Positions 1 through 64,000 of a DNA stretch of 64,000 bases are shown in pieces. The translations under genes and the position numbers were made by a program. This DNA comes from Dehalococcoidia bacterium (GTDB taxonomy: Bacteria; Chloroflexota; Dehalococcoidia; Lucifugimonadales; UBA3495). Every line of letters starts with the position of its first letter. Positions within the stretch are counted from its first letter, which is position 1. Location: assembly GCA_022823505.1 (NCBI GenBank), contig JAJEIA010000022.1:1-64000 (forward strand), in the 5' to 3' direction. The notes below the pieces were generated by a model. The model was not told the origin of the DNA. It worked only from the letters and a program-made list of their open reading frames with translations, and did no database searches.

Positions 1-36
1 CGGTCAGCATCATCTTCTGAGGCGATGGGCAATTTC

Positions 37-128
37 GTCAGAAGAAGGATTTTCAAGATCATAGGATGGGCAGGATTGGGGAAACGCAATCCGGAAAATC
101 CTGAAATCCGGTAAACCCTGCTTCTGAC
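37..128. repeat. palindromic dispersed repeat, copy A
   Basis: Imperfect inverted repeat of about 92 bp. It begins GTCAGAAG and ends CTTCTGAC, and both arms carry AGGATTT/AAATCCT-like blocks. Related elements lie at 24920-25028 and 36843-36952, all intergenic. The shared core reads like ATCCTGAAATCCGGTAAA. It looks like a small non-coding palindromic (REP/MITE-like) element; no coding capacity is seen. Confidence 0.55.
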
Positions 129-173
129 CGGCACCCGTATCCGTCTTCATTCCCCCGCGGTAGAGGTTGACGT

Positions 174-995
174 TTGAAACTTGAAGGCAAGACGGCGCTG
201 GTCACCGGCACCAGCCCCAACATCATGGGCGGCATCGCCGAGGAGTTGGCCCGCGCCGGCGCCAACCTAGTCTGTGTCGACATCCGCGAGGAGTACGCCG
301 AGAAGTGCGCCGCGTCCATCGTCGCCGAGGGGCACGATGCCATGGGCGTCGTCTGCGACGTGACCGACGAGGACCAGGTGGTCGCCGCCATCACCCAGGC
401 CACGGAACGCTTCGGCGGCATCGACATCCTGGCGAACGGCGCCGCCCTGTTCAATTTCAAGGGCGTGCTGGACATGCCCCTGGACGAGTGGCGCCGCCAG
501 ACTGACATCATCCTGACGGGCGCCTTCCTGTTCACCAAGCACGTCGCCCACCAGATGATCCGGCAGGAACGCCAGGGCAACATCATCAACATCATCTCCA
601 CCGCCGGGCACCAGGGCGAACCCGGCAACGTGGGCTACGGCACCGCCAAGGCCGGGCTGCTCAACTTCACCCGTTCCGTCGCCATGGAACTGTCCCGGTA
701 CGGCATCCGCGTCAACAGCCTGACGCCGACCGCCACCAACGCAACGGAGGGTCGGGAGCGTGCCGAAAGGTGGGGCGTGGAATGGCCCCGGCCACGGGGC
801 GGGCAGCGCGCCGCCGGACTGCTCCCGGACGCCAGCCAGGGCGCTCCGCTGCTCCGGCTCCCCGGCCCGTCACACTACGGCAAGGCCGCGGTATTCCTGG
901 CCTCCGACGACGCCGAGATGATCACCGGGTTCGACCTGCGCGTCGACGCCGGCGCGGTCTCGAAGTATTGGATCTGGTCGCCCGGCAACGCGTAA
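174..995 (+). CDS. SDR family oxidoreductase, divergent
   Basis: Short-chain dehydrogenase/reductase, 273 residues, cytosolic and NAD(P)-dependent; the substrate is unknown. A TTG start at 174 is chosen because AGAGG (162-166) sits 7 nt upstream and the Rossmann strand begins at once. The cofactor loop is atypical (TGTSPNIMGG, residues 11-20, instead of TGxxxGxG). The catalytic residues are present: Ser142 and Tyr155/Lys159 (YGTAK). The usual NNAG is NGAA (about 88-91). Between the fold core and the last strand (about 185-235) there is an Arg/Pro/Gly-rich stretch without the usual family pattern, so substrate specificity or even activity may differ. It ends convergently with the ABC-F gene 18 nt away. 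Confidence 0.85.
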   Translation: MKLEGKTALVTGTSPNIMGGIAEELARAGANLVCVDIREEYAEKCAASIVAEGHDAMGVVCDVTDEDQVVAAITQATERFGGIDILANGAALFNFKGVLDMPLDEWRRQTDIILTGAFLFTKHVAHQMIRQERQGNIINIISTAGHQGEPGNVGYGTAKAGLLNFTRSVAMELSRYGIRVNSLTPTATNATEGRERAERWGVEWPRPRGGQRAAGLLPDASQGAPLLRLPGPSHYGKAAVFLASDDAEMITGFDLRVDAGAVSKYWIWSPGNA

Positions 996-1013
996 GCCGG
1001 CCCGGCCGGAGCA

Positions 1014-2996
1014 TCAGCCGGCTTTGAGTTCCACCAGCGTCCGGTCCACGTCCTCCGCCTCCTGGGACAGCCGCTCCCACTCGTCCCACAGCGACTGCTC
1101 CTCTTCCTTGAGTAACCGGTAACGCTCCCCGGTATCCTCAAGTTGCGCCCGGTCCTCGAACCGGTCGGGGTTGGCGAACATCGCTTCCAGTTCCGACGTC
1201 ACGGCTTCCCGCTCGGTGATGGCCGCGCCGATCTCGTCGATCCGCGTCGCCAGTTGGCGGGCCTTCCGACTCAGCGCCCGCTCCTCCTCTTCCCTGGCCG
1301 TCAGGGGTCGCCGCGAACGTCGCCGACCCGAACCGTTATCCGATGGGGTATGGCTCTCGTGCTCCGTGGCTACGGCGACGGGCTTTACCTCCGCCTCCTG
1401 CTGCTTGCGATACAGGTACCCGTCGTAGTCACCCGGATACACCCGGGGCATCCCCCCGTCGATCTCGATGATCTTGTTTGCCACCTGCCGGATCAGCGTG
1501 CGGTCGTGGGTCACCAGGCAGATCGAGCCCTGGTAGTCTCCCAGGGCGTCGGCCAGAATCTCGCGGGACGTGATGTCCAGGTGGTTGGTCGGCTCGTCCA
1601 TCAGCAGGAAGTTGCTGGGTTGCAGCAACAGCTTGGCCAGCGCGACCCGCGCCTTTTCGCCGCCGGACAGCACGGAGATTGGTTTCAGGATGTCATCGCC
1701 GCTGAACAGGAACCCGCCCAGCGTGGTGCGCAGGTTCTGCTCCGACTCGGCCGGCGCCGCTTCCCGGAGTTCTTCCAGGGCGGTGTTGTTGGCATTGAGC
1801 AGATCCAGCACGTGCTGGGCGTAGTACGCGGTGATCACGTTGTGGCCGAGCCTGCGCTCTCCGTGATCGATGGGCAGCGCCCCGGCCAGGATCTTCAGCA
1901 GCGTCGTCTTGCCGGCCCCGTTCGGGCCCACCAGCGCCACCCGATCTCCCCTTTCCAGCGTCAGGTTCAGCCCGCGATACACCACGTTGTCGCCGTATGA
2001 CTTGCCCACGCCGGCCAGCCGGATGATTTCGGACCCGCTGCGCGGCGGCTCCGGGAACGTGTAGTTGACCTTGCGGGTCGCCCGGGGCAGCTCGATGATC
2101 TCGATCCGCTCCAGCTGCCTCAGCCGGCTCTGCACCTGCCTCGCCTTGGTGGCCTTGTACCGGAACCGCTCAACGAACCGCATCTGCCGCTGCATCTCGC
2201 GTTCCTGGCGCGCGGCGGCGGCCTGCTTGAGTTCCAGCGCCCGCTCGCGAGCGACCAGGTACTCGTCGTAGTTGCCCCGGTGGTGCACCACCTCGCCCGG
2301 TTCAATCGCCAGGATCCGGTTGGCCACCGTGTTCAGGAAAGCCCGGTCGTGGGACGTGATGACCACGCCGCCCGGGAAGGAGGCGAGATACTTCTCGAAC
2401 CACAGGTTGGCCTCGAGGTCCAGGTGGTTGGTGGGCTCGTCCAGCAGCAGGAGATCGGGGTTGCGGAACAGCAGCCGGGCCAGCTCGGCTCGCATGATCC
2501 AGCCGCCGCTGAACTCCCGCATGTCCCGGGAGAAGTCGCTGTCCTTGAACCCCAGGCCCGACAGGATCGCCTTGGCCTCGTGGTCCCGGTCGGCTCCTCC
2601 GGCCGCCTCCAGTTCCTCGTCCAGCCGACCGAGGCGATCCATCAGCTCCCGCTGCTCCGCCGGGTCGGTGGTCGAGGACAAAGCATCCCTGGCAGCGGCT
2701 ATCCGGTCGGACAGGTCGACCACTTCCCAGTCGGCGTTCAGTACCTCTTCAAGCAGCGACCGGCCCGCGAACGAGCCCGGCTCCTGCTTGAGGTATCCAA
2801 CCGTGGTGCTGCGCCGTCCGGAAATCGACCCGGAATCCGGCAGTGTGTCGCCGGCCAGGATGTCCAGCAGCGTCGTCTTGCCGGACCCGTTCGCGCCAAT
2901 CAGCGCGATGCGGTCGCCGGCCGCGGTGGAGAGGTTCAGCCCGCTGAAAAGCGTTCGCTCAGAATAGGCTTTGCTGATTTCGGATGCGACGAGCAT
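1014..2996 (-). CDS. ABC-F family ATP-binding protein
   Basis: A soluble twin-ATPase of the ABC-F family (660 residues). Known members bind the ribosomal E site and relieve stalled translation or protect against antibiotics; they are not transporters. Domain 1 has Walker A GANGSGKT (34-41), signature FSGGW and Walker [13 protein letters not shown]. Domain 2 has GPNGAGKT (about 354-361), LSGGEKAR and [11 protein letters not shown]. The basic inter-domain linker (about 235-300, rich in Arg and Gln) is the P-site tRNA-interaction motif region. The last 90 residues are a charged coiled coil. The ATG start fits the family N-terminus; no strong Shine-Dalgarno is seen. No transmembrane segments. The exact subfamily cannot be assigned by eye. 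Confidence 0.93.
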
Positions 2997-3136
2997 GGAG
3001 AGGTAGTGATTGGGACTTCGACCGTCAACCCTCGACCGGACGGGGCGGTTTCAGGTTGTCCTCACGGCCGATGCGGAAATCGCGCCCACCACCACCGGTG
3101 GCGGGCGCTGTATCCAAAAGGGAAAGTGCCGCCGGT

Positions 3137-3370
3137 CTAGTCTTCGCGGATGTCCTCGCCGCTGTCCACGCGGAACCCCACGCCCAGCTTGACCTGGTAC
3201 CAGTTGGCCCGACCATCGTCGATGGTGCCGCGGATTTCCTTCACCTCGAACCAGTCCAGGTTGCGGATGGTCTGGGCCGCCCGAGCGATCGCGCCGTCAA
3301 CGGCTTCCTGAATGCTCGAGCTGGACGATCCGACCAGCTCGACTACCTTGTACGTGCTTCCTACTGGCAT
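3137..3370 (-). CDS. dodecin family flavin-binding protein
   Basis: A 77-residue protein with the dodecin pattern: YKVVELVG near the start, SSSSIQEAVDGAIARA helix, then LDWFEVKEIRG. Dodecins assemble into hollow dodecamers that bind and buffer flavins. Here Trp (LDWFEV) falls where the flavin-stacking Trp lies, and Gln in NWYQVKL matches the flavin hydrogen-bonding Gln. The length is normal for the family. A GGAG lies 7 nt before the ATG. It is downstream of and divergent from the MetE-like gene. The many flavoenzymes nearby (LLM, GMC) make flavin storage a sensible role, but that link is inference. Confidence 0.9.
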   Translation of the reverse strand: MPVGSTYKVVELVGSSSSSIQEAVDGAIARAAQTIRNLDWFEVKEIRGTIDDGRANWYQVKLGVGFRVDSGEDIRED

Positions 3371-3605
3371 TCTCTCACTCCGTTATGTATGAGGGTGTTG
3401 TAGTTTTCGCGCTTCCGATTATCGCGCCCAAGTATAATATGCCGCGTAACCCGTTTGGGCAACCGGAACGGCGGATGTATTTGGGCGATAATCCGAGCCG
3501 ATCTCGCCGCAGTTGCACGACCGTCGCGTACCGCCAGCGACTTCGCCGGCGCACCAGCGCGTCCGGGCGACCCGGGGCACTCCCCCTACCGAGGTGCAAA
3601 CTCCC

Positions 3606-4751
3606 ATGCAGCGCAGCCAATCCCGCATCCTCACCACCCACACCGGCAGCCTGCCCAGACCTGAGGGCCTGGTGGCGATGCTGGGCTCCATTGCCCGCGG
3701 CGAACCGGTGGATCAGGCAGCGCTGGACGCCGCGGCGCGGGAGGCCACCAATAACGCCGTGTCGGCGCAACTGGACGCCGGCGTGGACGTCATCAACAAC
3801 GGCGAGCAGTCTCGGGTCAGCTTCTCCACCTACGTGACCCAACGGATGGCCGGCTTCGGCGGCTCGTGGACCCGCCGGGGCCACCGCGACCAGAACGAAT
3901 TCCCCGGGTTGGCGCGACCTCGCGTGGTGCAGCTGATGCGCGACGTTCCCACGTGCATCGGCCCCCTGTCCTACGAACGCCTGGACCTGGTGGAACGGGA
4001 GTGCCGCCAGCTGCTCGACGCCGTTGCCTCCGTCGACAATAGGCCCGAAGGGCTGTTCATGACCGCTGCGTCGCCGGGCATTGTCGCCCTTACCCTGGCC
4101 AACCGCTACTACGACAGCCACGAGGACTACGTTTTCGCCCTGGCCGAGGAACTGCGGAAGGAATACGAGATCATCATCGCCAACGGCCTGACGCTGCAGC
4201 TGGACTGTCCCGACCTGGCCATGGAGCGGCACATCTCCTACCAGGACGAGCCGCTGTCCGCCTTCCGCGACGTGGTCGCCCTGCACATCCGCGCCATCAA
4301 CCACGCCCTGGCTGACATCCCTCGCGACCGGGTGCGGCTGCACGTCTGCTGGGGCAACAGCGAGGGCCCGCACCAGTACGACGTGCCGCTGGAGGACATC
4401 GTCGACCTGCTCTACGAGGCCGACGTTGGAGCGCTGGTCATGGAAATGGCCAACCCCCGGCACGGTCACGAGCACCGCGTGTACCACGACCGTGCGCTGC
4501 CCGACGACACGCTGCTGGTGGCCGGCGTCATCGACACCAAGACCAACTACGTTGAACACCCCCGGCTGGTGGCCGACCGCCTGCACCAGGCCGTGGCCGC
4601 CGCCGGCGGTGACCCCACCCGCGTCCTGGCCGGCACCGACTGCGGTTTCGATACCTCCGCCGGCTCCAACCGCGTCGAGGCCGGCATCGTCTGGCTCAAG
4701 CTCAAAGCCATGCGCGAGGGCGCCGACATCGCCAGCCGGGAGCTTTTCTGA
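3606..4751 (+). CDS. MetE C-terminal-like cobalamin-independent methyltransferase
   Basis: Single-barrel protein (381 residues) of the cobalamin-independent methionine synthase C-terminal family, which includes thiol alkyl- and methyltransferases. The zinc ligands are all present: His246 and Cys248 (HVCWGN), Glu280 (EMANP) and Cys346 (GTDCGF), so thiol activation is likely intact. The N-terminal folate half of true MetE is absent, so methionine synthesis from folate is not implied; transfer to or from another thiol or a small methylated or alkylated substrate is more likely. Start ATG 3606 has GAGGTG 9 nt upstream and is preferred over an in-frame start at 3513. The next gene, an amidohydrolase, follows 75 nt later and may be co-transcribed. 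A TATAAT at 3433-3438 is a possible -10, without a good -35. Confidence 0.88.
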   Translation: MQRSQSRILTTHTGSLPRPEGLVAMLGSIARGEPVDQAALDAAAREATNNAVSAQLDAGVDVINNGEQSRVSFSTYVTQRMAGFGGSWTRRGHRDQNEFPGLARPRVVQLMRDVPTCIGPLSYERLDLVERECRQLLDAVASVDNRPEGLFMTAASPGIVALTLANRYYDSHEDYVFALAEELRKEYEIIIANGLTLQLDCPDLAMERHISYQDEPLSAFRDVVALHIRAINHALADIPRDRVRLHVCWGNSEGPHQYDVPLEDIVDLLYEADVGALVMEMANPRHGHEHRVYHDRALPDDTLLVAGVIDTKTNYVEHPRLVADRLHQAVAAAGGDPTRVLAGTDCGFDTSAGSNRVEAGIVWLKLKAMREGADIASRELF

Positions 4752-4826
4752 ACCGGCCGACTATCGCATCTCGTGGCGTAGAATGACGCCAAACCATCCT
4801 GCCCAACCGCCCAAGGAGCCACCGCA

Positions 4827-5651
4827 ATGATCATCGACACTCACACCCACGTGGTCAGCAGCGACAGGACGGCGCATCCGCTCCATCCCGACGCCACCGG
4901 CTGGTCCCTCGAAGTCAGCAACAACGTTGAGGATTTGATCAAGGAGATGGACAACGCCGGCGTGGAGTGCGCCACCCTCGTCCAGCCCAACGGCACCTAC
5001 GGCCTCGACAACTCCTACCAGTGCGACAGCGCCCTCCAGTACGCTCCGCGCACCGTCGCCGTTGGCATCCTCGACCCCGCCGCTGACGACGCCGCTGACA
5101 AACTCTCCTACTGGACCAACGAGCGCGGCATGTGGGGCGTCCGCCTCCAGAGCCAGGCCGAACCCGACGACCCCCGTTGCGACGCCCTGTGGGACCGCGC
5201 CGAATCCCTGGGCATCCCCATATCCATCGGCGGCGGCGGCACGGCCGACCGCGTCAACCGCATGCGTAACATCGGCGCCCGTCACCCCAACGTCCGGTTC
5301 GCCCCGGACCACTTCGCCGGCTGGAGCAACTCATCCGACAAGGCCGGCATGACCGCTGCCCTGGAGCAGCTGGCCACGTTGCCCAACGCCCACCTCCGCT
5401 ATTCCAGCACCAGCCTCGGCCCCTACGCCGACCTGTCCGACGACGAGAAGGACTTGTTCCGCCGCGTGATCGAAGCGTTCACCCCGCGCCGCATGATGTG
5501 GGGCTCCAACTTCCCGTCCTCCCGTGCCGGCGGCTTCATCGGCCAGGTGGAACTGGGCAAAACCGCCCTTCCCTGGCTCACCGCCGAAGACCTCGACTGG
5601 ATGATGGGCGGAGCCGCAGCCACCTTCTGGCCGATGCTGCAGGCGCCGTAA
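4827..5651 (+). CDS. amidohydrolase-2 family metal-dependent hydrolase
   Basis: TIM-barrel amidohydrolase (274 residues) of the ACMSD-like 'amidohydrolase 2' group, which hydrolyses or decarboxylates small carboxylic acids or lactones. It opens with the metal motif DTHTHV (His6, His8). Later features are a central His/Asp region (APDHFAGW) and a C-terminal MWGSNFPSS segment, equivalent to the family 'GSDxP' metal or catalytic Asp region but with Asn in place of Asp. An ATG preceded by AAGGAG 10 nt upstream sets the start. It lies 75 nt after the MetE-like gene, and its stop is only 5 nt before the molybdoenzyme start, so the three genes probably form one operon. Confidence 0.85.
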   Translation: MIIDTHTHVVSSDRTAHPLHPDATGWSLEVSNNVEDLIKEMDNAGVECATLVQPNGTYGLDNSYQCDSALQYAPRTVAVGILDPAADDAADKLSYWTNERGMWGVRLQSQAEPDDPRCDALWDRAESLGIPISIGGGGTADRVNRMRNIGARHPNVRFAPDHFAGWSNSSDKAGMTAALEQLATLPNAHLRYSSTSLGPYADLSDDEKDLFRRVIEAFTPRRMMWGSNFPSSRAGGFIGQVELGKTALPWLTAEDLDWMMGGAAATFWPMLQAP

Positions 5652-5656
5652 ACCCC

Positions 5657-6928
5657 ATGGACGACCCCGGGCGCCAACCCGTGCCCGCATCAACCGACAC
5701 CCGCTCGTTATGGGAGTACGCCAGCGCCCGGGGCATGGACCGCCGCCGGTTCCTGGGCCTCATGGCGGCCGGCGGCGCCGCAGCCGTGCTGGCCGCCTGC
5801 GGAGGCATCGGTTCCCCCGATACCACGGGGGGTTCGCCGTCTGCGGCGGCCGGCTCCGAGCCTGCGGACGTCGCACCCTGGTTCAAGGACCCCGCGCCGT
5901 TCATCGTCCGTGACGACAAGGGCCTGGAGGCGCGCCTGGAAAACATGCAGGGCAACATCACGCCCAACCGCCTGTTCTTCGTCCGCAACAACTCCGCAAG
6001 CCTGGACCTCGATGCCGGGTACTGGCGTCTCGCCGTGGAGGGCGACGCCATCTCCGAACCGCTGGAGCTGACCTACGCCGATGTTCGCGCCCTGCCCAGC
6101 CGCACGCTGACGTCCTACCTGGAATGCGCCGGCAACCACCGCGCCATGTTCGGCGTGATGAACGGGCAGGAAGCAGCAGGCACCCAGTGGACGACCGGGG
6201 CCGTGAGCAACGGCGAATGGGTCGGCGCACCACTGCGGGACGTGTTGACTTTGGCCGGCATCCGGCCCAACGCGGTCTCCGTGTTGCTCGTGGGACTGGA
6301 CGCGGAGTCACCGGAGGACGGCTTTCGCTATGTCCTGCCGGTGGAAAAGGCGCTGGATCCCGACACCCTGCTCGCCTACGTGTTGAACGGCGAGACGCTG
6401 CCCCGGGACCACGGTTTCCCCCTGCGCGCCCTGGTGCCCGGTTGGGTCGGCAGCGCCAACGTGAAGTGGTTGGGCCGCATCGTCGTGTCATCCGAGCCCA
6501 TGTGGACCCGCAACAACACCACTTCGTACACGCTTATCGGCGATGCGTACCCTCCGCAGGGCGAGTCGCTGGGCCAGCCCGTGACCGAGCAGGTGATCAA
6601 GAGCGCCCTCGCCCTGCCCTGGCCGGCGGAACTGTCGCCCGGGTCACACCGCATCCACGGCTACGCCCACTCGCCGGCCGCGCGTATCTCACGAGTGGAA
6701 TGGAGCGTAGATGCCGGCCAAACCTGGCACGACGCAACTCTGTCCGGCTCGCAGCCCGACCACTCCTGGGTGCGGTTCGAGTTCCAGTGGGACGCTCCAT
6801 CCGGTGATCACGTCATCATGACGCGCGCGACCGACGCGGCCGGCAACACCCAGCCGGACCGCGTCCCCTTCAACGAGAAGGGATACCTCTTCAATCAGCC
6901 CCTGGAGCACCCGGTGCGCGTGGCCTAA
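5657..6928 (+). CDS. sulfite oxidase-like molybdopterin oxidoreductase, Tat lipoprotein
   Basis: 423 residues. Residues 27-48 hold a twin-arginine export motif (DRRRFLGL) followed directly by a lipobox (LAAC, Cys48). The protein should be folded with its cofactor, exported by Tat and anchored as a lipoprotein. The mature part has the sulfite-oxidase Mo-pterin fold. Cys157 in LECAGNHR is the predicted Mo ligand. Toward the C-terminus an Ig-like dimerisation domain is seen (YAHSPAARISRVEWSVDAG). The family oxidises sulfite or reduces S- and N-oxides; there is no haem domain, so the partner is unknown. ATG 5657 sits 5 nt after the amidohydrolase stop. An internal ATG at 5735 would begin just before the Arg pair and is an alternative start. 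Confidence 0.9.
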   Translation: MDDPGRQPVPASTDTRSLWEYASARGMDRRRFLGLMAAGGAAAVLAACGGIGSPDTTGGSPSAAAGSEPADVAPWFKDPAPFIVRDDKGLEARLENMQGNITPNRLFFVRNNSASLDLDAGYWRLAVEGDAISEPLELTYADVRALPSRTLTSYLECAGNHRAMFGVMNGQEAAGTQWTTGAVSNGEWVGAPLRDVLTLAGIRPNAVSVLLVGLDAESPEDGFRYVLPVEKALDPDTLLAYVLNGETLPRDHGFPLRALVPGWVGSANVKWLGRIVVSSEPMWTRNNTTSYTLIGDAYPPQGESLGQPVTEQVIKSALALPWPAELSPGSHRIHGYAHSPAARISRVEWSVDAGQTWHDATLSGSQPDHSWVRFEFQWDAPSGDHVIMTRATDAAGNTQPDRVPFNEKGYLFNQPLEHPVRVA

Positions 6929-6973
6929 CCCCGCTTCCCCGGGCCGCCCCAAGGCCCCGGTTCCGCGTCGAAC

Positions 6974-8920
6974 CTACGTGTGGCACGCCTCGTCGCAGTG
7001 GTCGCTGGGCGGCACGTCCAGCACCGGGTTGGTGTCGAAGAACCCCACCGGCTTCAGGCTGAACCCGCAGTAGGCCACCGGCGAGATCGGCCAGTCCTCG
7101 GGTCGCGGCACGTGGTGGTAGCCCAGCGTGTACCACACCACCACGTCCGTGTCCGCCACGCTCCGATTGTTCTTCGTGTACTCCGGCAAGCCCGCGCCGC
7201 CCGGATGCTGGTTGGGATACGGCCCCGTGGCCGCTATCTCGTCCCGGTCGTAGGGCGTCACCCACAGGTGCTTGGTCATGAACCCCGCGCGCTTGATGAT
7301 GCTGGCGTCGGGATGCGCAAAGGGGAGGATGTTCTCCCCCGGCATGAGCTTGTAGCTCACCGGCTGCCCCAGCGCGTTCTTCGCCGTGGAACTGGACACC
7401 AGCCAGTACCGCCCGCTCATGGGGTCGATCACCCTCTGCGCCTCGTGTTCCGTACCCAGCAGGGTCTTCTGCGCGTAGAAGGCGTTGTTGTGCGGGTTGT
7501 CCGGACCCGGCGGTTCGGCCACCGTGTTCACCTCGAACACCGAGTTCTCCTCGCCGTCCACGCTCATGTCCATGCGGAAGTTGAAGAAGTGCTGGTGGAT
7601 ATGCGCGTTCAACTGGGGCGCAACTATCGTCCCGTACTTCGGAGTCTCGCCCTCGGCGATACCGGCGGTGTTGATGATGCCGGTCAGCTTGACCTCCATC
7701 TGGATCGTGCCGTCCTGGTAGAAGTACCAGAAGAACCCGTACTCGTAGTTGCCCACGGTGGCGATGCTGGAGATCACCAGCCGCCGCGAGCGCCGCACCT
7801 CGGTCTGCCCGCTGCGCCAGTCCGTGTGCTTCCACAGGATGCCGTAGTCCTCCTCGTGCATGCACACCGCGTTGGGGATCGTGAACGGCTCGCCCTGCCC
7901 GCTGTTCAGCACCGCGTCGAAGTAGTAGATCTCGCCCAGGCAGTCGCACCCCAGGGTCAGTGAGTTGGTGAGCAATCCGATGCCGTACTCGCCGGCGTCG
8001 AAGGCGTTCTTCCGGTAGTGATCCTTGCTGGGGTCGCCGTAGGGCACCACCATGTCCGACAACGCCGCCCGGTACAGGATGGGCCGCACCCGGCCCTGGT
8101 CCTCGTATCCGACCGTGTTGATCACCAACCCCTCTCGCGGCGTGAACCCCACCCGCAGATGCCACTTCTGCCAGGTGACCTTCCAGCCGTCCACCTGGAA
8201 GCTGGGGCCGTCCGGTTGCGTTATGTCCAGCGGTTTCAGGTCCTCGCGGAAGCGGTCCACAAACTCCGCGCCGTAGTTGCCCGGTTCCGGCGCCATGGGT
8301 ACCAATCCATAGTCGTCGATGCGCACCACCTTCATCTTGTTCAGGTCCACCACGGCAGTCACGCCCTCGATGGGCCGGGCGTAGCCGTTGTCCGTGGGGC
8401 TTGTTCGCGCAAAGCTGCGGCACAGCACCAGCCGCTGGCCTTCCTCGTCCTCGTACCCGTAGTTGCCCGCTGACCACGGGTCCACCATCACCAGGCTGGG
8501 GTCCGTGATGCCCCGCTTTTTGATGGCCGCAATGAACCCCGGATCAGCCTGAACCGTCGCCTCGCACTCCATGAACTCGTCAAACATCACCCGGGGCTGC
8601 ACGCCCGGGATATGCTCCCACGAAACCACCCGCCGTTCGTTCAGCGACACCACCGCCTCATAGGTGGCCTCGGCGTCGTTGTCCAGCACCACCAGGAAGG
8701 CCTCGCGTGGCATCGGGTCCCCGGCCTTGAACCGGAGCGCAATGTCCTTGGCCGGCTCCCGCAGCACCACGGTCTCGAACCGCGTGCGCGGCCCCAGGTC
8801 CCGCTGAGATTTCAGTATCGATGACGCCTCGGCGATCTCGTCCGCCGTGAGCGGGTCCAGGGGATGCGATGCCACTGAACGTGGCTCGGACTGTGCGGGT
8901 GCTTTGGTGAAAATGGCCAT
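6974..8920 (-). CDS. primary amine oxidase (copper/topaquinone)
   Basis: 648-residue copper amine oxidase, which oxidises primary amines to aldehydes with release of ammonia and hydrogen peroxide. The topaquinone precursor is Tyr392 in VGNYEYG. The catalytic base Asp308 lies in FDAGEYG. Two copper His are in HIHQHFF (about 440-444) and the third in YHHVPRPEDW (about 600). The length is normal for the family. No signal peptide is visible, so it looks cytosolic. An AGGAGG 6 nt upstream gives the ATG at 8920 strong support. It is divergent from the NHL gene; a candidate promoter lies in the 190-nt gap. Its amine substrate (for example phenylethylamine, histamine or agmatine type) cannot be told from sequence. 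Confidence 0.95.
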   Translation of the reverse strand: MAIFTKAPAQSEPRSVASHPLDPLTADEIAEASSILKSQRDLGPRTRFETVVLREPAKDIALRFKAGDPMPREAFLVVLDNDAEATYEAVVSLNERRVVSWEHIPGVQPRVMFDEFMECEATVQADPGFIAAIKKRGITDPSLVMVDPWSAGNYGYEDEEGQRLVLCRSFARTSPTDNGYARPIEGVTAVVDLNKMKVVRIDDYGLVPMAPEPGNYGAEFVDRFREDLKPLDITQPDGPSFQVDGWKVTWQKWHLRVGFTPREGLVINTVGYEDQGRVRPILYRAALSDMVVPYGDPSKDHYRKNAFDAGEYGIGLLTNSLTLGCDCLGEIYYFDAVLNSGQGEPFTIPNAVCMHEEDYGILWKHTDWRSGQTEVRRSRRLVISSIATVGNYEYGFFWYFYQDGTIQMEVKLTGIINTAGIAEGETPKYGTIVAPQLNAHIHQHFFNFRMDMSVDGEENSVFEVNTVAEPPGPDNPHNNAFYAQKTLLGTEHEAQRVIDPMSGRYWLVSSSTAKNALGQPVSYKLMPGENILPFAHPDASIIKRAGFMTKHLWVTPYDRDEIAATGPYPNQHPGGAGLPEYTKNNRSVADTDVVVWYTLGYHHVPRPEDWPISPVAYCGFSLKPVGFFDTNPVLDVPPSDHCDEACHT

Positions 8921-8978
8921 GAGTGCCTCCTGTGAAGTTATCCTTCTTGATCAATAATTTTTGCCGTCCGGTTTTCTG

Positions 8979-9007
8979 ACGCTACCAGCACGGCTTTTCG
9001 CGGTCAA
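8979..9007 (-). promoter_or_regulatory. candidate promoter of the amine oxidase
   Basis: On the minus strand, TTGACC (9007-9002) and TAGCGT (8984-8979) are separated by 17 nt, about 60 nt before the amine oxidase ATG. The -35 matches 5 of 6 consensus bases but the -10 only 3 of 6. Confidence 0.35.
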
Positions 9008-9109
9008 GCGACACGCCGAGCGCTCTATTCCCAGAATCCGCATCGGCATCCCGCCTCCGATGCTACAATCGCGCCACTTTGGGAGATAGCGGAACGCGGA
9101 GGCAACGCA

Positions 9110-9946
9110 ATGGCCATCACCGTCGGCATGGGCGAGTTCATCTACGAATATCAACCGGAATGGCCGCGCCTGCCGGTGGGCCAGGGCTTCCGGGGCATCA
9201 GCGGCGTCGCCGTGGACAGTCAGGACCGGGTCTACGTGTTCCAGCGCCAGGGTCCGCCCGTCCTCGTATTCGACGGCGACGGCAACCCGGTGGCAGCATG
9301 GACCCGTCCCGACGGCGTGCCGGCCGACGCTCACCACATCCACATCGGCCCCGACGACTCCGTGTACCTGGTGGACCGGGACGCCCACCAGATCCTCAAG
9401 TACTCCGTCGACGGCGAGTTGCTGGCCTCAATCGGAACGCGTGACCGCGCGGCCCTTCAGGCCCCGTTCAACCACCCGGCCGACGTTTGCGTGGCCCCTT
9501 CCGGCGAGCTGTTTGTCGCCGACGGCTACGGCAATTCCTCCGTGCACCGGCTAGACGCCGACGGCTCCCTGATCGCCTCGTTTGGCAGCTCCGGCCGCGG
9601 CCCGGGCCAGTTCATCGTGCCCCACAGCATACGGGTTTCCGCCGACGGTCGGGTCTACGTCGCCGACCGCGAGAACAACCGCGTGCAAGTGTTCACCGTC
9701 GACGGCGAATTTCTCGACCAGTGGACCGACTTCAAATGCCCCATGGGCGTCCACATCGACGCCGACCAGCGGGTCTACGTCACCGACCAGGTGCCCCGCC
9801 TCAGCGTCCTGACCCTGGACGGGGAACTGCTGGCCCGAGGCCGCACCTTCGAGTACGCCCACCAGGTCTACACCGACTCCGTCGGCAACATCTACGGCGC
9901 CGACACATCCAACCAGCGCGTGCAGAAGCTCGTCAGGGTCCGGTAG
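9110..9946 (+). CDS. NHL-repeat 6-bladed propeller (peptidyl-hydroxyglycine-lyase-like)
   Basis: 278-residue beta-propeller built from NHL repeats, each with blocks like GVAVDSQDRVYVFQR or SIRVSADGRVYVADRENNR. This is the fold of peptidyl-alpha-hydroxyglycine alpha-amidating lyase and many bacterial streptogramin-lyase-like proteins. No signal peptide or membrane anchor is present, so it is presumably cytosolic; substrate or partner unknown. GGAGG (9098-9102) 7 nt before the ATG fixes the start. A TACAAT at 9064-9069 may serve as -10. A paralogue of similar architecture lies at 46185-47132, next to another SDR. Confidence 0.85.
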   Translation: MAITVGMGEFIYEYQPEWPRLPVGQGFRGISGVAVDSQDRVYVFQRQGPPVLVFDGDGNPVAAWTRPDGVPADAHHIHIGPDDSVYLVDRDAHQILKYSVDGELLASIGTRDRAALQAPFNHPADVCVAPSGELFVADGYGNSSVHRLDADGSLIASFGSSGRGPGQFIVPHSIRVSADGRVYVADRENNRVQVFTVDGEFLDQWTDFKCPMGVHIDADQRVYVTDQVPRLSVLTLDGELLARGRTFEYAHQVYTDSVGNIYGADTSNQRVQKLVRVR

Positions 9947-9994
9947 CCGGCGCCACAGCCTTTCGATACGCCAACCCGCAACAGGAGGCCCGCC

Positions 9995-11122
9995 TTGCGA
10001 TTCGCGGCGTTCACCACGGTGGCGGCATCCGCCGGCGAGGCCACCGATGCGGCCGGCTTCCTGGACAATCTGAGGCAGCAGACCGTGCTTGCGGAGGAAC
10101 TCGGGTTCGAGGCCATGTGGTTGGGTGAGCACCACTTCACACCGTTCGGCGTGGGCGATCTTCCCAATCCGATACTGCTGGGCGCGGACCTGGCCGCCCG
10201 CACCTCGCGGATCCGCATCGGCCAGATGGCAAACATCGCAACCTGGTGGCATCCCATACGGTTGGCCGAAGACCTGGCCATGCTGGACAATATGAGCGGA
10301 GGCCGCCTCGAAGTGGGGTTCGGACGCGGCATCTGGCCCTACGAGGGTCCCCAATTTCACCCCAACGCCGACCCTCGCAAGGACGCCGAGAACCGTGAGC
10401 TGTTCCAGGAAACGGTGGAGATAGTCCGCAAAATCTGGGCCGACCGGTATTTCGACCACCAGGGAAGCAACTACACCTTCCCCGCTCCCGATACCGTCTT
10501 CTCCCACCCGGCGCTGTCCTCCGATCCGGCTTGGCAGGAAGGCGACCGGGTGACCCGCCTGCGCGTAACCCCACGCCCCTACCAGGACCCGCATCCCCCG
10601 CTGTGGATGACCGTATCCACCGACCGCTCGGTGACCACCGCAGCTCAGATGGGGCTCAAAGCCTGTTACTGGCAGCCGCCGCCGCGGCGAATCCGCCAAC
10701 GCATGGCAATCTACGCCGCGGCGCGCACCAACCGGGAGGGACGTCCGTACGCATTGGGCGAAGACCAGGCCGTCATGCGGTCCACCTTCGTGGCGTCGTC
10801 AATGGAGGAAGCCCGGCGGGATGCCGAGGCCGCCATCATGTCGGCGTTCATATTCAATGACCCGTTCCGTGGTCGGCAGGTGTTCACCAACCCGGGCGAG
10901 GAACTGGATTCGGAGGTCAGGCTGGATTGGGACTTCCTGGAGCCCCGCACGCTGCTGGTGGGTTCCCCGGACAACATCTCCGAGAAGATCCAGGAACTGC
11001 GGGAGGTGTGCAACCTGGACTATTTGCTGGTGGAATTCGCCCACTCCGGCTTGCCGCAGCGCAAGATCCTGCGGAACCTGGAGAATTTCGCCACGAAGGT
11101 CATGCCCCGCTTCGCCGATTAG
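9995..11122 (+). CDS. LLM class flavin-dependent oxidoreductase
   Basis: Luciferase-like monooxygenase family, 375 residues, using F420 or reduced FMN to oxidise small organic substrates. Typical blocks are the early GFEAMWLGEHHF, then SRIRIGQM, LDNMSGGRLEVGFGRG (about 100-115) and a C-terminal VGSPDNISEKIQEL. The start is TTG at 9995 with AGGAGG (9983-9988) 6 nt upstream; there is no ATG nearby. It lies 48 nt behind the NHL gene and is likely co-transcribed. LLM enzymes are numerous in SAR202-type Chloroflexota, where they are proposed to attack recalcitrant organic matter; applying that here is inference. Confidence 0.9.
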   Translation: MRFAAFTTVAASAGEATDAAGFLDNLRQQTVLAEELGFEAMWLGEHHFTPFGVGDLPNPILLGADLAARTSRIRIGQMANIATWWHPIRLAEDLAMLDNMSGGRLEVGFGRGIWPYEGPQFHPNADPRKDAENRELFQETVEIVRKIWADRYFDHQGSNYTFPAPDTVFSHPALSSDPAWQEGDRVTRLRVTPRPYQDPHPPLWMTVSTDRSVTTAAQMGLKACYWQPPPRRIRQRMAIYAAARTNREGRPYALGEDQAVMRSTFVASSMEEARRDAEAAIMSAFIFNDPFRGRQVFTNPGEELDSEVRLDWDFLEPRTLLVGSPDNISEKIQELREVCNLDYLLVEFAHSGLPQRKILRNLENFATKVMPRFAD

Positions 11123-11153
11123 GTAGCTCCGGACCACCCGATATCGTGCGTAC

Positions 11154-12392
11154 CTAGCAGCAGATCATCCCGTACAGCGGTGCGCCCCGGGCCTGCTTGT
11201 CCCGAACCAGCAGGGTGCCCACCGTCGCGATAATAGACAGGGCAAGCATGAGCACGAATGCTCGGTCGTAGCTACCCCAGATGTCGAACGACAGGGCGCC
11301 GGCCAGGGCGCCAAGCCCGCCGCTGACCTGGTGCACGCCGGAGATGGTTCCGCTGACCCTACCCAACCGGTTGGTGCCGAAAATGTTGCCGGAGAACATC
11401 ACCGTCAGCGGCGCCGTCATCAGGAAGGTGAAGCCGTACAGCAGCGCGAAGATCATTACCGACGGTTGGCCCTGATTCAGGATGACCAGAGCGAAAATCC
11501 CGATGCGCATCACGAAGCAGAGCAGCGTCGGCCGTCCGGGTCCCAGTTTGTCAGCGAGATAGCCGGAGGCCATGACGCCCAGCAGGCCCATCACGCCCAT
11601 GAGCGCCAGCAGGTACCCCGCAACCACCGTGCCGATTCCCGTGTCCAGCGCGAATGCCACCACGTGCGTTTGCACGAAGAAGTCCTGAAAGCCGCAGATG
11701 GCGTAAACCACCAGGAGCAGCCAGAGCTGAACCGACGTGAGAAGCGGACCCTCTATCGCCTGTTCATCATGCTGTACCGCCGAAGCGCCGGTGGCCGGCG
11801 GTCCCGAGCTTGCGGGCGCTGCCCGGGCTGATCGTACCGCCACCATCACAATCGGCGCCAGGATCAACAGGTTGCCCAGGCCCAGCGCCGCGTAGGAAAG
11901 ACGCCAGCCGAACCGCACCAGTGACTGGGCCAACAACCCGACGATCACCAGTTGTCCGATGGCGTTGCCGGAGACCGCCACGCTGTTGGCAACGCCGCGC
12001 CGGTTCGGGAACCACCGGACGATCATGACGCTCACGATAGGATTGGACATGCCGGCGTTGCCCAGCGCGAAGACCACCCCGTACACCAGGAACAGCTGCC
12101 ACGGCGAGGATATGACGCTCATCAGGGCGAGGCCGACTGCGCCCACGACGGCTCCGATACCCATGATCCACCGGAGGTCGTAACGATCCGCCAGGCGGCC
12201 TACAAAGGGCATGGCCGCGGCGGAGACCAGCATGTACGCGGTGACGCCCAGCGACAACACCGAGCGGGACCACATGAGGTCCTCAACCATGGGTTTCAGC
12301 ATGAGCCCCAGGGCAGAGCGCGACCCGCCGTTGAAAAACAGGATCGCGAACCCAGTGCTCAGGATGATCCAGCGATAGTCAATCCGGCGCAT
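11154..12392 (-). CDS. MFS transporter
   Basis: 412-residue major facilitator with about twelve hydrophobic segments. There is a central hydrophilic loop (about 190-220, Ala/Ser/Pro-rich then acidic) between the two six-helix halves. The loop after TM2 carries GRLADRYDLRW, the MFS G-x-x-x-D-R-x-x-R signature. The closest look is to the monocarboxylate/oxalate-formate antiporter-like branch (ALGNAGMSNPIVSVMIVRWFPNRRGVANSVAVSG region), but the substrate cannot be assigned. It converges on the LLM gene, with 31 nt between stops, and points away from the fusion gene beyond a 200-nt gap. Confidence 0.88.
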   Translation of the reverse strand: MRRIDYRWIILSTGFAILFFNGGSRSALGLMLKPMVEDLMWSRSVLSLGVTAYMLVSAAAMPFVGRLADRYDLRWIMGIGAVVGAVGLALMSVISSPWQLFLVYGVVFALGNAGMSNPIVSVMIVRWFPNRRGVANSVAVSGNAIGQLVIVGLLAQSLVRFGWRLSYAALGLGNLLILAPIVMVAVRSARAAPASSGPPATGASAVQHDEQAIEGPLLTSVQLWLLLVVYAICGFQDFFVQTHVVAFALDTGIGTVVAGYLLALMGVMGLLGVMASGYLADKLGPGRPTLLCFVMRIGIFALVILNQGQPSVMIFALLYGFTFLMTAPLTVMFSGNIFGTNRLGRVSGTISGVHQVSGGLGALAGALSFDIWGSYDRAFVLMLALSIIATVGTLLVRDKQARGAPLYGMICC

Positions 12393-12594
12393 CGCGGCTC
12401 CGGTTGGTCAGGGTGGCCCACCGTAGCACTGCCGTTTTGCGGGAGTCAACGAACCGAGCGCGGGACCTTGCCCTGCCATTGACGGCTTACCGCAGCGCGC
12501 ATAACATCCGCGCAACCCGGAGCAAATCCCCCGCCATCCTCCGGCGGGCCAAACGTGCCTGCCTAACGGCTGACGGAACATCGCCAATGAGCGA

Positions 12595-15500
12595 ATGCGG
12601 ATGTTTGATACGGCGCTGAAAAAGAAGCGGGTCATCGGCATTCTGCTGCTGGCCGTCATCCTCGCCCTGTTCCTGGCCTTCAACCGCATCCCCAAGCTGG
12701 ACACGGTCGAGGCGGACCTGGCCGGGGTAAACGCTCCGCGCGCCGAGTGCTTCCAGGGATTTTGCATCAACCGGGAACCGGAAGCCGGTTTTTTCGAACG
12801 GTGGTGGGACTTCTCCACCAGCTACCTCAAGCTGGTAACGGTGGGAATGATTTTCGCGTTCCTCGCTGCCGGCATCACGGAAGTGTTCCTGTTCCCCAAT
12901 GGCGGCGGCTCCCGGCTCACCAGCGGCGGTATCAAGGGGGTCCTGCGCGGATTCGCCGTCGGCTCATCCATGAACCTGTGCTCCGCTTGCATTGTCCCCA
13001 TAGCATCCGCCTTTCGGAACCGCGGAGCCCCGGTGGAAACCGCCATCGCCATCACCCAGGGCTCCTCCACGCTGAACCTGCCGGCGCTGGTGATGGCCGC
13101 GCTGGTTTTCACGCCCATGCTCGCCAGCACGCGCATCGCGGTGAGCGTGGTCGGCGTCCTGTTGCTGGGGCCGCTGGTGGCACTCCTGCTGCGGCGGCAA
13201 CTCAGTTTCAGCGACGCCTTCAGGTTCGGTCGCGTGGACGGGGCGCCGCCGGAGTTTGCCACGTGGCGGGAAACCATCGGCACCGGCCTGAAGGACTGGT
13301 TGAAGTCCAGCCTGCGGTACCTGTGGCGCTTGGGGCCCGCAATGATCCTGGCGGGGTTCGCCGGCGGCCTGGTGATCCAGTTGATCACGCCCGAGACCGT
13401 CGCCGCCTACCTGGGCGACGATGTTTCGGGCATCGCCGTTGCCGCCACCCTGGGCATCCTCATCAACGTGCCGCTGCTGTTCGAGATCCCGCTGGTGGCC
13501 GTGCTGATGCTGGTGGGCATGGGCGCGGCGCCGGCGGCGGCGCTGCTGTTCGGCGCCGCGGCGGCCGGACCCTTCACCTTGTGGGGTCTGGCCCGGGTCA
13601 TGCCCAAGAAGGCGGTGGCCGCCTTTGCCGCGGGCACCTGGAGCCTGAGCATGGTCGGCGGCGTGGGCCTGCTGTTCATCGGCCCGTTCTTTCTCGACAA
13701 CTCCGATTCGCGCATCGTGTTCAGCTCGGACCGGGACGGTGACTACGAGATCTACTCGATGCATCCGGACGGGTCCGACGTGAAGCGGCTCACCAACAAC
13801 TCGGGCTACGACGACTTGCCGGCCTGGTCACCCGACGGGAAGAAGATCGCCTTTGTATCTGATCGCCACGGCAGCCCCGAGATCTACGTGATGAACTCGG
13901 ACGGTTCCCGCGTGCGACGCCTGACCGAGGACAACGGCCCGGACAACGCGCTGCCGGCCTGGTCTCCCGACGGCGGCCGCATCGCCTATTCCTCCGAGCG
14001 CGGCGGGAACCGGGAGATCTACGTGATGGACGCTGACGGCTCCCATCAGGTCAACCTGACCAACGACCCGGGGTACGATTCGTCCCCGCACTGGTCCCCG
14101 GACGGGCAGCGCATCGTGTTCAACTCCCGCCGGGACGGCAACCTGGAAATCTACGTGATGGATGCGGACGGTTCCAACCAGACGCGCCTGACCCGTAACG
14201 CCACGTCCGACGAGTTCCCCGCCTGGTCGCCCGACGGCTCGCGGATCGCTTTCTCCTCCAACCGGACCGGCCGCCGCGGCATCTACGTCATGGAACCGAA
14301 CGGCGACAATCCGGTCCAGATCACCGGCGACGCCTTCCGGGATTTCTGGCCTTCGTGGTCCCCCGATGGCTCCCGGATAACCTTCACCAGCGACCGGTAC
14401 GGCGCCCCGGAGATCATGGCAATGAACGCCGACGGGTCGCACCAGTCCAACCTGAGCGGCAACCCCGGCGCCGATGTCGGCGCGGCATGGGGACCGGGAG
14501 ACCTCCCTCCGGCCAGTTTCGAGGGCCCCCGGATCCTGGCCCTGGACCCCCCGACTGCCGCCACTACCGGTGGCAGCCTGGTGACCATCTCCGGCGACGG
14601 CCTGGTGGAACACAGCCGCGTCACCATCGGGGGAGTCGAAGCGGTGGTCGTGGAGTTCCTCGACTCCCACACGATCACCATAGAGGCTCCGCCTCACCCG
14701 GCCCGCAGCGTCGACGTGGCGATCACCAATCCCGACGGCCGAGCGGCCTCGCTGCCCCAGGGGTTCACCTATCGCCCGCCGGTCTTCACCGATTTGGCGC
14801 CTTCGGCCGGCGCCGATTTTCAGCATTTCCGGGACCCGGTGGACCGGATCCCGCTGGGCGCGGGCGTGGTCGTTTTCGACTTCAACAGCGACGGCCGGCA
14901 GGACATCTACGTTGCCTCCAAGCCTTCGTGGGGCGAATCGCCCGACCAGATCGACGGGGCCAACGCGTTGTATCGGAACAACGGTGACGGCACGTTCACC
15001 GATGTCGCCGCGCCGGCCGGCGTCGACGAACTCATGGGTCTGTCCAACGGGGGCTGCGCCGCCGACTATGACAACGAAGGCGACCAGGACCTCTTCGTTA
15101 CAAACTGGGGCACCAGCAAGCTGTTCCGCAACAACGGATCGGGAGCCTTCGTTGACGTGACGAACCACGCCGGCCTTGCCGACCCGGATCCCAGCTACCG
15201 GTCCATGGGCTGCGCCTGGGGGGATTACGACCGGGACGGACACCTCGACTTCGTCGTGGTCCGACACATGGAAGAGTCCGACATGGAAGCGCTGGACCTC
15301 CGGGTGTTCAACCTGGCGGTGCGTCCGTTGGGCCTGTTCCACAACAACGGCGACGGTACGTTCACCGAGGTTTCGCACCTGTTGGGAGACAGCAAATCGC
15401 CCGGCAAAATCCCCGGAGAGTTCGGCAGCCTGTGGGGCGCCGGGTTCCAGCCGGGCTGGATCGACTTTGACAACGACGGCGACCCCGATCTCTACGTGGT

Positions 15501-16392
15501 GAACGACTTCGGCCGGGACGTCCAGCCCAACGTCCTGTGGCGCAACGACGGCCCGGATGATGGCGGCGGATGGCAGTTTAACGACATCTCCCGCGACTCC
15601 CGGGCCGACCTGGCAATGTTCGGCATGGGGTTGGCGGTGGCCGATTACGATCTCGACGGCAACTTTGACCTCTACGTGACCAACATCGAGGACAACGTCC
15701 TGCTGAGAAACAACGGCGACGGGCTCACCTTCACCGAAACCGCAGCCGACGCCGAGGTGGGACTGGGCGCCTTCCAAAGGCGACAGCGGGTCAGTTGGGG
15801 CACGGTGTTCTTCGACTACGATAACGACGGGTGGGAGGACCTCTACGTAGCCAGCGGTTACCTGGACAGCGATCCGTTCACCAACCACCGGCGTCAGCCC
15901 AACCTGCTGCTGCGCAACACCGGACAGTCCACGTTTGAGGACGTGTCTTCGGTCAGCGGCGCCGACGACCGCGGTGTCGGCCGGGGTGTGGCCTACGCCG
16001 ATTTCAACAACGATGGCTGCCTGGACCTGTACGTGGCCAACATGGGCCTGGCCGGGGAAGAAGCCCAGAGCGCCCGCCTATTTCAGAACAGCTGCGCGTG
16101 GAACGCCAACTGGCTCGGGGTACGAACCGTGGGTACGCTGAGCAACCGTGACGGCATCGGAGCCCGAATCACCGTGGTCGCGAACGGCCGCACTCAAATC
16201 AGGGAGATCGCCGCCGGCTCCAGCAACAAGAGCCAGAACATGCTGCCGGCGCATTTCGGCCTGGGCTCAGCCGAAAAGGTGGATACTCTGGAAATTAGCT
16301 GGCCCAGCGGGATCGTGCAGACCATGCACGATGTGCCTCCCAATCAGCAACTGACGGTCGTCGAGGATACGCAGTCCGGGCTGGGAAGGTAG
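12595..16392 (+). CDS. permease fused to PD40, IPT/TIG, VCBS/FG-GAP and ASPIC/UnbV domains
   Basis: A single uninterrupted 1265-residue reading frame. Residues 1-370 are a membrane permease of the COG0701/ArsP-like (DUF318) family, with multiple helices, the signature LCSACIVPIASAFRNRG and the following STLNLPAL. Residues 371-640 hold six TolB-type PD40 repeats, each with a WSPDG core and an EIYVMN/D-DGS-like blade. Residues about 643-728 are an IPT/TIG Ig-like domain. About 735-1150 are FG-GAP/VCBS propeller repeats with D-x-D-x-DG calcium loops such as DFNSDGRQD and DYDRDGHLD. About 1170-1262 are an ASPIC/UnbV domain (ISWPSGIVQ). The C-terminal 900 residues should lie outside the cell. The usual permease substrates (metalloid or organic arsenic in relatives) are not proven for this protein. 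No strong Shine-Dalgarno precedes ATG 12595. Confidence 0.85.
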   Translation: MRMFDTALKKKRVIGILLLAVILALFLAFNRIPKLDTVEADLAGVNAPRAECFQGFCINREPEAGFFERWWDFSTSYLKLVTVGMIFAFLAAGITEVFLFPNGGGSRLTSGGIKGVLRGFAVGSSMNLCSACIVPIASAFRNRGAPVETAIAITQGSSTLNLPALVMAALVFTPMLASTRIAVSVVGVLLLGPLVALLLRRQLSFSDAFRFGRVDGAPPEFATWRETIGTGLKDWLKSSLRYLWRLGPAMILAGFAGGLVIQLITPETVAAYLGDDVSGIAVAATLGILINVPLLFEIPLVAVLMLVGMGAAPAAALLFGAAAAGPFTLWGLARVMPKKAVAAFAAGTWSLSMVGGVGLLFIGPFFLDNSDSRIVFSSDRDGDYEIYSMHPDGSDVKRLTNNSGYDDLPAWSPDGKKIAFVSDRHGSPEIYVMNSDGSRVRRLTEDNGPDNALPAWSPDGGRIAYSSERGGNREIYVMDADGSHQVNLTNDPGYDSSPHWSPDGQRIVFNSRRDGNLEIYVMDADGSNQTRLTRNATSDEFPAWSPDGSRIAFSSNRTGRRGIYVMEPNGDNPVQITGDAFRDFWPSWSPDGSRITFTSDRYGAPEIMAMNADGSHQSNLSGNPGADVGAAWGPGDLPPASFEGPRILALDPPTAATTGGSLVTISGDGLVEHSRVTIGGVEAVVVEFLDSHTITIEAPPHPARSVDVAITNPDGRAASLPQGFTYRPPVFTDLAPSAGADFQHFRDPVDRIPLGAGVVVFDFNSDGRQDIYVASKPSWGESPDQIDGANALYRNNGDGTFTDVAAPAGVDELMGLSNGGCAADYDNEGDQDLFVTNWGTSKLFRNNGSGAFVDVTNHAGLADPDPSYRSMGCAWGDYDRDGHLDFVVVRHMEESDMEALDLRVFNLAVRPLGLFHNNGDGTFTEVSHLLGDSKSPGKIPGEFGSLWGAGFQPGWIDFDNDGDPDLYVVNDFGRDVQPNVLWRNDGPDDGGGWQFNDISRDSRADLAMFGMGLAVADYDLDGNFDLYVTNIEDNVLLRNNGDGLTFTETAADAEVGLGAFQRRQRVSWGTVFFDYDNDGWEDLYVASGYLDSDPFTNHRRQPNLLLRNTGQSTFEDVSSVSGADDRGVGRGVAYADFNNDGCLDLYVANMGLAGEEAQSARLFQNSCAWNANWLGVRTVGTLSNRDGIGARITVVANGRTQIREIAAGSSNKSQNMLPAHFGLGSAEKVDTLEISWPSGIVQTMHDVPPNQQLTVVEDTQSGLGR

Positions 16393-16471
16393 CGGTTTTC
16401 CGTCATTCAAGTGCCGCGTGTGGTGGGAAGCATCGTGGCCTGCGGCGGCGCCTTCCCCGGCATTGATGCTA

Positions 16472-16499
16472 TTGACATGAGTCGCGGTGCTAGTATACA
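16472..16499 (+). promoter_or_regulatory. candidate strong promoter of the ABC import operon
   Basis: A perfect TTGACA (16472-16477) and TATACA (16494-16499) are separated by 16 nt. A start near 16506 would leave a leader of about 300 nt before the binding-protein ATG. Confidence 0.55.
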
Positions 16500-16803
16500 G
16501 TCCGCCTACTTTACGAATAGGCTCCGGTTCGTTGCAACTTGTTACGGTACACGACAGACAGTTGTATGCCAATGGTCGTAATTCGTAAAGTCGTCGACGT
16601 TATCCAACTCCCGCAAGCGAATTCTATACGCGTTTCCGCATATGAAACGACGAGGTGCAACACCCATTTCAAAATCACCGACTAAATCCGCAACCAGATG
16701 AAAGAGCCAGGTTGATCATTGGCTCGGGCTTCAGGAAAAGATGGAGGATATGCGTCCTGATCCAAGGTCACGGACGCGACAAGCACAGTCTGGAGGTCTG
16801 GTA
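16500..16803 (+). other. non-coding leader / gap before the ABC binding protein
   Basis: No gene is seen between 16393 and 16803. Two small hairpins can be drawn: ACGAA paired with TTCGT early in the leader, and GAGCCA (16704-16709) with TGGCTC (16720-16725). No known riboswitch class is recognised. GGAGG at 16792-16796 serves the next gene. Confidence 0.35.
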
Positions 16804-18621
16804 ATGAACCGCTACGGAACGAAGATTCAATCAGCGTTGATGCTCTTACCAGCGCTGCTGCTGCTGACATTCGTCGCAGCGTGTGGAGGCGCCGAAGCTC
16901 CGGCGGAAACCGCCCAGCCCGCTGCCGCGCAGCCGGCATCCGGGGGAGCCCCGGCCGCCGCGGCGCAGCCCACCGCCATGCCCGCGTCCCAGGATCAGCC
17001 CAGCGGCAACGTGGTGGATGAGGGTCAGTTGCCGACGGAAAAGATCATCCTGGGGCTGATCACGCCCATTGACGACACCGTAGTACCATGGCAGGGCGGT
17101 GTGGACTTCGTGTACCAGCACAGCCCGTTCATGGAATACCTGGTACAGCTCGATCCCTACACCAGCGAATGGATCCCCATGCTGGCAAAATCGTGGGAGA
17201 TGAACGCCACCGGTGACGTTTGGACCTTCGAACTGGAGCAGGGAATCCAATTCCACCGTGGATTTGGTGAGTTCACCGCCGCAGACGTGGAGCACAGTTT
17301 CAAGCTCACCTGCCAGAAGGGCACCCGGGCCAGCTACAAGGGCGGCATCTGCAACGTTGACTACGTTGAGACCCTGGACCCCTACAACATCCGGGTCCAC
17401 ATGGTGAAGCCCTCCGCAGAGTACCTGTTCTACGCCGCAGAGTCTGCGGGCAACATGATTTACAGCAAGGCTCAGTGCGACGGGGCCGGCGGGTTCGACG
17501 ATGCTGAGAACATCGCCAGCGAGGGCTGCACCAACGAGTACTACGAGAACCTGGCCGGTACCGGACCGTATCAGTACGACGGCCGCGTCCCCGAAGTTCA
17601 CGTGGACTACTCGCTGGCGTTCCCGGACGGCCACTGGCGGCATGACCCGGTCTACCCCGAAATGCGCAACACCTGGGTGCTGGAAGAGTCCACTCGACTG
17701 GCCCAGTTCCGCGCCGAGGAGACACACATGACCGAGGTCAACCGGGACCTGGGCGACAAGCTGGAGGCGGAGGAAGACGGGAAGTTCAAGATCATCCCCA
17801 GCACCGGCCCCGCCCAGCAGACGGCCTTCCGTTTCGGCGGCATGTTCTACGGCGACGCCGAGAACTACGACCCCGACTTCCCGGTGACCGCGCCGGGCGA
17901 AATCGGGATCAAGGTGCGCAAGGCGCTGAACAAGGCCGTGGACCGCGAGACCTTCAAGGAGGAACTCTACAAGGGCCGCGTCTGGGACTCCAAGGTGCAC
18001 GCTTTCCATCCCACCCTGACGGCTTGGAATACCAAGTGGGACGATGACTGGGAGGAGGAGTACGGCTACGACCTGGAGGCGTCCAAGCAACTCCTGGCTG
18101 AGGCCGGCTACCCCGAAGGGTTCAAGATCACGGTTCCGATGTACCCCTTCCCCGGCGCCCCTGAACTTCCCCAGATCGCCCAGTTCATGCAGCTGGCCTG
18201 GGCGGAGATCGGAGTGGAACTGGAACTCCGCGACGAGGACCGCGCAGCCGTGGTTGCCCGGCGCCGGAACAAGGCGAACCACGAAACGGCCCTGGCGACC
18301 ACGCCTTCCTTCAAGGCGGTGGAAGCGCAGATCATGCTGTTCAACACTCCCAAGGAAGACGGCGGTGTGGTCTTCATGTACGAGACTGCCGAGCTCCAGG
18401 AGCTCTACCATGAGCTTCAGGTCACCGTGGACCCGGTTGAACGCGAAAAGGTGCTGTACCAGATCGGCGATATCAAGTTCTACCATCACGAATGGATACC
18501 GCTCTTCTGGGTGCCCATCGAGACGATCGTGAACACCGAATACATCTGCGGATGGCCCTTCCCAGGCTGGGAGGGTGGCGACCTGGGCAGCAACGAGTTG
18601 ATCGAGGGTCCGCCTTGCTGA
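16804..18621 (+). CDS. ABC transporter substrate-binding lipoprotein, family 5
   Basis: 605-residue extracytoplasmic solute-binding protein of the peptide/nickel/opine family (SBP_bac_5). A lipoprotein signal peptide ends in VAAC (Cys about 28) and is followed by an Ala/Pro/Gln-rich tether to about residue 75. The core shows family blocks: SWEMNATGDVWTFELEQGIQFH, then KAVDRETFKEELYKGR and the C-terminal HHEWIPLFWVP. ATG 16804 is chosen over 16741 because GGAGG sits 7 nt before it and the signal peptide follows directly. The ligand is not known; the family carries oligopeptides, metals, glycosides and opines. It is the first gene of an operon with two permeases. Confidence 0.93.
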   Translation: MNRYGTKIQSALMLLPALLLLTFVAACGGAEAPAETAQPAAAQPASGGAPAAAAQPTAMPASQDQPSGNVVDEGQLPTEKIILGLITPIDDTVVPWQGGVDFVYQHSPFMEYLVQLDPYTSEWIPMLAKSWEMNATGDVWTFELEQGIQFHRGFGEFTAADVEHSFKLTCQKGTRASYKGGICNVDYVETLDPYNIRVHMVKPSAEYLFYAAESAGNMIYSKAQCDGAGGFDDAENIASEGCTNEYYENLAGTGPYQYDGRVPEVHVDYSLAFPDGHWRHDPVYPEMRNTWVLEESTRLAQFRAEETHMTEVNRDLGDKLEAEEDGKFKIIPSTGPAQQTAFRFGGMFYGDAENYDPDFPVTAPGEIGIKVRKALNKAVDRETFKEELYKGRVWDSKVHAFHPTLTAWNTKWDDDWEEEYGYDLEASKQLLAEAGYPEGFKITVPMYPFPGAPELPQIAQFMQLAWAEIGVELELRDEDRAAVVARRRNKANHETALATTPSFKAVEAQIMLFNTPKEDGGVVFMYETAELQELYHELQVTVDPVEREKVLYQIGDIKFYHHEWIPLFWVPIETIVNTEYICGWPFPGWEGGDLGSNELIEGPPC

Positions 18622-18656
18622 TCCCCCGGACAGTCTGACCAATAGCCGGTTTGAAA

Positions 18657-18692
18657 GCGCCGCGACTGCCGGGGAACCGACGGTCGCGGTGC
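18657..18692 (+). promoter_or_regulatory. intercistronic hairpin
   Basis: GCGCCGCGAC (18657-18666) pairs with GTCGCGGTGC (18683-18692), ten pairs with one G-U. It lies between binding protein and first permease. Such hairpins often protect the upstream mRNA and so favour binding protein over permease; that role is inferred. Confidence 0.4.
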
Positions 18693-18738
18693 GTGAATTG
18701 GAAATAACCACGACTGAACCCCGGGGCAGGAGTTAGGG

Positions 18739-19659
18739 ATGCAACGGTACATCATTATGCGTATCCTCCAGGCTATCTTGGTCCTGGCGGTAGTCAGCGT
18801 AATTGCTTTCGCCCTGGGCCACGCCGGCGGCAACCCCCTGGACGCCATTCTGCCGGACGACGCCGATGCCCAGGTGCGGGCAGACCTGGAGGAATTCTGG
18901 GGCATCAACAAGCCGTTGCACGAACAGTACTTCACCTACGTGTGGAACGCGGTACGGGGCGACTTCGGCGATTCATTCAAGTACCCCAATTTCACCGTAG
19001 CCGAACTGATCAGAGACCGATTCGTTGCCACCATCCAGTTAGCCGGGGCCGGGATACTGGTGGCAGTGGTCATCGGATTACCCGTTGGGGTACTGACGGC
19101 TACCTACCGGGACACGATCTTCGACTGGACGGGCAAGGTGGTGGCCCTCCTGGGACAATCGCTGCCCGTTTTTTGGCTCGGCATCGTCCTGATGTGGATC
19201 TTTGCAGTGCAGTTGGACTGGTTCCCGACCTCAGGAAAGGGTGGAATCCGGAACCTGATTTTGCCCGCCGTTGCCATCGGATGGTTCCAGGTGGCCGCGA
19301 TGCTCCGTCTGGTCCGGTCGTCCATGCTGGACGTGCTGGATAGCGAGTACGTGAAGCTGGCACGGATCAAAGGCTTGCCCGAGCGGAAGATAATCTGGAA
19401 GCACTGCCTGCGGAACGCCGCCATCGCCCCGTTGACCTACTTCGCCATCACGCTGGGATCGCTGATGGTGGGCTCCGTTTCCATCGAAACGGTGTTCCAG
19501 TGGCCCGGCTTGGGGTTCCTGCTGTTCAACGCGGCGCGGTCCAGCGATTACGCTCTGTTGCAGGGCATAATGCTCACCTTCACCACCATCTACATCGTGG
19601 CCAACCTCTTGGTGGACATAGCCTATGCCTACCTCGACCCGCGCATACGGTACAACTGA
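18739..19659 (+). CDS. ABC transporter permease, DppB-like
   Basis: 306-residue inner-membrane permease of the dipeptide/nickel type. About six helices are seen. An initial segment (MQRYIIMRILQAILVLAVVS) is followed by a long outside loop. The EAA cytoplasmic loop is at about 205-225 (YVKLARIKGLPERKIIWKHC). The closing helix has the family ending AYAYLDPRIRYN. AGGAG lies 7 nt before the ATG. It pairs with the next gene to form the membrane channel fed by the 16804-18621 binding protein. ATPase subunits are missing from the neighbourhood and must be supplied from elsewhere. Confidence 0.93.
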   Translation: MQRYIIMRILQAILVLAVVSVIAFALGHAGGNPLDAILPDDADAQVRADLEEFWGINKPLHEQYFTYVWNAVRGDFGDSFKYPNFTVAELIRDRFVATIQLAGAGILVAVVIGLPVGVLTATYRDTIFDWTGKVVALLGQSLPVFWLGIVLMWIFAVQLDWFPTSGKGGIRNLILPAVAIGWFQVAAMLRLVRSSMLDVLDSEYVKLARIKGLPERKIIWKHCLRNAAIAPLTYFAITLGSLMVGSVSIETVFQWPGLGFLLFNAARSSDYALLQGIMLTFTTIYIVANLLVDIAYAYLDPRIRYN

Positions 19660-19689
19660 CGCCACCAGGTCTAAGAGAGGACAACAGCT

Positions 19690-20568
19690 ATGGCCATAGC
19701 ACTGCCAGAACTCAGCAGCCCACGTCCGCCATCCCGAATAGGCCACTATGCGAGGGAAGTGTTCCGCTACCCGGTCATTCCGGTGGCCGTCCTGGTGATA
19801 GTCCTGCTCATTCCTGCCCTCGGCGCCCACTGGCTTGCTCCGTACGACCCGCTGAAAGGCGACATGAAGAATCGCTTCGCTGAACCCTCGGCGCAGCACT
19901 GGTTCGGCACGGATGACATCGGGCGGGACGTACTCAGCCGGGTCATGCATGGGGCCCGCGTGTCGCTGTTGGTGGCCAGCGTGGCAATACTGATATCGGG
20001 GATAATCGGCACCTCTTTCGGTATCGTGTCCGCTTTTTACGGCGGCTGGGCGGATAACCTGATGATGCGCCTGGTGGACATCTCATTATCCCTGCCCATC
20101 ATCGTGGTGGCGATTGTGGTCGCCGCGATGGCGGGACCCAGCATGAAAATATTGATCGCGGTGCTGGTTTTGAGCCAATGGTCCCGCTATGCTCGGCTGG
20201 TTCGCGGCGAAGCGCTGACCATACGGGCGCAGGACTACATCTCCCGAGCCCGGGTGGCCGGTGCGTCCAATCAGCGGATCATGTTCCGGTACATCTTCCC
20301 GAACATCGTGAACACCATAGTGGTGCTGGCCACCCTCCAGGTGGGTTTCGTCATCGTGCTGGAGGCGACGCTGAGCTTCCTGGGCGCCGGCATCTCCCGG
20401 CCCACGCCGGCCTGGGGCGTGATGGTGGCCGACGGACGGTCGTTCGTGACCGACGCCTGGTGGCTATCCTTCTTCCCCGGCTTGGCCATCCTGCTCACGG
20501 TTCTGTCCATGAACCTCCTGGGCGACTGGCTGCGGGACAAGCTGGACCCGAAGCAGCGGAATCTGTAG
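19690..20568 (+). CDS. ABC transporter permease, DppC-like
   Basis: 292-residue second permease of the family-5 importer. The N-terminal cytoplasmic stretch precedes TM1 (FRYPVIPVAVLVIVLLIPAL). The periplasmic loop has GTDDIGRDVLSRVMHGARVS, typical of DppC/OppC. The EAA loop is AQDYISRARVAGASNQRIMF (about 180-200). The C-terminus NLLGDWLRDKLDPK is also typical. It starts 30 nt after the DppB-like stop with AGAGAGGA upstream. A strong hairpin at 20627-20657 probably ends the operon, so no ATPase gene follows. Confidence 0.93.
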   Translation: MAIALPELSSPRPPSRIGHYAREVFRYPVIPVAVLVIVLLIPALGAHWLAPYDPLKGDMKNRFAEPSAQHWFGTDDIGRDVLSRVMHGARVSLLVASVAILISGIIGTSFGIVSAFYGGWADNLMMRLVDISLSLPIIVVAIVVAAMAGPSMKILIAVLVLSQWSRYARLVRGEALTIRAQDYISRARVAGASNQRIMFRYIFPNIVNTIVVLATLQVGFVIVLEATLSFLGAGISRPTPAWGVMVADGRSFVTDAWWLSFFPGLAILLTVLSMNLLGDWLRDKLDPKQRNL

Positions 20569-20626
20569 CTGTCCCGGCGCGGCCATCAGTGAGCCCACTG
20601 TCGATTGAGGCAGTCAGACCATCGAC

Positions 20627-20657
20627 CGGCGCGGGTGCGATATTCGCATCCGCGCCG
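20627..20657 (+). terminator. hairpin terminator of the ABC operon
   Basis: A 14-bp stem, GC-rich with one G-U, closes on the triloop TAT (20641-20643), about 60 nt after the DppC-like stop. The following tract is only weakly T-rich (GTCGTTTG), so termination may be partial or hairpin-only. Confidence 0.55.
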
Positions 20658-20737
20658 TCGTTTGCGCTACGCTCCGCCAACCGGGCCAGGCGCGACCTTG
20701 TTGCCGCAACCCCCGTTGACGCGTTAACCTATCCCCA

Positions 20738-22189
20738 ATGAACGAAGCTACCCAACCCGGTACCGGGTCAAACAGCGCCGCGGTCTGCGGCTGGTGCGGG
20801 GCCGAAGGCCAGGAGCCGGGTCAACCCTGCCGGGAATGCGACCGCACCGTCGCCAACCTTCCCGAGTGGGCCCAGCATGATCCCCGTGGCCGGCGTTGGT
20901 TCACGCGACGGCGGTTGATCCGGATCGGGGTGGCCGCTGTCGTACTCTTCTTCCTGGCGTGGCTGTACTACCCCTTCTTCCCCAACCCGATCAAGCTGCT
21001 GTTCAACTCGCCCAGCACCAAGCTCAGCTCGGCTTCGCTGCCCGACCAGTGGTCCATGGTGGGACGAGACCTCCAGCTCACTCGCCACGTGCCCACGGTG
21101 AGCGGTCAGCCCGAAGGCCAGGTTGCGTGGACTCATGACCTGGGGACTCCCACCCGCGCCGCCCCGATCGTGCACGACGGTGTGGTTTACGTGGGCGGAT
21201 TTTTCAAGATAGTCGCTCTGGACGCCTCGACAGGTGATCAGATCTGGGAAGTGAGCGTCCCCAGCCCCCTGGACCATTCGGTTGCCCTGGCCGGCGACCT
21301 GCTCTACGTGGGGCTGACCGACCACCGGGTCATCGCCGTGGACCGCAACACCCAGCAGTTCCGGTGGACGGTCAAAACCGGCGGGCAAATCGCATCCTCG
21401 CCAATCGTGGCCGACGGCATCGTCTACGTGGGGTCGGGGGACAATGCGCTCTACGCCCTGGACGCGGCCAGCGGAGAGGTCTTGTGGCGGGAGGACATCG
21501 TGGGTGAGGTCCGCGCGGCGCCGGCCGTCAACGACGGGCACGTTTACGCCGCGGACAACCTCGGCAATCTCTACGTTTTCGACGCAAGGACCGGCCAGAG
21601 CAAGTTGCGCTTCCGCACCGAAGGGACCACCAAGGCGTCCCCGGCCATTGCCAACGGGCTGGCGTACTTCCCGTCCGGTGGACAGTTGCACGCCGTGGAT
21701 GCCGACGCCCGGGAAATCGCCGGTGAGTACCAGTTCAAGCTGGTCTGGAAGCAGTTCTGGGACTGGAAGGTTCCGGGCGTGCCGCGACCGCCGGTGCAAA
21801 AGGGAAAGATGTGGCTGTTTGATCCCGATTTCGCCTTCGATCGCGCCACCGGACGCTGGTCCACGACCGGCCTGTTGGCAACCCCATCCGCCACGGCCGA
21901 CGGGGTGTACGCGGGTAGCTTCAAGGGTGGCTTCTACGGGGCCGATGCGCTTTCCGGCGCCGAGACGTGGCGGTTCGAGGCCGACGGCGCGATATTCGGG
22001 TCGCCGGTGGTGGTGGAAGACCGCGTCTACTTTGGGACCGACGCCGGCAGCCTTTATGCTCTCAACCGGACCGACGGTGAACTGATCTGGAGACTCCCGT
22101 TGGGAGCGCCGGCGGAGATTTCCCCGGTGTTCGCCGGCGGGCGGATCTACGTCAGGACCAGCGACGGCCAATTGCACGCCGTCGAGTGA
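20738..22189 (+). CDS. membrane-anchored PQQ-like beta-propeller with N-terminal zinc ribbon
   Basis: 483 residues. The cytoplasmic N-terminus has two Cys pairs (CGWCG at about 18-21 and CREC at about 31-34), which look like a small zinc ribbon. One transmembrane helix follows at about 66-84. An outside domain of PQQ/pyrrolo-quinoline-type propeller repeats (about 105-480) has units such as GVVYVGSGDNALYALDAASG and VWRF/LWR blade ends. This is the BamB-like or PQQ-binding-like fold. The catalytic set of true quinoprotein dehydrogenases is not evident, so it is more likely a scaffold or sensor. The ATG at 20738 has no clear Shine-Dalgarno. It stands alone after the ABC terminator. Confidence 0.8.
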   Translation: MNEATQPGTGSNSAAVCGWCGAEGQEPGQPCRECDRTVANLPEWAQHDPRGRRWFTRRRLIRIGVAAVVLFFLAWLYYPFFPNPIKLLFNSPSTKLSSASLPDQWSMVGRDLQLTRHVPTVSGQPEGQVAWTHDLGTPTRAAPIVHDGVVYVGGFFKIVALDASTGDQIWEVSVPSPLDHSVALAGDLLYVGLTDHRVIAVDRNTQQFRWTVKTGGQIASSPIVADGIVYVGSGDNALYALDAASGEVLWREDIVGEVRAAPAVNDGHVYAADNLGNLYVFDARTGQSKLRFRTEGTTKASPAIANGLAYFPSGGQLHAVDADAREIAGEYQFKLVWKQFWDWKVPGVPRPPVQKGKMWLFDPDFAFDRATGRWSTTGLLATPSATADGVYAGSFKGGFYGADALSGAETWRFEADGAIFGSPVVVEDRVYFGTDAGSLYALNRTDGELIWRLPLGAPAEISPVFAGGRIYVRTSDGQLHAVE

Positions 22190-22275
22190 CCGGGACGTCG
22201 GCCCGATCTGGTAAAGCGCGCCGTCGCGTTGCCGCTGGCGTCAGGTCGCGCCGCTGGCGATGTCGGCGACTTGAC

Positions 22276-23805
22276 CTATCTGCCGTCTTTGATGAAGTCG
22301 GCAGCCCGCTCGGCCATCATGATGATGGTGGCGTTGGTGTTGGCCCGAACTATATCCGGCATCACGGCGGCGTCGACCACGCGGAGATTCTGCAGGCCGT
22401 GCACCCGGCAATACTGGTCCACCACGGACGTCGGATCCGCCGCCGGACCCATCTTGCAGGTGACCGAGGTGTGACCGGCGATGCCGGCGTTCTGTTGCAG
22501 CCAGGCATCCAGGGACGCGTCGTCGGCCAAGTCCGAATCGGCGGGCGACAGGCGTTCCGCCAGCAGGTCGCCAAAGGCCGGGTGCTCGAAGATACGCACC
22601 GTTCGGCGCACCGCGTCACGGAACCGGGCGGTGTCCCTGGGATCGCTGAGAAACCGGAAGTCCAGGTCCGGTTGCTCCGTTACGTCGCCGGACACGAGCG
22701 TCAGCAAGCCCTCGCTGTAGGGGTACTCCAGGCGACACCCGACGCGGATGTTGGGCGCTTCCCGGCTCTCGGGATACGACGTGGTGGGTTGAACCTGGAT
22801 ATCGTTGCGTTCTGATGATCCCTGTGCGGTGAACCGCAACCCCACCTGGTTGCGGGGCGCATCCGGGGCCAGGTGATGGTCAGGCTGAGACCGGAACACG
22901 ATGGACACCGAGGGGTGGTTCTTCATGCTTCGACCGACCCCAGGCAGGTCGTGAACCGGTTCGATGCCCAACGGGCGCAATTGGTCGGACGCGCCGACCC
23001 CCGACAGCAGCAGCAGTTGCGGCGAGGCGATCGCTCCGGCGGCGAGCAGGATCTCGTCGCCTTCAACGACGAACACCTCTCCTCCGCTTTCCACCTCCAC
23101 CCCGGTGGCGCGCTTGCCATCAAACACGATCCGCCGGGCGACCACATTAGCCCGGATGGTCAGGTTGAGGCGGTGCCGGCAGGCATCCAGGTACGTGATG
23201 GCGGTGCTCATGCGCACGCCGCCCGGGTTGTTCAGGGGCACCTGTCCCACGCCCGTGGCATCGGGGTGGTTCATGTCGGGGTCGTCGGGGAACCCGAGGT
23301 CCCGGCAGGCCTGGTAGAAGGCGGCGTGCAGGGGCAGCCAGTCCTCGCGGGCGTGTCGCCACACGGGAATCGGGCCGTCGGTTCCGTGAAAGTCGTCCCT
23401 GACGTCCGCGTCGTTTTCCAGCCGGCGGAAATATGGCAGCGTCTTCTGGTAGCTCCACTCGTCGTTGCCCGCCGCGGCCCATCCATCGAAATCCTCGGGG
23501 GCTCCGCGCAGGAGAATCTGGTGGTTGATGGCGCTGCTCCCGCCGGTGACCTTGCCGCGAGCGACGTGCAACGGCCTCGCCTGCTGTGCGGTGGACCTGC
23601 CGACCAGCGACCAGTTGTGCGCCGCGCCCTCCTCGGAGGCGGCCTGGTTCATGTCGTATTTCAATTCGTCTGGCAGTTGGTCCGCACCGGGGTAGTCAGG
23701 CCCAGCCTCCAGCAGCAGCACCGACCGGCCGGGGTCTTCGGACAACCGGTTGGCCAGGACGCACCCGGCCGACCCCGCTCCCACTATGATCACGTCATAT
23801 TTCAT
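22276..23805 (-). CDS. GMC family FAD-dependent oxidoreductase
   Basis: 509-residue glucose-methanol-choline oxidoreductase, choline-dehydrogenase-like branch. The FAD Rossmann motif VGAGSAGCVLANRL lies at 8-21, with the acidic strand end LLLEAGPD at about 31-38. The GMC signature regions are GKVTGGSSAINHQIL (about 84-98) and the GAIASPQLLLLSGVG motif (about 260). The active-site region AGHTSVTCKMG (about 430) and C-terminal ANTNATIIMMAERAADFI close the FAD site. Substrates are primary or secondary alcohols. It starts with ATG 17 nt after the stop of the amidohydrolase at 23823, and the two are probably co-transcribed. Confidence 0.93.
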   Translation of the reverse strand: MKYDVIIVGAGSAGCVLANRLSEDPGRSVLLLEAGPDYPGADQLPDELKYDMNQAASEEGAAHNWSLVGRSTAQQARPLHVARGKVTGGSSAINHQILLRGAPEDFDGWAAAGNDEWSYQKTLPYFRRLENDADVRDDFHGTDGPIPVWRHAREDWLPLHAAFYQACRDLGFPDDPDMNHPDATGVGQVPLNNPGGVRMSTAITYLDACRHRLNLTIRANVVARRIVFDGKRATGVEVESGGEVFVVEGDEILLAAGAIASPQLLLLSGVGASDQLRPLGIEPVHDLPGVGRSMKNHPSVSIVFRSQPDHHLAPDAPRNQVGLRFTAQGSSERNDIQVQPTTSYPESREAPNIRVGCRLEYPYSEGLLTLVSGDVTEQPDLDFRFLSDPRDTARFRDAVRRTVRIFEHPAFGDLLAERLSPADSDLADDASLDAWLQQNAGIAGHTSVTCKMGPAADPTSVVDQYCRVHGLQNLRVVDAAVMPDIVRANTNATIIMMAERAADFIKDGR

Positions 23806-23822
23806 GCCGTCGTGTCCTCGAG

Positions 23823-24839
23823 TTACGCGTCGATGCGGTACACCCGGACCGCCGTGTCATGGAGCAGGTTCGCCCGCTCGCTGTCGCTGTAGGGCCGGGA
23901 AAGCCGCTTGAACGCGTTGTACATCACGTTGTACGAGAAGGAGACCTTGTCCGGCGGGAAGTTGCTCTCAAACATGCAGCGATCCGGACCGAACTGCTCA
24001 ATGCAGTGGGTCATCCACGGGGTCATGGCCTCGGCCAGTTCCTCGGATCCGATGGGCTCGGCGCGCGCCTGCCAGCCGAAACCCCACCGTGGCATTCCCA
24101 ACCCGCCCAGCTTGCAGGTGACGTTGGGGCACTCGGCCACCGCCCGGATGCCGTCGCGCCAGGCCGGTATGACCTCGTCATCCTTGCCGGCATAGATGCC
24201 GGTGCGACTGACCCCGCCCACGTGATTGAGGATTATCGACACCTCGGGTACGGCCCGGGCGAATTCAGCGACTTCGTTGAGCTGCGGAAAGGACAGCATG
24301 ATGTCCAGCGACAGGCCCATGCGGGCCAGCACGCGGGCGCCGGCGCGGAAGGTGTCGTTGGCGAGTATGCCGGGAATCTCGCGGTTCTCGATGGACGGGT
24401 CGGGGCTCCAGGTCACGTTGTGCCGGATGCCCTTGAACCGGTTGGGGCTTGCGGCCTGCAGGGCTTCCAGCACCCTGGCCACGTCGTCACCGAGCTTGAG
24501 GTCGGCGTGTCCCACGATGGCAGCTGCGGCTCTGGCCTCGCCGTAGGTGCCGCTGGCGCTGGCCGCCGCCAACCCCTGCACGAATTCCACCTCGCCCACC
24601 GGCCGCATCTCCTCCGGGCCCTCGGCCCGATACATGGACCGGGCTTCCACGAAAACGGTGGACCGCACGTTGTGGCCGGAATCTAGGTCGGCCATCAGTT
24701 CGTGGAGCAGATAGCGCTGGTAGGGGATGCTCTGCAGCCGCCCGTCCCAGAAGTGGTGGTGCGGGTCGCACAGCGGGATTTCGGGCTCGATCGGGTCTTC
24801 CTGTGTCAGGGCCAGCCAATCGTTATTTCCAAAAGGCAC
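23823..24839 (-). CDS. amidohydrolase family protein
   Basis: 338-residue TIM-barrel hydrolase of the amidohydrolase-2 (lactonase/decarboxylase) type. The N-terminal metal motif is CDPHHHFWDG (His26-28). Later blocks are KGIRHNVTW (about 135), LNHVGG (about 195) and the C-terminal FESNFPPDKVSFSY. The start codon is GTG at 24839, supported by GGAGGG (24846-24851 on the plus strand) 6-7 nt upstream. It is the upstream member of a pair with the GMC oxidoreductase, which suggests sequential oxidation and ring or lactone hydrolysis of one substrate; the substrate is unknown. Confidence 0.88.
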   Translation of the reverse strand: MPFGNNDWLALTQEDPIEPEIPLCDPHHHFWDGRLQSIPYQRYLLHELMADLDSGHNVRSTVFVEARSMYRAEGPEEMRPVGEVEFVQGLAAASASGTYGEARAAAAIVGHADLKLGDDVARVLEALQAASPNRFKGIRHNVTWSPDPSIENREIPGILANDTFRAGARVLARMGLSLDIMLSFPQLNEVAEFARAVPEVSIILNHVGGVSRTGIYAGKDDEVIPAWRDGIRAVAECPNVTCKLGGLGMPRWGFGWQARAEPIGSEELAEAMTPWMTHCIEQFGPDRCMFESNFPPDKVSFSYNVMYNAFKRLSRPYSDSERANLLHDTAVRVYRIDA

Positions 24840-24919
24840 GTCAATCCCTCCATCTCCGGGTGATTCGGGCCAATGATACCACCCATGCGGAACGACACGG
24901 CGGCGCTCATGTGCAAATC

Positions 24920-25028
24920 GTCAGAATCATGATTTACCGGATTTCAGGATTTGGCAGTACGACGAGAGCTCCATCACAGAACGGTCCCGATCCCGATGAT
25001 CTCCCAACATGAACATCCCGATCCTGAC
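24920..25028. repeat. palindromic dispersed repeat, copy C
   Basis: About 109 bp bounded by GTCAGAATCATGATTT and a terminal ATCCTGAC. It shares TTTACCGGATTTCAGGATTT (in reverse) with copy A at 37-128 and is related to copy B at 36843-36952. It fills most of the gap between the channel gene and the amidohydrolase gene. No gene is seen in it. Confidence 0.55.
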
Positions 25029-25069
25029 GCTTCCCCGCCGCAAACCTGGTACCCGCGAGTACAGCGACG

Positions 25070-25900
25070 CTAACGATGCTGCTCGTCCTCGCCATCGTGC
25101 AGGTTCAATCGTTCTTCCAGCCGCTTGAGCGTCTCCTGGGTTGCTCGCAACTCGCGCATGAGCTCTTGCCGGGAGACCGGTTCGAGGCCTTCCTGCAGTT
25201 GACCTCGCTTCGTGTCGTCCAGGCTGTTGATGATGATGGCGATGAACAGGTTGATCACCACGAAGGTGCCCACCACCACGAAGCTGACGAAATATACCCA
25301 CGCGTACGAATGCTGCTGCATCGCCGTGTCCATGACGTCGGTCCAGCCGTCCAGCGTGATGATGTTGAACAGGGTGAGGAGTGAAATCGCCAGGCTTCCC
25401 CAGTGCTCGGGATCGTGCGCGTGGAAAAGATGGAAGCCCATGATGGCGTAGATGTAGACCACGATGCTCATCAGCATGATGACGTGCCCCACGCTGGGGA
25501 TGGAACGCACCAGCGCCGCCACGATGAGCCTGAGGTCGCGTATCGCCGAGATCAGGCGCACCACGCGGAGCAGGCGCGCCAGCCGGGCAATCATCGCGAA
25601 CTGCCCGGTGGCCGGAATCAGGGCGAAGACGATCACCGCGAAATCGAAGATGTTCCATCCGTCCCGGAAATAATCCTGCATACGCGGCCACAGCGCCACC
25701 ATCTTGAGAATGGCTTCGACGATGAAGACCCCCAGGGCGATCTGGTTGCCCAACTCCAGCCAGTGTCCGTAGGCGCCGGCAATGAATGCGGATGTTTCCA
25801 GACCCAGCAGGGCGCCGTTGACGATAATGACGGCGATGATGAAATATTCGAACCAGTTGGAGTTGACCAGGCCAGCCGAGATTTTGACCAGTTGATTCAT
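25070..25900 (-). CDS. voltage-gated cation channel, NaChBac/CavMr-like single domain
   Basis: 276-residue six-helix ion transporter of the bacterial Nav/Cav type, working as a homotetramer. S4 has spaced arginines (RLARLLRVVRLISAIRDLR, about 92-110). The pore helix ends in the selectivity filter TLDGWTD (182-188), where sodium channels usually read TLESW. An S6 helix (VINLFIAIIINSL) follows. The cytoplasmic tail ends in a coiled coil (about 230-265), as in other bacterial tetramers. ATG 25900 is chosen over an in-frame start at 25984 because the protein then begins with the S1 lead-in seen in the family. Asp184 and Gly185 in the filter suggest calcium preference; this is inference. Confidence 0.9.
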   Translation of the reverse strand: MNQLVKISAGLVNSNWFEYFIIAVIIVNGALLGLETSAFIAGAYGHWLELGNQIALGVFIVEAILKMVALWPRMQDYFRDGWNIFDFAVIVFALIPATGQFAMIARLARLLRVVRLISAIRDLRLIVAALVRSIPSVGHVIMLMSIVVYIYAIMGFHLFHAHDPEHWGSLAISLLTLFNIITLDGWTDVMDTAMQQHSYAWVYFVSFVVVGTFVVINLFIAIIINSLDDTKRGQLQEGLEPVSRQELMRELRATQETLKRLEERLNLHDGEDEQHR

Positions 25901-26228
25901 GGGACCGCGCTGCAGCGTTGAAAATCGCACACATTTTACGGCAGTTCGTCCCCGGCACACCGTCTCAGCCCGGGGATATATCACTGGAATGGGTCCGGAT
26001 GGCTCGCCCGGTCAACCGGCGTTCCATCCATCCCTACCTTACGGTGGTACGTCGGCAGGACTCGGGTCTGCCGAACGCTGGCCACGGGATCAGCGCCCAT
26101 CCATCCCCGCCGGTCAACAAGCGGGTAAGCGTCCACTTCACCGCAGAAACTGAGGACCCCCAGTTGGTCTCCCGGGCGGCGAGACCGGTGACGAAGCCAC
26201 AAACTCGCCCCGCACGAACTTCGGAGGA
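25901..26228. other. intergenic gap without a recognised gene
   Basis: 328 bp between the channel start and the pyrE stop, both on the minus strand. A TAAAAT is present on the minus strand about 45 nt before the channel ATG, but no matching -35. Short reading frames here have no family features. Confidence 0.4.
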
Positions 26229-26759
26229 TCAACCGGAGGGTAGTATGGGCTCGCCGTCCTCAATACGCAGCACGAACCGGTAGTCGTAGCCCAGTTCTCG
26301 AATGCGCCGGCCCCCGTCTCCCCGGTCGAACACCGACACAACCTGCCTCACCACCGAACCCGCCTCTTCCACGGCCCGAATGCACCGGATGATCGAGTCG
26401 CCCGTGTAGCACGTGTCGTCCACGATGGCCACCTGATGTTCGAGGTTGCCTTCGATCCGGTTCAGCATCCCGTAGCTTTTCGCTTCCGGCCGCACGTAGA
26501 AACCGGTGCGGGGCACAGCGGATTGGTGCACCACCGCCGTCACCACGGAGATCGCTGCGGTGGCCGGTCCGCCGACGCAGCCCACATCGTCAGCCAGCAG
26601 CTTCCCGATGTATCGCCCAGCCCTGGTGCTGCCCTCGGGGGTTAGCATGAATGCGCGCCCGTTGACGTACCAGTTTGTCGTCTGACCGTCCTCCAGGACG
26701 AAACGCCCTCTGTGGATGTGCGGACGCACAAATTCGGCGATGGCTTGCAGTTCATCCAT
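26229..26759 (-). CDS. pyrE: orotate phosphoribosyltransferase
   Basis: 176-residue type I phosphoribosyltransferase that joins orotate and PRPP to make OMP in pyrimidine synthesis. The PRPP-binding motif is VAIVDDTCYTGDSI (about 113-126), matching the OPRTase VxxVDDxxTTG pattern. The early YVNGR region fits the orotate-binding 'YxDxR/K' hood. GGPATAAISVV (about 63-73) and FYVRPEAKSYG (about 88-98), carrying the conserved Lys, are also in place. It stands alone rather than in a pyr operon. The short length is typical of thermophile or Chloroflexota forms. A related role in purine or other base salvage cannot be excluded by eye. Confidence 0.85.
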   Translation of the reverse strand: MDELQAIAEFVRPHIHRGRFVLEDGQTTNWYVNGRAFMLTPEGSTRAGRYIGKLLADDVGCVGGPATAAISVVTAVVHQSAVPRTGFYVRPEAKSYGMLNRIEGNLEHQVAIVDDTCYTGDSIIRCIRAVEEAGSVVRQVVSVFDRGDGGRRIRELGYDYRFVLRIEDGEPILPSG

Positions 26760-27204
26760 TTTAGATTCAGGTGAGTGAAGAATGCCCGCCTGTCACGCGA
26801 CAGCAGTGGTTCCACGGTGCCCAGGCCGGCGGCAAGTCGATCTGCAACCGTGCTTGCCTGGCTACCAACGCCAACCCGGGAGGTCGGCGCGAACCCATTG
26901 TAAACGATGCAGACCGCGGTTTGATGCACGCATAAATGCCCAGGCAGCCGATCAGGCCCCAGCGTATTGACAAGAAACCAAACTGAACGAGTCACATAAC
27001 CGCATATTTGTGCGATACTGGACAAACATAGGCTTGATACCCAGTTTGTGCTCCGTTTGTTGCGCCTTGGCCGTTGGACGCCGTTCGGAGGGTATCCTCA
27101 GCCTTGTATCAGGAACGGCCAGGATTCGCTCGTGGAAATTAGTTACACATCCGTTACATATACGAAATATTCTCGCAATAATGGTTTGCTTTTCGCAAAT
27201 GGTA
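26760..27204. other. intergenic gap upstream of the GAF/PAS regulator
   Basis: About 445 bp without a recognised gene, noticeably more AT-rich than its neighbours in the second half. It contains a perfect TTGACA near 26967 without a good -10 at the right spacing. It probably holds the divergent control regions of pyrE and the regulator. Confidence 0.4.
27185..27199 (+). promoter_or_regulatory. candidate operator palindrome
   Basis: TTTGC-TTTTC-GCAAA is a perfect 5-bp inverted repeat in the spacer just before the extended -10 of the regulator. It could bind a regulator, perhaps the gene's own winged-helix product. The autoregulation idea is inference. Confidence 0.3.
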
Positions 27205-27213
27205 TGGTATGAT
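27205..27213 (+). promoter_or_regulatory. extended -10 promoter of the regulator
   Basis: TGGTATGAT is an extended -10 (TGn plus TATGAT, 5 of 6). A weak TTGCTT lies 16 nt upstream. It predicts a start near 27220, about 135 nt before the chosen ATG. Confidence 0.5.
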
Positions 27214-27353
27214 GCCGGCAGGCAGACGGTCACATTGCGAGTCATTTGCTGAGGATCCGGGCGGACACTCCTTGCCGGATTCTTCGGTCCGACGGTGTCG
27301 AATCCGCAGACACCGCCTGCGTAACCACGTCACATGCATACTCGTACGGATCA

Positions 27354-29756
27354 ATGATGCCTGCACATATATCGACCGATACGCAGACAAGGTCGGACTG
27401 GCCCAAGCGACATGACCGGAAAACTCCCGACAGGTCGGCCAATCTGCTCGATGCCTGCCTGCGGATCTCGGAGAGTTTGGAAGCCGAGACCGTCCTGCAA
27501 AAGGTCATTGACAACGCATGTTGGCTGACCAACGCTCGATATGGAGTGCTCCTGGCATTCTCTGCAACCGGCGAAGTCGAGAACATTCTCACCTCCGGGG
27601 GCACCGCAGGTGCATTCCACGGCGTGCAGACTCCGCCACAAGGCAAGGGGCTGCTGGGCCACCTGAACGAGGTAAATGGTCCGCTGCGCGTGGCCGATAT
27701 CGCCAGTCATCCCAAGTCGGTCGGTCTGCCCGAAGGGCACCCGCCGATGCGGGCGTTCCTGGGCATGGCGATCCGGCGCGACGAGGTCCACATCGCCAAC
27801 ATATACCTCGCCGATACGGAGAGTGGGGAAGAGTTTACGTCCGATGACGAAGACATCATCGTCCGGTTCGCCGCGCACGCCGGGGCCGCGATTTCCAACG
27901 CCCGCGAATTCGAAGCCGTACGACGAAGAAAGACCGACCTGCAAGCGCTCGTCAACATAGCCCCAATTGGCGTAATCGTCTTCGACGCCAAAACCGGGCG
28001 CCTGCTCGTCGCAAACCGTGAATGTCAGCGCATGGTTGACGATCTGCAGCTGCCGGGCGGGTCCTTCGAGCGGCTGCCCGAGGTGGCTTCGTTCCGGCGA
28101 GCCGACGGTCGGGAGATTTCCTTCGCCGAGCTGCCGACTTCCCGGGTCATGCAGAGTGGCGAGATAGTACGCGCTGAGGAAATTGTCGTCTGTTTGCCCA
28201 GCGGACGCTCTTTCACCACCCTGGTCAACGCCGCGCCCATTTATTCTGACAACGGTGATATTACGTCGATCGTGGTGGCGATGCAGGACATGACGCCCTA
28301 CCTGGACGACGAAAAGTTGCGATCGGACTTACTGGGCATGGTCAGCCAGGAGCTCCGCACGCCGTTGAGCGCAATCAAAGGTTCGCTCATCGCCCTGACT
28401 GACATCGTCGGCTCGATGCACGCGTCCGAGTCTCTGCAGCTCCTGAAGATCATCGACCATCAGGCGGAGTTGATGCGTGCACAGATCAACAGCCTGATCG
28501 ATCTATCGCGCATTAACTCGGGCACGCTCCAGCTTTCCCTCGAAAACACCGAGGTATCCCAGTTGGTCGCCGAGGCGGTTAACGAATTCCGGCGCAACCA
28601 CGCCGGCCAGACTATCGACACACACATCCCGTCGGGTCTGCCCCGTATCCTCGCCGACAGGCAGCGCGTCGACCAAGTGCTGCGCGACCTGTTCACTCAC
28701 AGCTTCCGGTACTCCACCGAAGCCGCCACCATAACGGTCAGAGCCGAATTGCTTGACGCCCAGGTCGCCATCTCGGTGTCTACGGTTGGAGATTGCGACC
28801 ACAGCACCCAGCCACCGGAGTTGTTTGAAAGGCTCCGAGCGGTACGATTGGGAGAAGGCGAGGAAAGCGGTGAAGGGGGCGGACTGGCCCTGGCAATTGC
28901 CGAGGGTATCGTGGGCGCCCACGGAGGTAATTTCCACGTCAGGCGGAGCGAGGACCAACACGGGGTGACCTTCCGGCTGACGATCCCGATGGCGAACCCC
29001 GGAACGATGCACGCAACCGGAGAGTCCGCGAAGGAAACGGAACCTGAACGCCCGACGGCAAGTGAAAAACCGCGGATTCTGGTGGTTGCTGAGGATCCGC
29101 ACATCCTCAGCACGATGCGCCGGACATTGTCACGAGCCGATTTTGCTCCGCTGGCCGTGTTCGACCTCGAAGACCTGGGCCGGTTGGTGGCCGAACAGAA
29201 GCCCGAAATCGCTGTGATCGATTTGTCCAGGTCGGCCGACAAAGGATTCGACCTGGTGGAATGGCTCGTATCATCACACGAGGTCTCAGTGATCGGCATC
29301 CTGGACCCTGGAGACGAAGCGAGCGCGATCCTGGCCTACGAAAAAGGCGCAGATGGGTACATCGTTAAACCATTCTCCCCCATGGAACTGGTAGCGCGCA
29401 TCAGGGCCTCACTGCGCATGAGAGTGAGCGCAGGCCCCACGGCAATAAAGGATGAAGGATACGCCCTGGGAACGGTCAACATCGACTACACGTCGCACCG
29501 GGTCACGGTTGCCGGACAACCGGTGCAACTGACCGCCACCGAGTACAAGCTGCTGCACGAGCTCTCAAACGGCGCCGGACGCGTCATGACGCAGGACGAG
29601 TTGCTGCACCGGGTCTGGGGGCCGGAGTATGCCGGTGAGTCGCAGTTGCTGCGCGCCTACGTGAAGACGCTGCGCCAAAAGCTGGGCGACAATGCCCGCA
29701 AGCCGTCGTACATCTTCACGGAGCACGGCATCGGCTACCGGATGGCGAAACCTTAG
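27354..29756 (+). CDS. GAF-PAS-pseudo-histidine kinase-receiver-winged helix regulator
   Basis: 800 residues in one chain: GAF (about 25-185), PAS (about 190-310), DHp/kinase (about 320-545), receiver (about 580-695) and OmpR-type winged helix (about 705-800; LTATEYKLLHELSNGAGRV). The kinase part looks inactive. The H-box reads VSQELRTPLSAIKG, with Gln332 where the phosphorylated His should be. The N-box reads DLFTHSFRYS with no conserved Asn, and the DxGxG box is lost; only a GGLALAIAEG-like lid remains. The receiver keeps Asp623 (VIDLSR) and Lys (IVKPFS), but its acidic pocket is AED. No membrane segment, so it senses a cytosolic signal. The start is uncertain: ATG 27354 or 27357 is preferred over TTG 27246. 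It may act as a one-component regulator. Confidence 0.88.
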   Translation: MMPAHISTDTQTRSDWPKRHDRKTPDRSANLLDACLRISESLEAETVLQKVIDNACWLTNARYGVLLAFSATGEVENILTSGGTAGAFHGVQTPPQGKGLLGHLNEVNGPLRVADIASHPKSVGLPEGHPPMRAFLGMAIRRDEVHIANIYLADTESGEEFTSDDEDIIVRFAAHAGAAISNAREFEAVRRRKTDLQALVNIAPIGVIVFDAKTGRLLVANRECQRMVDDLQLPGGSFERLPEVASFRRADGREISFAELPTSRVMQSGEIVRAEEIVVCLPSGRSFTTLVNAAPIYSDNGDITSIVVAMQDMTPYLDDEKLRSDLLGMVSQELRTPLSAIKGSLIALTDIVGSMHASESLQLLKIIDHQAELMRAQINSLIDLSRINSGTLQLSLENTEVSQLVAEAVNEFRRNHAGQTIDTHIPSGLPRILADRQRVDQVLRDLFTHSFRYSTEAATITVRAELLDAQVAISVSTVGDCDHSTQPPELFERLRAVRLGEGEESGEGGGLALAIAEGIVGAHGGNFHVRRSEDQHGVTFRLTIPMANPGTMHATGESAKETEPERPTASEKPRILVVAEDPHILSTMRRTLSRADFAPLAVFDLEDLGRLVAEQKPEIAVIDLSRSADKGFDLVEWLVSSHEVSVIGILDPGDEASAILAYEKGADGYIVKPFSPMELVARIRASLRMRVSAGPTAIKDEGYALGTVNIDYTSHRVTVAGQPVQLTATEYKLLHELSNGAGRVMTQDELLHRVWGPEYAGESQLLRAYVKTLRQKLGDNARKPSYIFTEHGIGYRMAKP

Positions 29757-29823
29757 CCCCGGCCCCGACGGAGCGGGGCGTCACGCGCGCACCAGTCAAC
29801 TTCGCCACACCGCATTCGATGCA

Positions 29824-29862
29824 ATAGGGCGCCGCCGGGACATCCTCCCGGCGGCGCCCTAT
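29824..29862. terminator. bidirectional hairpin terminator
   Basis: A perfect 17-bp GC-rich stem (29824-29840 with 29846-29862) closes on the 5-nt loop CATCC. It lies between the convergent regulator gene and gamma-glutamyltransferase gene and can serve both strands. No long T tract follows. Confidence 0.7.
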
Positions 29863-29883
29863 CAATTGTGACGGGTTTGGAGA

Positions 29884-31635
29884 TTACCTGCCCATCGCGT
29901 AGCCGTCCCGCCGCAGATCGGCGCCTCCAAAGAGGCTCCCGCGCTCGCGGTCGATCTCAATAGCGCACAGCGAGCCCATCCGCGGGGTCCACTCGTTCCA
30001 CACGTCCACATCGTGGCCGCGTTTGCGGAGGTCGTCCACCACCGACGGATCGATGCGCGATTCGACGCCGACGAGGCCGGGCCGGTAGGCGTGGGGCCAG
30101 AAGGAGTTGGGGAAACTCCAGGTGGACGCGCGGGGAGCCTCGATGGCCTGCTGCACGTCCATGCCGAATTCGGCCACGTTGAGGAAGAGTTGGACCATAG
30201 ACTGAGGCTGAACGTCGCCGCCGGGTGTTCCGAAGGGCATCCAGGGCCGGCCATCCTTGAACGCCATCGCGGGGTTCGGAGTCAGGCGCGGCCGCTTTCC
30301 CGGCGCCAGGCCGGCAGGATGGTCTTCGTCCAGCCAGTTCTGCGCTCCCCGGGCCGACACCATGAAGCCCAGACCGGGCACGATGGGAGCGCCGCCAAAG
30401 CCGTCGCTCGGCGTTGCCGAGAACGCGTTGCCCCAGCGGTCCACCGCGCAGATGTAAGAGGTGTCCGCCGACAGCGGGCCGGCCACCGGTTCCGGTTTGC
30501 GAGCCGCGTGGCCGCTCCCCGCCTGGAACGCCCACGGATCTCCGGCATCGGGCATCTCGGGGTGAGCCCGTCGGGGGTCGATCTCCCTGCGCCGGATCTC
30601 CGCATATTCGCGGGAGAGCAGGCCGGCCATGGGCACGTCCACGAAATCGGGGTCGCCATAGTAGGCGTGACGGTCGGCGAAAGCCAGCTTGAGGGCCTCC
30701 AGCACGGTGTGGATGTATTCGGCCGAATTGTGGCCCATGCCCGGCAGGTCGCACCCTTCCAGGATGCGCAGGGCGTGGAGGTTCATCGGCCCCTGGCACC
30801 ACGGGCCGCAGGCATAGACGTCAATGCCCTTGTAGTCAATCACGGGCGGAGTGTCCACGCCAACGGAGAAGGACGCCAGGTCACCCATGGACAACCAACC
30901 GCCCTGGCTCCGGATGAACGCAACCATCTCCTCGGCGATGTCACCCTTGTAAAACAGGTCGCGCGCGGCCTGGATGGCAGCCTCGCGACCCTGCCCGGCA
31001 ACTGCGCGTTCGGCGTCGATCATACGGCGGAAGGTGCGCGCCAGGTCAGACTGGACGAGCAGGTCTCCGATCCCCAGGGCCTCTCCTCCGGGATAGAAGA
31101 TCTGCATGGTGCTGGTCCACTGGCTGGTGTCTCCCTCGTCGAGAATGATGTTGTCGCCGCTGCTGACCAGCGCGCGGTGCAGCGTGGCAGGTATCGGGAA
31201 ACCGTGGACTGCAATCTCCAGCGCCGGCGTGACCACCTGTTCGAAGGTCATGGTGCCGTAGCGGCTGAGGGCAGTGAGCCAGGCGTCCGGCGCGGCCGGC
31301 GTTACGGTTCGCATCACGCCATGGGGCATATCGCCGCCGTGTTCACTACGGAAATAGTCGATGGACGCCTCGGCAGGCCACCGACCGAGGCCGCTGATCT
31401 CTTTGGTGTCTCCGGATGCGGCATGGTGAATGATCGTCGGGGCCACGCCGCCAAAGCTGGTGTACTGGGGAAGCGTCACGTTGATAACGATGCCGGCCGC
31501 CACGCCGGCGTCGATGGCGTTCCCGCCCTGCTCGAGAATCCGGTATCCGGCTGCGGTCGCCAGGTAGTGACCGGTACTGACCATGTGAGTGACTCCACCC
31601 ACCAGCGGGCGGTAGCTTCTCAATCCCAATGCCAT
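29884..31635 (-). CDS. gamma-glutamyltransferase family protein
   Basis: 583-residue Ntn-hydrolase of the gamma-glutamyltranspeptidase family, which cleaves or transfers gamma-glutamyl groups (glutathione and relatives). It is made as one chain and cut before a Thr. The candidate nucleophile is Thr392 in ADTSYICAVD. Family blocks are ILEQGGNAIDAGVAAG (about 35-50) and RPRLTPNPAMAFKDGRPW near the C-terminus. There is no signal peptide, as in the cytosolic YwrD-like branch. ATG 31635 has GGAGG (31641-31645 on the plus strand) 5 nt upstream; an open frame continues to 32700 but overlaps the divergent regulator and is rejected. Acylase activity on cephalosporin-like amides is known in relatives and possible here. 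Confidence 0.92.
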   Translation of the reverse strand: MALGLRSYRPLVGGVTHMVSTGHYLATAAGYRILEQGGNAIDAGVAAGIVINVTLPQYTSFGGVAPTIIHHAASGDTKEISGLGRWPAEASIDYFRSEHGGDMPHGVMRTVTPAAPDAWLTALSRYGTMTFEQVVTPALEIAVHGFPIPATLHRALVSSGDNIILDEGDTSQWTSTMQIFYPGGEALGIGDLLVQSDLARTFRRMIDAERAVAGQGREAAIQAARDLFYKGDIAEEMVAFIRSQGGWLSMGDLASFSVGVDTPPVIDYKGIDVYACGPWCQGPMNLHALRILEGCDLPGMGHNSAEYIHTVLEALKLAFADRHAYYGDPDFVDVPMAGLLSREYAEIRRREIDPRRAHPEMPDAGDPWAFQAGSGHAARKPEPVAGPLSADTSYICAVDRWGNAFSATPSDGFGGAPIVPGLGFMVSARGAQNWLDEDHPAGLAPGKRPRLTPNPAMAFKDGRPWMPFGTPGGDVQPQSMVQLFLNVAEFGMDVQQAIEAPRASTWSFPNSFWPHAYRPGLVGVESRIDPSVVDDLRKRGHDVDVWNEWTPRMGSLCAIEIDRERGSLFGGADLRRDGYAMGR

Positions 31636-31776
31636 AGTGACCTCCGCGGCGGGGCCGCGCTCGAATTCGGTGGCCGATTGCCTGGGCGCAGTATAGGGCA
31701 TCGGGTGGTGGGTCGCCAGTTTGAGCTTATCCGGCCGCCTGATACGGAGAATCAGTGGCGGAAATGCTAACGTTTT

Positions 31777-31805
31777 TTGCCACAAGTCAATGCAAACGGG
31801 ATAAA
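31777..31805 (+). promoter_or_regulatory. candidate promoter of the membrane XRE regulator
   Basis: TTGCCA (31777-31782) and GATAAA (31800-31805) are spaced 17 nt apart. Transcription would begin near 31812, about 90 nt before ATG 31900. It lies in the 264-nt divergent gap with the gamma-glutamyltransferase gene. Confidence 0.5.
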
Positions 31806-31899
31806 ATGCAAGCACGTTTTTGAGACTCGACGCCGCGACACTTGTCGAGTCACGCAATTCACACATTCCCATTCTCTTCACCGAAGACCGTTTACACCG

Positions 31900-33273
31900 A
31901 TGCCAGCCCGCGACGCACAACGCTCCCGCTCGGCCCAGGTAGGCATCCTGATGAAGGCTTACCGGGAGGCATTTTCGACCGAGAGCGGGTCCCGAGGTCT
32001 GACCCAGGAAGAACTGCTGCGTCGCATGGCATTGGTCGACAGTGAATTCGCCGACCGGTCCAGCCATACCATGGTTTCCCGCTGGGAATCCGGCGTAACT
32101 CGCCCCAACCGAAAGCGCCTGGAGGTTTTCGGAGAAGCTCTGAACCTTTCGGGCGCCGAGGTGGACGGCCTGTTGACGCTGGCCGGATTCAAATCGGATA
32201 TCGAAACCGAACCTGAGCACGCGCCCGCGGATGTGGAACCGGAGCCCCAGCAGCCCTTCCCGGAAACGCCGACGCCGGCCACCGCAGCCATCGATGCGGA
32301 CTCTCGACACAGCATCGTGCCATACATGGACTTCAGGGGAACCCTGAGCTTTGCCGCCTTCAGTTGTCTCCTGCCCGGGTTGTGCATCGTGGCCAGCGGT
32401 TACATTTTGTCGTCCGCTGGCCTCATGGATCCATGGATCCCGATCATCTACATCGTGTCCATCATGGCTTTGATGCTCGCGTACAAATTCATGAGGATGC
32501 GAGGCGCCCACACTCTCCGCGAGTTCCTGTCCATTTCGCTTTTCTTCCTGCTGAGCGCGCAACTGCTGCCGTCTGCACTGACGCGCATGGACATTTACGG
32601 GTTCTACACCCTGGGAGATTTCGCGGGGAAGCCGTTTCCATACATGCTGGCTCTCACGGTGAACCTGATAATCGCATCGTCCGCTGCCCTGGTATTCCAT
32701 CTGCTTTGGAATTGGCAGTACGGGTCAGGGCGCGGCGCCAAGGATCCGTTGCGGCGGGCGGTCGCAGTGGTAGGTCCTCCCGCGGGGGTGGCGTACGTCT
32801 GCGTGCTCATATTGTCCAACCTCGGGGTTTGGGCCGAGTTCGCGGTTCAGCTTGCGTCATTGTCTGGGGTGTTCGTCATATTGCTCCTGTTGCGGGACCC
32901 TGAAGTTGATCTACCGGAGCGGGACCGCAGGTTTTTCCTCTACGCCGCACTGGCAACGACGGTAACCATAGCCGCCATCGGCGCCGTTGCGATGCTTGCG
33001 ATTTACTTGATGCCGGGCCTGCCGGCAATCCTGCCGGACCACAACCTTCTATATGCGTGGGAGATCGATTTCGACGCCCTGGGATATCCGCAAGAAGAGG
33101 CGTTGGACCGGTTGAACATAGGGTACCTCTGGCAGAACATATGCATCTACGTTTATATGGTTCTGGTAGTTGGTGGAAGTTTGATCGCTGCCTTGTGTCG
33201 GCTCAATTATCAGTCGGCCGGGACCGCTGAGCCCAGCGCCATGAGCTCCACCGGCGAGTCGACAGCGGATTAG
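31900..33273 (+). CDS. XRE-type helix-turn-helix protein with multi-pass membrane domain
   Basis: 457 residues. Residues 1-105 form a Cro/CI-like helix-turn-helix (GLTQEELLRRM at about 31-41, then HTMVSRWESGVTRPNRKRLE). An acidic, Pro-rich linker follows (about 108-140). The rest has about eight hydrophobic segments (about 145-435). A DNA-binding domain tethered to a membrane domain suggests direct control of nearby promoters by a membrane signal. ATG 31900 is chosen because the upstream in-frame region overlaps the promoter. It is divergent from the gamma-glutamyltransferase gene, its most likely target. The membrane domain matches no family I can name. Confidence 0.8.
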   Translation: MPARDAQRSRSAQVGILMKAYREAFSTESGSRGLTQEELLRRMALVDSEFADRSSHTMVSRWESGVTRPNRKRLEVFGEALNLSGAEVDGLLTLAGFKSDIETEPEHAPADVEPEPQQPFPETPTPATAAIDADSRHSIVPYMDFRGTLSFAAFSCLLPGLCIVASGYILSSAGLMDPWIPIIYIVSIMALMLAYKFMRMRGAHTLREFLSISLFFLLSAQLLPSALTRMDIYGFYTLGDFAGKPFPYMLALTVNLIIASSAALVFHLLWNWQYGSGRGAKDPLRRAVAVVGPPAGVAYVCVLILSNLGVWAEFAVQLASLSGVFVILLLLRDPEVDLPERDRRFFLYAALATTVTIAAIGAVAMLAIYLMPGLPAILPDHNLLYAWEIDFDALGYPQEEALDRLNIGYLWQNICIYVYMVLVVGGSLIAALCRLNYQSAGTAEPSAMSSTGESTAD

Positions 33274-33305
33274 ATCCGGTTTTGGAGTACTTCACAGTCG
33301 ACGCG

Positions 33306-33345
33306 GCCTGACACCGCCGGCCCTGACCGGGCGGGCGTGCCAGGC
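33306..33345 (+). terminator. candidate terminator after the XRE gene
   Basis: GCCTG pairs with CAGGC and, inside, CCGCC with GGCGG, with unpaired bases between. It sits about 35 nt beyond the XRE stop. No T tract follows, so the call is weak. Confidence 0.35.
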
Positions 33346-33454
33346 CCGCGCACAGCGCCGGAACTCTGGGACGCAGCGCATCAGCTAATTCCGGCTGCAG
33401 TCAGCCCCATGACTTGCGAGCCCCGACGCTGGAGGCGCATTCCGAGCGCTCCGC

Positions 33455-33483
33455 TTGACACTGCCAATGGCGCTGTCTACGCT
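33455..33483 (+). promoter_or_regulatory. candidate promoter of the metallohydrolase
   Basis: Perfect TTGACA (33455-33460), 17-nt spacer and TACGCT (33478-33483; only 3 of 6). It lies about 65 nt before the start of the metallohydrolase gene. Confidence 0.4.
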
Positions 33484-33549
33484 GGCACAGCCCCAATAGG
33501 GGATCCTATCGGCACGATTGAACGACCGCGGACGACGGAGGAAGCGCTC

Positions 33550-34725
33550 ATGTACGACCTGCTCATCAAAGGCGGAACCGTAATCGACCCCACCCAGAGC
33601 CTGAACGGCGCATACGATGTGGCGATAACCGACGGAAAGATCGCCGCCGTCGCAGCTGATATATCGGCAGACGAGGCTTCCCGTGTCGTGGAGGTGCGGG
33701 GCAGGTACGTCACCCCCGGCCTGATTGACCTGCACACCCACGTGTACGAGGGGGTCAACGGCAACGGCGTTAACGCCGACGTGGGCGGCGTCCGCGCCGG
33801 CGTCACCACCATGGTGGATGCGGGCAGCAGCGGCTGCGATACCTACGGCGGCTTTCCGGCCCACATTATTCCCAACAACGCCACCGAGGTGATCCCCTTC
33901 CTGCATATCTGCCGCACCGGCCTGGCCACCACGCCCGACATCTTCTCGCCCAGCAGCATCGACCTGGAGCGGACCATACAGGTGGTCGAGGAGAGCAACG
34001 GCACCATTCGCGGCATCAAAGCCCGCATGGTCTCGCCCGCCCTGGAAATCATGGGCATGGAGATGCCGCGCCTGGCCAAGCAAGCGGCCCGGGAGGCCGG
34101 CGTGCGCCTCATGGTCCACATCGGCGACACCGAAAAGCGCTATCCGGCCGAGGTGATCCGGGACCTGCTGCCCCTCATGGAGCCGGGGGACATCGTCACC
34201 CACTTCTTCACCGCCAACCCGGGCGGCGTGCTGGACAGCGACGGCAACCTGGTTCCCGAAGCCCGCGAAGCCCACGAGCGCGGCGTCTGGCTGGACACCG
34301 CCCACGGACGCGCCAACTTCAGTTTCGACATCGGCGAGCGGGTGCTGGACCAGGGCGTGGAACCCCACTGCATCAGCACCGACCTCACCGTACCGGGACG
34401 CATCCGCACCGTACACAGCATGACCGAGATGATGACCCGGTTCCTGGCCATGGGCTTCACCCTGGACCGGGTGGTGGAGATGTGCACCATCAACCCCGCC
34501 CGGGCCATCGGCGAAGAGGAGCGCCTGGGCAGCCTGGAGGTCGGCAAGCAGGCCGACGTTTCGGTGCTGGACATCCAGGACGGCGACTGGGTGGTCTACG
34601 ACGTGCTGGGCAACGGCCGCCAGTCGGAACGCGCCGTTACCCCTGTGCTGTCGGTGAAGCGGGGCGAGGTGTTCGAAGCCGGCTGGGGTCCACGGCCCTG
34701 GGGCTGGGAGCCGGACAACGCGTAG
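33550..34725 (+). CDS. amidohydrolase/deacetylase family metallohydrolase (dihydroorotase-like)
   Basis: 391-residue cyclic-amidohydrolase-type enzyme with a binuclear metal site. It has LIDLHTHVYEG (His62, His64), a likely carboxylated Lys in GIKARMVS, then LMVHIGD, IVTHFF and the catalytic Asp in CISTDLT. The initial beta-sandwich (IKGGTVIDPTQSLNGAYDVAI) is typical of dihydroorotase, hydantoinase and D-aminoacylase relatives; it best fits the amidohydrolase/deacetylase group rather than pyrC. ATG 33550 has GGAGG 8 nt before it, which excludes the longer frame from 33337. Likely substrates are cyclic amides or N-acyl compounds. Confidence 0.88.
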   Translation: MYDLLIKGGTVIDPTQSLNGAYDVAITDGKIAAVAADISADEASRVVEVRGRYVTPGLIDLHTHVYEGVNGNGVNADVGGVRAGVTTMVDAGSSGCDTYGGFPAHIIPNNATEVIPFLHICRTGLATTPDIFSPSSIDLERTIQVVEESNGTIRGIKARMVSPALEIMGMEMPRLAKQAAREAGVRLMVHIGDTEKRYPAEVIRDLLPLMEPGDIVTHFFTANPGGVLDSDGNLVPEAREAHERGVWLDTAHGRANFSFDIGERVLDQGVEPHCISTDLTVPGRIRTVHSMTEMMTRFLAMGFTLDRVVEMCTINPARAIGEEERLGSLEVGKQADVSVLDIQDGDWVVYDVLGNGRQSERAVTPVLSVKRGEVFEAGWGPRPWGWEPDNA

Positions 34726-34831
34726 CGACGACATCCAACGCGCACGAGCAAAGATAAACAGGACTTACTGAATGAGCATTCAAGGGATCATGGGCCGCAG
34801 GGGCGAAGATGCGCTGCGAGAGGATTACAAA

Positions 34832-35752
34832 ATGGTTGAAGTCGTATTGAGTTCCCCAAGAGGGTTCTGCGCCGGCGTGGTCAGAGCCATCGACGTCGTG
34901 GAGGAGTGCCTGGAGCGGTTCGGGCCTCCGGTTTATGTCAAGCACCAGATAGTGCACAACCCCTACGTGGTCGCTGAGCTGGAGCAGAAGGGCGCCATCA
35001 CGGTGGAGGAGGTTGACGAAGTGCCCGACGGCTCCCTGGTGGTGTTCTCGGCGCACGGCTCGCCCCCGGAGGATTTCGAGAAAGCTTCCGAGCGCAACCT
35101 CAGGGTCATCGACGCGGTGTGTCCGCTGGTGACCCGGGTACACAACGAGGCCAAGAAGTACCACCGCGAAGGCAGGAAGGTGCTGCTGGTCGGGCACCAG
35201 GGCCACCAGGAGGTCCGTGGGACCATGGGCCAGGCGCCCATGACGCTCATCAACGATTCCGCTCCCCTGTCCGAGCAGGAGGTCAGCGCCGACATCGACT
35301 GGCCGGTGGATACCGAGGTGGCCGTCATAACCCAGACGACCCTGTCCGTGGGCGATACCGCCAACGCCATCGGCGCCATCCAGGAGCGATTCCCCGGCGC
35401 GGTGGTGCGGAACGATATCTGCTACGCGACCACCAACCGGCAGGACGCGGTAACGCAGATGGCCGGGCTGGTCGACGTGGTGCTGGTGATCGGCGCGCAG
35501 AACTCGTCAAACTGCAACCGCTTGCGGGAGGTCGCCGAGGCCAACGGAACGCCGGCCTACCTGATCAACGGCCCGGACGAGATCGATCCCGAGTGGTTGG
35601 TGGGATGCCAGCGGGCGGGCATCACCTCCGGCGCTTCCACGCCGGAAGTGCTGGTGGAAGCGGTGATAGAGGCGCTGGACCCGGCGAAAGTGACCCTGCT
35701 GGAGGGCGCCGAAGAGGACATCACATTCACGCTGCCCCGGGAACTGCGCTGA
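34832..35752 (+). CDS. ispH: 4-hydroxy-3-methylbut-2-enyl diphosphate reductase
   Basis: 306 residues. It is the last enzyme of the MEP isoprenoid pathway, reducing HMBPP to IPP and DMAPP with a [4Fe-4S] cluster. The three cluster cysteines align with the family: Cys13 (PRGFCAGV), Cys97 (DAVCPLV) and Cys197 (DICYATTNR). The catalytic-site motifs SAHGSPP, GHQGHQEVRGTMGQ and QTTLSV are intact. ATG 34832 matches the usual family N-terminus and has GAGAGGA 7 nt upstream; an ATG at 34772 also has AGGA and would add 20 residues. It follows the metallohydrolase by about 100 nt. Confidence 0.97.
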   Translation: MVEVVLSSPRGFCAGVVRAIDVVEECLERFGPPVYVKHQIVHNPYVVAELEQKGAITVEEVDEVPDGSLVVFSAHGSPPEDFEKASERNLRVIDAVCPLVTRVHNEAKKYHREGRKVLLVGHQGHQEVRGTMGQAPMTLINDSAPLSEQEVSADIDWPVDTEVAVITQTTLSVGDTANAIGAIQERFPGAVVRNDICYATTNRQDAVTQMAGLVDVVLVIGAQNSSNCNRLREVAEANGTPAYLINGPDEIDPEWLVGCQRAGITSGASTPEVLVEAVIEALDPAKVTLLEGAEEDITFTLPRELR

Positions 35753-35790
35753 CCCACAACCCGCCGGACCGCCTGACGCCGGCCCGGTCT

Positions 35791-35881
35791 GTCATCGCGA
35801 GGAGCGCAGCGATGTGCCGATCTCGTTCCCGCAGCAGTGTTCCCGGCCCCAACGAGATTGCCGCGCTTCGCTCGCAATGAC
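35791..35881. repeat. palindromic repeat, GTCATTGCGAG type
   Basis: About 91 bp. One arm begins GTCATCGCGAGGAGCG, and the other, in reverse, reads GTCATTGCGAGCGAAGCG then CAATCTCGTT; the two are imperfect complements. It lies between the convergent ispH and channel genes and may end both transcripts. This repeat type is common in many environmental genomes. Confidence 0.6.
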
Positions 35882-35951
35882 GGTTCCGGGGTAATCGGAT
35901 ACGCGTGAGGTCGGATGCCGCGCCGGTGGGATTGGCCGCGGCGCCCCGGGT

Positions 35952-36821
35952 TCAACCCAGGGACGGCGGCCAGTGCGTTTGCCGCCGCTGGGCGGCGCTC
36001 AGCACCCAACAGGTGCTCAACTCAATCCTGCCCGCGTTTTCCCGCACCTGCTGGTACGCCTCCATGAAATTGGAGGTCAGGATGCCGGCGGGCAACGCGA
36101 ATAGCCCGATGCCCAATAGGGCGATAAAACCGGCGATAACCCGCCCAACCAGCGTGCCCGGCACCACCTCCAGGGACGGCAGCGTGGTCAGGATCACGAC
36201 GGAGGCCCACAGCGAGTCCCCGATGGAGCCGAACTGGTCGTGGTTCCCGTTGGGCAGATTCGTTTCCGCCGAGTGCATCAGATAGCCGGCCGCCAGCCAG
36301 AACACGCTCAGTGTCACCAGCACGCTGATCAGCTGCGACGCCGACCGCATCATCACCCGCCCCATCAGGCGCATCGCCGGGAAGCGCCGGCCGGTCATGA
36401 TGAGCCGGGACACCAGGCGGAATATCGGCAGCACCTCGACCTCGCCGAAAACAATCATCACCAGCAACGTCGGCCAGATGGCGATGAAGTCGATGATCGC
36501 CGCGGCGTTGGTGGTGGCGTATCTCAGCCGGGCCTTCCAGCCTCCTTGCCGGTAGTTGTTGTGCCAGACAATGCACCACAACCGGATCACATACTCGGCG
36601 GCAAACACGCTGACGAAGAAGAACTCCAGCCTGGTGTTGCCCACGGCCAGATTCACCGCGCTGAACAGCACCAACCCGAAAATGGTGAAATCGACGACCC
36701 GGGCCGCGCCGCCGCTGTCCGCCTCCAGCACATGAAACACCGCGTGCTGGAGACGCACGTAGGGGTGGGCGTCAGGCAGCCGACACTGCAGCAGGGAAAA
36801 CCCGCCGGAAAATATCCCCAT
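35952..36821 (-). CDS. Kv-like ion channel with non-canonical pore
   Basis: 289-residue six-helix channel of the voltage-gated superfamily. S1-S4 and the S6 region resemble bacterial Kv channels (GRVIAGFIALLGIGLFALPAGI, about 224-245). S4 is weakly charged (RLVSRLIMTGRRFPAMRLMGR). The pore segment SLWASVVILTT is standard, but where TVGYGD should follow it reads LPSLEVVPG (about 214-222). Potassium selectivity as normally built is therefore absent. It may conduct other ions or be a non-conducting voltage sensor. ATG 36821 is used; Shine-Dalgarno weak. It converges with ispH across a palindromic repeat. Confidence 0.82.
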   Translation of the reverse strand: MGIFSGGFSLLQCRLPDAHPYVRLQHAVFHVLEADSGGAARVVDFTIFGLVLFSAVNLAVGNTRLEFFFVSVFAAEYVIRLWCIVWHNNYRQGGWKARLRYATTNAAAIIDFIAIWPTLLVMIVFGEVEVLPIFRLVSRLIMTGRRFPAMRLMGRVMMRSASQLISVLVTLSVFWLAAGYLMHSAETNLPNGNHDQFGSIGDSLWASVVILTTLPSLEVVPGTLVGRVIAGFIALLGIGLFALPAGILTSNFMEAYQQVRENAGRIELSTCWVLSAAQRRQTHWPPSLG

Positions 36822-36842
36822 GGATTACTGTGCGCCGGTATT

Positions 36843-36952
36843 GTCAAAAGCAGGATTCATCGGATTGGACAGTTCAGCAGGATCACGAGATCCCGGCTAC
36901 GGAAAGCATCCAAATCCGCCAATCCCAAAATCTTGCAAACCCTGCTCCTGAC
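36843..36952. repeat. palindromic dispersed repeat, copy B
   Basis: About 110 bp. It begins GTCAAAAGCAGGATT and ends CCTGCTCCTGAC, with GGATTGG/CCAATCC arms inside. It is related to copies A (37-128) and C (24920-25028). It separates the channel gene from an SDR gene; no coding capacity is seen. Confidence 0.5.
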
Positions 36953-36976
36953 GATTTCACGCGCCGGTTGCGGCTG

Positions 36977-37729
36977 CTACATGGCGGTCCGCCCGCCATC
37001 AATCACCAACTCGCTCCCGGTCATGAAGGACGCCTCGTCGGAGGCCAGGAACAGCACCCCGTAGGCGATGTCCTCGGCCTGGCCCAGACGACCCAGCGGG
37101 GTCCGGTTCAGCCGGTCCTCCCGGCCTCCGGCGGCCAGCAGGTCGGCAGTCATGTCGGTCTCTATGGTGCCGGGATGCACGCTGTTGCACCGGATGCCAT
37201 CGCCGGCGTGCTGGATGGCCGTGGACTTGGTGAACAGCCGCACCGCGCCCTTGGAAGCGGTGTAGGCCGAGGAGATGTGGTTACCCACCAGCCCGGCGAC
37301 GCTGGAGATGTTCACGATGGAGCCGCCGCCGCTGCGCCGCATTTCCGGGATGGCCGCCTTGGTGCCCAGGAACACGCCCTTGGCGTTGACGCTCATCGTG
37401 ACGTCCCAGTTCTCCATGGTGGTGTCCTCGACCCGCTCCGGCATGTAAACCCCGGCGTTGTTCACCAGGATGTCCAGCTTGCCGAACCGCTCCACCGTGG
37501 CCCCGATGGCGTCCTTCCAGGACTGCTCGTCGGTCACGTCCAGGTGGACGTAGAGACACTCGCCGCCCAGCTCGTTGATCTCGGCCTCAACCTGGCGTCC
37601 CAATTCGTCCCGCAGGTCGCCGATGACCACCTTGCAGCCCTCGCGGGAGAACATTCGCGCCTCGGTGGCGCCCATGCCCCGGGCGCCGCCGCTGATGAAA
37701 GCCACCTTGTTTTCCAGTCTCATTTTCAA
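36977..37729 (-). CDS. SDR family oxidoreductase
   Basis: 250-residue classical short-chain dehydrogenase/reductase. Cofactor loop SGGARGMGATEA (about 14-25), Asp after beta-2 (VVIGDLRD), NNAG (about 91-94), catalytic Ser (NISSVAG) and Tyr/Lys (YTASKGAV, about 155-162), ending GSELVIDGG. Asp at the end of beta-2 predicts NAD rather than NADP. It is very similar along its whole length to the SDR at 39158-39910 and also to 47198-47974, so the three are paralogues. It starts 10 nt after the Uma2 stop on the same strand. The substrate is unknown; relatives include 2,5-dichloro-cyclohexadienediol and hydroxysteroid dehydrogenases. Confidence 0.92.
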   Translation of the reverse strand: MKMRLENKVAFISGGARGMGATEARMFSREGCKVVIGDLRDELGRQVEAEINELGGECLYVHLDVTDEQSWKDAIGATVERFGKLDILVNNAGVYMPERVEDTTMENWDVTMSVNAKGVFLGTKAAIPEMRRSGGGSIVNISSVAGLVGNHISSAYTASKGAVRLFTKSTAIQHAGDGIRCNSVHPGTIETDMTADLLAAGGREDRLNRTPLGRLGQAEDIAYGVLFLASDEASFMTGSELVIDGGRTAM

Positions 37730-37739
37730 TGCCTCGCTG

Positions 37740-38465
37740 TCATGATTGCTGTCGCAGTTGTTCCAGCTGCTCCCGGAGCCGAGCGATTTCGGCTTCGGCA
37801 GCTCGGTGTGCAGCTTCGCTTTCGCGGCGGGCGTCCTCGGTCTCCTGGTGCGTCCGCAGCCATTCTCCGGCCACTGGATCGTGCAGACGCAGCTTCAAGT
37901 CTGGCGTTACGCAGATTTCCAGCGCCAGCCCCGCACTGTATCCGCGTAGGATTCCTGCGTCGTCCGCGGTGAGCGGCTGCTCCCGGTATTCCGCGCCTTC
38001 CAGCGTTTCCATGACGAGAGCCGGCGTAAAGTAGTTGCCGGTAGGGTCGAAGCGCACGTACTCCGTAACGCCCATGTCGGCGTAGATGCGGCGCTTCTCG
38101 GTTGCGTCCCGCCGCCAAGTCCTGGAAGATGCGATTTCCATCACGAAATCCGGGGCCCGGCCCTCGCGCCAGACCAGCCAGGAGTCCCGTGGGTGGCGGC
38201 TGGTGACGCCAAAGACGACGAAGACATCGGGCGCGACTCTGACGTCATTGCGGTTCATCTGATAGTAGATCAGCAGGTCCCCACCGACGTAAACGTCGTT
38301 CCGTTCGTGGTATCGGACACGCAGCGTGGACACCGTTTCGGTCAGCGGCGCGTATTGCGCTTCGGATTCGGCCATCGGTTCACCGTCGGAGGATGGGTAT
38401 TCGATAGTGAGATCATCAACCTCATCCTCGTAAGGAACTTGGACCTTTGTGGTTTTGCTGACCAT
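37740..38465 (-). CDS. Uma2 family endonuclease-like protein
   Basis: 241 residues. The Uma2 (DUF820) PD-(D/E)XK nuclease-like core is seen as VAPDVFVVFG, then APDFVMEIASSRTWRRDATEKRR and YADMGVTEYVRFDP. The C-terminus (about 200-241) is a Gln/Glu/Arg coiled coil, typical of Uma2 proteins of cyanobacteria and Chloroflexi. Start ATG 38465 is chosen over the longer frame from 38666, whose first 67 residues look random. Function in the cell is unknown; nuclease activity is inferred from the fold. Another Uma2 gene is at 51911-52795. Confidence 0.83.
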   Translation of the reverse strand: MVSKTTKVQVPYEDEVDDLTIEYPSSDGEPMAESEAQYAPLTETVSTLRVRYHERNDVYVGGDLLIYYQMNRNDVRVAPDVFVVFGVTSRHPRDSWLVWREGRAPDFVMEIASSRTWRRDATEKRRIYADMGVTEYVRFDPTGNYFTPALVMETLEGAEYREQPLTADDAGILRGYSAGLALEICVTPDLKLRLHDPVAGEWLRTHQETEDARRESEAAHRAAEAEIARLREQLEQLRQQS

Positions 38466-38535
38466 CAGATTAGCTCCAATTGTCTGCGGGGGCACCAGTT
38501 GCCGGTCTGTTGTGGCCGACCGTTTCGCACCTTCA

Positions 38536-39132
38536 TTATAGGCGAGGCCGGCGGCGTATGCCCAAGGCGATGGCGCCGGCCAACAGGGACGCGCTGGCGA
38601 TGTCCACCGGTTTTGCTCCCTTGGTTTCAGGTCGTGCACAGGTGCCACCGGCCGCCGCCTTCGCATCGGGAGAGGCCTCCGGATTCTGCCCCAAACCCAG
38701 CGCCATGAGATCCTCGAACGCTCTCCAAGCCGGCGAGGTACGGGAACACAACCCGGTTCTGCCGTCGTTCGCGTACACGATGTAGGTGCCGCCCTTTTTG
38801 AACTCGTACCCGCACGAAATTTCGCTCAGCTCAGTTTCGATGACCGCCGTCTCACGGCGCGGTCCCTTCCAGACCCGGCTTACCTGGAACTCCACGCCCA
38901 CTGGGTCTGCCGATGATAGCCGGAACGGAGGATGGCCCAGGGGCCTGATGGAGGTGACTTTCCCGGCGAATACAGAGTCGGCATCCGCCAGGGCTTCGGC
39001 CGGCGATCCGACGGGCCCGCACGAGCAGGCGTGGGCGGGTTTCGGCAACGCCAACGCGGCCAGCAGGCACAGGGCCAGGCCGAGCGCGGCGGCCATGCCA
39101 ACCAGGCTGCCTCGCCTCTCGCGCAATGGCAT
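38536..39132 (-). CDS. secreted TIMP/NTR-like Cys-x-Cys protein with C-terminal anchor
   Basis: 198 residues. A signal peptide ends at PAHA just before CSCG (about 36-38), so the mature protein would begin with Cys, as in TIMP/NTR-fold protease inhibitors. The following GSPAEALADADSVFAGKV and VSRVWKG fit the bacterial NTR-like family. A hydrophobic segment and basic tail (SLLAGAIALGIRRRPRL) anchor or sort the protein. An additional Cys pair (ISCGYEF, GLCSRTS) may form disulfides. The role is unknown; metalloprotease inhibition is known only for animal relatives. Confidence 0.72.
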   Translation of the reverse strand: MPLRERRGSLVGMAAALGLALCLLAALALPKPAHACSCGPVGSPAEALADADSVFAGKVTSIRPLGHPPFRLSSADPVGVEFQVSRVWKGPRRETAVIETELSEISCGYEFKKGGTYIVYANDGRTGLCSRTSPAWRAFEDLMALGLGQNPEASPDAKAAAGGTCARPETKGAKPVDIASASLLAGAIALGIRRRPRL

Positions 39133-39157
39133 CGCCCGGGATCGGCCGACTGCGATG

Positions 39158-39910
39158 CTACTGCGCGAACAACCCGCCGTCGATCACCAACTCGCTACCC
39201 GTCATGAAGGATGACTCGTCGGAGGCCAGGAACAGCACGCCCCAGGCCACGTCTTCCGCCTGACCGACCCGGCCGATTGGCGTCCGGTCCAGCGAAGCCT
39301 GCCGGGCCGCATCGTCCCGCAGCAACGTGGGCGTGGTCATGGGCGTCTCGATGATGCCCGGATGCACCGAGTTGCAGCGGATCCCTTCAGCGGCGTACTG
39401 GATGGCCGTGGACTTGGTGAACAGTCGAACCGCGCCCTTGGTGGCCCCGTAGGCCGGCGCCCGCCAGCTTCCAATGAGGCCGGCCACGCTGGAGATGTTG
39501 ATGATGGAGCCGCCGCCGGCCTTGCGCATCTCAGGGATGGCCGCCTTGGTGCCCAGGAACACGCCCTTGGCGTTGATGTCGAAGATGTTGTCCCACAGCT
39601 CTTCGCTGGTGTCTTCGATCCCCACCTGCCGGTAGATGCCGGCGTTGTTCACCAGGATGTCCAGCTTGCCGAACCGCTCCACGGCGGTGTTGACGGCGGC
39701 CTTCCATTCGTCTTCGCTGGTGACGTCCAGCTTCACGAAGACGCACTCGCCGCCGGTCTCGTTGATTTCCGCCTCCAGCTGCCGGCCCTCATCCTCCAGC
39801 ACGTCGGCGATGACGACCTTGCATCCCTCCCCGGCGAACAGTCGGGCCTCGGCGGCTCCCTGCCCCCGTGAGCCGCCGCTGATCAGGGCAACCTTGTTTT
39901 CCAAACGCAT
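39158..39910 (-). CDS. SDR family oxidoreductase
   Basis: 250-residue classical SDR, a close paralogue of the one at 36977-37729 (same length, nearly the same motifs). Cofactor loop SGGSRGQGAAEA, Asp in VVIADVLED, NNAG, catalytic Ser (NISSVAG) and Tyr/Lys (YGATKGAV), ending GSELVIDGG. Probably NAD-dependent. A good promoter (TTGACG-16-TACAAT) lies about 45 nt upstream on the same strand, so the gene is independently transcribed. The substrate is unknown. The local doubling with 36977-37729 suggests tandem duplication followed by insertion of the Uma2 and NTR-like genes. Confidence 0.92.
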   Translation of the reverse strand: MRLENKVALISGGSRGQGAAEARLFAGEGCKVVIADVLEDEGRQLEAEINETGGECVFVKLDVTSEDEWKAAVNTAVERFGKLDILVNNAGIYRQVGIEDTSEELWDNIFDINAKGVFLGTKAAIPEMRKAGGGSIINISSVAGLIGSWRAPAYGATKGAVRLFTKSTAIQYAAEGIRCNSVHPGIIETPMTTPTLLRDDAARQASLDRTPIGRVGQAEDVAWGVLFLASDESSFMTGSELVIDGGLFAQ

Positions 39911-39952
39911 GGCAAAACCTCAACCTGCAAATGCTGCCTGTACTTCGCAACG

Positions 39953-39980
39953 ATTGTAACGTGAGAGCAAAGGCCGTCAA
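39953..39980 (-). promoter_or_regulatory. promoter of the SDR at 39158-39910
   Basis: On the minus strand, TTGACG (39980-39975), a 16-nt spacer and TACAAT (39958-39953). The -10 matches 5 of 6 bases and so does the -35. Confidence 0.55.
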
Positions 39981-40039
39981 GCATGAACCAACTGGACACT
40001 GCTCGCGGCGTGGGTCACGTGCATAAGAAGCCAAACGCG

Positions 40040-40069
40040 TTGGGAGCGTATCTCGAGTTGGGCTATACT
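40040..40069 (+). promoter_or_regulatory. candidate promoter of the MFS gene
   Basis: TTGGGA (40040-40045), 18-nt spacer and TATACT (40064-40069). Transcription near 40076 would allow any of the possible MFS starts (40117 onward). Confidence 0.45.
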
Positions 40070-40116
40070 AACGCGGCGATATTATCAATCGGACACACCT
40101 GCGTCCGCAGCGGCGG

Positions 40117-41436
40117 TTGGTGCGATGCGTATTCGGGGCATCAATTGTGGCCGCCGCCGGCCCCGACTGGCACATAATCGTGGGGACGATTACGACGTCC
40201 CACGGAAGAGGGAAAGACAACATCGCAACGCCTACCGCAGCGACGGGCCGCAGAGAGGTAAACAAAGCGTGGTTCATGGCCGTGCTTGCGCTCACCGTTT
40301 TCGCGACCATCAGCGCCATCCTCATCGTCCCGCCGCTCCTGGTGGAGATCGCCACCGACCTGGATATTTCGGTGGCCGTTGCCGGCCAGCTGGCGACTGC
40401 TACCTTCGCGGCCTGGGCGGTCACCGGAGTCTCGGCCGGTCCGCTGTCCGACTCGTTCGGACGCCGGCCGGTGGCCCTGGTGTGCCTGGCGGTTCTGTCG
40501 ATATCCATGCTCGGCTGCGCGTTCGCACCGAACCTGGAGACGCTGCTGGCACTGCGGGTACTGACCGGCCTTGGCGGGGGCGTCATACCACCCAACATCG
40601 TGGGGTCGGTGTCGGACGTCATCTCGCCGGAGAGGCGGGCCCAGGCGGTGAGCGCGCTGCTGTCGATCCAGGGCCTGGCAGCGGCCATCAGCGTACCGTT
40701 GGTCGCGGTGCTGGCAGACCTGGGAGGCTGGCAGTTTGCGTTCATGGTGTACGGCAGCGTGTTGGTGGTCGGGCTGGTGGCAAACTTCCTGTGGCTCCCC
40801 AGGGAGCAGGGAGAGCGGGTTCGGAACTTCGCGTACTTTTCCAGGTACAGGTCATTGGTGTCGATCAGATTCTTCCGCGTGGCAGTCCCGGTCAATGTGA
40901 CGCAGCGCATCGCCTTCTGGGGGAGCGTCAGTTTCTTCGCCGCTTACCTGATCCACACCTTCGACCTGAGCGTGGGCTTCGTGGCGCTGCCGTTGGCGAT
41001 AACCTCGCTCGGGCAGATGGCCGGCAACTACAGCGCATCCTACGCGGCAAACCTGAGGTACCGCGCGTTGATCATCGCCGCCTGCGGCATCGCCGGCGGG
41101 GCGTTCGGGTTCGTGGTGTTTTCCGTGGAGATGGGACTGTGGGCAACGGTGGCCGTGGCGACGCTGAGCACCGGCCTGCTCAGCGTGTCATTCCCGATCC
41201 TGATCGCCGCCAGCACCGAGTATTCCGGCGAGTCCAAGGCCACCGGCGTGGGGCTCATGGGTTTCAGCAACCAGGGTGGCGGCATGCTGGGCGCCGCCAT
41301 AGCGGGGGCGCTGTTGGCCAACGTGGGGTACATGGGCATCGGCTACATGTGCGTCGGCGCAACCGTCGTCAGCGCGCTGCTGACCAGCCTGTTCGGCCGG
41401 CAGTTCGGGGAGTCGGCCGGGCAGAACCGCGGGTAG
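40117..41436 (+). CDS. MFS transporter (drug/metabolite efflux type)
   Basis: Up to 439 residues, with about twelve helices. The loop after TM2 has GPLSDSFGRRPVAL, the MFS GxLaDrxGRrxxl signature. TM4 starts LRVLTGLGGGVIPPN, resembling DHA1-type efflux pumps. The start is uncertain: TTG 40117 opens the frame, but the first 50 residues are not family-like. GTG 40180 or the ATG at 40276, just before TM1, are alternatives, none with a strong Shine-Dalgarno. The substrate is unknown. It is followed by the redoxin cluster after 54 nt. Confidence 0.85.
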   Translation: MVRCVFGASIVAAAGPDWHIIVGTITTSHGRGKDNIATPTAATGRREVNKAWFMAVLALTVFATISAILIVPPLLVEIATDLDISVAVAGQLATATFAAWAVTGVSAGPLSDSFGRRPVALVCLAVLSISMLGCAFAPNLETLLALRVLTGLGGGVIPPNIVGSVSDVISPERRAQAVSALLSIQGLAAAISVPLVAVLADLGGWQFAFMVYGSVLVVGLVANFLWLPREQGERVRNFAYFSRYRSLVSIRFFRVAVPVNVTQRIAFWGSVSFFAAYLIHTFDLSVGFVALPLAITSLGQMAGNYSASYAANLRYRALIIAACGIAGGAFGFVVFSVEMGLWATVAVATLSTGLLSVSFPILIAASTEYSGESKATGVGLMGFSNQGGGMLGAAIAGALLANVGYMGIGYMCVGATVVSALLTSLFGRQFGESAGQNRG

Positions 41437-41478
41437 GTCGCCGCCGGACCCCTGGCCAGCAGTTCGCCCGGCCTTCGG

Positions 41479-41484
41479 TACAAT
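41479..41484 (+). promoter_or_regulatory. -10 element directly before the redoxin start
   Basis: TACAAT (5 of 6) ends 6 nt before ATG 41491, so transcription would begin at or next to the start codon. This would give a leaderless mRNA. No clear -35 and no Shine-Dalgarno are seen. Confidence 0.4.
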
Positions 41485-41490
41485 ATAGCC

Positions 41491-42027
41491 ATGCTAACCT
41501 TGCCGCTTCGCGCTGGCATTCGAGGCGTAACACTTCGAATCCTGCGGTTTCCGGTTCCCCTCGTGCTGGGGATTCTCCTCTCCGTCATCACGGCGGCCGC
41601 CTGCTCCACCGGTCAGCCGGCTGCAGACTTCTCCCTGAGAACCTTCGGCGGAGAGGAGTTTCGCCTGTCCGAGCAACGCGGCAAGGCGGTGGTCATCAAC
41701 TTCTGGTACCCGTCCTGCCCGCCCTGCCGGGACGAGATGCCCGCCTTCCAGGAGGTGTGGGAGGAGTACCAGGGCCGCAACGTGCGTTTCATCGGGCTGT
41801 TCGTGCCCCAGGGATTCGACACGGAAGTTGAAGCCCGCCAGTTCGTTGACGAGTTCGGCCTGACCTTCGACTTCGCCACCGACGTACGTGCGATGGTGGC
41901 CCAGGAATACGCGGTACAGTTCTTCCCGACGACCTACTTCATCGACCAGGCCGGCCGGATCCACAAGATGGAGATAAGCCGCATGGACGTCGACACGCTC
42001 ACCAAAATACTGGACGAACTGCTCTGA
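41491..42027 (+). CDS. TlpA/ResA-like thiol-disulfide lipoprotein
   Basis: 178-residue redoxin with a lipoprotein signal (TAAAC, Cys38) and a thioredoxin fold. The redox motif is CPPC (Cys76-Cys79) in YPSCPPCRDEM. The cis-Pro loop reads FFPTTYFID. TlpA/ResA proteins act outside the membrane as reductants, for example in cytochrome c maturation. It overlaps the following membrane gene by one base (TGATG), so translation is coupled. A -10 element so close to the ATG suggests leaderless expression. Confidence 0.88.
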   Translation: MLTLPLRAGIRGVTLRILRFPVPLVLGILLSVITAAACSTGQPAADFSLRTFGGEEFRLSEQRGKAVVINFWYPSCPPCRDEMPAFQEVWEEYQGRNVRFIGLFVPQGFDTEVEARQFVDEFGLTFDFATDVRAMVAQEYAVQFFPTTYFIDQAGRIHKMEISRMDVDTLTKILDELL

Positions 42028-42488
42028 TGGTCGACGTGCTGGGCATCATCCTGCTCATCATACGCTGGGCCCATGCGCTGGCAGCGGTGGTGTGGATCGG
42101 CGGCAGCCTGTTCATGCTGCTGGCCGCGCGACCGGCGCTGCGGTCTGCAGACACCGGTGGCCTGGTGAGCCGGGCGCTGGCAACCGAATTCCGGCCCATC
42201 GTAGTGACCGCTATTGCCGTGCTAATCGTGTCCGGCGTGATCCTGACGGTGGACCGCCTCACCTCGGACGCCGCCGGAATGGCCTACACGGTCGTGCTTG
42301 TCGCCAAAATCCTGCTGGCGGTGTACGCTTTCGTAGTCGCATGGCTGCAGCCGCGGCGCCGAGACCGACCCGCCGGTGGCATTGCAGGCGCGATGACCGG
42401 GCCGGTGGCATTGACCGTAGCTGGCGTCATCGTCATCGGTCTGGCCGACGTGCTCACCTGGCTGTTCGAGAAAGGACTGGCGGGATAA
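42027..42488 (+). CDS. CopD-like four-helix membrane protein
   Basis: 153 residues with about four transmembrane helices. The N-terminal helix RWAHALAAVVWIGGSLFM carries the His and the WIGG motif of the CopD/DUF2269-like family, where His ligate copper or haem. The second helix has IVVTAIAVLIVSGV. It overlaps the redoxin stop by one base. Given its neighbour, a role in redox or metal handling in the membrane is plausible but not shown. Confidence 0.72.
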   Translation: MVDVLGIILLIIRWAHALAAVVWIGGSLFMLLAARPALRSADTGGLVSRALATEFRPIVVTAIAVLIVSGVILTVDRLTSDAAGMAYTVVLVAKILLAVYAFVVAWLQPRRRDRPAGGIAGAMTGPVALTVAGVIVIGLADVLTWLFEKGLAG

Positions 42489-42508
42489 GCTGAAACAGGG
42501 TGAACATA

Positions 42509-42730
42509 TTGAGAACCGACTTGCTGGACATACTGGCCTGCCCGGTCTGCAAGGGTGCACTGATCCTCGATGCGGAGACAATCGCGTCTGAAGAGGCACC
42601 GGACGCCGGAGAAGTCCTCACGGGTACGCTGACCTGCTCCGCGTGCAACGAGGTCTATCGCATAACGGATGGCATTCCCAACCTGCTCCCTCCCGACCTG
42701 CGGGATGCGGAGGCCGCGGCGGGGCGCTAA
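42509..42730 (+). CDS. Trm112 family small zinc protein
   Basis: 73 residues. Two Cys pairs (LACPVCKG and LTCSACNE) form a zinc-ribbon-like fold, and YRITDGIPNLLP is the family ending. In eukaryotes and archaea Trm112 activates tRNA, rRNA and protein methyltransferases; bacterial members are less known. A TTG start at 42509 is preferred over GTG 42500, because AGGG then lies 8 nt upstream and the protein begins in the family style (LRTDLLDILACPVC). Downstream of and on the same strand as the redoxin and CopD-like genes. Confidence 0.8.
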   Translation: MRTDLLDILACPVCKGALILDAETIASEEAPDAGEVLTGTLTCSACNEVYRITDGIPNLLPPDLRDAEAAAGR

Positions 42731-42764
42731 ACGGATTCGAGAACCTTGCCACTGGAGGCCCATT

Positions 42765-43157
42765 ATGACGATCGATCTCGACAAGCTATACGCCGAGCAG
42801 GCGATCAACGGCAAGTACCGCAAACTTTATGCGCACCTTTGTGAGGTGAAAGACCCCGAGTGGAGCGCTACGTTCAGCGAGATCGAGACGATCATCGGTT
42901 TCAAGTTGCCCCCCGAGGCGCGCGAGTATCGCCCCTGGTGGTCGGACACCGGGTTCGATCAAGTCAGGGCCTGCCTCGCCGCCGGGTGGAGAACAGCGAA
43001 GGTGGATATGGACGCAGAGACCGCGCAATTTTGGCGCAAGGATTCGCCCGCCTTCCGCCGCCGTGCTATTGATGAAATATTGCCGCCTCGCTCTTTCGGG
43101 CCCTGGCCGGAGGGCCTGAGCCTACGGCGCGAGGATATCTACGAGGAACGGATCTAA
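42765..43157 (+). CDS. small conserved protein, DUF7662-like
   Basis: 130 residues. It carries a pattern I recognise from small conserved proteins: KYRKLYAHL near the start, FSEIETIIGFKLPPEAREYR, then WWSD and AAGWRTAKVDMD. These domains have no assigned activity. GGAGG (42754-42758) 6 nt before ATG fixes the start. The PIN gene begins 7 nt after its stop, so the two are almost surely co-transcribed and may act together. Confidence 0.75.
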   Translation: MTIDLDKLYAEQAINGKYRKLYAHLCEVKDPEWSATFSEIETIIGFKLPPEAREYRPWWSDTGFDQVRACLAAGWRTAKVDMDAETAQFWRKDSPAFRRRAIDEILPPRSFGPWPEGLSLRREDIYEERI

Positions 43158-43164
43158 TCAACCG

Positions 43165-43587
43165 ATGTTTGTTGACACCAATGTCCTGGTAAATGTTCGA
43201 GCTGTCGGAGCGCCGCACCACGACGCAGCCAAGGACATACTGGAACGCACCTCTCTTGACCGCGAACCACTGCGCATCAGCAGGCAGATCATACGGGAAT
43301 ACTTGTCAGTGGTTACGCGCCCGCAAATTTGGGCAGATCCGTTGGATCTCGATACAGCGCTCGATGACGTGAACCGGATGCTCAGCGATTTCGAGATACT
43401 CGAGGACGGCCCGGCGGTGACCGGAACACTGTTCGCTTTGCTCCGTGAAGTGCCGGTGGGTGGACGACAAATCCATGACGCCAACATCGTTGCAACCATG
43501 CTGGCCCGCGGGGAGCGCCGGCTCCTTACGTTCAACATCGCCGACTTTCGGCGGTTTGGCGACCGGATAGAGTTGATCGCCTACTGA
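43165..43587 (+). CDS. PIN domain ribonuclease
   Basis: 140-residue PIN (VapC-like) nuclease. The metal-binding acids are Asp4 (FVDTNVL), Glu45 (IIREYLS), Asp105 (HDANIVATM) and Asp127 (NIADFRRF). PIN proteins in two-gene sets usually cleave RNA and are held in check by a small partner. Here the partner position is taken by the DUF7662-like gene rather than a known AbrB, Phd or RHH antitoxin. ATG 43165 lies 7 nt after the preceding stop. A TAGGGGCGAA palindrome follows the gene. Confidence 0.88.
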   Translation: MFVDTNVLVNVRAVGAPHHDAAKDILERTSLDREPLRISRQIIREYLSVVTRPQIWADPLDLDTALDDVNRMLSDFEILEDGPAVTGTLFALLREVPVGGRQIHDANIVATMLARGERRLLTFNIADFRRFGDRIELIAY

Positions 43588-43610
43588 CGGCCGGCCCACA
43601 CGCCGAAAAA

Positions 43611-43636
43611 TAGGGGCGAACAATCATTCACCCCTA
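43611..43636. repeat. TAGGGGCGAA palindrome, copy 1
   Basis: TAGGGGCGAA-CAATCA-TTCACCCCTA, ten pairs with one mismatch. It lies between the convergent PIN and UGSC genes, and may act as a two-way terminator. A longer, perfect copy lies at 46129-46164. Confidence 0.65.
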
Positions 43637-43659
43637 CGTATGTACGTGCGACCCTTGCC

Positions 43660-44196
43660 CTATCCGCTCGTCAGGATCGCTGCCACCTCGGTCGCTAGGC
43701 CCTCGGCGCGCTCTCGCAGGGCGGGGCGGTCCAGGTTCTCGATTGGATGCGCCGTGAAAATCGTGGGATAGTCCTCGGCGCCCCACATCTTGGCCATGGC
43801 GTTGGCCGTGGGGATGAACCGGTCGGTGCAAATGGTAGCGGAGGGGAGGCCAGCCTTCTCAACGTGAATTCCGTCGTGCACACTGCACGCGCTGCAGCTC
43901 CCTCAATCTCCGATGGCAACCACCACCGAGTCCACGTTGGCGACCAACTCTTCCATTTCCTTCGGATCGGCGGGCCGCGACGCGCTGGGCTTGCGCAGCC
44001 AGCGAATCTCGCGGATCTCGTAGCGGTTCCGCAGCACTTCTGCCAACTCCTCGAGCAGAACGTCGGCGTTGCGCTTGCTGTCGTCGATGAGGCCCACCCG
44101 CGTGCCCGCCAGGGTGGGCAGGCGCGGCGCGCCGTCGAAAGGCGCGATGATGGGCTCGGTGGTCGGATTGACCAGCGTGTATTGTTGGGTTGCCAT
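43660..44196 (-). CDS. UGSC family selenoprotein (in-frame TGA = Sec98)
   Basis: 178 residues if the in-frame TGA at 43905-43903 is read as selenocysteine. The residues just after it are G-S-C-S-A-C, so the motif is U-G-S-C, the name-giving motif of this family. The N-terminal part (LVNPTTEP, LAGTRVGLIDDSKRNADVLL) and the C-terminal part after the TGA (SVHDGIHVEKAGLP, ICTDRFIPTANAMA, AHPIENL) both match the family without any shift. A hairpin fitting a bacterial SECIS follows the TGA. ATG 44196 has AGGAGGG 6 nt upstream. The function is unknown; the U-G-S-C-x-x-C set suggests redox or thiol chemistry. The 355-residue partner gene lies 33 nt upstream on the same strand. Confidence 0.9.
43875..43905 (-). 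promoter_or_regulatory. candidate bacterial SECIS of the UGSC gene
   Basis: Just after TGA (43905-43903) the mRNA can fold CGTGCA-GUG-UGCACG: a perfect 6-bp stem (43889-43884 with 43880-43875) and triloop GUG. The loop starts 19 nt after the TGA and has G first. These features fit the known rules for bacterial SECIS elements (short G-containing apical loop, 16-37 nt from UGA). Confidence 0.7.
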
Positions 44197-44229
44197 GTCC
44201 GGCCCTCCTGGATCCTGTTCCTGTCGTTG

Positions 44230-45297
44230 CTACGGTATGTTTACAGCCCTGGTGACTGCGGTAGAGCCAACCTTCGGCCCCCAGCTGGGTATCACCGACG
44301 AGGAGTTGGACTCCTCACCGCCGGCGAATACTAACAGAATATCCTCCGGATCGGGAATAAGCGGGACCATCTCCGCCTCGTCACCCGGTTCAACGTCCCC
44401 GCGCAGCACCAACCCGCGTTTCAGGTCGGCCACGGAGCGCTGGATATTCGCGTGCAGGTACTCCCGGACCTGTTGCTTCGTCCAGTCCCGCCACAGGTTG
44501 CTGTTCCCGGCGATGGTGATCCCCACCTGCCCCTGCCGGATCCCCACGGACACGTCACCCACCGATCCGGAGGTGGACATCGACGTCCCCAACGACGACG
44601 CCACGTCCGCAATCGCGAACAGGATGGCCTCGGGGCGGCCCACCGACCTCACCTGCCGGGGACCCTCGCTGGCAAACACCGTGACCGTGCTGTCGCCGGG
44701 ATCGAAGCCGCGCTCCACGTGCAGGGGCGTCCAGTGGGTTTCGCCCTCGGCCTCGCCGATGCAGTAGGTGTACTTGCCGGGGTGTCCGATGACGCTGCGG
44801 TCGAACAGGCCCGGGATGGCGGCGCAGGCGTTCATCAGGATGAGACGGATGGCGCGGCCGATGGTGCCGTTGGCGCGGTTGCCCGGTCCGAACAGGTTGT
44901 TGCGGCTGTTCAGACCGATCTGCTCCCGGATCGGGCCGTTAACGATGCACAGCACTGCCGCCCCGCCCATGCTGGACGACGGCCCCACCAGGTTGAACAC
45001 CGGGTCAAGCATGGCTTCCGTGGCGGCCAGCACCACGGGAAAGTACTCGGGCAGGCATCCGGCCATCACGGCGTTGGCGGCCGCCTTTTCCACCGTGATC
45101 ACGCGGCGTCGTTCGGGCAGTTCGCCCAGGACGTCTTCCGGGCCTCGCCCGGAGTAGCCGATGAACTCGGCCACGCGGGCCGTTGTGGGCGGGACCACGG
45201 GCAGGCCATCGCTCCAGCCCAGCTCGTATCCCTTCTCTATGGCGGAAAGGGCGTCGTCCCAAGTGGTGGTGGTAACGTCGGTAAAATTAGTGGTCAA
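44230..45297 (-). CDS. conserved protein upstream of the UGSC selenoprotein
   Basis: 355 residues, no recognised catalytic family. It begins TWDDALSAIEKGYELGWSDGLPVVPPT and has invariant-looking blocks MAGCLPEYFPVVLAATEAM, GGAAVLCIVNGP, NACAAIPG and PGKYTYCIGEAEGETHW. The conserved Cys and Gly/Asn loops hint at a cofactor or thiol-binding enzyme. No signal peptide or membrane helix is seen. Start TTG 45297 is supported by AGAGG 8 nt upstream. It is separated from the UGSC ATG by 33 nt, so both are expected as one transcript, with this gene first. Its role in selenium or thiol chemistry is inferred from position only. Confidence 0.8.
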   Translation of the reverse strand: MTTNFTDVTTTTWDDALSAIEKGYELGWSDGLPVVPPTTARVAEFIGYSGRGPEDVLGELPERRRVITVEKAAANAVMAGCLPEYFPVVLAATEAMLDPVFNLVGPSSSMGGAAVLCIVNGPIREQIGLNSRNNLFGPGNRANGTIGRAIRLILMNACAAIPGLFDRSVIGHPGKYTYCIGEAEGETHWTPLHVERGFDPGDSTVTVFASEGPRQVRSVGRPEAILFAIADVASSLGTSMSTSGSVGDVSVGIRQGQVGITIAGNSNLWRDWTKQQVREYLHANIQRSVADLKRGLVLRGDVEPGDEAEMVPLIPDPEDILLVFAGGEESNSSSVIPSWGPKVGSTAVTRAVNIP

Positions 45298-45308
45298 TTT
45301 GTTCGCCT

Positions 45309-45680
45309 CTAGTGGTCGCTGGTTACATTGGCTATGGCAAGCAGTTGCTCAACAAAGTCCAAAGTTTGCTGCTGCCGTACAATCAATTCCAGAACAGACA
45401 GAAACCCTTGGTCCGCATCGGCGTGAATGCGCATCGCCACTTTTAGGGAGTCATTAAGTTCAGCATTGTTGGTCTCGTCAGCCACCCTGCGAATGACAGC
45501 CCGCTTATGCTGATATTTGCCATAACCTTGTCCGGTTGCGATGCCGATCACGCTGATGGCGTGCTTTACGGCCAACCAGAGGACATCGGAGGCGGGCCGA
45601 CGGCGTCCGCGCGCGATTAGTTGATGGCTGATCTGGATGCAGTCCAACGCTTCTCTGGCGTGCTCCGCTCCGGTCAGCAT
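45309..45680 (-). CDS. small helical HEPN-like protein
   Basis: 123 residues, nearly all helical, with ASDVLWLAVKHAISVIGIATG then NAELNDSLKVAMRIHADADQGFLS. The pattern resembles HEPN/PaREP1-type helical bundles, but no clear R-x4-6-H motif is present. It overlaps the stop of the upstream gene by seven bases (ATGCTGA), so translation is coupled. The weak homology and short length limit the call. Confidence 0.6.
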   Translation of the reverse strand: MLTGAEHAREALDCIQISHQLIARGRRRPASDVLWLAVKHAISVIGIATGQGYGKYQHKRAVIRRVADETNNAELNDSLKVAMRIHADADQGFLSVLELIVRQQQTLDFVEQLLAIANVTSDH

Positions 45681-46069
45681 GGCATTTTCTTTTCCAGCAA
45701 GGCCTGCATCCAGTCCGCGAATTCGGTGGCAGAAGGACGGCAGAACAAGAACTCGTCCAATTCCATAAAGTCGTGGCTGGCGTTATCGCGGAATATGCCC
45801 GCGGCGCCGTATTTCAGCTTGATCTTCCCGGCAGCGTTTTCCTGCGCATCCAGGATGTCGATGGATGCCAGAATCTCGTCGTCGGTCTCGTGAGGCAACC
45901 CGCGCTGTTTGAGCGTCAGCACGGCAGCCAACCGCACCGCGGCCCACAGCTCGGCGGAGCTTTTCACGGTGTCGGGAACCATCAACTCCCGGTCGGCAGC
46001 ATCCAGATGCGCCTTTACCTGGCGGTTGATTGTTACGGTCTCGTTGACGTTGGTCTCGGTGGTAGCCAT
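45674..46069 (-). CDS. small helical HEPN/PaREP1-like protein
   Basis: 131 residues. It has SSAELWAAVRLAAVLTLKQRGLPHETDDEILASIDIL, similar to PaREP1-type proteins, then LDEFLFCRPSATEFADWMQALLEKK. Start ATG 46069 is preferred over 46102 and 46129 since GGAG lies 8 nt before it. Seven-base overlap with the next gene indicates a bicistron. No catalytic residues can be named. A related helical protein is encoded at 58782-59138. Confidence 0.6.
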   Translation of the reverse strand: MATTETNVNETVTINRQVKAHLDAADRELMVPDTVKSSAELWAAVRLAAVLTLKQRGLPHETDDEILASIDILDAQENAAGKIKLKYGAAGIFRDNASHDFMELDEFLFCRPSATEFADWMQALLEKKMPC

Positions 46070-46128
46070 CACGATAGCTCCGGAAGCATCACGGTTTTCC
46101 ATCGGGTGTCCCATGTTATCACCCGACA

Positions 46129-46164
46129 CAGTATAGGGGCGAAAGATGATTCGCCCCTATACTG
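46129..46164. repeat. TAGGGGCGAA palindrome, copy 2 (15-bp perfect stem)
   Basis: CAGTATAGGGGCGAA-AGATGA-TTCGCCCCTATACTG, perfect 15-bp stem. It lies just past the NHL stop (minus strand) and upstream of the HEPN-like pair. Same core as 43611-43636. It may stabilise or end the NHL transcript; it is also a common dispersed repeat type. Confidence 0.75.
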
Positions 46165-46184
46165 AGATACTGCCGGCGCAAAGT

Positions 46185-47132
46185 CTACGCCTTGGCGTAC
46201 TTGGAGAAGCTGCGCAGCTCCCGTGGCGGGTCCATGTGGCTGCCGCGGATGGTGTAGGACACCTCGGACACGTACACGGCTCCGGTGCTGTCCACGGCGA
46301 TGCCATGGGGCGCGATGAACTGACCCGGGCCCTCGCCCTCTTCGGGTGCGCCGAACACGCAGACGCGGTTGCCGTCCCGGTCGTAGATGGTGACGCGGTG
46401 GCCCAGTCCGGGAGCGTCGTCCACGCCGCCCATGCCGTTGAGCTCGCCGACGTAGATGTGGCCGCCCCAGTACACCATGGCGTCCGGCCGGTGGATGTTG
46501 CTCCACATCTCCATGAAGTTGCCGTCGGTGTCGAAGAGCTGGATGCGGTGGCACTCGCGGTCCACCACGTACACCCGCTCGTCCTCGTCGAAGGCGATGT
46601 TGTGCGGGCGAATGAACTGGCCGGCGTCGATGCCCGGCTCGCCCCAGGAGAACTTGTACTGCCCCTCGGCGGTGTACACGTGGATGCGAGAGTTGCCGTA
46701 CCCGTCGGACACGTAGATGTCGCCGTTGCTGGGTCGGATGGCCGCGGAGGTGGGTCGATTGAAGGGCTGACCGCTCCAGCGCGGGGCGGGATGGTTTTTC
46801 TCGCCGATCTCCATCAGCTTCTCGCCGGTTACGCTGAACTTCTGGATGGTGTGGATCCCGTCGTCGGCGGCCAGCAGGGTGTCGTCCGCTGCGCTGTAAT
46901 ACAGTCCGTGGGTGCGGTTTTCGCTGAAGTGTCCCTGGCCGAAGGACCGCTCAAAGTTGCCGTCCTTGTCGAACACCATGATGGGATGCTCGCCGCGGGT
47001 CAAGATGAACACGCGGTCGTCGCCGTCGACTGCCACGCCCGGGCACTCGAGCAGGCGCATTCCGTCGGGCAGCTTCAGCCAGTCTGCCACGAAGGTGTAT
47101 TGAAAATCTCCCTGGCCGTAGGTTTCAGGCAT
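46185..47132 (-). CDS. NHL-repeat 6-bladed propeller (peptidyl-hydroxyglycine-lyase-like)
   Basis: 315-residue beta-propeller, paralogue of 9110-9946. The repeats read GVAVDGDDRVFILTRGEHP, SAAIRPSNGDIYVSDGYGNSR, NIAFDEDERVYVVDRECHR and GIAVDSTGAVYVSEVS. No signal peptide or anchor is seen. GGGAGA lies 5-6 nt before the ATG at 47132. It is directly downstream of an SDR gene on the same strand, so the pair may act on one substrate. The lyase activity is known for the animal homologue and only possible here. Confidence 0.85.
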   Translation of the reverse strand: MPETYGQGDFQYTFVADWLKLPDGMRLLECPGVAVDGDDRVFILTRGEHPIMVFDKDGNFERSFGQGHFSENRTHGLYYSAADDTLLAADDGIHTIQKFSVTGEKLMEIGEKNHPAPRWSGQPFNRPTSAAIRPSNGDIYVSDGYGNSRIHVYTAEGQYKFSWGEPGIDAGQFIRPHNIAFDEDERVYVVDRECHRIQLFDTDGNFMEMWSNIHRPDAMVYWGGHIYVGELNGMGGVDDAPGLGHRVTIYDRDGNRVCVFGAPEEGEGPGQFIAPHGIAVDSTGAVYVSEVSYTIRGSHMDPPRELRSFSKYAKA

Positions 47133-47197
47133 AATCGTCTCCCTTGCAGATGTTGTGTCGGATTGAATGGTTCGGGGCTATCTTACTTGCCGCCGCA

Positions 47198-47974
47198 CTA
47201 CTGGGCAATACACCCGCCGTCGATGACCAGCTCGGCCCCCGTTACGAAGGACGCTTCGTCCGACGCCAGGTACAGTACGCCGTAGGCCACCTCGATGGGA
47301 TGCGCGCGTCGGCCCAGCGGCACCAGCGCCAGCCGTTGCGCCGCGACCTCCGGGTCAGCGTAGGTCGACTCGCTCATGGGCGTCATGATCGGCCCGGGGT
47401 GTACCGAGTTCGCGCGGATCCCCTCGCGGGCGTGCTGCACGGCGGTCGCCTTGGTGAACAGCCGCACCGCACCCTTGGACGCGTTGTACGGATGCGACCG
47501 TGACCAGGCTCCGGTCATCCCCGCGATGGACGAGATGTTGATGATCGAGCCGCCGCCGGCCCGACGCATGGCGGGTATCGCCGCCTTCGTGCCCAGGAAA
47601 ACACCCTTGGAGTTGATGTCCATCACCCGGTCCCATTGCTCCACGCTGGTGTCTTCCAGCGAGATATTCCGCGCGCCGCCCTCGACGGAGATGCTGATGC
47701 CGGCGTTGTTCACCAGCGCGTCCAGCTTGCCGTAGCGTTCCTCGGCCAGCGCGACGATGGTAGCCCAGTCGCTTTCGCTGGTCACGTCCAGGTGAGTGTA
47801 GGCAACGTCCAGGCCTTCAGCCTTGCAGTCGGCTTCCACCTGCTCCCCCAGGTCGTCGAGGATGTCTCCGAAGACAACACGTGCGCCCTCTCGGGCGAAC
47901 AGCCGCACCTCCTCGGCGCCCATGCCGCGCGCGCCGCCGCTGATTATGGCTACCTTCCCGTCCATTCGGCCCAT
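47198..47974 (-). CDS. SDR family oxidoreductase
   Basis: 258-residue classical SDR. SGGARGMGAEEV cofactor loop, Asp in VVFGDILDD, NNAG, catalytic Ser (NISSIAG) and Tyr/Lys (YNASKGAV), ending GAELVIDGG. Probably NAD-dependent. ATG 47974 with GGGAGG 6 nt upstream is chosen over the longer frame from 48049. It is a paralogue of 36977-37729 and 39158-39910 but more distant. The substrate is unknown. Followed at 66 nt by the NHL gene. Confidence 0.92.
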   Translation of the reverse strand: MGRMDGKVAIISGGARGMGAEEVRLFAREGARVVFGDILDDLGEQVEADCKAEGLDVAYTHLDVTSESDWATIVALAEERYGKLDALVNNAGISISVEGGARNISLEDTSVEQWDRVMDINSKGVFLGTKAAIPAMRRAGGGSIINISSIAGMTGAWSRSHPYNASKGAVRLFTKATAVQHAREGIRANSVHPGPIMTPMSESTYADPEVAAQRLALVPLGRRAHPIEVAYGVLYLASDEASFVTGAELVIDGGCIAQ

Positions 47975-48002
47975 GATTTGCCTCCCGTGGAACGCCGGCG
48001 GA

Positions 48003-48355
48003 TCACTTCGCCGGAAGGTTTTCGTCGATGATTGCCTGCAACTGCTCAACCCGCGGCGGCAGGTATCCCTGCACGGTCCGCCATAGTTCGTAGAAATCCA
48101 CCGTGTCGTAGTCGTGGATCAGCACGTTGCGCAAGTCGGTAGTGTCCTGCCAAGGAACGTGGGCGTAGCGAGCGCGAAACTCTCGGGGTACTCGCCGGGC
48201 CTCCTCTCCCAAATTTCCATCAATCTGGTCAGCGCCAGCTCGAACGTGCGGTCCAAATCCAGGTCAACCCGGGACCTGCTACCCGACAACTCCATGGATT
48301 CCCTACCGTGGTCACGCATCTGCTGCACGGCCACCATCGGGTCACGGCGCGACAT
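48003..48355 (-). pseudogene. hepT: hepT toxin gene, frameshifted
   Basis: HEPN-domain toxin of the HepT/MntA system, in two frames. The first part (RTFELALTRLMEIW) and the second (GEEARRVPREFRARYAHVPW and later RNVLIHDYD) together make one HepT of normal length. The break is at about 48208-48212 in GAAATTTGGG: one more T would give E-I-L-G-E-E and restore the frame. The HEPN RNase motif R-x4-H (RNVLIH) lies in the second part. It may be a real inactivating mutation, or a sequencing error in a short T run. The start overlaps the mntA end by 14 bases. Confidence 0.8.
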
Positions 48356-48641
48356 AGATCTCCTCCGCCTCGTCCAGCACCTCCTGACGGAAGTACGGCC
48401 TGAGGGACGCCGCGGTGTGCATGTCCACCTCGCGACCCAGCATTGCCGTCAAATCGCGCCGCATCTGGAAGAATATGAACCCGGCGGCGTAGCTCGGCTC
48501 AAACTCCACCAGCACGTCCACATCGCTCTCGGGACGGAAGTCGTCACGGATCACCGAGCCGAACAGCGCCATGCGCCGCACCCGGTTCCGTCGGCCGAAT
48601 TCGGCGATCTCATCGCGCGGTATGTCGATCCGTGCCGGCAT
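48342..48641 (-). CDS. mntA: MntA-type nucleotidyltransferase antitoxin
   Basis: 99-residue minimal nucleotidyltransferase. It has the GSx10DxD core: GS at 28-29 (LFGSVIRDDF) with Asp40 and Asp42 (SDVDVLVEF). In characterised HepT/MntA pairs the antitoxin adds AMP to a Tyr of the toxin and silences it. Here it precedes the frameshifted hepT on the same strand with a 14-base overlap, in the usual order for many such pairs. The ATG gives the family N-terminus (IPRDEIAEFGRRNRVRRMALFGS). Confidence 0.9.
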   Translation of the reverse strand: MPARIDIPRDEIAEFGRRNRVRRMALFGSVIRDDFRPESDVDVLVEFEPSYAAGFIFFQMRRDLTAMLGREVDMHTAASLRPYFRQEVLDEAEEIYVAP

Positions 48642-48646
48642 TTTCC

Positions 48647-49024
48647 CTACGCAGCGCTGTTGTCGTCCTCGAACATGCCCACCACGTTCCCCTCGGTGTC
48701 ACGGAAGTTGACGAACCAGCCGATACCGGGGACTGCGGTCCGGGGCGTGACGATTTCACATCCGGCCGCGCTGACCCTCTCCGTGTAGGCGTCCAGATCG
48801 TCCACCCCGATGATGACCAGGGCGCCGCCTCCGTTCCACGCGGACGCGCGTGCGATGAGCGCGCCGCCGATGCCGTAGGGTTCGTCGTCTCCGCCGGTCT
48901 GCTGCAGGTAGTACTCCTCCGGCCCGTCCCACTTGCTGGACTGCCAGCCGAACACGTCGCCGTAGAACCTGTTGGCGCGCTCGGCATCGTCAAAGGGCAG
49001 TTCAAAGTGCACGATCTTGGGCAT
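48647..49024 (-). CDS. VOC family (glyoxalase-like) protein
   Basis: 125 residues with the two beta-alpha-beta-beta-beta units of the vicinal oxygen chelate fold: KIVHFELPFDDAERANRFYGDVFGW, then VDDLDAYTERVSAAGCE and a final DTEGNVVGMFEDD with the metal-type Glu. Members are dioxygenases, isomerases or resistance proteins; the substrate is unknown. ATG 49024 with CCTCC (49029-49033; GGAGG on the coding strand) 4 nt upstream is chosen over the longer frame from 49219, which overlaps the GNAT gene. Confidence 0.87.
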   Translation of the reverse strand: MPKIVHFELPFDDAERANRFYGDVFGWQSSKWDGPEEYYLQQTGGDDEPYGIGGALIARASAWNGGGALVIIGVDDLDAYTERVSAAGCEIVTPRTAVPGIGWFVNFRDTEGNVVGMFEDDNSAA

Positions 49025-49050
49025 GGTACCTCCGTGGGTTTGCTGTGATG

Positions 49051-49608
49051 TCAAATATCGGCGGACTTGGCGGCGATTGGCCACTCCTCCGCCAGCATTG
49101 CATACAACAGTGTATCCCACCATCGCCCCTTGAAATATTCGTTGCGCCGCAAACGTCCTTCTTTCCTGAACCCCAGTCGTTCCAGCACCCGCGCCGACCC
49201 TACATTGTCGGCGATGCACCAGGACGAGATGCGCTGCAGGCCCAACTCGCCGAACCCGAAGTCGACCACGGCGCGGGCCGCCTCAGTGGCATAGCCTCGA
49301 CCCCACCACCCGGGCGCCAATTCGTACCCGATATCGGCCTCCCATTCGTTGTCGGGTTTGCGCCGGATGCCGCAGTTGCCGATCAATTCGCCATCCTCCC
49401 GGCGCGTGATTGCGAACTGGAACCGGCGCCTCGGTTGCTCGAATTGCCAGTCCCGGAACATTTCAACGAAGGCCCGCGCTTCAGCTTCGGTGCGGTCCTC
49501 CCACGGATAGTACCGAAGATAAAGCGGGTCGCGCTGGTAATCCAGCACGGCCCGCCAGTCATCTGCTCCGAACTCCCGCAGGAGCAGTCGCTCGGTAGTT
49601 ATTTGCAT
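49051..49608 (-). CDS. GNAT family N-acetyltransferase (RimJ/RimL-like)
   Basis: 185-residue acetyl-CoA-dependent acetyltransferase. Typical start TTERLLLREFGADDW, then IGYELAPGWWGRGYATEAARAVVDFGF (about 93-119), where GWWGRGYA is the acetyl-CoA pyrophosphate loop. NVGSARVLERLGFRKEG (about 134-150) is the second signature. This branch acetylates N-terminal amino groups, including ribosomal protein ends, or antibiotics. It is 26 nt upstream of the VOC start on the same strand, so the two may be co-transcribed. Confidence 0.9.
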   Translation of the reverse strand: MQITTERLLLREFGADDWRAVLDYQRDPLYLRYYPWEDRTEAEARAFVEMFRDWQFEQPRRRFQFAITRREDGELIGNCGIRRKPDNEWEADIGYELAPGWWGRGYATEAARAVVDFGFGELGLQRISSWCIADNVGSARVLERLGFRKEGRLRRNEYFKGRWWDTLLYAMLAEEWPIAAKSADI

Positions 49609-49705
49609 TCGCCGGAGGATCGATTCGGCGCACGGTAGCTTGCCACCAGAGTTCCTGAACTCCGATTTATACCGGTAAGCCAGTAAGTTTGAAGGCAGGA
49701 TCTAA

Positions 49706-50236
49706 TCAAGGCCGCCAGAATTGCTCCAACTCAATGGGCAAACATTCGCGTTTGTCCGCTTCGCGGCGTGCTGCCTTCACGCGCTCCATATGGTCGTCGT
49801 GGTCGTATTCGTCCGGGAAAGTGTTGCCTTTTAAAGACAACGCTTTCATCAGGGTTTGGTCAAATGGAGGATAAATGACCTCGACTAATCCCGGCCGACC
49901 ATACCCGCTCAAATAGCAAACCGTTTTCAGATAAACGGCGATAGCCTTTGCCGCATGTCCAACATTGAATCGTTCACCATCGGCGAGTTTAACGGACTGG
50001 CACATGACAGAAACTGCGTTTTTGTGCCACTGGTCGAATTCGTTTGGTGTAATCGCACCACCATTGAATAGAGGCGTGAAGGGAACTGCATCAAGCGCAG
50101 GATATATGCGCTCTCTACTCTTGATATGCTTGCCCGACCGTAGCGCAGAAAATGCCGTCCACCTGCCAAACTGATGGGCGATGATGGCCTTCGGATTATC
50201 GCCGAATGGCGTGGGCGGATTGAGTGTTGCCGCCAT
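49706..50236 (-). CDS. hypothetical protein
   Basis: 176 residues, no family I recognise. It has GDNPKAIIAHQFGRWTAFSA, SGKHIKSRERIYPALDAVPF and a basic helical end KAARREADKRECLPIELEQFW. No signal peptide or membrane helix. Codon use is visibly less GC-biased than in its neighbours, which suggests recent acquisition. It is 26 nt upstream of the GMC gene boundary but not obviously linked in function. Confidence 0.6.
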   Translation of the reverse strand: MAATLNPPTPFGDNPKAIIAHQFGRWTAFSALRSGKHIKSRERIYPALDAVPFTPLFNGGAITPNEFDQWHKNAVSVMCQSVKLADGERFNVGHAAKAIAVYLKTVCYLSGYGRPGLVEVIYPPFDQTLMKALSLKGNTFPDEYDHDDHMERVKAARREADKRECLPIELEQFWRP

Positions 50237-50261
50237 TGTTCTCCCTGTCCTGTAACAGAGT

Positions 50262-51857
50262 CTAGGAGATTGCGGAAGAACCCTCTCCCTTCAGGTAGTC
50301 GGCGGTGCGCAGCGCCAGCGCCTGTATCGTCGTCGTCGGGTTGATGCAGGCCCCGGTGGTGAAGATGCTCCCGTCGATGATGAACAGGTTGGGTACGTCA
50401 TGGGCGCGGCCCCAGCGGTCTACCACCGAGCGGTCGGGGTCGGACCCCATGCGCGCCGTGCCCAGCAGGTGCCAGCCGGCGTTGCGACGCAGACGCGAGG
50501 AAACGACTTTCTTCGCTCCTGCCGCCTCCAGCACCTCGGTGGCGCGGGCGATGCCGTGATCCAGCATGGCCCAGGTGTTGTCGCTCACCGTGTAGTCGAT
50601 CTTGGGCGCGGGTATCCCGTGGCTGTCCGTCAGCGTCGGGTCCAGCGTGACCGTGTTGTGCTCCTCGGGCAGGTCTTCGGTCATGATGACGATGCCCATC
50701 TGGTGCCGGAAACGCTCCGCGAAATCGCGATGGTGTCCCTCGCCCCATTCCACCTGCTGGCCGACCAGGCCGCCCAACGCGATCTGCAACGGAGCGCCGC
50801 CCACGTTGGAAATCTGCATGTCGTAGCCGCGCACGAACCCCCGTCGCGGGTCGGTCTCGTAGAACTCCTGGCTGAGCATGGACGAGCCGCGCGGCCCGTC
50901 GTCGGGCCCCAGGTCCTCGTCGAACAGGCCCATCACGTAGCCGCAGGGATGGTGCATCAGGTTGCGTCCCACCTGTCCGCTGCTGTTGGCCAGTCCGTCC
51001 GGGAACAGCGCGCTCCTGGAGTTGAGCAGCAGACGCGACGTGCCGATGCCGTTGCAGGCCAGCACCACGACCTTCGCGTGCTGCGCCTGCAGGTTGCCGT
51101 TGCGGTCGTAGTAGGCCGCCCCGGTGGCGCGTCCGGCGGCGTCCACCAGGATCTCCCGGACGCGGGCGTGGGTGATCAGTCGCGCGCCCTGTTTGAGAGC
51201 CGCCGGCCAGAAGATGATGTCGCTGCTGGACGGCGAGCGCAGGTACTCACCCACGTCCGCCGGCCGGCCGTCGTAGGCCGTCGACGCCACCGCGTTGTCC
51301 GACGACCACCAGTGCCAGCCCAGTTGGTTGAAGGCCCGGGCCAGCTTCTCGCCGCCCGGCCCGATGGGCAGCGGCGGCGTGGGACGGGCCGGCTTGGGCG
51401 GATAGGCCGGGTCCCCCTGCTGACCGCTGACGCCGTGGGCGCGGTCGTTCTGGTCGTAATACGGCTCCAGCTCGAAATAGTCCATGGGCCAGTCGTCGGC
51501 CACGCCATCCAGCGACTTCAGGCGGAAGTCCGACGGATGGAACCGGGGGAAGTGGGAGCCCCAGTGGATGGTGCTGCCGCCCACCGCGTTGTACATGTAC
51601 GGCGCGATGGGGGTGTCATCCTCATTGACCGGATAGTCCTCCGGCAACCCGCGGAAGTTGGGGTTGGGATGGAAGTCAGTCTGCCAGTGAAGTTGCGCCT
51701 GCGGCTCGCTCACCGGGAAGGCGTTGAGCGGCACCCAGCCGCCCTGCTCCAGGCACACCACCTTGACTCCGGCCTGGGTCAGGCTCCAGGTGAAGGCTCC
51801 GCCGGAGGCGCCGGCCCCGATGACCAGTACGTCGGCTATGTCGTGCTTGCTAGCCAT
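50262..51857 (-). CDS. GMC family oxidoreductase (gluconate-dehydrogenase-like)
   Basis: 531-residue FAD enzyme of the GMC superfamily, branch of membrane or sugar-acid dehydrogenases. The Rossmann motif VIGAGASGGAFTWSL lies at about 12-26, with VVCLEQGG for the ribose. NAVGGSTIHWGSHFPRF (about 90-105) marks this branch. The C-terminal active site is GWHLLGTARMGSDP with the later NPTTTIQALALRTADYL. Relatives work with a small cytochrome or gamma subunit, none of which is seen nearby. It is distinct from the choline-type GMC protein at 22276-23805. Confidence 0.92.
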   Translation of the reverse strand: MASKHDIADVLVIGAGASGGAFTWSLTQAGVKVVCLEQGGWVPLNAFPVSEPQAQLHWQTDFHPNPNFRGLPEDYPVNEDDTPIAPYMYNAVGGSTIHWGSHFPRFHPSDFRLKSLDGVADDWPMDYFELEPYYDQNDRAHGVSGQQGDPAYPPKPARPTPPLPIGPGGEKLARAFNQLGWHWWSSDNAVASTAYDGRPADVGEYLRSPSSSDIIFWPAALKQGARLITHARVREILVDAAGRATGAAYYDRNGNLQAQHAKVVVLACNGIGTSRLLLNSRSALFPDGLANSSGQVGRNLMHHPCGYVMGLFDEDLGPDDGPRGSSMLSQEFYETDPRRGFVRGYDMQISNVGGAPLQIALGGLVGQQVEWGEGHHRDFAERFRHQMGIVIMTEDLPEEHNTVTLDPTLTDSHGIPAPKIDYTVSDNTWAMLDHGIARATEVLEAAGAKKVVSSRLRRNAGWHLLGTARMGSDPDRSVVDRWGRAHDVPNLFIIDGSIFTTGACINPTTTIQALALRTADYLKGEGSSAIS

Positions 51858-51910
51858 AGAATTTTGCTCCTGTTCCTCGATGAGGAGAGACGCAGCACCA
51901 CCAATCCCAG

Positions 51911-52795
51911 TTAACCTTCATTTGGCCGCCGCCGTCTTTCCAACTCTCGCCACCACTCAATTTGGTCGTCAATCGAGGGTTCTATGTTCGGCTCTATACC
52001 CGCCTGCCGCAATATATTCTCAAGGCGCTTGACTCGGTCCTCGGCCACGAAGCGCTGATACTCAGCGTCCGCACACCGATGCCTCGCTTCTGACCACAGT
52101 TTCAAGACGGCATCCAATCGTTCCGATTGCTCCTGCAGGTTCGGCAGGATACGACCGCCGGCGGTTTGACGCCAGCGCAACGAATCGCCATTCCAACACA
52201 GTTCCAGATCCAACGCGGGACTGTATCCCCTCGACTCACCTTCATCTGTGACATTAATCTCGAAAGGTTGATAGTCGCCGTCCACCAGTTTCCAGCCGGC
52301 CAGGGGAGTGTCCTGATGCCGGTCTACGGGATCACAGAGCCGCCAATATTCAGCGACTCCGTAGTGCGCGTATGCTGCCCGTTTGCGGCTGTAATCGTAG
52401 TCCAGTTTCACGTCAACCGGGCGAAACTCGCCGAACGCATCCTCAGCAGACATTGCCCATGGATCGCTCAGGATCTCAGGAACGACTTCGAGCGCGAATT
52501 CCGGAGGCTTGCCAACTTCGTCAATGATATACCCGTTGCGCCCGATGATCGCGTCGGGAATGACGTCGAAGGCCACCACAAAGTCCAATTTGACCCAGCC
52601 ATCCGAGTCGTCGGGCATTTGGCACAGGAAGCCGTTGCCCCCGATCAGAACTTCGGGTTGGTTTCGGAAATGGGACTCCAGGGGAAGGTACAGGTCACGC
52701 ATCCGCTGACCACGCCGCATGTCACCAACTTTGGATGGGTCGGGCAGCAGAGTGGGCAACGGATGTTTGTACCTCAAGCGATGCCTGGTCACCAT
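51911..52795 (-). CDS. Uma2 family endonuclease-like protein
   Basis: 294 residues with the Uma2 (DUF820) PD-(D/E)XK-like core: VKLDFVVAFDVIPDA, FALEVVPEI, then DYSRKRAAYAHYGVAEYWR. An extension to about residue 290 is a helical, charged tail (ERLDAVLKLWSEARHR, RVKRLENILRQAG). The ATG at 52795 suits the frame but has only a weak Shine-Dalgarno. The active-site Asp/Glu/Lys triad appears partly conserved. Relation to 37740-38465 is remote. The cellular role is unknown. Confidence 0.82.
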   Translation of the reverse strand: MVTRHRLRYKHPLPTLLPDPSKVGDMRRGQRMRDLYLPLESHFRNQPEVLIGGNGFLCQMPDDSDGWVKLDFVVAFDVIPDAIIGRNGYIIDEVGKPPEFALEVVPEILSDPWAMSAEDAFGEFRPVDVKLDYDYSRKRAAYAHYGVAEYWRLCDPVDRHQDTPLAGWKLVDGDYQPFEINVTDEGESRGYSPALDLELCWNGDSLRWRQTAGGRILPNLQEQSERLDAVLKLWSEARHRCADAEYQRFVAEDRVKRLENILRQAGIEPNIEPSIDDQIEWWRELERRRRPNEG

Positions 52796-52863
52796 GGGAA
52801 ATTCGGCCTCGCAGCTACATATTCGGGGCTACTTGAACCTTGCTCCGTCCAGGCCTCGTATCC

Positions 52864-54063
52864 CTACTTCCGCTCGAAAACCGCCGCCACGCCCTGGCCG
52901 CCGCCGACGCACATGGTCTCCAGGCCCCACTGGGCATCCTGGCGCTGCATCTCGTGGAGCATGGTGGTCAGGATGCGGGCGCCGGTGGCCGCGATGGGGT
53001 GGCCCAGGGAGATGCCGGAGCCGTTGACGTTCAGGTTGTCCTCATGGGGCAGCTGCCACTCGCGCAGTACGGCCAGAACCTGGGCCGCGAAGGCCTCGTT
53101 CAGCTCGATGATGTCCATGTCGCCCAGCGTCATGCCGATCTTGTCCATCACCTTGTTTACCGCCGGAACCGGGCCGATGCCCATGGTGGCGGGATGGCAA
53201 CCGGTGACGGCCCAACCGCGTAGGAAGGCCATGGGCTCCAGGCCCAATTCTTCCAGCTTGTCCTCGGCCACGACCAGGCAGACGGAGGCCGCGTCGTTCT
53301 GGCTGCTGGCGTTGCCGGCCGTCACCACACCGTCGCGCATCACCGGACGCAGCCGACCCAGCACCTCCATGGTGGTGTCGGACCTCGGTCCCTCATCGGT
53401 GTCGAAGATCTTGGGGTCGCCGCGACGCTGGGGGATGCTCACCGGCACGATTTCGTCGGCGAACTTCCCTGAGTCGCGGGCGGCCACGGCGCGCTGGTGA
53501 CTGCGCAGGGCGTACTCGTCCTGCTCCTCGCGGGGGATTTCGTACTCGCGGGCCAGGTTCTCGGCGGTCTCGACCATGCCGCCGGGGATGGGGCCGAACC
53601 GCTCGTCGGGCGCGATGGTGACGCGAGCGCGCGCCAGCCGGTCATGGAAGGTCACCGAGCCAAACCGGGCGCCCCAACGCGACTCGTTGCTGTAGAACTC
53701 GGCGCTGCTCATGCTCTCCGCGCCGCCAGCGATAACCACGTCGGCGTTGTCGGTCTGGATCAGCATGGAGGCGTTGAGGATGGCCTGGAGGCCGGAGGAG
53801 CAGCGGCGGTCCAGCTGGTAGCCGGGAACTTCGATGGGCAGCCCGGCCTTCAGGCTGGCCAGGCGTCCGATTGCCGGGTTCTCTCCCGAGGGGTACCCGT
53901 GACCCAGGATCACGTCGTCCACCTTCGCGGGGTCCACGCCACTGCGTTCCAGCGCGGCCTGGATTACCGTTGACGCCAGTTCGGCGGCAGGCACGTCCCG
54001 CAGGGCTCCGCCGAAATTGCCGACGGCGGTGCGGACCGGGGAAACGATGGCTACTCCTCGCAT
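52864..54063 (-). CDS. thiolase family (acetyl-CoA C-acyltransferase)
   Basis: 399-residue thiolase that condenses or cleaves acyl-CoA. Nucleophile Cys88 in RRCSSGLQ. The catalytic His is in SGISLGHPIAATGAR (about 350), and the second active Cys is in MCVGGGQGVAAVFE near the C-terminus. Length is standard for a degradative or biosynthetic thiolase. Start at ATG 54063 with GGAGG 5 nt upstream. No other beta-oxidation gene flanks it, so the pathway is unclear. It is followed by the Uma2 gene on the same strand. Confidence 0.94.
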   Translation of the reverse strand: MRGVAIVSPVRTAVGNFGGALRDVPAAELASTVIQAALERSGVDPAKVDDVILGHGYPSGENPAIGRLASLKAGLPIEVPGYQLDRRCSSGLQAILNASMLIQTDNADVVIAGGAESMSSAEFYSNESRWGARFGSVTFHDRLARARVTIAPDERFGPIPGGMVETAENLAREYEIPREEQDEYALRSHQRAVAARDSGKFADEIVPVSIPQRRGDPKIFDTDEGPRSDTTMEVLGRLRPVMRDGVVTAGNASSQNDAASVCLVVAEDKLEELGLEPMAFLRGWAVTGCHPATMGIGPVPAVNKVMDKIGMTLGDMDIIELNEAFAAQVLAVLREWQLPHEDNLNVNGSGISLGHPIAATGARILTTMLHEMQRQDAQWGLETMCVGGGQGVAAVFERK

Positions 54064-54216
54064 GATGGCCTCCTTGGGGCACGAAAATTGCCGACGTCAA
54101 CGAGGCCGGCGAGATTGCTGGATGGTGCAGGCATGATACCCGCTGCGCGTCGGGGTGTAAAACCGCCGAGACCCCTGGCGGACGGGCACTTTCAAAGTTC
54201 CACATCACTCACCATT

Positions 54217-54276
54217 CCGCTCGTCCTGAGCCTGTCGAAGGACGCGCTCGTGGTTCGACAGGCTCACCATGAGCGG
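54217..54276. repeat. palindromic repeat, GAGCCTGTCGAA type
   Basis: Arms of 23 nt (54217-54239 and 54254-54276) pair over CCGCTC and GAGCCTGTCGAA with four mismatched bases between, loop 14 nt. It is intergenic, downstream of the UDG gene and upstream of thiolase. This is another repeat type common in environmental bacteria; it could terminate the UDG transcript. Confidence 0.6.
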
Positions 54277-54290
54277 GGCATGGAACGACC

Positions 54291-54995
54291 TCAGAACCCG
54301 CAGGCATCCCACGCCCGGGCGAATACCGCGTCCAGCATCGGTTCGGTAAGCCGGCCGGTCTGAGTGTTCTGCTGGCTGGGGTGGTAGCAGGCTATCAGCA
54401 GGGGCCCGCCGTCGGGCAGTGGCGTGGCGACGTCGTGTCCGAAGGGCGGCTTGCGCTCCGGCGGTGTGCCTCCAGCAGCAACGTAGGATCGCAGGAAGGC
54501 ATCGAAGGCGATCCGACCCAGGGCAACGACCGCGCGCAGGTCGGTGAGCAGTTCGATCTCGCGGACGATGTACGGTTGGCACGTAGCCAACTCCTCGCGG
54601 GTCGGCTTGTTGGCCGGCGGGGCGCAGCGGGCCGCCGCCGTGATCAATGCGCCGCGCAGTTCCAGTCCGTCGCCCGGGCGCACCGACTCAGGCTGATTCG
54701 CGAAACCGGCACGGTGCAGCGCGCCGAACAGCCAGTCGCCGCTGCGGTCGCCGGTGAACATCCGCCCGGTGCGGTTCCCACCGTGAGCCGCCGGCGCCAG
54801 ACCGACGATCAGGAGGCGCGCATCAGGGTCGCCGAAGGCCGCCAGGGGACGCCCCCAATAGTCTTCCTCGCGGTACATCCGCCGCTTGACCCGGGCGGTT
54901 TCCTCCCGCCATTCCACCAGGCGAGGGCAAGCACGGCAGGCGACAACCCGTTCCTGTACCTCCCCGATGCTGGCAACATCTGAAACGTCAGGCAT
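54291..54995 (-). CDS. uracil-DNA glycosylase, family 5-like (UDGb)
   Basis: 234 residues. It starts with a Cys pair typical of Fe-S type glycosylases ([12 protein letters not shown]), followed by [22 protein letters not shown] (about 78-99), the motif of family-5 UDGs. The second motif [13 protein letters not shown] (about 213-225) is at the C-terminus. Other Cys (ARCAPP, ATCQPY) complete a likely [4Fe-4S] cluster. It removes uracil and other deaminated bases from DNA. ATG 54995 is preferred over GTG 55001. Confidence 0.92.
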
Positions 54996-55005
54996 TGTCA
55001 CATTA

Positions 55006-55074
55006 CATGGATACGCAGGATAAACGGGATATATCGGTCAATTGTTCGATCCTTGTGCATCCTGTTCATCCATG
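55006..55074. repeat. palindromic repeat, CATGGATnnnCAGGAT type
   Basis: CATGGATACGCAGGATAAAC at one end and, in reverse, CATGGATGAACAGGATGC at the other form an imperfect inverted repeat of about 69 bp. It lies between the UDG and hyuB genes. Common dispersed element type; non-coding. Confidence 0.55.
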
Positions 55075-55081
55075 CAGATCA

Positions 55082-56680
55082 TTAGTGGCCATGGTCATGC
55101 TCCGGCGCGCCCCAGCCGCCACCGCCGGGTGTCCGGATGCTCAGCACGTCGCCGGCTTCGACATCCAGGGTCTCCTTGCCGGCCAGGTGGACCTCCTCGT
55201 ACCCGCCCTTGAGCAGGATGTTTTCGCCGTGCTCGCCGTGGTGCCCGCCGTGATAGCCGGGCGGAGCGTAACGGCGCCGCTCGGACAACACGGTGACCCG
55301 GGCGGGACTGAGGAACTCCACGTCCCGGATCAGGCCGTCGCCGCCCTTGTGCAGGCCGTCGCCGCCGGAGCCGCGGCGCAGGGCATAACGGCGGAGGCGC
55401 AGGGGGAAGGCGAACTCCAGCGCCTCCACGGGAGTGTTCATGGTGTTGGTCATGTGAGTGTGGATGCCGGACACGCCGTCCTTGTCGGGCCGCGCTCCCA
55501 TCCCACCGCCGATGGTCTCGTAGTAGACGTAGGGCTTGTCCCGCGAGATGTCGTGCCCGCCGATGATCATGTTGTTCATGGTGCCCTGGGACGATGCCGG
55601 AATGCGGTCGGGCAGGGCCTGGCTCATGGCGGCCAGCAGCACGTCGGTGATGCGTTGCGAGGTCTCCACGTTGCCGCCGGCCACGCCGCGCTGCGGGAGC
55701 GGATCAACGAGGCTGCCCCGGGGCGTGATGACCTCCACGGGCCGCAGGCAGCCCTGGTTGGCCGGGGCCTCGTCCCCGACGACGCAGCGGACGACGTAAA
55801 GGCTGGCCGACACCGTGACGGCTCTTGGAGCGTTGATGCAGCCGGGCCGCTGATCGGCGGTGCCGGTGAAGTCGATGGTCATCCGGTCGCCGTCGACGGT
55901 TACTGCGACGGAAATACGAACCGGTTCCTCGGTCAGACCATCGTCATCCATGTAGTCGGTGACGCGATACGTGCCATCCGGAATCTCGGTGATGCGACGG
56001 CGGGTCAAGCGCTCCGAATAGTCCAGCAGGGCGTCCATGTGCTCCAGCGTTTCATCCAGCCCGTAACGCTCGGCGATCTCCGTGAGGCGCTTCTCCCCGA
56101 CCCGGATGGACGCGATCTGCGCCGACAAGTCGCCCCGCCTATCGTCCGGAGTGCGGGAGTTGCGGCAGATTAGCGCGATAACCTCGTGGTTGATGCGCCC
56201 TCCCCGGGCCAGCTTCAGGGGCGGGATGATCATCCCCTCCTGGTAAAGCTCGGTGGACAGCGGCATGGAGCCGGGAGCCATGCCGCCCACGTCGGAGTGA
56301 TGGCCCCGGTTGCTGACGTAGCCGATGAGCTGCTTGCCGTCGTCGGTATCAATGTAGGCCGGGGCCACCAGCGTGATGTCCGGCAGATGCGAGCCGCCCA
56401 GGTAGGGATCGTTGAGGATGATGATGTCGCCCGGCCGCAGCCCTCTGGGGAAAGTCTGCAAAGCCGCCTGCACCGAGGCCGGCATGGCTCCGAGATGCAC
56501 CGGCTGGTGCGCGGCCTGCGCCACCATCTCGGCGGCGGGGTTGAACAGCGCGCAGGAGAAATCCTGCCGCTCCTTCATGTTGGTGGAGTAGCTGGTGCGC
56601 TGCAGAGCCACGCCCATCTCCTCGGAAACGGAGATGAACATGTTCTTGAACACTTCCAGGCTGATGGCGTCAACGGGCAT
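55082..56680 (-). CDS. hyuB: hydantoinase B / 5-oxoprolinase family subunit
   Basis: 532 residues of the HyuB family, partner of HyuA in ATP-dependent hydrolysis of N-methylhydantoin, 5-oxoproline or related cyclic amides, and of some carboxylases. It starts SLEVFKNMFISVSEEMGVAL, then NDPYLGGSHLPD (about 112-123), a signature region, and IGGGMGARPDKDGVSGIHTHMTNTMNTPVE (about 410-440). It ends PGGGGWG, typical of the family. Its usual neighbour HyuA is at 59135-61141, the same strand and the expected order, but 2.45 kb of other genes lie between. Confidence 0.92.
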   Translation of the reverse strand: MPVDAISLEVFKNMFISVSEEMGVALQRTSYSTNMKERQDFSCALFNPAAEMVAQAAHQPVHLGAMPASVQAALQTFPRGLRPGDIIILNDPYLGGSHLPDITLVAPAYIDTDDGKQLIGYVSNRGHHSDVGGMAPGSMPLSTELYQEGMIIPPLKLARGGRINHEVIALICRNSRTPDDRRGDLSAQIASIRVGEKRLTEIAERYGLDETLEHMDALLDYSERLTRRRITEIPDGTYRVTDYMDDDGLTEEPVRISVAVTVDGDRMTIDFTGTADQRPGCINAPRAVTVSASLYVVRCVVGDEAPANQGCLRPVEVITPRGSLVDPLPQRGVAGGNVETSQRITDVLLAAMSQALPDRIPASSQGTMNNMIIGGHDISRDKPYVYYETIGGGMGARPDKDGVSGIHTHMTNTMNTPVEALEFAFPLRLRRYALRRGSGGDGLHKGGDGLIRDVEFLSPARVTVLSERRRYAPPGYHGGHHGEHGENILLKGGYEEVHLAGKETLDVEAGDVLSIRTPGGGGWGAPEHDHGH

Positions 56681-56791
56681 GGTAATATCCTGATCCTCAC
56701 TGTGAGAAAGCGTCGTAATTTTAGCAAAGGACAGACCACGAGCGGCGGTGGGCTATACTGGGAGCGCTATAGGTCCCGTGGACAAAACGCT

Positions 56792-57553
56792 TTGATCCAA
56801 TACAGGCGAGCCGCCGCGATTTTGATGGCTATGGCGATCGCCATGATAGTTGCGGTCACTGCCATGGCCGAACCTGCAGGAGCACAGGGTCCGGAGGCGG
56901 ACGCTGCGGGCTCTAGCGCATCCGGATTGGACGTCTTCACCAGTAGGGTCAAGGACTGGCTGGCGATAGTCGGGGCCGCATTGTCGATTGCCGTAGTGAT
57001 CGGCGGCGGCATTCTGGCTCGACGCAACGCGCAGATATTCCGGGCTAGGTCGCCGCATGTGGTCATATCGCACGAGGTCTCTCACCGGCCAGTAGGCGAC
57101 GGATACGTGCATATCTTCGTAACGGCTGTGCTTCACAACAGTTCTCGGGTGCACATCGAGTTTCTGGATGGGTTTGCAGTAATTTTCCAAGTAAGCCCTG
57201 CCACTGACGATGACGTTGAATCCCTGTACGAGGAAGTGTTCAATACGCAACAGTTTGCCAATGTTCAATGGCCTTATTTGGATGGGGTGCGACATCGTTG
57301 GGGCAAGGATGGGTTATTGGTGGAACCGGGCGAGACCGAAACGGAAACATTCGATTTCATAGTAGGAAAGGACGTACAATCCGTGATTGTGAGCACGTAT
57401 TTCTACAATTCTCGCGTGGTAGGGGAAATCCCCGATGATATCGAGTTGGACGCTGTGAAACGGCGTAAGAGAATGTTTCGACGATGGATGATTAAACAAG
57501 GTCCGCTTGGATGGGGTCGAGTGAGTGTGTATGATATAATGTATGGTGAATAA
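56792..57553 (+). CDS. membrane-anchored hypothetical protein
   Basis: 253 residues from TTG 56792. It has a basic n-region (IQYRRAAAILMAM) and signal-like helix ending AEPAGAQG. A second membrane helix follows at about 55-73 (DWLAIVGAALSIAVVIGGGI). The rest is soluble: VVISHEVSHRPVGDGYVHI, a domain resembling no family I can name. ATG 56825 is an alternative start but loses the basic residues. A TATACT (56754-56759) may be its -10. The second half is more AT-rich than the surroundings. It is inserted between hyuB and hyuA on the opposite strand. Confidence 0.65.
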   Translation: MIQYRRAAAILMAMAIAMIVAVTAMAEPAGAQGPEADAAGSSASGLDVFTSRVKDWLAIVGAALSIAVVIGGGILARRNAQIFRARSPHVVISHEVSHRPVGDGYVHIFVTAVLHNSSRVHIEFLDGFAVIFQVSPATDDDVESLYEEVFNTQQFANVQWPYLDGVRHRWGKDGLLVEPGETETETFDFIVGKDVQSVIVSTYFYNSRVVGEIPDDIELDAVKRRKRMFRRWMIKQGPLGWGRVSVYDIMYGE

Positions 57554-57618
57554 GAAGATACCAACCACCCCGATCCTGACGGTCTTCATCTCGTCGATGG
57601 TCGGAAATGGAGTGTAAT

Positions 57619-57780
57619 ATGCCCACCGAAAAGCGAGTACCACTCAAGAAAGGAAGAAATCCGGGACGAGTGCCTGAGAACGTCAACAAAACGGGGAAGC
57701 CGCCCGGGGCCAAGTCGCTGGACGGCAAACCGTTCGTCAAGAAGCCGACGTCCAACTCCGATGGGGGCGACAAAGGCTAG
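57619..57780 (+). CDS. small basic hypothetical protein
   Basis: 53 residues, rich in Lys, Pro and Gly, with sequence such as KRVPLKKGRNPGRVPENVNK and GKPPGAKSLDGKPF. GGAG lies about 8 nt before the ATG and a hairpin terminator follows the stop at 57808. No family is recognised; disordered nucleic-acid-binding proteins look like this. Being downstream of the membrane gene it may belong to the same transcript. Confidence 0.45.
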   Translation: MPTEKRVPLKKGRNPGRVPENVNKTGKPPGAKSLDGKPFVKKPTSNSDGGDKG

Positions 57781-57807
57781 TTCAGAGATACAGCCTGCGA
57801 CAACACG

Positions 57808-57842
57808 CCCGCTCGTGGTTCCGCGATGAGACCAGGAGCGGG
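57808..57842. terminator. bidirectional hairpin terminator
   Basis: CCCGCTCGTGGT (57808-57819) pairs with ACCAGGAGCGGG (57831-57842), 11 of 12 pairs, followed by CTTCGTGTTT. It separates the convergent small gene and PIG-L deacetylase gene. Confidence 0.55.
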
Positions 57843-57864
57843 CTTCGTGTTTCCGGAGAAATTG

Positions 57865-58677
57865 TTACAGACTGGCCAGCAGATCCACCACCCCCGCCGG
57901 CGCCGCCAACTGGTAGTACTCCGTACCCATCAGCCGGCGCATCACCTCCGGCGGCAATTGCTCGAAGGGGCCGTCGTTGCTGATCTGGGTGCGATGGCAG
58001 GACAGGGACGCGATCTTGGTCTCCACCCACGGCGAGATGTCCAGCGTGGTGGTCACTTCGTCGTCGGGCGTACCCAGGGTATCCACCGCGTCAACGGCAA
58101 AGGGCGGCGTGATGCCCCGGTCGGTCATCTCCTGCCACATGCGCTGGAATACACTGCGGGGGAAGCAGACGTAGTAGAGCAGCGGCGTGGCCGCGTCGGG
58201 GTCGGAGGCGCGTTCGGCGGCGGTGGTGGCGTGGGCGCACATGGTCTTGTGGTCCGGGTGGCCGTAGCCACCGGTGGGGTCGTGGGTTATGACGACGTGC
58301 GCATTGACCTCGGCGATGATGCCGCGCAACCGCTCCACGACGGCTCCGGTGTCGGCGTTGCAGTAGGCGTTCGGGTGGCGGTTGTCGTCCCAGCCTTCCA
58401 TGCCGCTGTCCCGGTAGTCCAGGAACCGCACGTCGTTGATGCCGGTGATGTCCATGGCGTTGCGCAGTTCCTGCTTGCGGACCTGCCACAGGTTCTCCGG
58501 CGTGGCCAGTGCGGGGTCGCTGATCTCACCGATGTCGCCGTTGGTGGCACACACCAGCGTGACCCGGGCGCCGCCGGCCGCCAGCATCGCCAGCAGCCCG
58601 CCCGAAGCAAACCCCTCATCGTCCGGATGGGCGTAGCAAGCCAGCACCGAGAGGCGCGAAATATCAGGAGAAGTCAT
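57865..58677 (-). CDS. PIG-L family deacetylase
   Basis: 270 residues. The zinc and catalytic motif AHPDDE (His17, Asp19-Asp20) and the later GYGHPDHKTM (His pair) define the PIG-L/LmbE deacetylase family, acting on N-acetylglucosamine-linked substrates such as those of mycothiol or bacillithiol pathways. ATG 58677 is used. A TTG frame from 58731 would add CKICLSPITGCPEC, but has no Shine-Dalgarno. It sits in the insert between hyuB and hyuA, convergent with the small gene. Confidence 0.9.
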   Translation of the reverse strand: MTSPDISRLSVLACYAHPDDEGFASGGLLAMLAAGGARVTLVCATNGDIGEISDPALATPENLWQVRKQELRNAMDITGINDVRFLDYRDSGMEGWDDNRHPNAYCNADTGAVVERLRGIIAEVNAHVVITHDPTGGYGHPDHKTMCAHATTAAERASDPDAATPLLYYVCFPRSVFQRMWQEMTDRGITPPFAVDAVDTLGTPDDEVTTTLDISPWVETKIASLSCHRTQISNDGPFEQLPPEVMRRLMGTEYYQLAAPAGVVDLLASL

Positions 58678-58781
58678 GGCATCACATTCGGGGCAACCGG
58701 TAATGGGTGACAAACAAATTTTACAGTTCAACGGTGGTCATGCTAAAGTAAGATAACGCTATCAGTACGAGGATAATCTCA

Positions 58782-59138
58782 ATGACCACATCTGTTGACT
58801 ACCATTTGGAACGTAGCTGGCATTTCTTTGAATTGGTGGATGATGAAGTAGAACGTGGAGAGTTAGAAGAAGCAGGCAACAAGTTATGGGGAGCCGCCGC
58901 CCACGCCATCAAAGCGGTTGCGATGAAGCGCAGTTGGCCCCACGGTGCACATCGGGACTTGGAAGAAGTCGTGATGCGTTTGGTGGATGACGAAGGCGCA
59001 CCGGCGACCCTGTACACGTATTACGCTCTGGCAAACTGGTTCCACTCGCGATTTTACGGCGGCCCACCAGACGAAAGAATCATTCACCATGGGAAAGGCC
59101 AGATAGCTGACTTCATTCGCATCTTGGAAAACCTTTAG
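58782..59138 (+). CDS. PaREP1/HEPN-like helical protein
   Basis: 118 residues. HLERSWHFFELVDDEVERGELEEAGNKLWGAAAHAIKAVAMKRSW and ANWFHSRFYGG fit the PaREP1-type family. These helical bundles may be RNA-binding or toxin-like; no catalytic motif can be named. The gene is AT-richer than its surroundings and ends four bases inside the convergent hyuA stop region. Part of the 2.45-kb insert splitting hyuA from hyuB. Confidence 0.68.
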   Translation: MTTSVDYHLERSWHFFELVDDEVERGELEEAGNKLWGAAAHAIKAVAMKRSWPHGAHRDLEEVVMRLVDDEGAPATLYTYYALANWFHSRFYGGPPDERIIHHGKGQIADFIRILENL

Positions 59139-61141
59139 CGCGGTTCCAGCAGCAGGTTCCCGTAGGGATCGATCTCCCCCGTCCAACCCGGCGGAACCAC
59201 TATGGTGGTATCCAACTGTAATAGCAACGCGGGCCCTGCGATCCGGTTGCCGGTTTGCAGCCTGTCGCGGTCGTACAGGGTCGTCTCCACCGGTCCCTGG
59301 GCAAACACCACCTCCACATGACCAACCACCGCGTGGGACGCGGCGCTGCCGCTATCCGGGGCGGGTTCCAGAATCGGTTTGTCCACCGCCAGCTCCAGCT
59401 TTAGACGCAGGTTGACCACCTCCACGGGCAGGGCGCGGTCGGCGTACCCGAAGCGCTGCAGGTGGGCCTCATAAAACTCCGAGGCGATGCTGCGGGTCAG
59501 GTCGCCACGGCCGGTCAGCGATGGACAGTCGACGGTCAGCTCGAAGGACTGACCCACGTAGCGGACGTCCAGGAACCGCCGCGCCACCATGGCATCCGCG
59601 GGCAAGCCTTCCTCCACCAACTCGGCCCGAGCCAGCTGTTCCATGCCGTGGAACTCTTCCTCCAGGCGCGTTTTGTCCAGATCTTCTCCCCGCAGCATCA
59701 CGGTGCGGGAGTAGTCCTTGACCACGTCGGCGATGGCGACGCCCAGCGCGGACAGGATGCCGGGATGCCCCGGAACCAGGACCCGCGGGATGCCCAACTC
59801 GTCCGCCAACTCGCAGGCGTGCATGGGGCCCGCGCCGCCAAAGGGAACCAGGGTGAACTCCCGGGGATCGTAGCCGCGTTCCAAAGAAATGGCGCGGATG
59901 GCGCGCTCCATGTTGGAGTTGACCACGCGGATGATGCCCAGCGCGGTGTCGGTGGCCGATGCGCCTACACCCGTGGCGAGGTCCGTCATCAGGGACTGGG
60001 AGCGGTCCTGATCCAGCGTCATGCGGCCGCCCAGGAACCCGTCCGACCGCAGGCGACCCAGCGTCAGGTTGGCGTCGGTCACCGTGATCCGGTCGCCCCG
60101 ACCGTAGCAGGCCGGCCCGGGGTCCGCGCCGGCCGACTGGGGGCCGACCACCAGCGCGCCGCCAGCGTCGACCCGCGCGATGGAGCCGCCGCCGGCGCCC
60201 ACAGTGTGGATTTCGATCATCGGCACGCTGACCGGATAGCCGCCCAGGTTGGCCGACGTGGTCTCCTTGATGCGCCCGGGGCAAAGCGACACGTCGGTCG
60301 AGGTGCCGCCCATGTCCAGGGTGATGATGTCCGGATAGCCCGCCTGGACGCCGGTGTAGAACGCGCCTACTACCCCGCCGGCCGGCCCGCTGAGGATGGT
60401 GCGCACCGGCTGGTCCGCCGCCAGGCTGGCGGTGATGCTGCCGCCGGATGACTGCATGATGCGCAACCCGTGGCCAAGCACCGATTCCAACTGCGTCAGG
60501 TAACGCGCCATGACCGGGCCCACGTAGGAGTTGACGACCACGGTGCTGGTGCGCTCGTACTCCCGGAACTCCGGCAGGATCCGCGACGAAATCGAGATGA
60601 ACGGTTGGTTGGGGAGCCGGGCCAGCCGTTCAGCCAGTATCTCCTCGTGCACCGGGTTGAGGAACGAAAAAAGGAACGACACCGCCACGCCATCCACCCT
60701 GGCGTCGTCGAGCAATCCCACCAGGGCGTCGATGGATTCAGGCGTGAGATCATCCAGGATGGCGCCGGTGTAATCGATGCGTTCCGGCAACCCGAAGCGC
60801 AGTTGCCAGGGGGCCAGGGGCTCAGGGCGTTCCATGGACAGGTCATACAGGTCGGCCCGGTTCTGCCGGCCGATTTCGAGGACGTCCTCGAAGCCCATGG
60901 TGGTTACCAGGGCGGTGCGCCCGCCCTTGCCTTCCAGCAGAGCGTTGGTCGCCACGGTGCTCCCGTGGATGAAGTCGGCGCCGTCAACGTCAACACCAGT
61001 GTCGCGTACCCCCGTGGTTATGCCAACCGACGGGTCGGCTGGCGTCGACGGGAGCTTGTGGACGGAAAGAACGCCGTCCCGGAGGACGGCTATATCGGTG
61101 AAGGTACCGCCGACATCAATGCCGACTACGGTGTTAGTCAT
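59135..61141 (-). CDS. hyuA: hydantoinase A / 5-oxoprolinase family subunit
   Basis: 668-residue ATPase subunit of the N-methylhydantoinase/oxoprolinase family, with an ASKHA-type ATP site. It starts VVGIDVGGTFTDIAVLRDG, the phosphate-1 motif, then GSTVATNALLEGKG (about 62-75) and LDMGGTSTDVSLC (about 275-287), the phosphate-2 motif. FGGAGPMHACELADELGI (about 435-452) is a further signature. With HyuB it couples ATP to opening cyclic amides. The gene precedes hyuB on the same strand, as usual, but is separated from it by four other genes. Confidence 0.93.
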   Translation of the reverse strand: MTNTVVGIDVGGTFTDIAVLRDGVLSVHKLPSTPADPSVGITTGVRDTGVDVDGADFIHGSTVATNALLEGKGGRTALVTTMGFEDVLEIGRQNRADLYDLSMERPEPLAPWQLRFGLPERIDYTGAILDDLTPESIDALVGLLDDARVDGVAVSFLFSFLNPVHEEILAERLARLPNQPFISISSRILPEFREYERTSTVVVNSYVGPVMARYLTQLESVLGHGLRIMQSSGGSITASLAADQPVRTILSGPAGGVVGAFYTGVQAGYPDIITLDMGGTSTDVSLCPGRIKETTSANLGGYPVSVPMIEIHTVGAGGGSIARVDAGGALVVGPQSAGADPGPACYGRGDRITVTDANLTLGRLRSDGFLGGRMTLDQDRSQSLMTDLATGVGASATDTALGIIRVVNSNMERAIRAISLERGYDPREFTLVPFGGAGPMHACELADELGIPRVLVPGHPGILSALGVAIADVVKDYSRTVMLRGEDLDKTRLEEEFHGMEQLARAELVEEGLPADAMVARRFLDVRYVGQSFELTVDCPSLTGRGDLTRSIASEFYEAHLQRFGYADRALPVEVVNLRLKLELAVDKPILEPAPDSGSAASHAVVGHVEVVFAQGPVETTLYDRDRLQTGNRIAGPALLLQLDTTIVVPPGWTGEIDPYGNLLLEPR

Positions 61142-61149
61142 TGGAATGG

Positions 61150-61419
61150 TTACTCTGCGGTAGATTGGGCGTTGGCTTCGGAGCGTTCATTGCGGAGGTC
61201 TTCCCGGTAATTTCTGACAACACCGGTCAGCAAAGCGCAGCTGGCCAGAAAGTAGCCAGTGTAGAGTACCGGCAGCCATGCGATCTTAAGCGGCAAACCG
61301 AAGGCCATTTCCAGGGCGATCAGCACCATGACTTGAAATGACGTGGTGGTGTAAATCGCCAGGGCCGCGATCGGCAATATAACCCTTTTGCTAACCCAAC
61401 GGTTGGGGTTGCGCATCAT
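61150..61419 (-). CDS. small two-helix membrane protein
   Basis: 89 residues with hydrophobic segments (VILPIAALAIYTTTSFQVMVLIALEMAFGL and LPVLYTGYFLASCALL) then a charged tail (YREDLRNERSEANAQ). No family is recognised. It ends 8 nt before the hyuA start on the same strand, and the next upstream gene (61465) is also a small membrane protein, so the three may be co-transcribed. A role in hydantoin metabolism is not implied. Confidence 0.55.
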   Translation of the reverse strand: MMRNPNRWVSKRVILPIAALAIYTTTSFQVMVLIALEMAFGLPLKIAWLPVLYTGYFLASCALLTGVVRNYREDLRNERSEANAQSTAE

Positions 61420-61464
61420 TGGAAAACTCCCGGAGACTGCACTGACTGTTTCCTGCCGGTTGAA

Positions 61465-61992
61465 TTAGGTTGCGTCCCGGTCATCTTCGGGTTCAGGAGG
61501 CATTATTCCGGCAGCCGCCTCGAGACGGCGGAACCGCGCCGCTATTTCCCGCTCATGCTCCGCGCGGACACGCTGCAATTCAGCTTCCGTCCTTTCGGCT
61601 CGCTCACGCGCCCGGTCGGCTTGCTCTCGCTCCCATTCCGCCTGCTCTCGTGCCCGTTCCGCCTGCTCATGGGCCAGCGCGGTCTGCGCTCGTTCCAGCT
61701 CAGCCTCCTGTCGCGCCTGCTGGATGAGTTGCTGCGCTTCGGCATATTGCTTCCGCAGCTTTTGGATTTCTGCCATGGCCTCGTCCGCGCGTTCTTTCTC
61801 TTTTATGGCGGTGTCGTCCCTCAATATTCCAAATACCATAACGAAGCCTCCCAGGAAACTGCTGGAGAATATCGTCGCAAAAGCTGCTGGCCCCCCGAAG
61901 TGCAGCACCAGCGTCTGAACCCCAACCAGCGCGAACGAAATGGCGATGTAAGCGACGAATGCGACCAGGTAAAGCTTATGTCTTCGCCGCAT
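61465..61992 (-). CDS. membrane protein with long coiled coil
   Basis: 175 residues. Two helices (LYLVAFVAYIAISFALVGVQ and FATIFSSSFLGGFVMVFGIL) are followed by an Ala/Glu/Arg-rich coiled coil (about 65-160) with heptads such as REQAEWEREQADRARERAE. The end is acidic (PEPEDDRDAT). No enzyme motif is seen. Similar small membrane anchors with coiled coils occur beside signalling or transport genes; the function is unknown. It is 45 nt upstream of the 89-residue protein. Confidence 0.62.
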   Translation of the reverse strand: MRRRHKLYLVAFVAYIAISFALVGVQTLVLHFGGPAAFATIFSSSFLGGFVMVFGILRDDTAIKEKERADEAMAEIQKLRKQYAEAQQLIQQARQEAELERAQTALAHEQAERAREQAEWEREQADRARERAERTEAELQRVRAEHEREIAARFRRLEAAAGIMPPEPEDDRDAT

Positions 61993-62052
61993 CGTGAAGC
62001 AGTATCCCTCGCCGATCTTATTCTAACGCGGGGGCGTGAAATCCGATAGCGG

Positions 62053-62781
62053 TTATGCTTCCGGCTCCACCAGGGCGATGCGCAAACGCTTGTTGATCCG
62101 CCCCTTGCTCTCGTGGCCGACCACCTGGATGCGGCCCACCTCGCTGGTGTTGCGCACGTGAGTGCCCCCGTCGGCCTGCAGGTCCAGACCCTGGATGTCG
62201 ATGGTGCGCACCTCGGTGATCGTCGGCGGCAGCAGGTTGATCTTGGTGCGGATCAGATCGGGGTGGGCGTCGGCCTCGTGGCGGCTCAGGAATCCGACCC
62301 CGATGTCGCGCCCCTCCGCCACTTCCGCGTTGATGCGCGCCTCGACCTCGTCGGCGAACTCCGCCGACATATTTTCCAGCTCGAAGTCCATGCGCGCGCG
62401 GCCGGGCTGCATGTCTCCGCCGGTGACCAGCGCCCCATAGTCGCGCCACACCACGCCGCACAGGATGTGCAGGGCCGTATGCGTGCGCATCAGACGATAG
62501 CGCCGGTCCCAGTCGATCGCGCCGTGCACCGTTGATCCAACTCCGGGCAAGTCTGAGCCATCTATGGTGTGCACGATGGAACCGCCGGCCCGTGCCGCCT
62601 TGGTGACCTTGAACTCGACACCCGACGCATCCGTCAGCGTACCCACGTCATAGGGCTGCCCTCCGCCCCCGATGTAGAAAGCGGTGCGGTCGAGCACCAC
62701 GCCGCCGTCGTCCGTGACCTCGGTTACCTTGGCATCGAACTCGGATACGTAGGCGTCGTTCAGGAACAGCAATTCAGTCAT
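62053..62781 (-). CDS. alaX: alanyl-tRNA editing protein AlaX
   Basis: 242-residue free-standing editing domain that deacylates Ser- or Gly-tRNA(Ala). AlaX-type core: the Gly-rich GGGGQPYDVGTL (about 38-49) and the metal motif HTALHIL (about 99-105). Late in the protein the family's C-x-x-x-H reads ADGGTHVRNTSEVG, so the Cys is Asp while His is kept. The end is KGRINKRLRI. ATG 62781 is preferred over 62796 because GGGAGA lies 7 nt before it. It stands alone at this locus. Confidence 0.9.
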   Translation of the reverse strand: MTELLFLNDAYVSEFDAKVTEVTDDGGVVLDRTAFYIGGGGQPYDVGTLTDASGVEFKVTKAARAGGSIVHTIDGSDLPGVGSTVHGAIDWDRRYRLMRTHTALHILCGVVWRDYGALVTGGDMQPGRARMDFELENMSAEFADEVEARINAEVAEGRDIGVGFLSRHEADAHPDLIRTKINLLPPTITEVRTIDIQGLDLQADGGTHVRNTSEVGRIQVVGHESKGRINKRLRIALVEPEA

Positions 62782-63021
62782 GTCGGCTTCTCCCATGTCG
62801 GCCGGACCGTTCTGTATGCCGGCCTCGGCATTATAACAACCACGTCCCGGCTGGATAAATGCGGCCGGCTCGTCTCCTCCTCATAGTCTTTCCAACAACA
62901 GCGACAGGCACCACATTCTTTTTTAATTGGGATGCTAAACTTGGCAGCCCCCGCTCCGGCCGGCGACGCGCGACTGGGCGGCAGCACAAAAAGGGGACGA
63001 GTTGCCGAAGAGGTGAAATCA

Positions 63022-64000
63022 ATGGCCAGATTGGAAGACCTTCCAGCCGGAGAACGCGAGCTGATGATGAATATCCCCATGCCGCATTTCGATACCACGC
63101 CGTTCGTGACGGGCAAACCGCTGTCGGAACGACGGGTAGCGATTCTGTCGACGGCGGCCCTGCAAACCCGCAGCGATCGGGCCTTTGCGTGGGGAGATGC
63201 CGGCTATCGCGTCATTCCTGGCCAAACCCAGCCCAACGACATCATCATGTCGCACCGTTCGGTCAACTTCGACCGCTCCGGATTCCAGCAGGACTACAAC
63301 GTTTGCTTCCCGCTGGATCGCCTGCGCGAGTTGGCCCATGCCGGAGTGATCGGCTCGGTGGCCGACTATCACTACACCGTTATGGGCGCCAATGCTCCCG
63401 AACGACTGGAAGACACGGCGCGCCACATCGCGGGGCTGATGAAGCGCGACGCCGTGGACACTGTGCTGCTGGTCCCAGTTTGACCGCGCTGCACGTGCGC
63501 CGTTGGCGGACTCGCCCATTACATCGAGCAGGAGGGAGTCGGCACCACGCAGATCAGCCTGATCCGGGAGCACACCGCAGCCATCAGGCCCCCGCGGGCC
63601 CTGTGGGTGTCCTTTGAGCTCGGGCGGCCTCTGGGCGTGCCCAACGACCCGGCGTTCCAGACCCGTGTCCTGCGGGCCGCTTTGGCGTTGATGGACGCCG
63701 AAGCTGGCCCCGTTCTGGAAGACTACCCTGAAGACGTTCCGCCCGAACTGGCTGGCGTTGATTTCACCGGAATGTCATGCCCCATAGACCTGCCGCAGCC
63801 GTCGTCCGTCGAACACGGGATCGTAGAAGATTTGCTGCAAGAAATACAGCAGGTCGCCCCCTGGTACGACCTGGCGGTGAGTCAACGCGGACGCACCACC
63901 GTCGGCATAAGCGAGCTGAACATGGAACGGGCCGGCCGGTTTCTGGCGGGTTACATCGTGGACGAGACCACTCCGGCGCCACGCTCGGACCTGACCGCGG
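63022..64000 (+). CDS. glycine/sarcosine/betaine reductase selenoprotein B-like protein (in-frame TGA = Sec154), partial
   Basis: The frame stays open through TGA 63481-63483 and continues to the right edge, giving at least 326 residues. The N-terminal part (VGRLxx-like ARLEDLPAGERELM, SHRSVNFDRSGF, GVIGSVADYHYTVMG) and the part after TGA (CAVGGLAHYIEQEGV, FELGRPLGVPNDPAFQTRVL, LEDYPEDVPPEL) both fit the GrdB selenoprotein-B family. The motif is VPV-U-PRCTC, a U-x-x-C redox pair (Sec154, Cys157) plus Cys159. ATG 63022 has AGGTG about 6 nt before it. True GrdB works in glycine/betaine reductase complexes; other members have unknown substrates. The 3' end lies beyond the window. Confidence 0.9.
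63481..63511 (+). promoter_or_regulatory. candidate bacterial SECIS of the selenoprotein-B-like gene
   Basis: After TGA (63481-63483) the mRNA can form CGCC-GUU-GGCG (63498-63501 with 63505-63508), extended by G-U/A-C pairs (63495-63496 with 63510-63511) around one G-G mismatch. The GUU triloop begins 18 nt after TGA with G first, fitting bacterial SECIS rules. Confidence 0.6.

Follow-up and report, generated by a model that had tools for sequence, protein, structure and literature searches.

A UGSC-family selenoprotein gene and its near-constant partner gene in Dehalococcoidia: a possible two-subunit selenoenzyme akin to GrdB

We analysed a window of 64,000 nucleotides at the start of contig JAJEIA010000022.1 from a Dehalococcoidia bacterium (assembly GCA_022823505.1). 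On its minus strand, positions 43660..44196 hold a UGSC-family selenoprotein gene of 178 codons (178 aa) running from an ATG start to a TAG stop. Its single interruption is a TGA at 43905-43903 (minus strand), codon 98, where the frame reads U-G-S-C-S-A-C and alignment with homologues predicts selenocysteine 98 of the UGSC motif. An AGGAGG ribosome-binding site, read from the sequence, lies at 44204..44209 (minus), 7 nt before the ATG. A terminator-like hairpin, 12 bp and then a U-run, follows the full-length stop at 43610..43637 (minus); folding gave it a z of -4.7, and it is missing from the pattern-scan list. An earlier note on this DNA had given the gene the same coordinates, strand, TGA and motif. 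It had also held that a plain ORF call would cut the gene into pieces of 294 and 222 bp, and the table-11 ORF list reproduces exactly this split: 43903-44196 (294 bp, 97 aa) and 43660-43881 (222 bp, 73 aa). Upstream on the same strand, at 44230..45297, an ORF with a TTG start encodes a 355-aa protein of no named family, which we call the partner; it ends 33 nt before the UGSC gene. Beyond it lies a small PaREP1-family ORF (45309-45680, minus). Convergent with the UGSC gene, a DUF7662 ORF followed by a PIN-domain (VapC-type) ORF at 42669-43587 (plus) forms a possible toxin-antitoxin pair.

Could translation really stop at the TGA, which would make the ORF a pseudogene or a pair of genes, as the split in a plain ORF call would have it? 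The halves on both sides are conserved. Searched alone, the half 5' of the TGA matched PF24696 at positions 3-92 (E 1.8e-19) and the half 3' of it matched positions 94-171 (E 2.6e-26), so that the two matches leave just the TGA position uncovered; the earlier note's claim of family-like sequence on either side thus holds. The read-through protein matched PF24696 with E 1.3e-54 and 185 bits (cut-off 25), and NF041046 with 152 bits (cut-off 125), and it carries the U/C-G-S-C motif of the family. Across 124 aligned UGSC segments from the fetched loci, a set in which the genes of our own genome count twice since each sits in two loci, the Sec column was TGA in 123. The remaining row, from M. gordonae, was Cys (CGSC). 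Homologues do not all end at this TGA, as Cys forms continue past that position. An alignment of 36 members (the window protein plus 35 of the 81 UGSC segments) shows no variation at the motif's second Cys.

A bacterial SECIS hairpin is expected just downstream of the UGA. We found a SECIS-like hairpin, CGUGC-AGUGU-GCACG, at 43875..43889 (minus), 16-30 nt after the first base of the TGA. Numbered from the T of the TGA, pairs 16-20/26-30 all formed in 96 of 103 distinct TGA sequences, and sliding the register by 1-3 bases left all five pairs in at most 1% of sequences. In the 51 nt upstream, the best 4-bp placement formed in 32%. Altogether 97.5% of hairpin cells paired, compared with 86.5 +/- 0.8% in 1000 column shuffles, and 35 cells carried double changes against 7.2 +/- 2.2 in the shuffles. 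Pair 20-26 was C-G in 87 sequences, G-C in 15 and G-G in 1. When residue 104 was Trp (TGG), codon 106 ended in C (14/14 sequences); when codon 104 ended in C, codon 106 ended in G (87/87), and this extends to silent choices among Val and Leu codons. Most loops read AGUNU, and the M. gordonae Cys gene retains two of the five pairs. Folded alone, the window copy gave a z of -0.17 against shuffles and a different minimum-energy structure. Parsimony gave 5 and 4 changes, one pair on well-supported branches; switches on such branches are few, and support for the independence of the compensatory changes is weak. By comparison of sequences, a conserved hairpin with compensatory changes fits the position of a bacterial SECIS.

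A host that makes this protein would need a selenocysteine insertion system, as the earlier note had implied, and our genome assembly (164 contigs, 87% complete, 7% contamination) bears this out. It contains tRNA-Sec (66.4 bits, Rfam cut-off 47, with ARAGORN in agreement), selA (544 bits), selD (374 bits) and selB. The selB gene is split over two contig ends: an N-terminal part (307 bits) breaks off where contig C120 ends, and an ORF with the C-terminal match runs off the end of contig C106. The selD gene (locus L035, contig C40) carries one in-frame TGA; hence selenophosphate synthetase may itself be a selenoprotein here. Because all 14 control genomes matched tRNA-Sec at E<=0.001 and 5 of the 14 exceeded the cut-off, we used only the cut-off. 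By this measure tRNA-Sec was present in 36 of the 40 genomes of the relatives search, our own included. The other four were G005, G020, G023 and G039, the first three of which have UGSC genes. UGSC genes with a TGA but no tRNA-Sec over the cut-off occurred in G005, G020, G023 and G105; incomplete assemblies are the likely cause. G025 (47.3 bits) and G090 (48.8) lay only just over it. Three single-contig genomes of the same genus (G003, G007 and G011) each combine a tRNA-Sec over the cut-off with 6-8 UGSC genes. With this machinery in the host, the TGA at one column, the conserved halves and the hairpin all standing against it, we regard a broken gene as extremely improbable. Comparison strongly supports Sec at residue 98, and the same body of evidence supports a full-length selenoprotein, predicted to be made by SelB/SECIS recoding of UGA.

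The gene is one of several. Our genome has 7 UGSC genes with one TGA in each, 13 other genomes of the genus have 6-10 copies apiece, and the family occurs in 30 of the 40 genomes of the relatives search, our own included; among the UGSC matches listed for that search, one (G009:C45) lacks the TGA. We also picked 24 further genomes, for spread, from 80 loci found through the partner (below). All 24 have UGSC genes, 91 of the 94 genes with one TGA, and 23 of the 24 have a tRNA-Sec over the cut-off. The three genes without TGA are two in M. gordonae, which has Cys UGSC genes although one tRNA-Sec scores over the cut-off, and one in G087.

The family itself has been known as "UGSC-containing" since the 2008 GOS selenoproteome (PMC2398784) and corresponds to PF24696 and NF041046. 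It was the fifth-largest selenoprotein family of that ocean survey, with 255 sequences, and was described there as likely to have a thioredoxin-like fold, with a UGSC protein reported as fused to a domain "Unknown_1" (PMC2398784). The window protein resembles the GOS family in its near full-length match, its UxxC motif and its TGA. What differs is the setting: the accessible text of the 2008 account gives no regular partner gene, GrdB relation or reductant (PMC2398784). The family is also listed in PMC9312934, and a 2026 review places it among families with largely uncharacterised functions (PMC13188914). Our literature search found no functional study of it. Beyond the earlier note, our analysis adds the partner gene, the seven genomic copies, the hairpin and the GrdB relation.

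Each of the 7 UGSC genes in our genome has a partner homologue, either fused to it or on its own strand no more than 1.5 kb away. The distances are 36, 36, 46, 776, 892 and 1446 nt, plus one fusion, and other ORFs intervene in at least two of these loci (C91 and C90). Among relatives, with flanks of just 1.5 kb, 27 of 29 fetched UGSC loci had a partner homologue. A genome scan with the partner only returned at least 587 relatives, of which we kept the best 80. These span Dehalococcoidia/SAR202, Rokubacteria, Burkholderiales, Gamma- and Alphaproteobacteria, Binatia, Acidimicrobiia, Nitrospinae, Acidobacteria and others, and 75 of the 80 loci contain a UGSC gene in the DNA fetched. The five that do not are L079, L085, L127, L130 and L146; L085, L127 and L130 are near a contig end. 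In the 75 loci the two genes are on the same strand in 74 and within 200 nt in 63, with a median gap of 58 nt (largest 5231); the order is partner-UGSC in 61, UGSC-partner in 13 and opposite strand in 1. In addition, about 8 kb beyond the window in locus L029 (10218-11939, our contig C33), a 573-aa single ORF with one TGA joins a UGGC-type domain to a partner domain, and further single-ORF fusions occur in L083, L084 and L108. Such regular adjacency, or fusion, of the UGSC and partner genes suggests one two-protein enzyme. Neighbourhood and fusion support two subunits, UGSC and the 355-aa partner, which would be in physical contact.

What is the partner? Neither Pfam nor NCBIfam assigned the window's partner to a family at E<=1. 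Fifteen members gave scattered weak matches to these libraries, the best in Pfam being Gate (2 members, 0.0027), and a search of PDB sequences gave one match at E 2.7. What is new here is the near-constant company of this 355-aa protein, which nothing in Pfam, NCBIfam or the PDB sequences matches significantly. Among named sequences, those nearest to the neighbouring gene (85-94% identity) come from Dehalococcoidia/Chloroflexi MAGs. In an alignment of the window protein with 85 of 87 partner segments, Cys81 (MAGC) was kept in 83 of 86 and Cys179 in 78 of 86; Cys81 is Ala or Gly in three fused copies (L083, L084 and L108). The AlphaFold model has a pLDDT of 92.2 and a pTM of 0.92.

Plasmid records extend the pairing. 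Thirteen matched UGSC and 24 matched the partner; we retrieved 9 of the UGSC records and a further 9 of the partner records. The partner adjoins UGSC in 9/9 of the first set, and UGSC was found in 6/9 of the second; in a Haladaptatus locus that matched the partner we found no UGSC domain. The 15 plasmid UGSC domains comprise 2 with TGA (Acidovorax and Paracoccus) and 13 with Cys, including all 7 haloarchaeal ones. Haloarchaeal plasmids L159, L163, L169 and L172 show partner-UGSC-partner triplets, with two partners around one Cys-type UGSC. Sporomusa and Vibrio plasmids encode fused relatives with a weak N-terminal UGSC-like domain (21-25 bits) in which MGTS replaces U/C-GSC (L165:7281-9005 and L170:6323-8008); these lack the redox residues of the motif and lie near aconitase X genes.

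Profile searches pointed to GrdB and PrdB. At E<=1, 19 of 36 UGSC proteins matched TIGR01917 (best 2.4e-6) and 10 of 36 the PrdB model (best 1.1e-4). We compared the family by hhalign with seven GrdB-like proteins, from 7 of 8 fetched loci of the same order as the host, L154 being left out and two being from our own genome. The alignment covered 95 columns with E 1.5e-7 and probability 94, Sec on Sec. The seven carry three U-G-[ST]-C motifs, one UGTS and three U-P-x-C. With 25-417 bits they fall short of the 602 bits that TIGR01917 requires, as does every protein in the 59 genomes searched; hence the comparison set is GrdB-like, not proven GrdB. The window UGSC protein lies under the GrdB/PrdB cut-offs (21.8 bits against 602 for TIGR01917 and 18.2 against 65 for TIGR01918), and by score it is not a GrdB. 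This resemblance of UGSC to the GrdB/PrdB selenocysteine domain, Sec on Sec, is new here, and the profile comparisons support a probable shared ancestry of the two domains. Both have Sec aligned to Sec in a homologous domain; unlike GrdB, UGSC matches just the C-terminal part of the 431-position GrdB model. GrdB/PrdB systems also have a pyruvoyl-type GrdE/PrdA subunit (PF09338), whereas the UGSC partner shows no relation to it at the sequence level: PF09338 gave no match in 15 partners at E<=1, and comparison with putative GrdE-position proteins gave a profile-profile probability of 0.4, with no relation to GrdB or UGSC either. Among the families that neighbour UGSC loci, of which 25 of 87 are listed, GrdA, GrdC and GrdD do not appear. 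The window also contains a GrdB/PrdB-like ORF at 63022-64000 (plus; continuing in L149 to 2697) with an in-frame TGA in UPRC. It is under the family cut-off and is a candidate second selenoprotein. A paralogue with UPLC lies in L148, where ORFs that by eye resemble the PaREP1-family ORF adjoin the GrdB-like gene.

In glycine reductase, thioredoxin is the reductant (PMC10298544). GrdB-like proteins also occur in a monofluoroacetate operon of anaerobic Synergistota, which ties GrdB-type proteins to the cleavage of a non-amino leaving group off a small acid (PMC10838667; PMC1088965 is cited alongside the glycine reductase and fluoroacetate operon literature). That operon differs from the UGSC loci, and the abstract of PMC10838667 names no UGSC protein. 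Could thioredoxin feed UGSC as well? The gene order is trxB-trxA-partner-UGSC in Arthrobacter, partner-UGSC-trxB in Roseovarius and partner-UGSC-TrxR-like in Dehalococcoidia locus L134, and in Variovorax SRS16 trxB precedes the partner with two genes between. By raw count, 12 of 105 loci have a TrxR-like gene (9 of 18 plasmid loci, 3 of 87 others). In 5 of the 105, an adjacency first reported here, the gene adjoins the pair within 150 nt on the same strand (L134, L156, L162, L167 and L171); L162 may be a decayed locus, as both its partner and its TrxR match are broken in two.

These neighbours are compatible too with a thioredoxin-fold thiol oxidoreductase or peroxidase, in which case UGSC, as a selenoprotein, would have a general role in redox chemistry or detoxification, and the partner would be the specific protein it targets or its scaffold. 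The UxxC pair favours that reading, as do the authors of PMC2398784, who consider a Trx fold likely and note Cys residues in the fused domains. However, at E<=1 the 36 UGSC proteins between them match 23 NCBIfam and 20 Pfam families, in which GrdB/PrdB models recur and no thioredoxin-family model appears. The 6-10 copies in same-genus genomes and the catabolic surroundings also speak against it, and we judge it unlikely, if worth keeping in view. Of 158 near neighbours that qualified, 119 were selected and 88 of these scanned against Pfam; the 25 of 87 families listed include luciferase-like monooxygenase (5), TctC (4), short-chain dehydrogenase (4), NHL (3) and CoA-transferase III (2). Near UGSC pairs there are TctC and TRAP receptors, CoA-transferases and CoA lyases, an organic-acid setting. 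The neighbours vary between loci, and since the most widespread cluster spans just 17 of 87 loci, there is no constant third gene. A coenzyme-M-like reading, prompted by a phosphosulfolactate synthase encoded close to UGSC in Arthrobacter and Natrinema, was rejected: the Arthrobacter copy matched its own locus alone among the 105.

An external reductant may not be needed at all if UGSC is a non-reductive lyase or transferase with Sec as covalent nucleophile or metal ligand. The 93 of 105 loci that have no TrxR-like gene agree with this, as do the UGSC-like domains without U/C and the aconitase X and isocitrate-lyase-type genes near some copies. The invariance of the second motif Cys in the 36-member alignment and the TrxR/Trx genes adjoining the pair in some lineages argue against it, and we think it quite improbable.

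We therefore favour, at a little better than even odds (roughly 55%), a GrdB-related enzyme composed of a catalytic UGSC subunit, recoded through SelB/SECIS, and a 355-aa subunit, fed by thioredoxin and acting on small organic acids. In the proposed mechanism, the UGSC protein would be the catalytic subunit and the product of the upstream gene the other. The partner would hold a small organic acid while the Sec98 selenolate attacks or reduces a bond beside the carboxylate; Cys101 would then resolve Sec98 as a selenenylsulfide, and NADPH-thioredoxin reductase and thioredoxin would restore the Sec98/Cys101 pair. Paralogues within one genome may serve different substrates. That thioredoxin supplies the pair, and that it acts on small carboxylic acids, is our inference.

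ORF callers that read TGA as a stop split UGSC genes. The near-constant partner, the sequence anchor in GrdB and a candidate reductant offer a handle on the role of selenium in UGSC, and with them a testable hypothesis for an orphan selenoprotein family. More tentatively, and with the odds somewhat against so specific a picture, UGSC and its partner may constitute a previously unassigned class of two-subunit selenoenzyme: a slimmed, thioredoxin-fed offshoot of the glycine-reductase Sec domain that would cleave or reduce small carboxylic acids bearing substituents, in heterotrophs from many phyla of bacteria, with a Cys form in haloarchaea and 6-10 substrate-specific copies per genome in this Dehalococcoidia genus.
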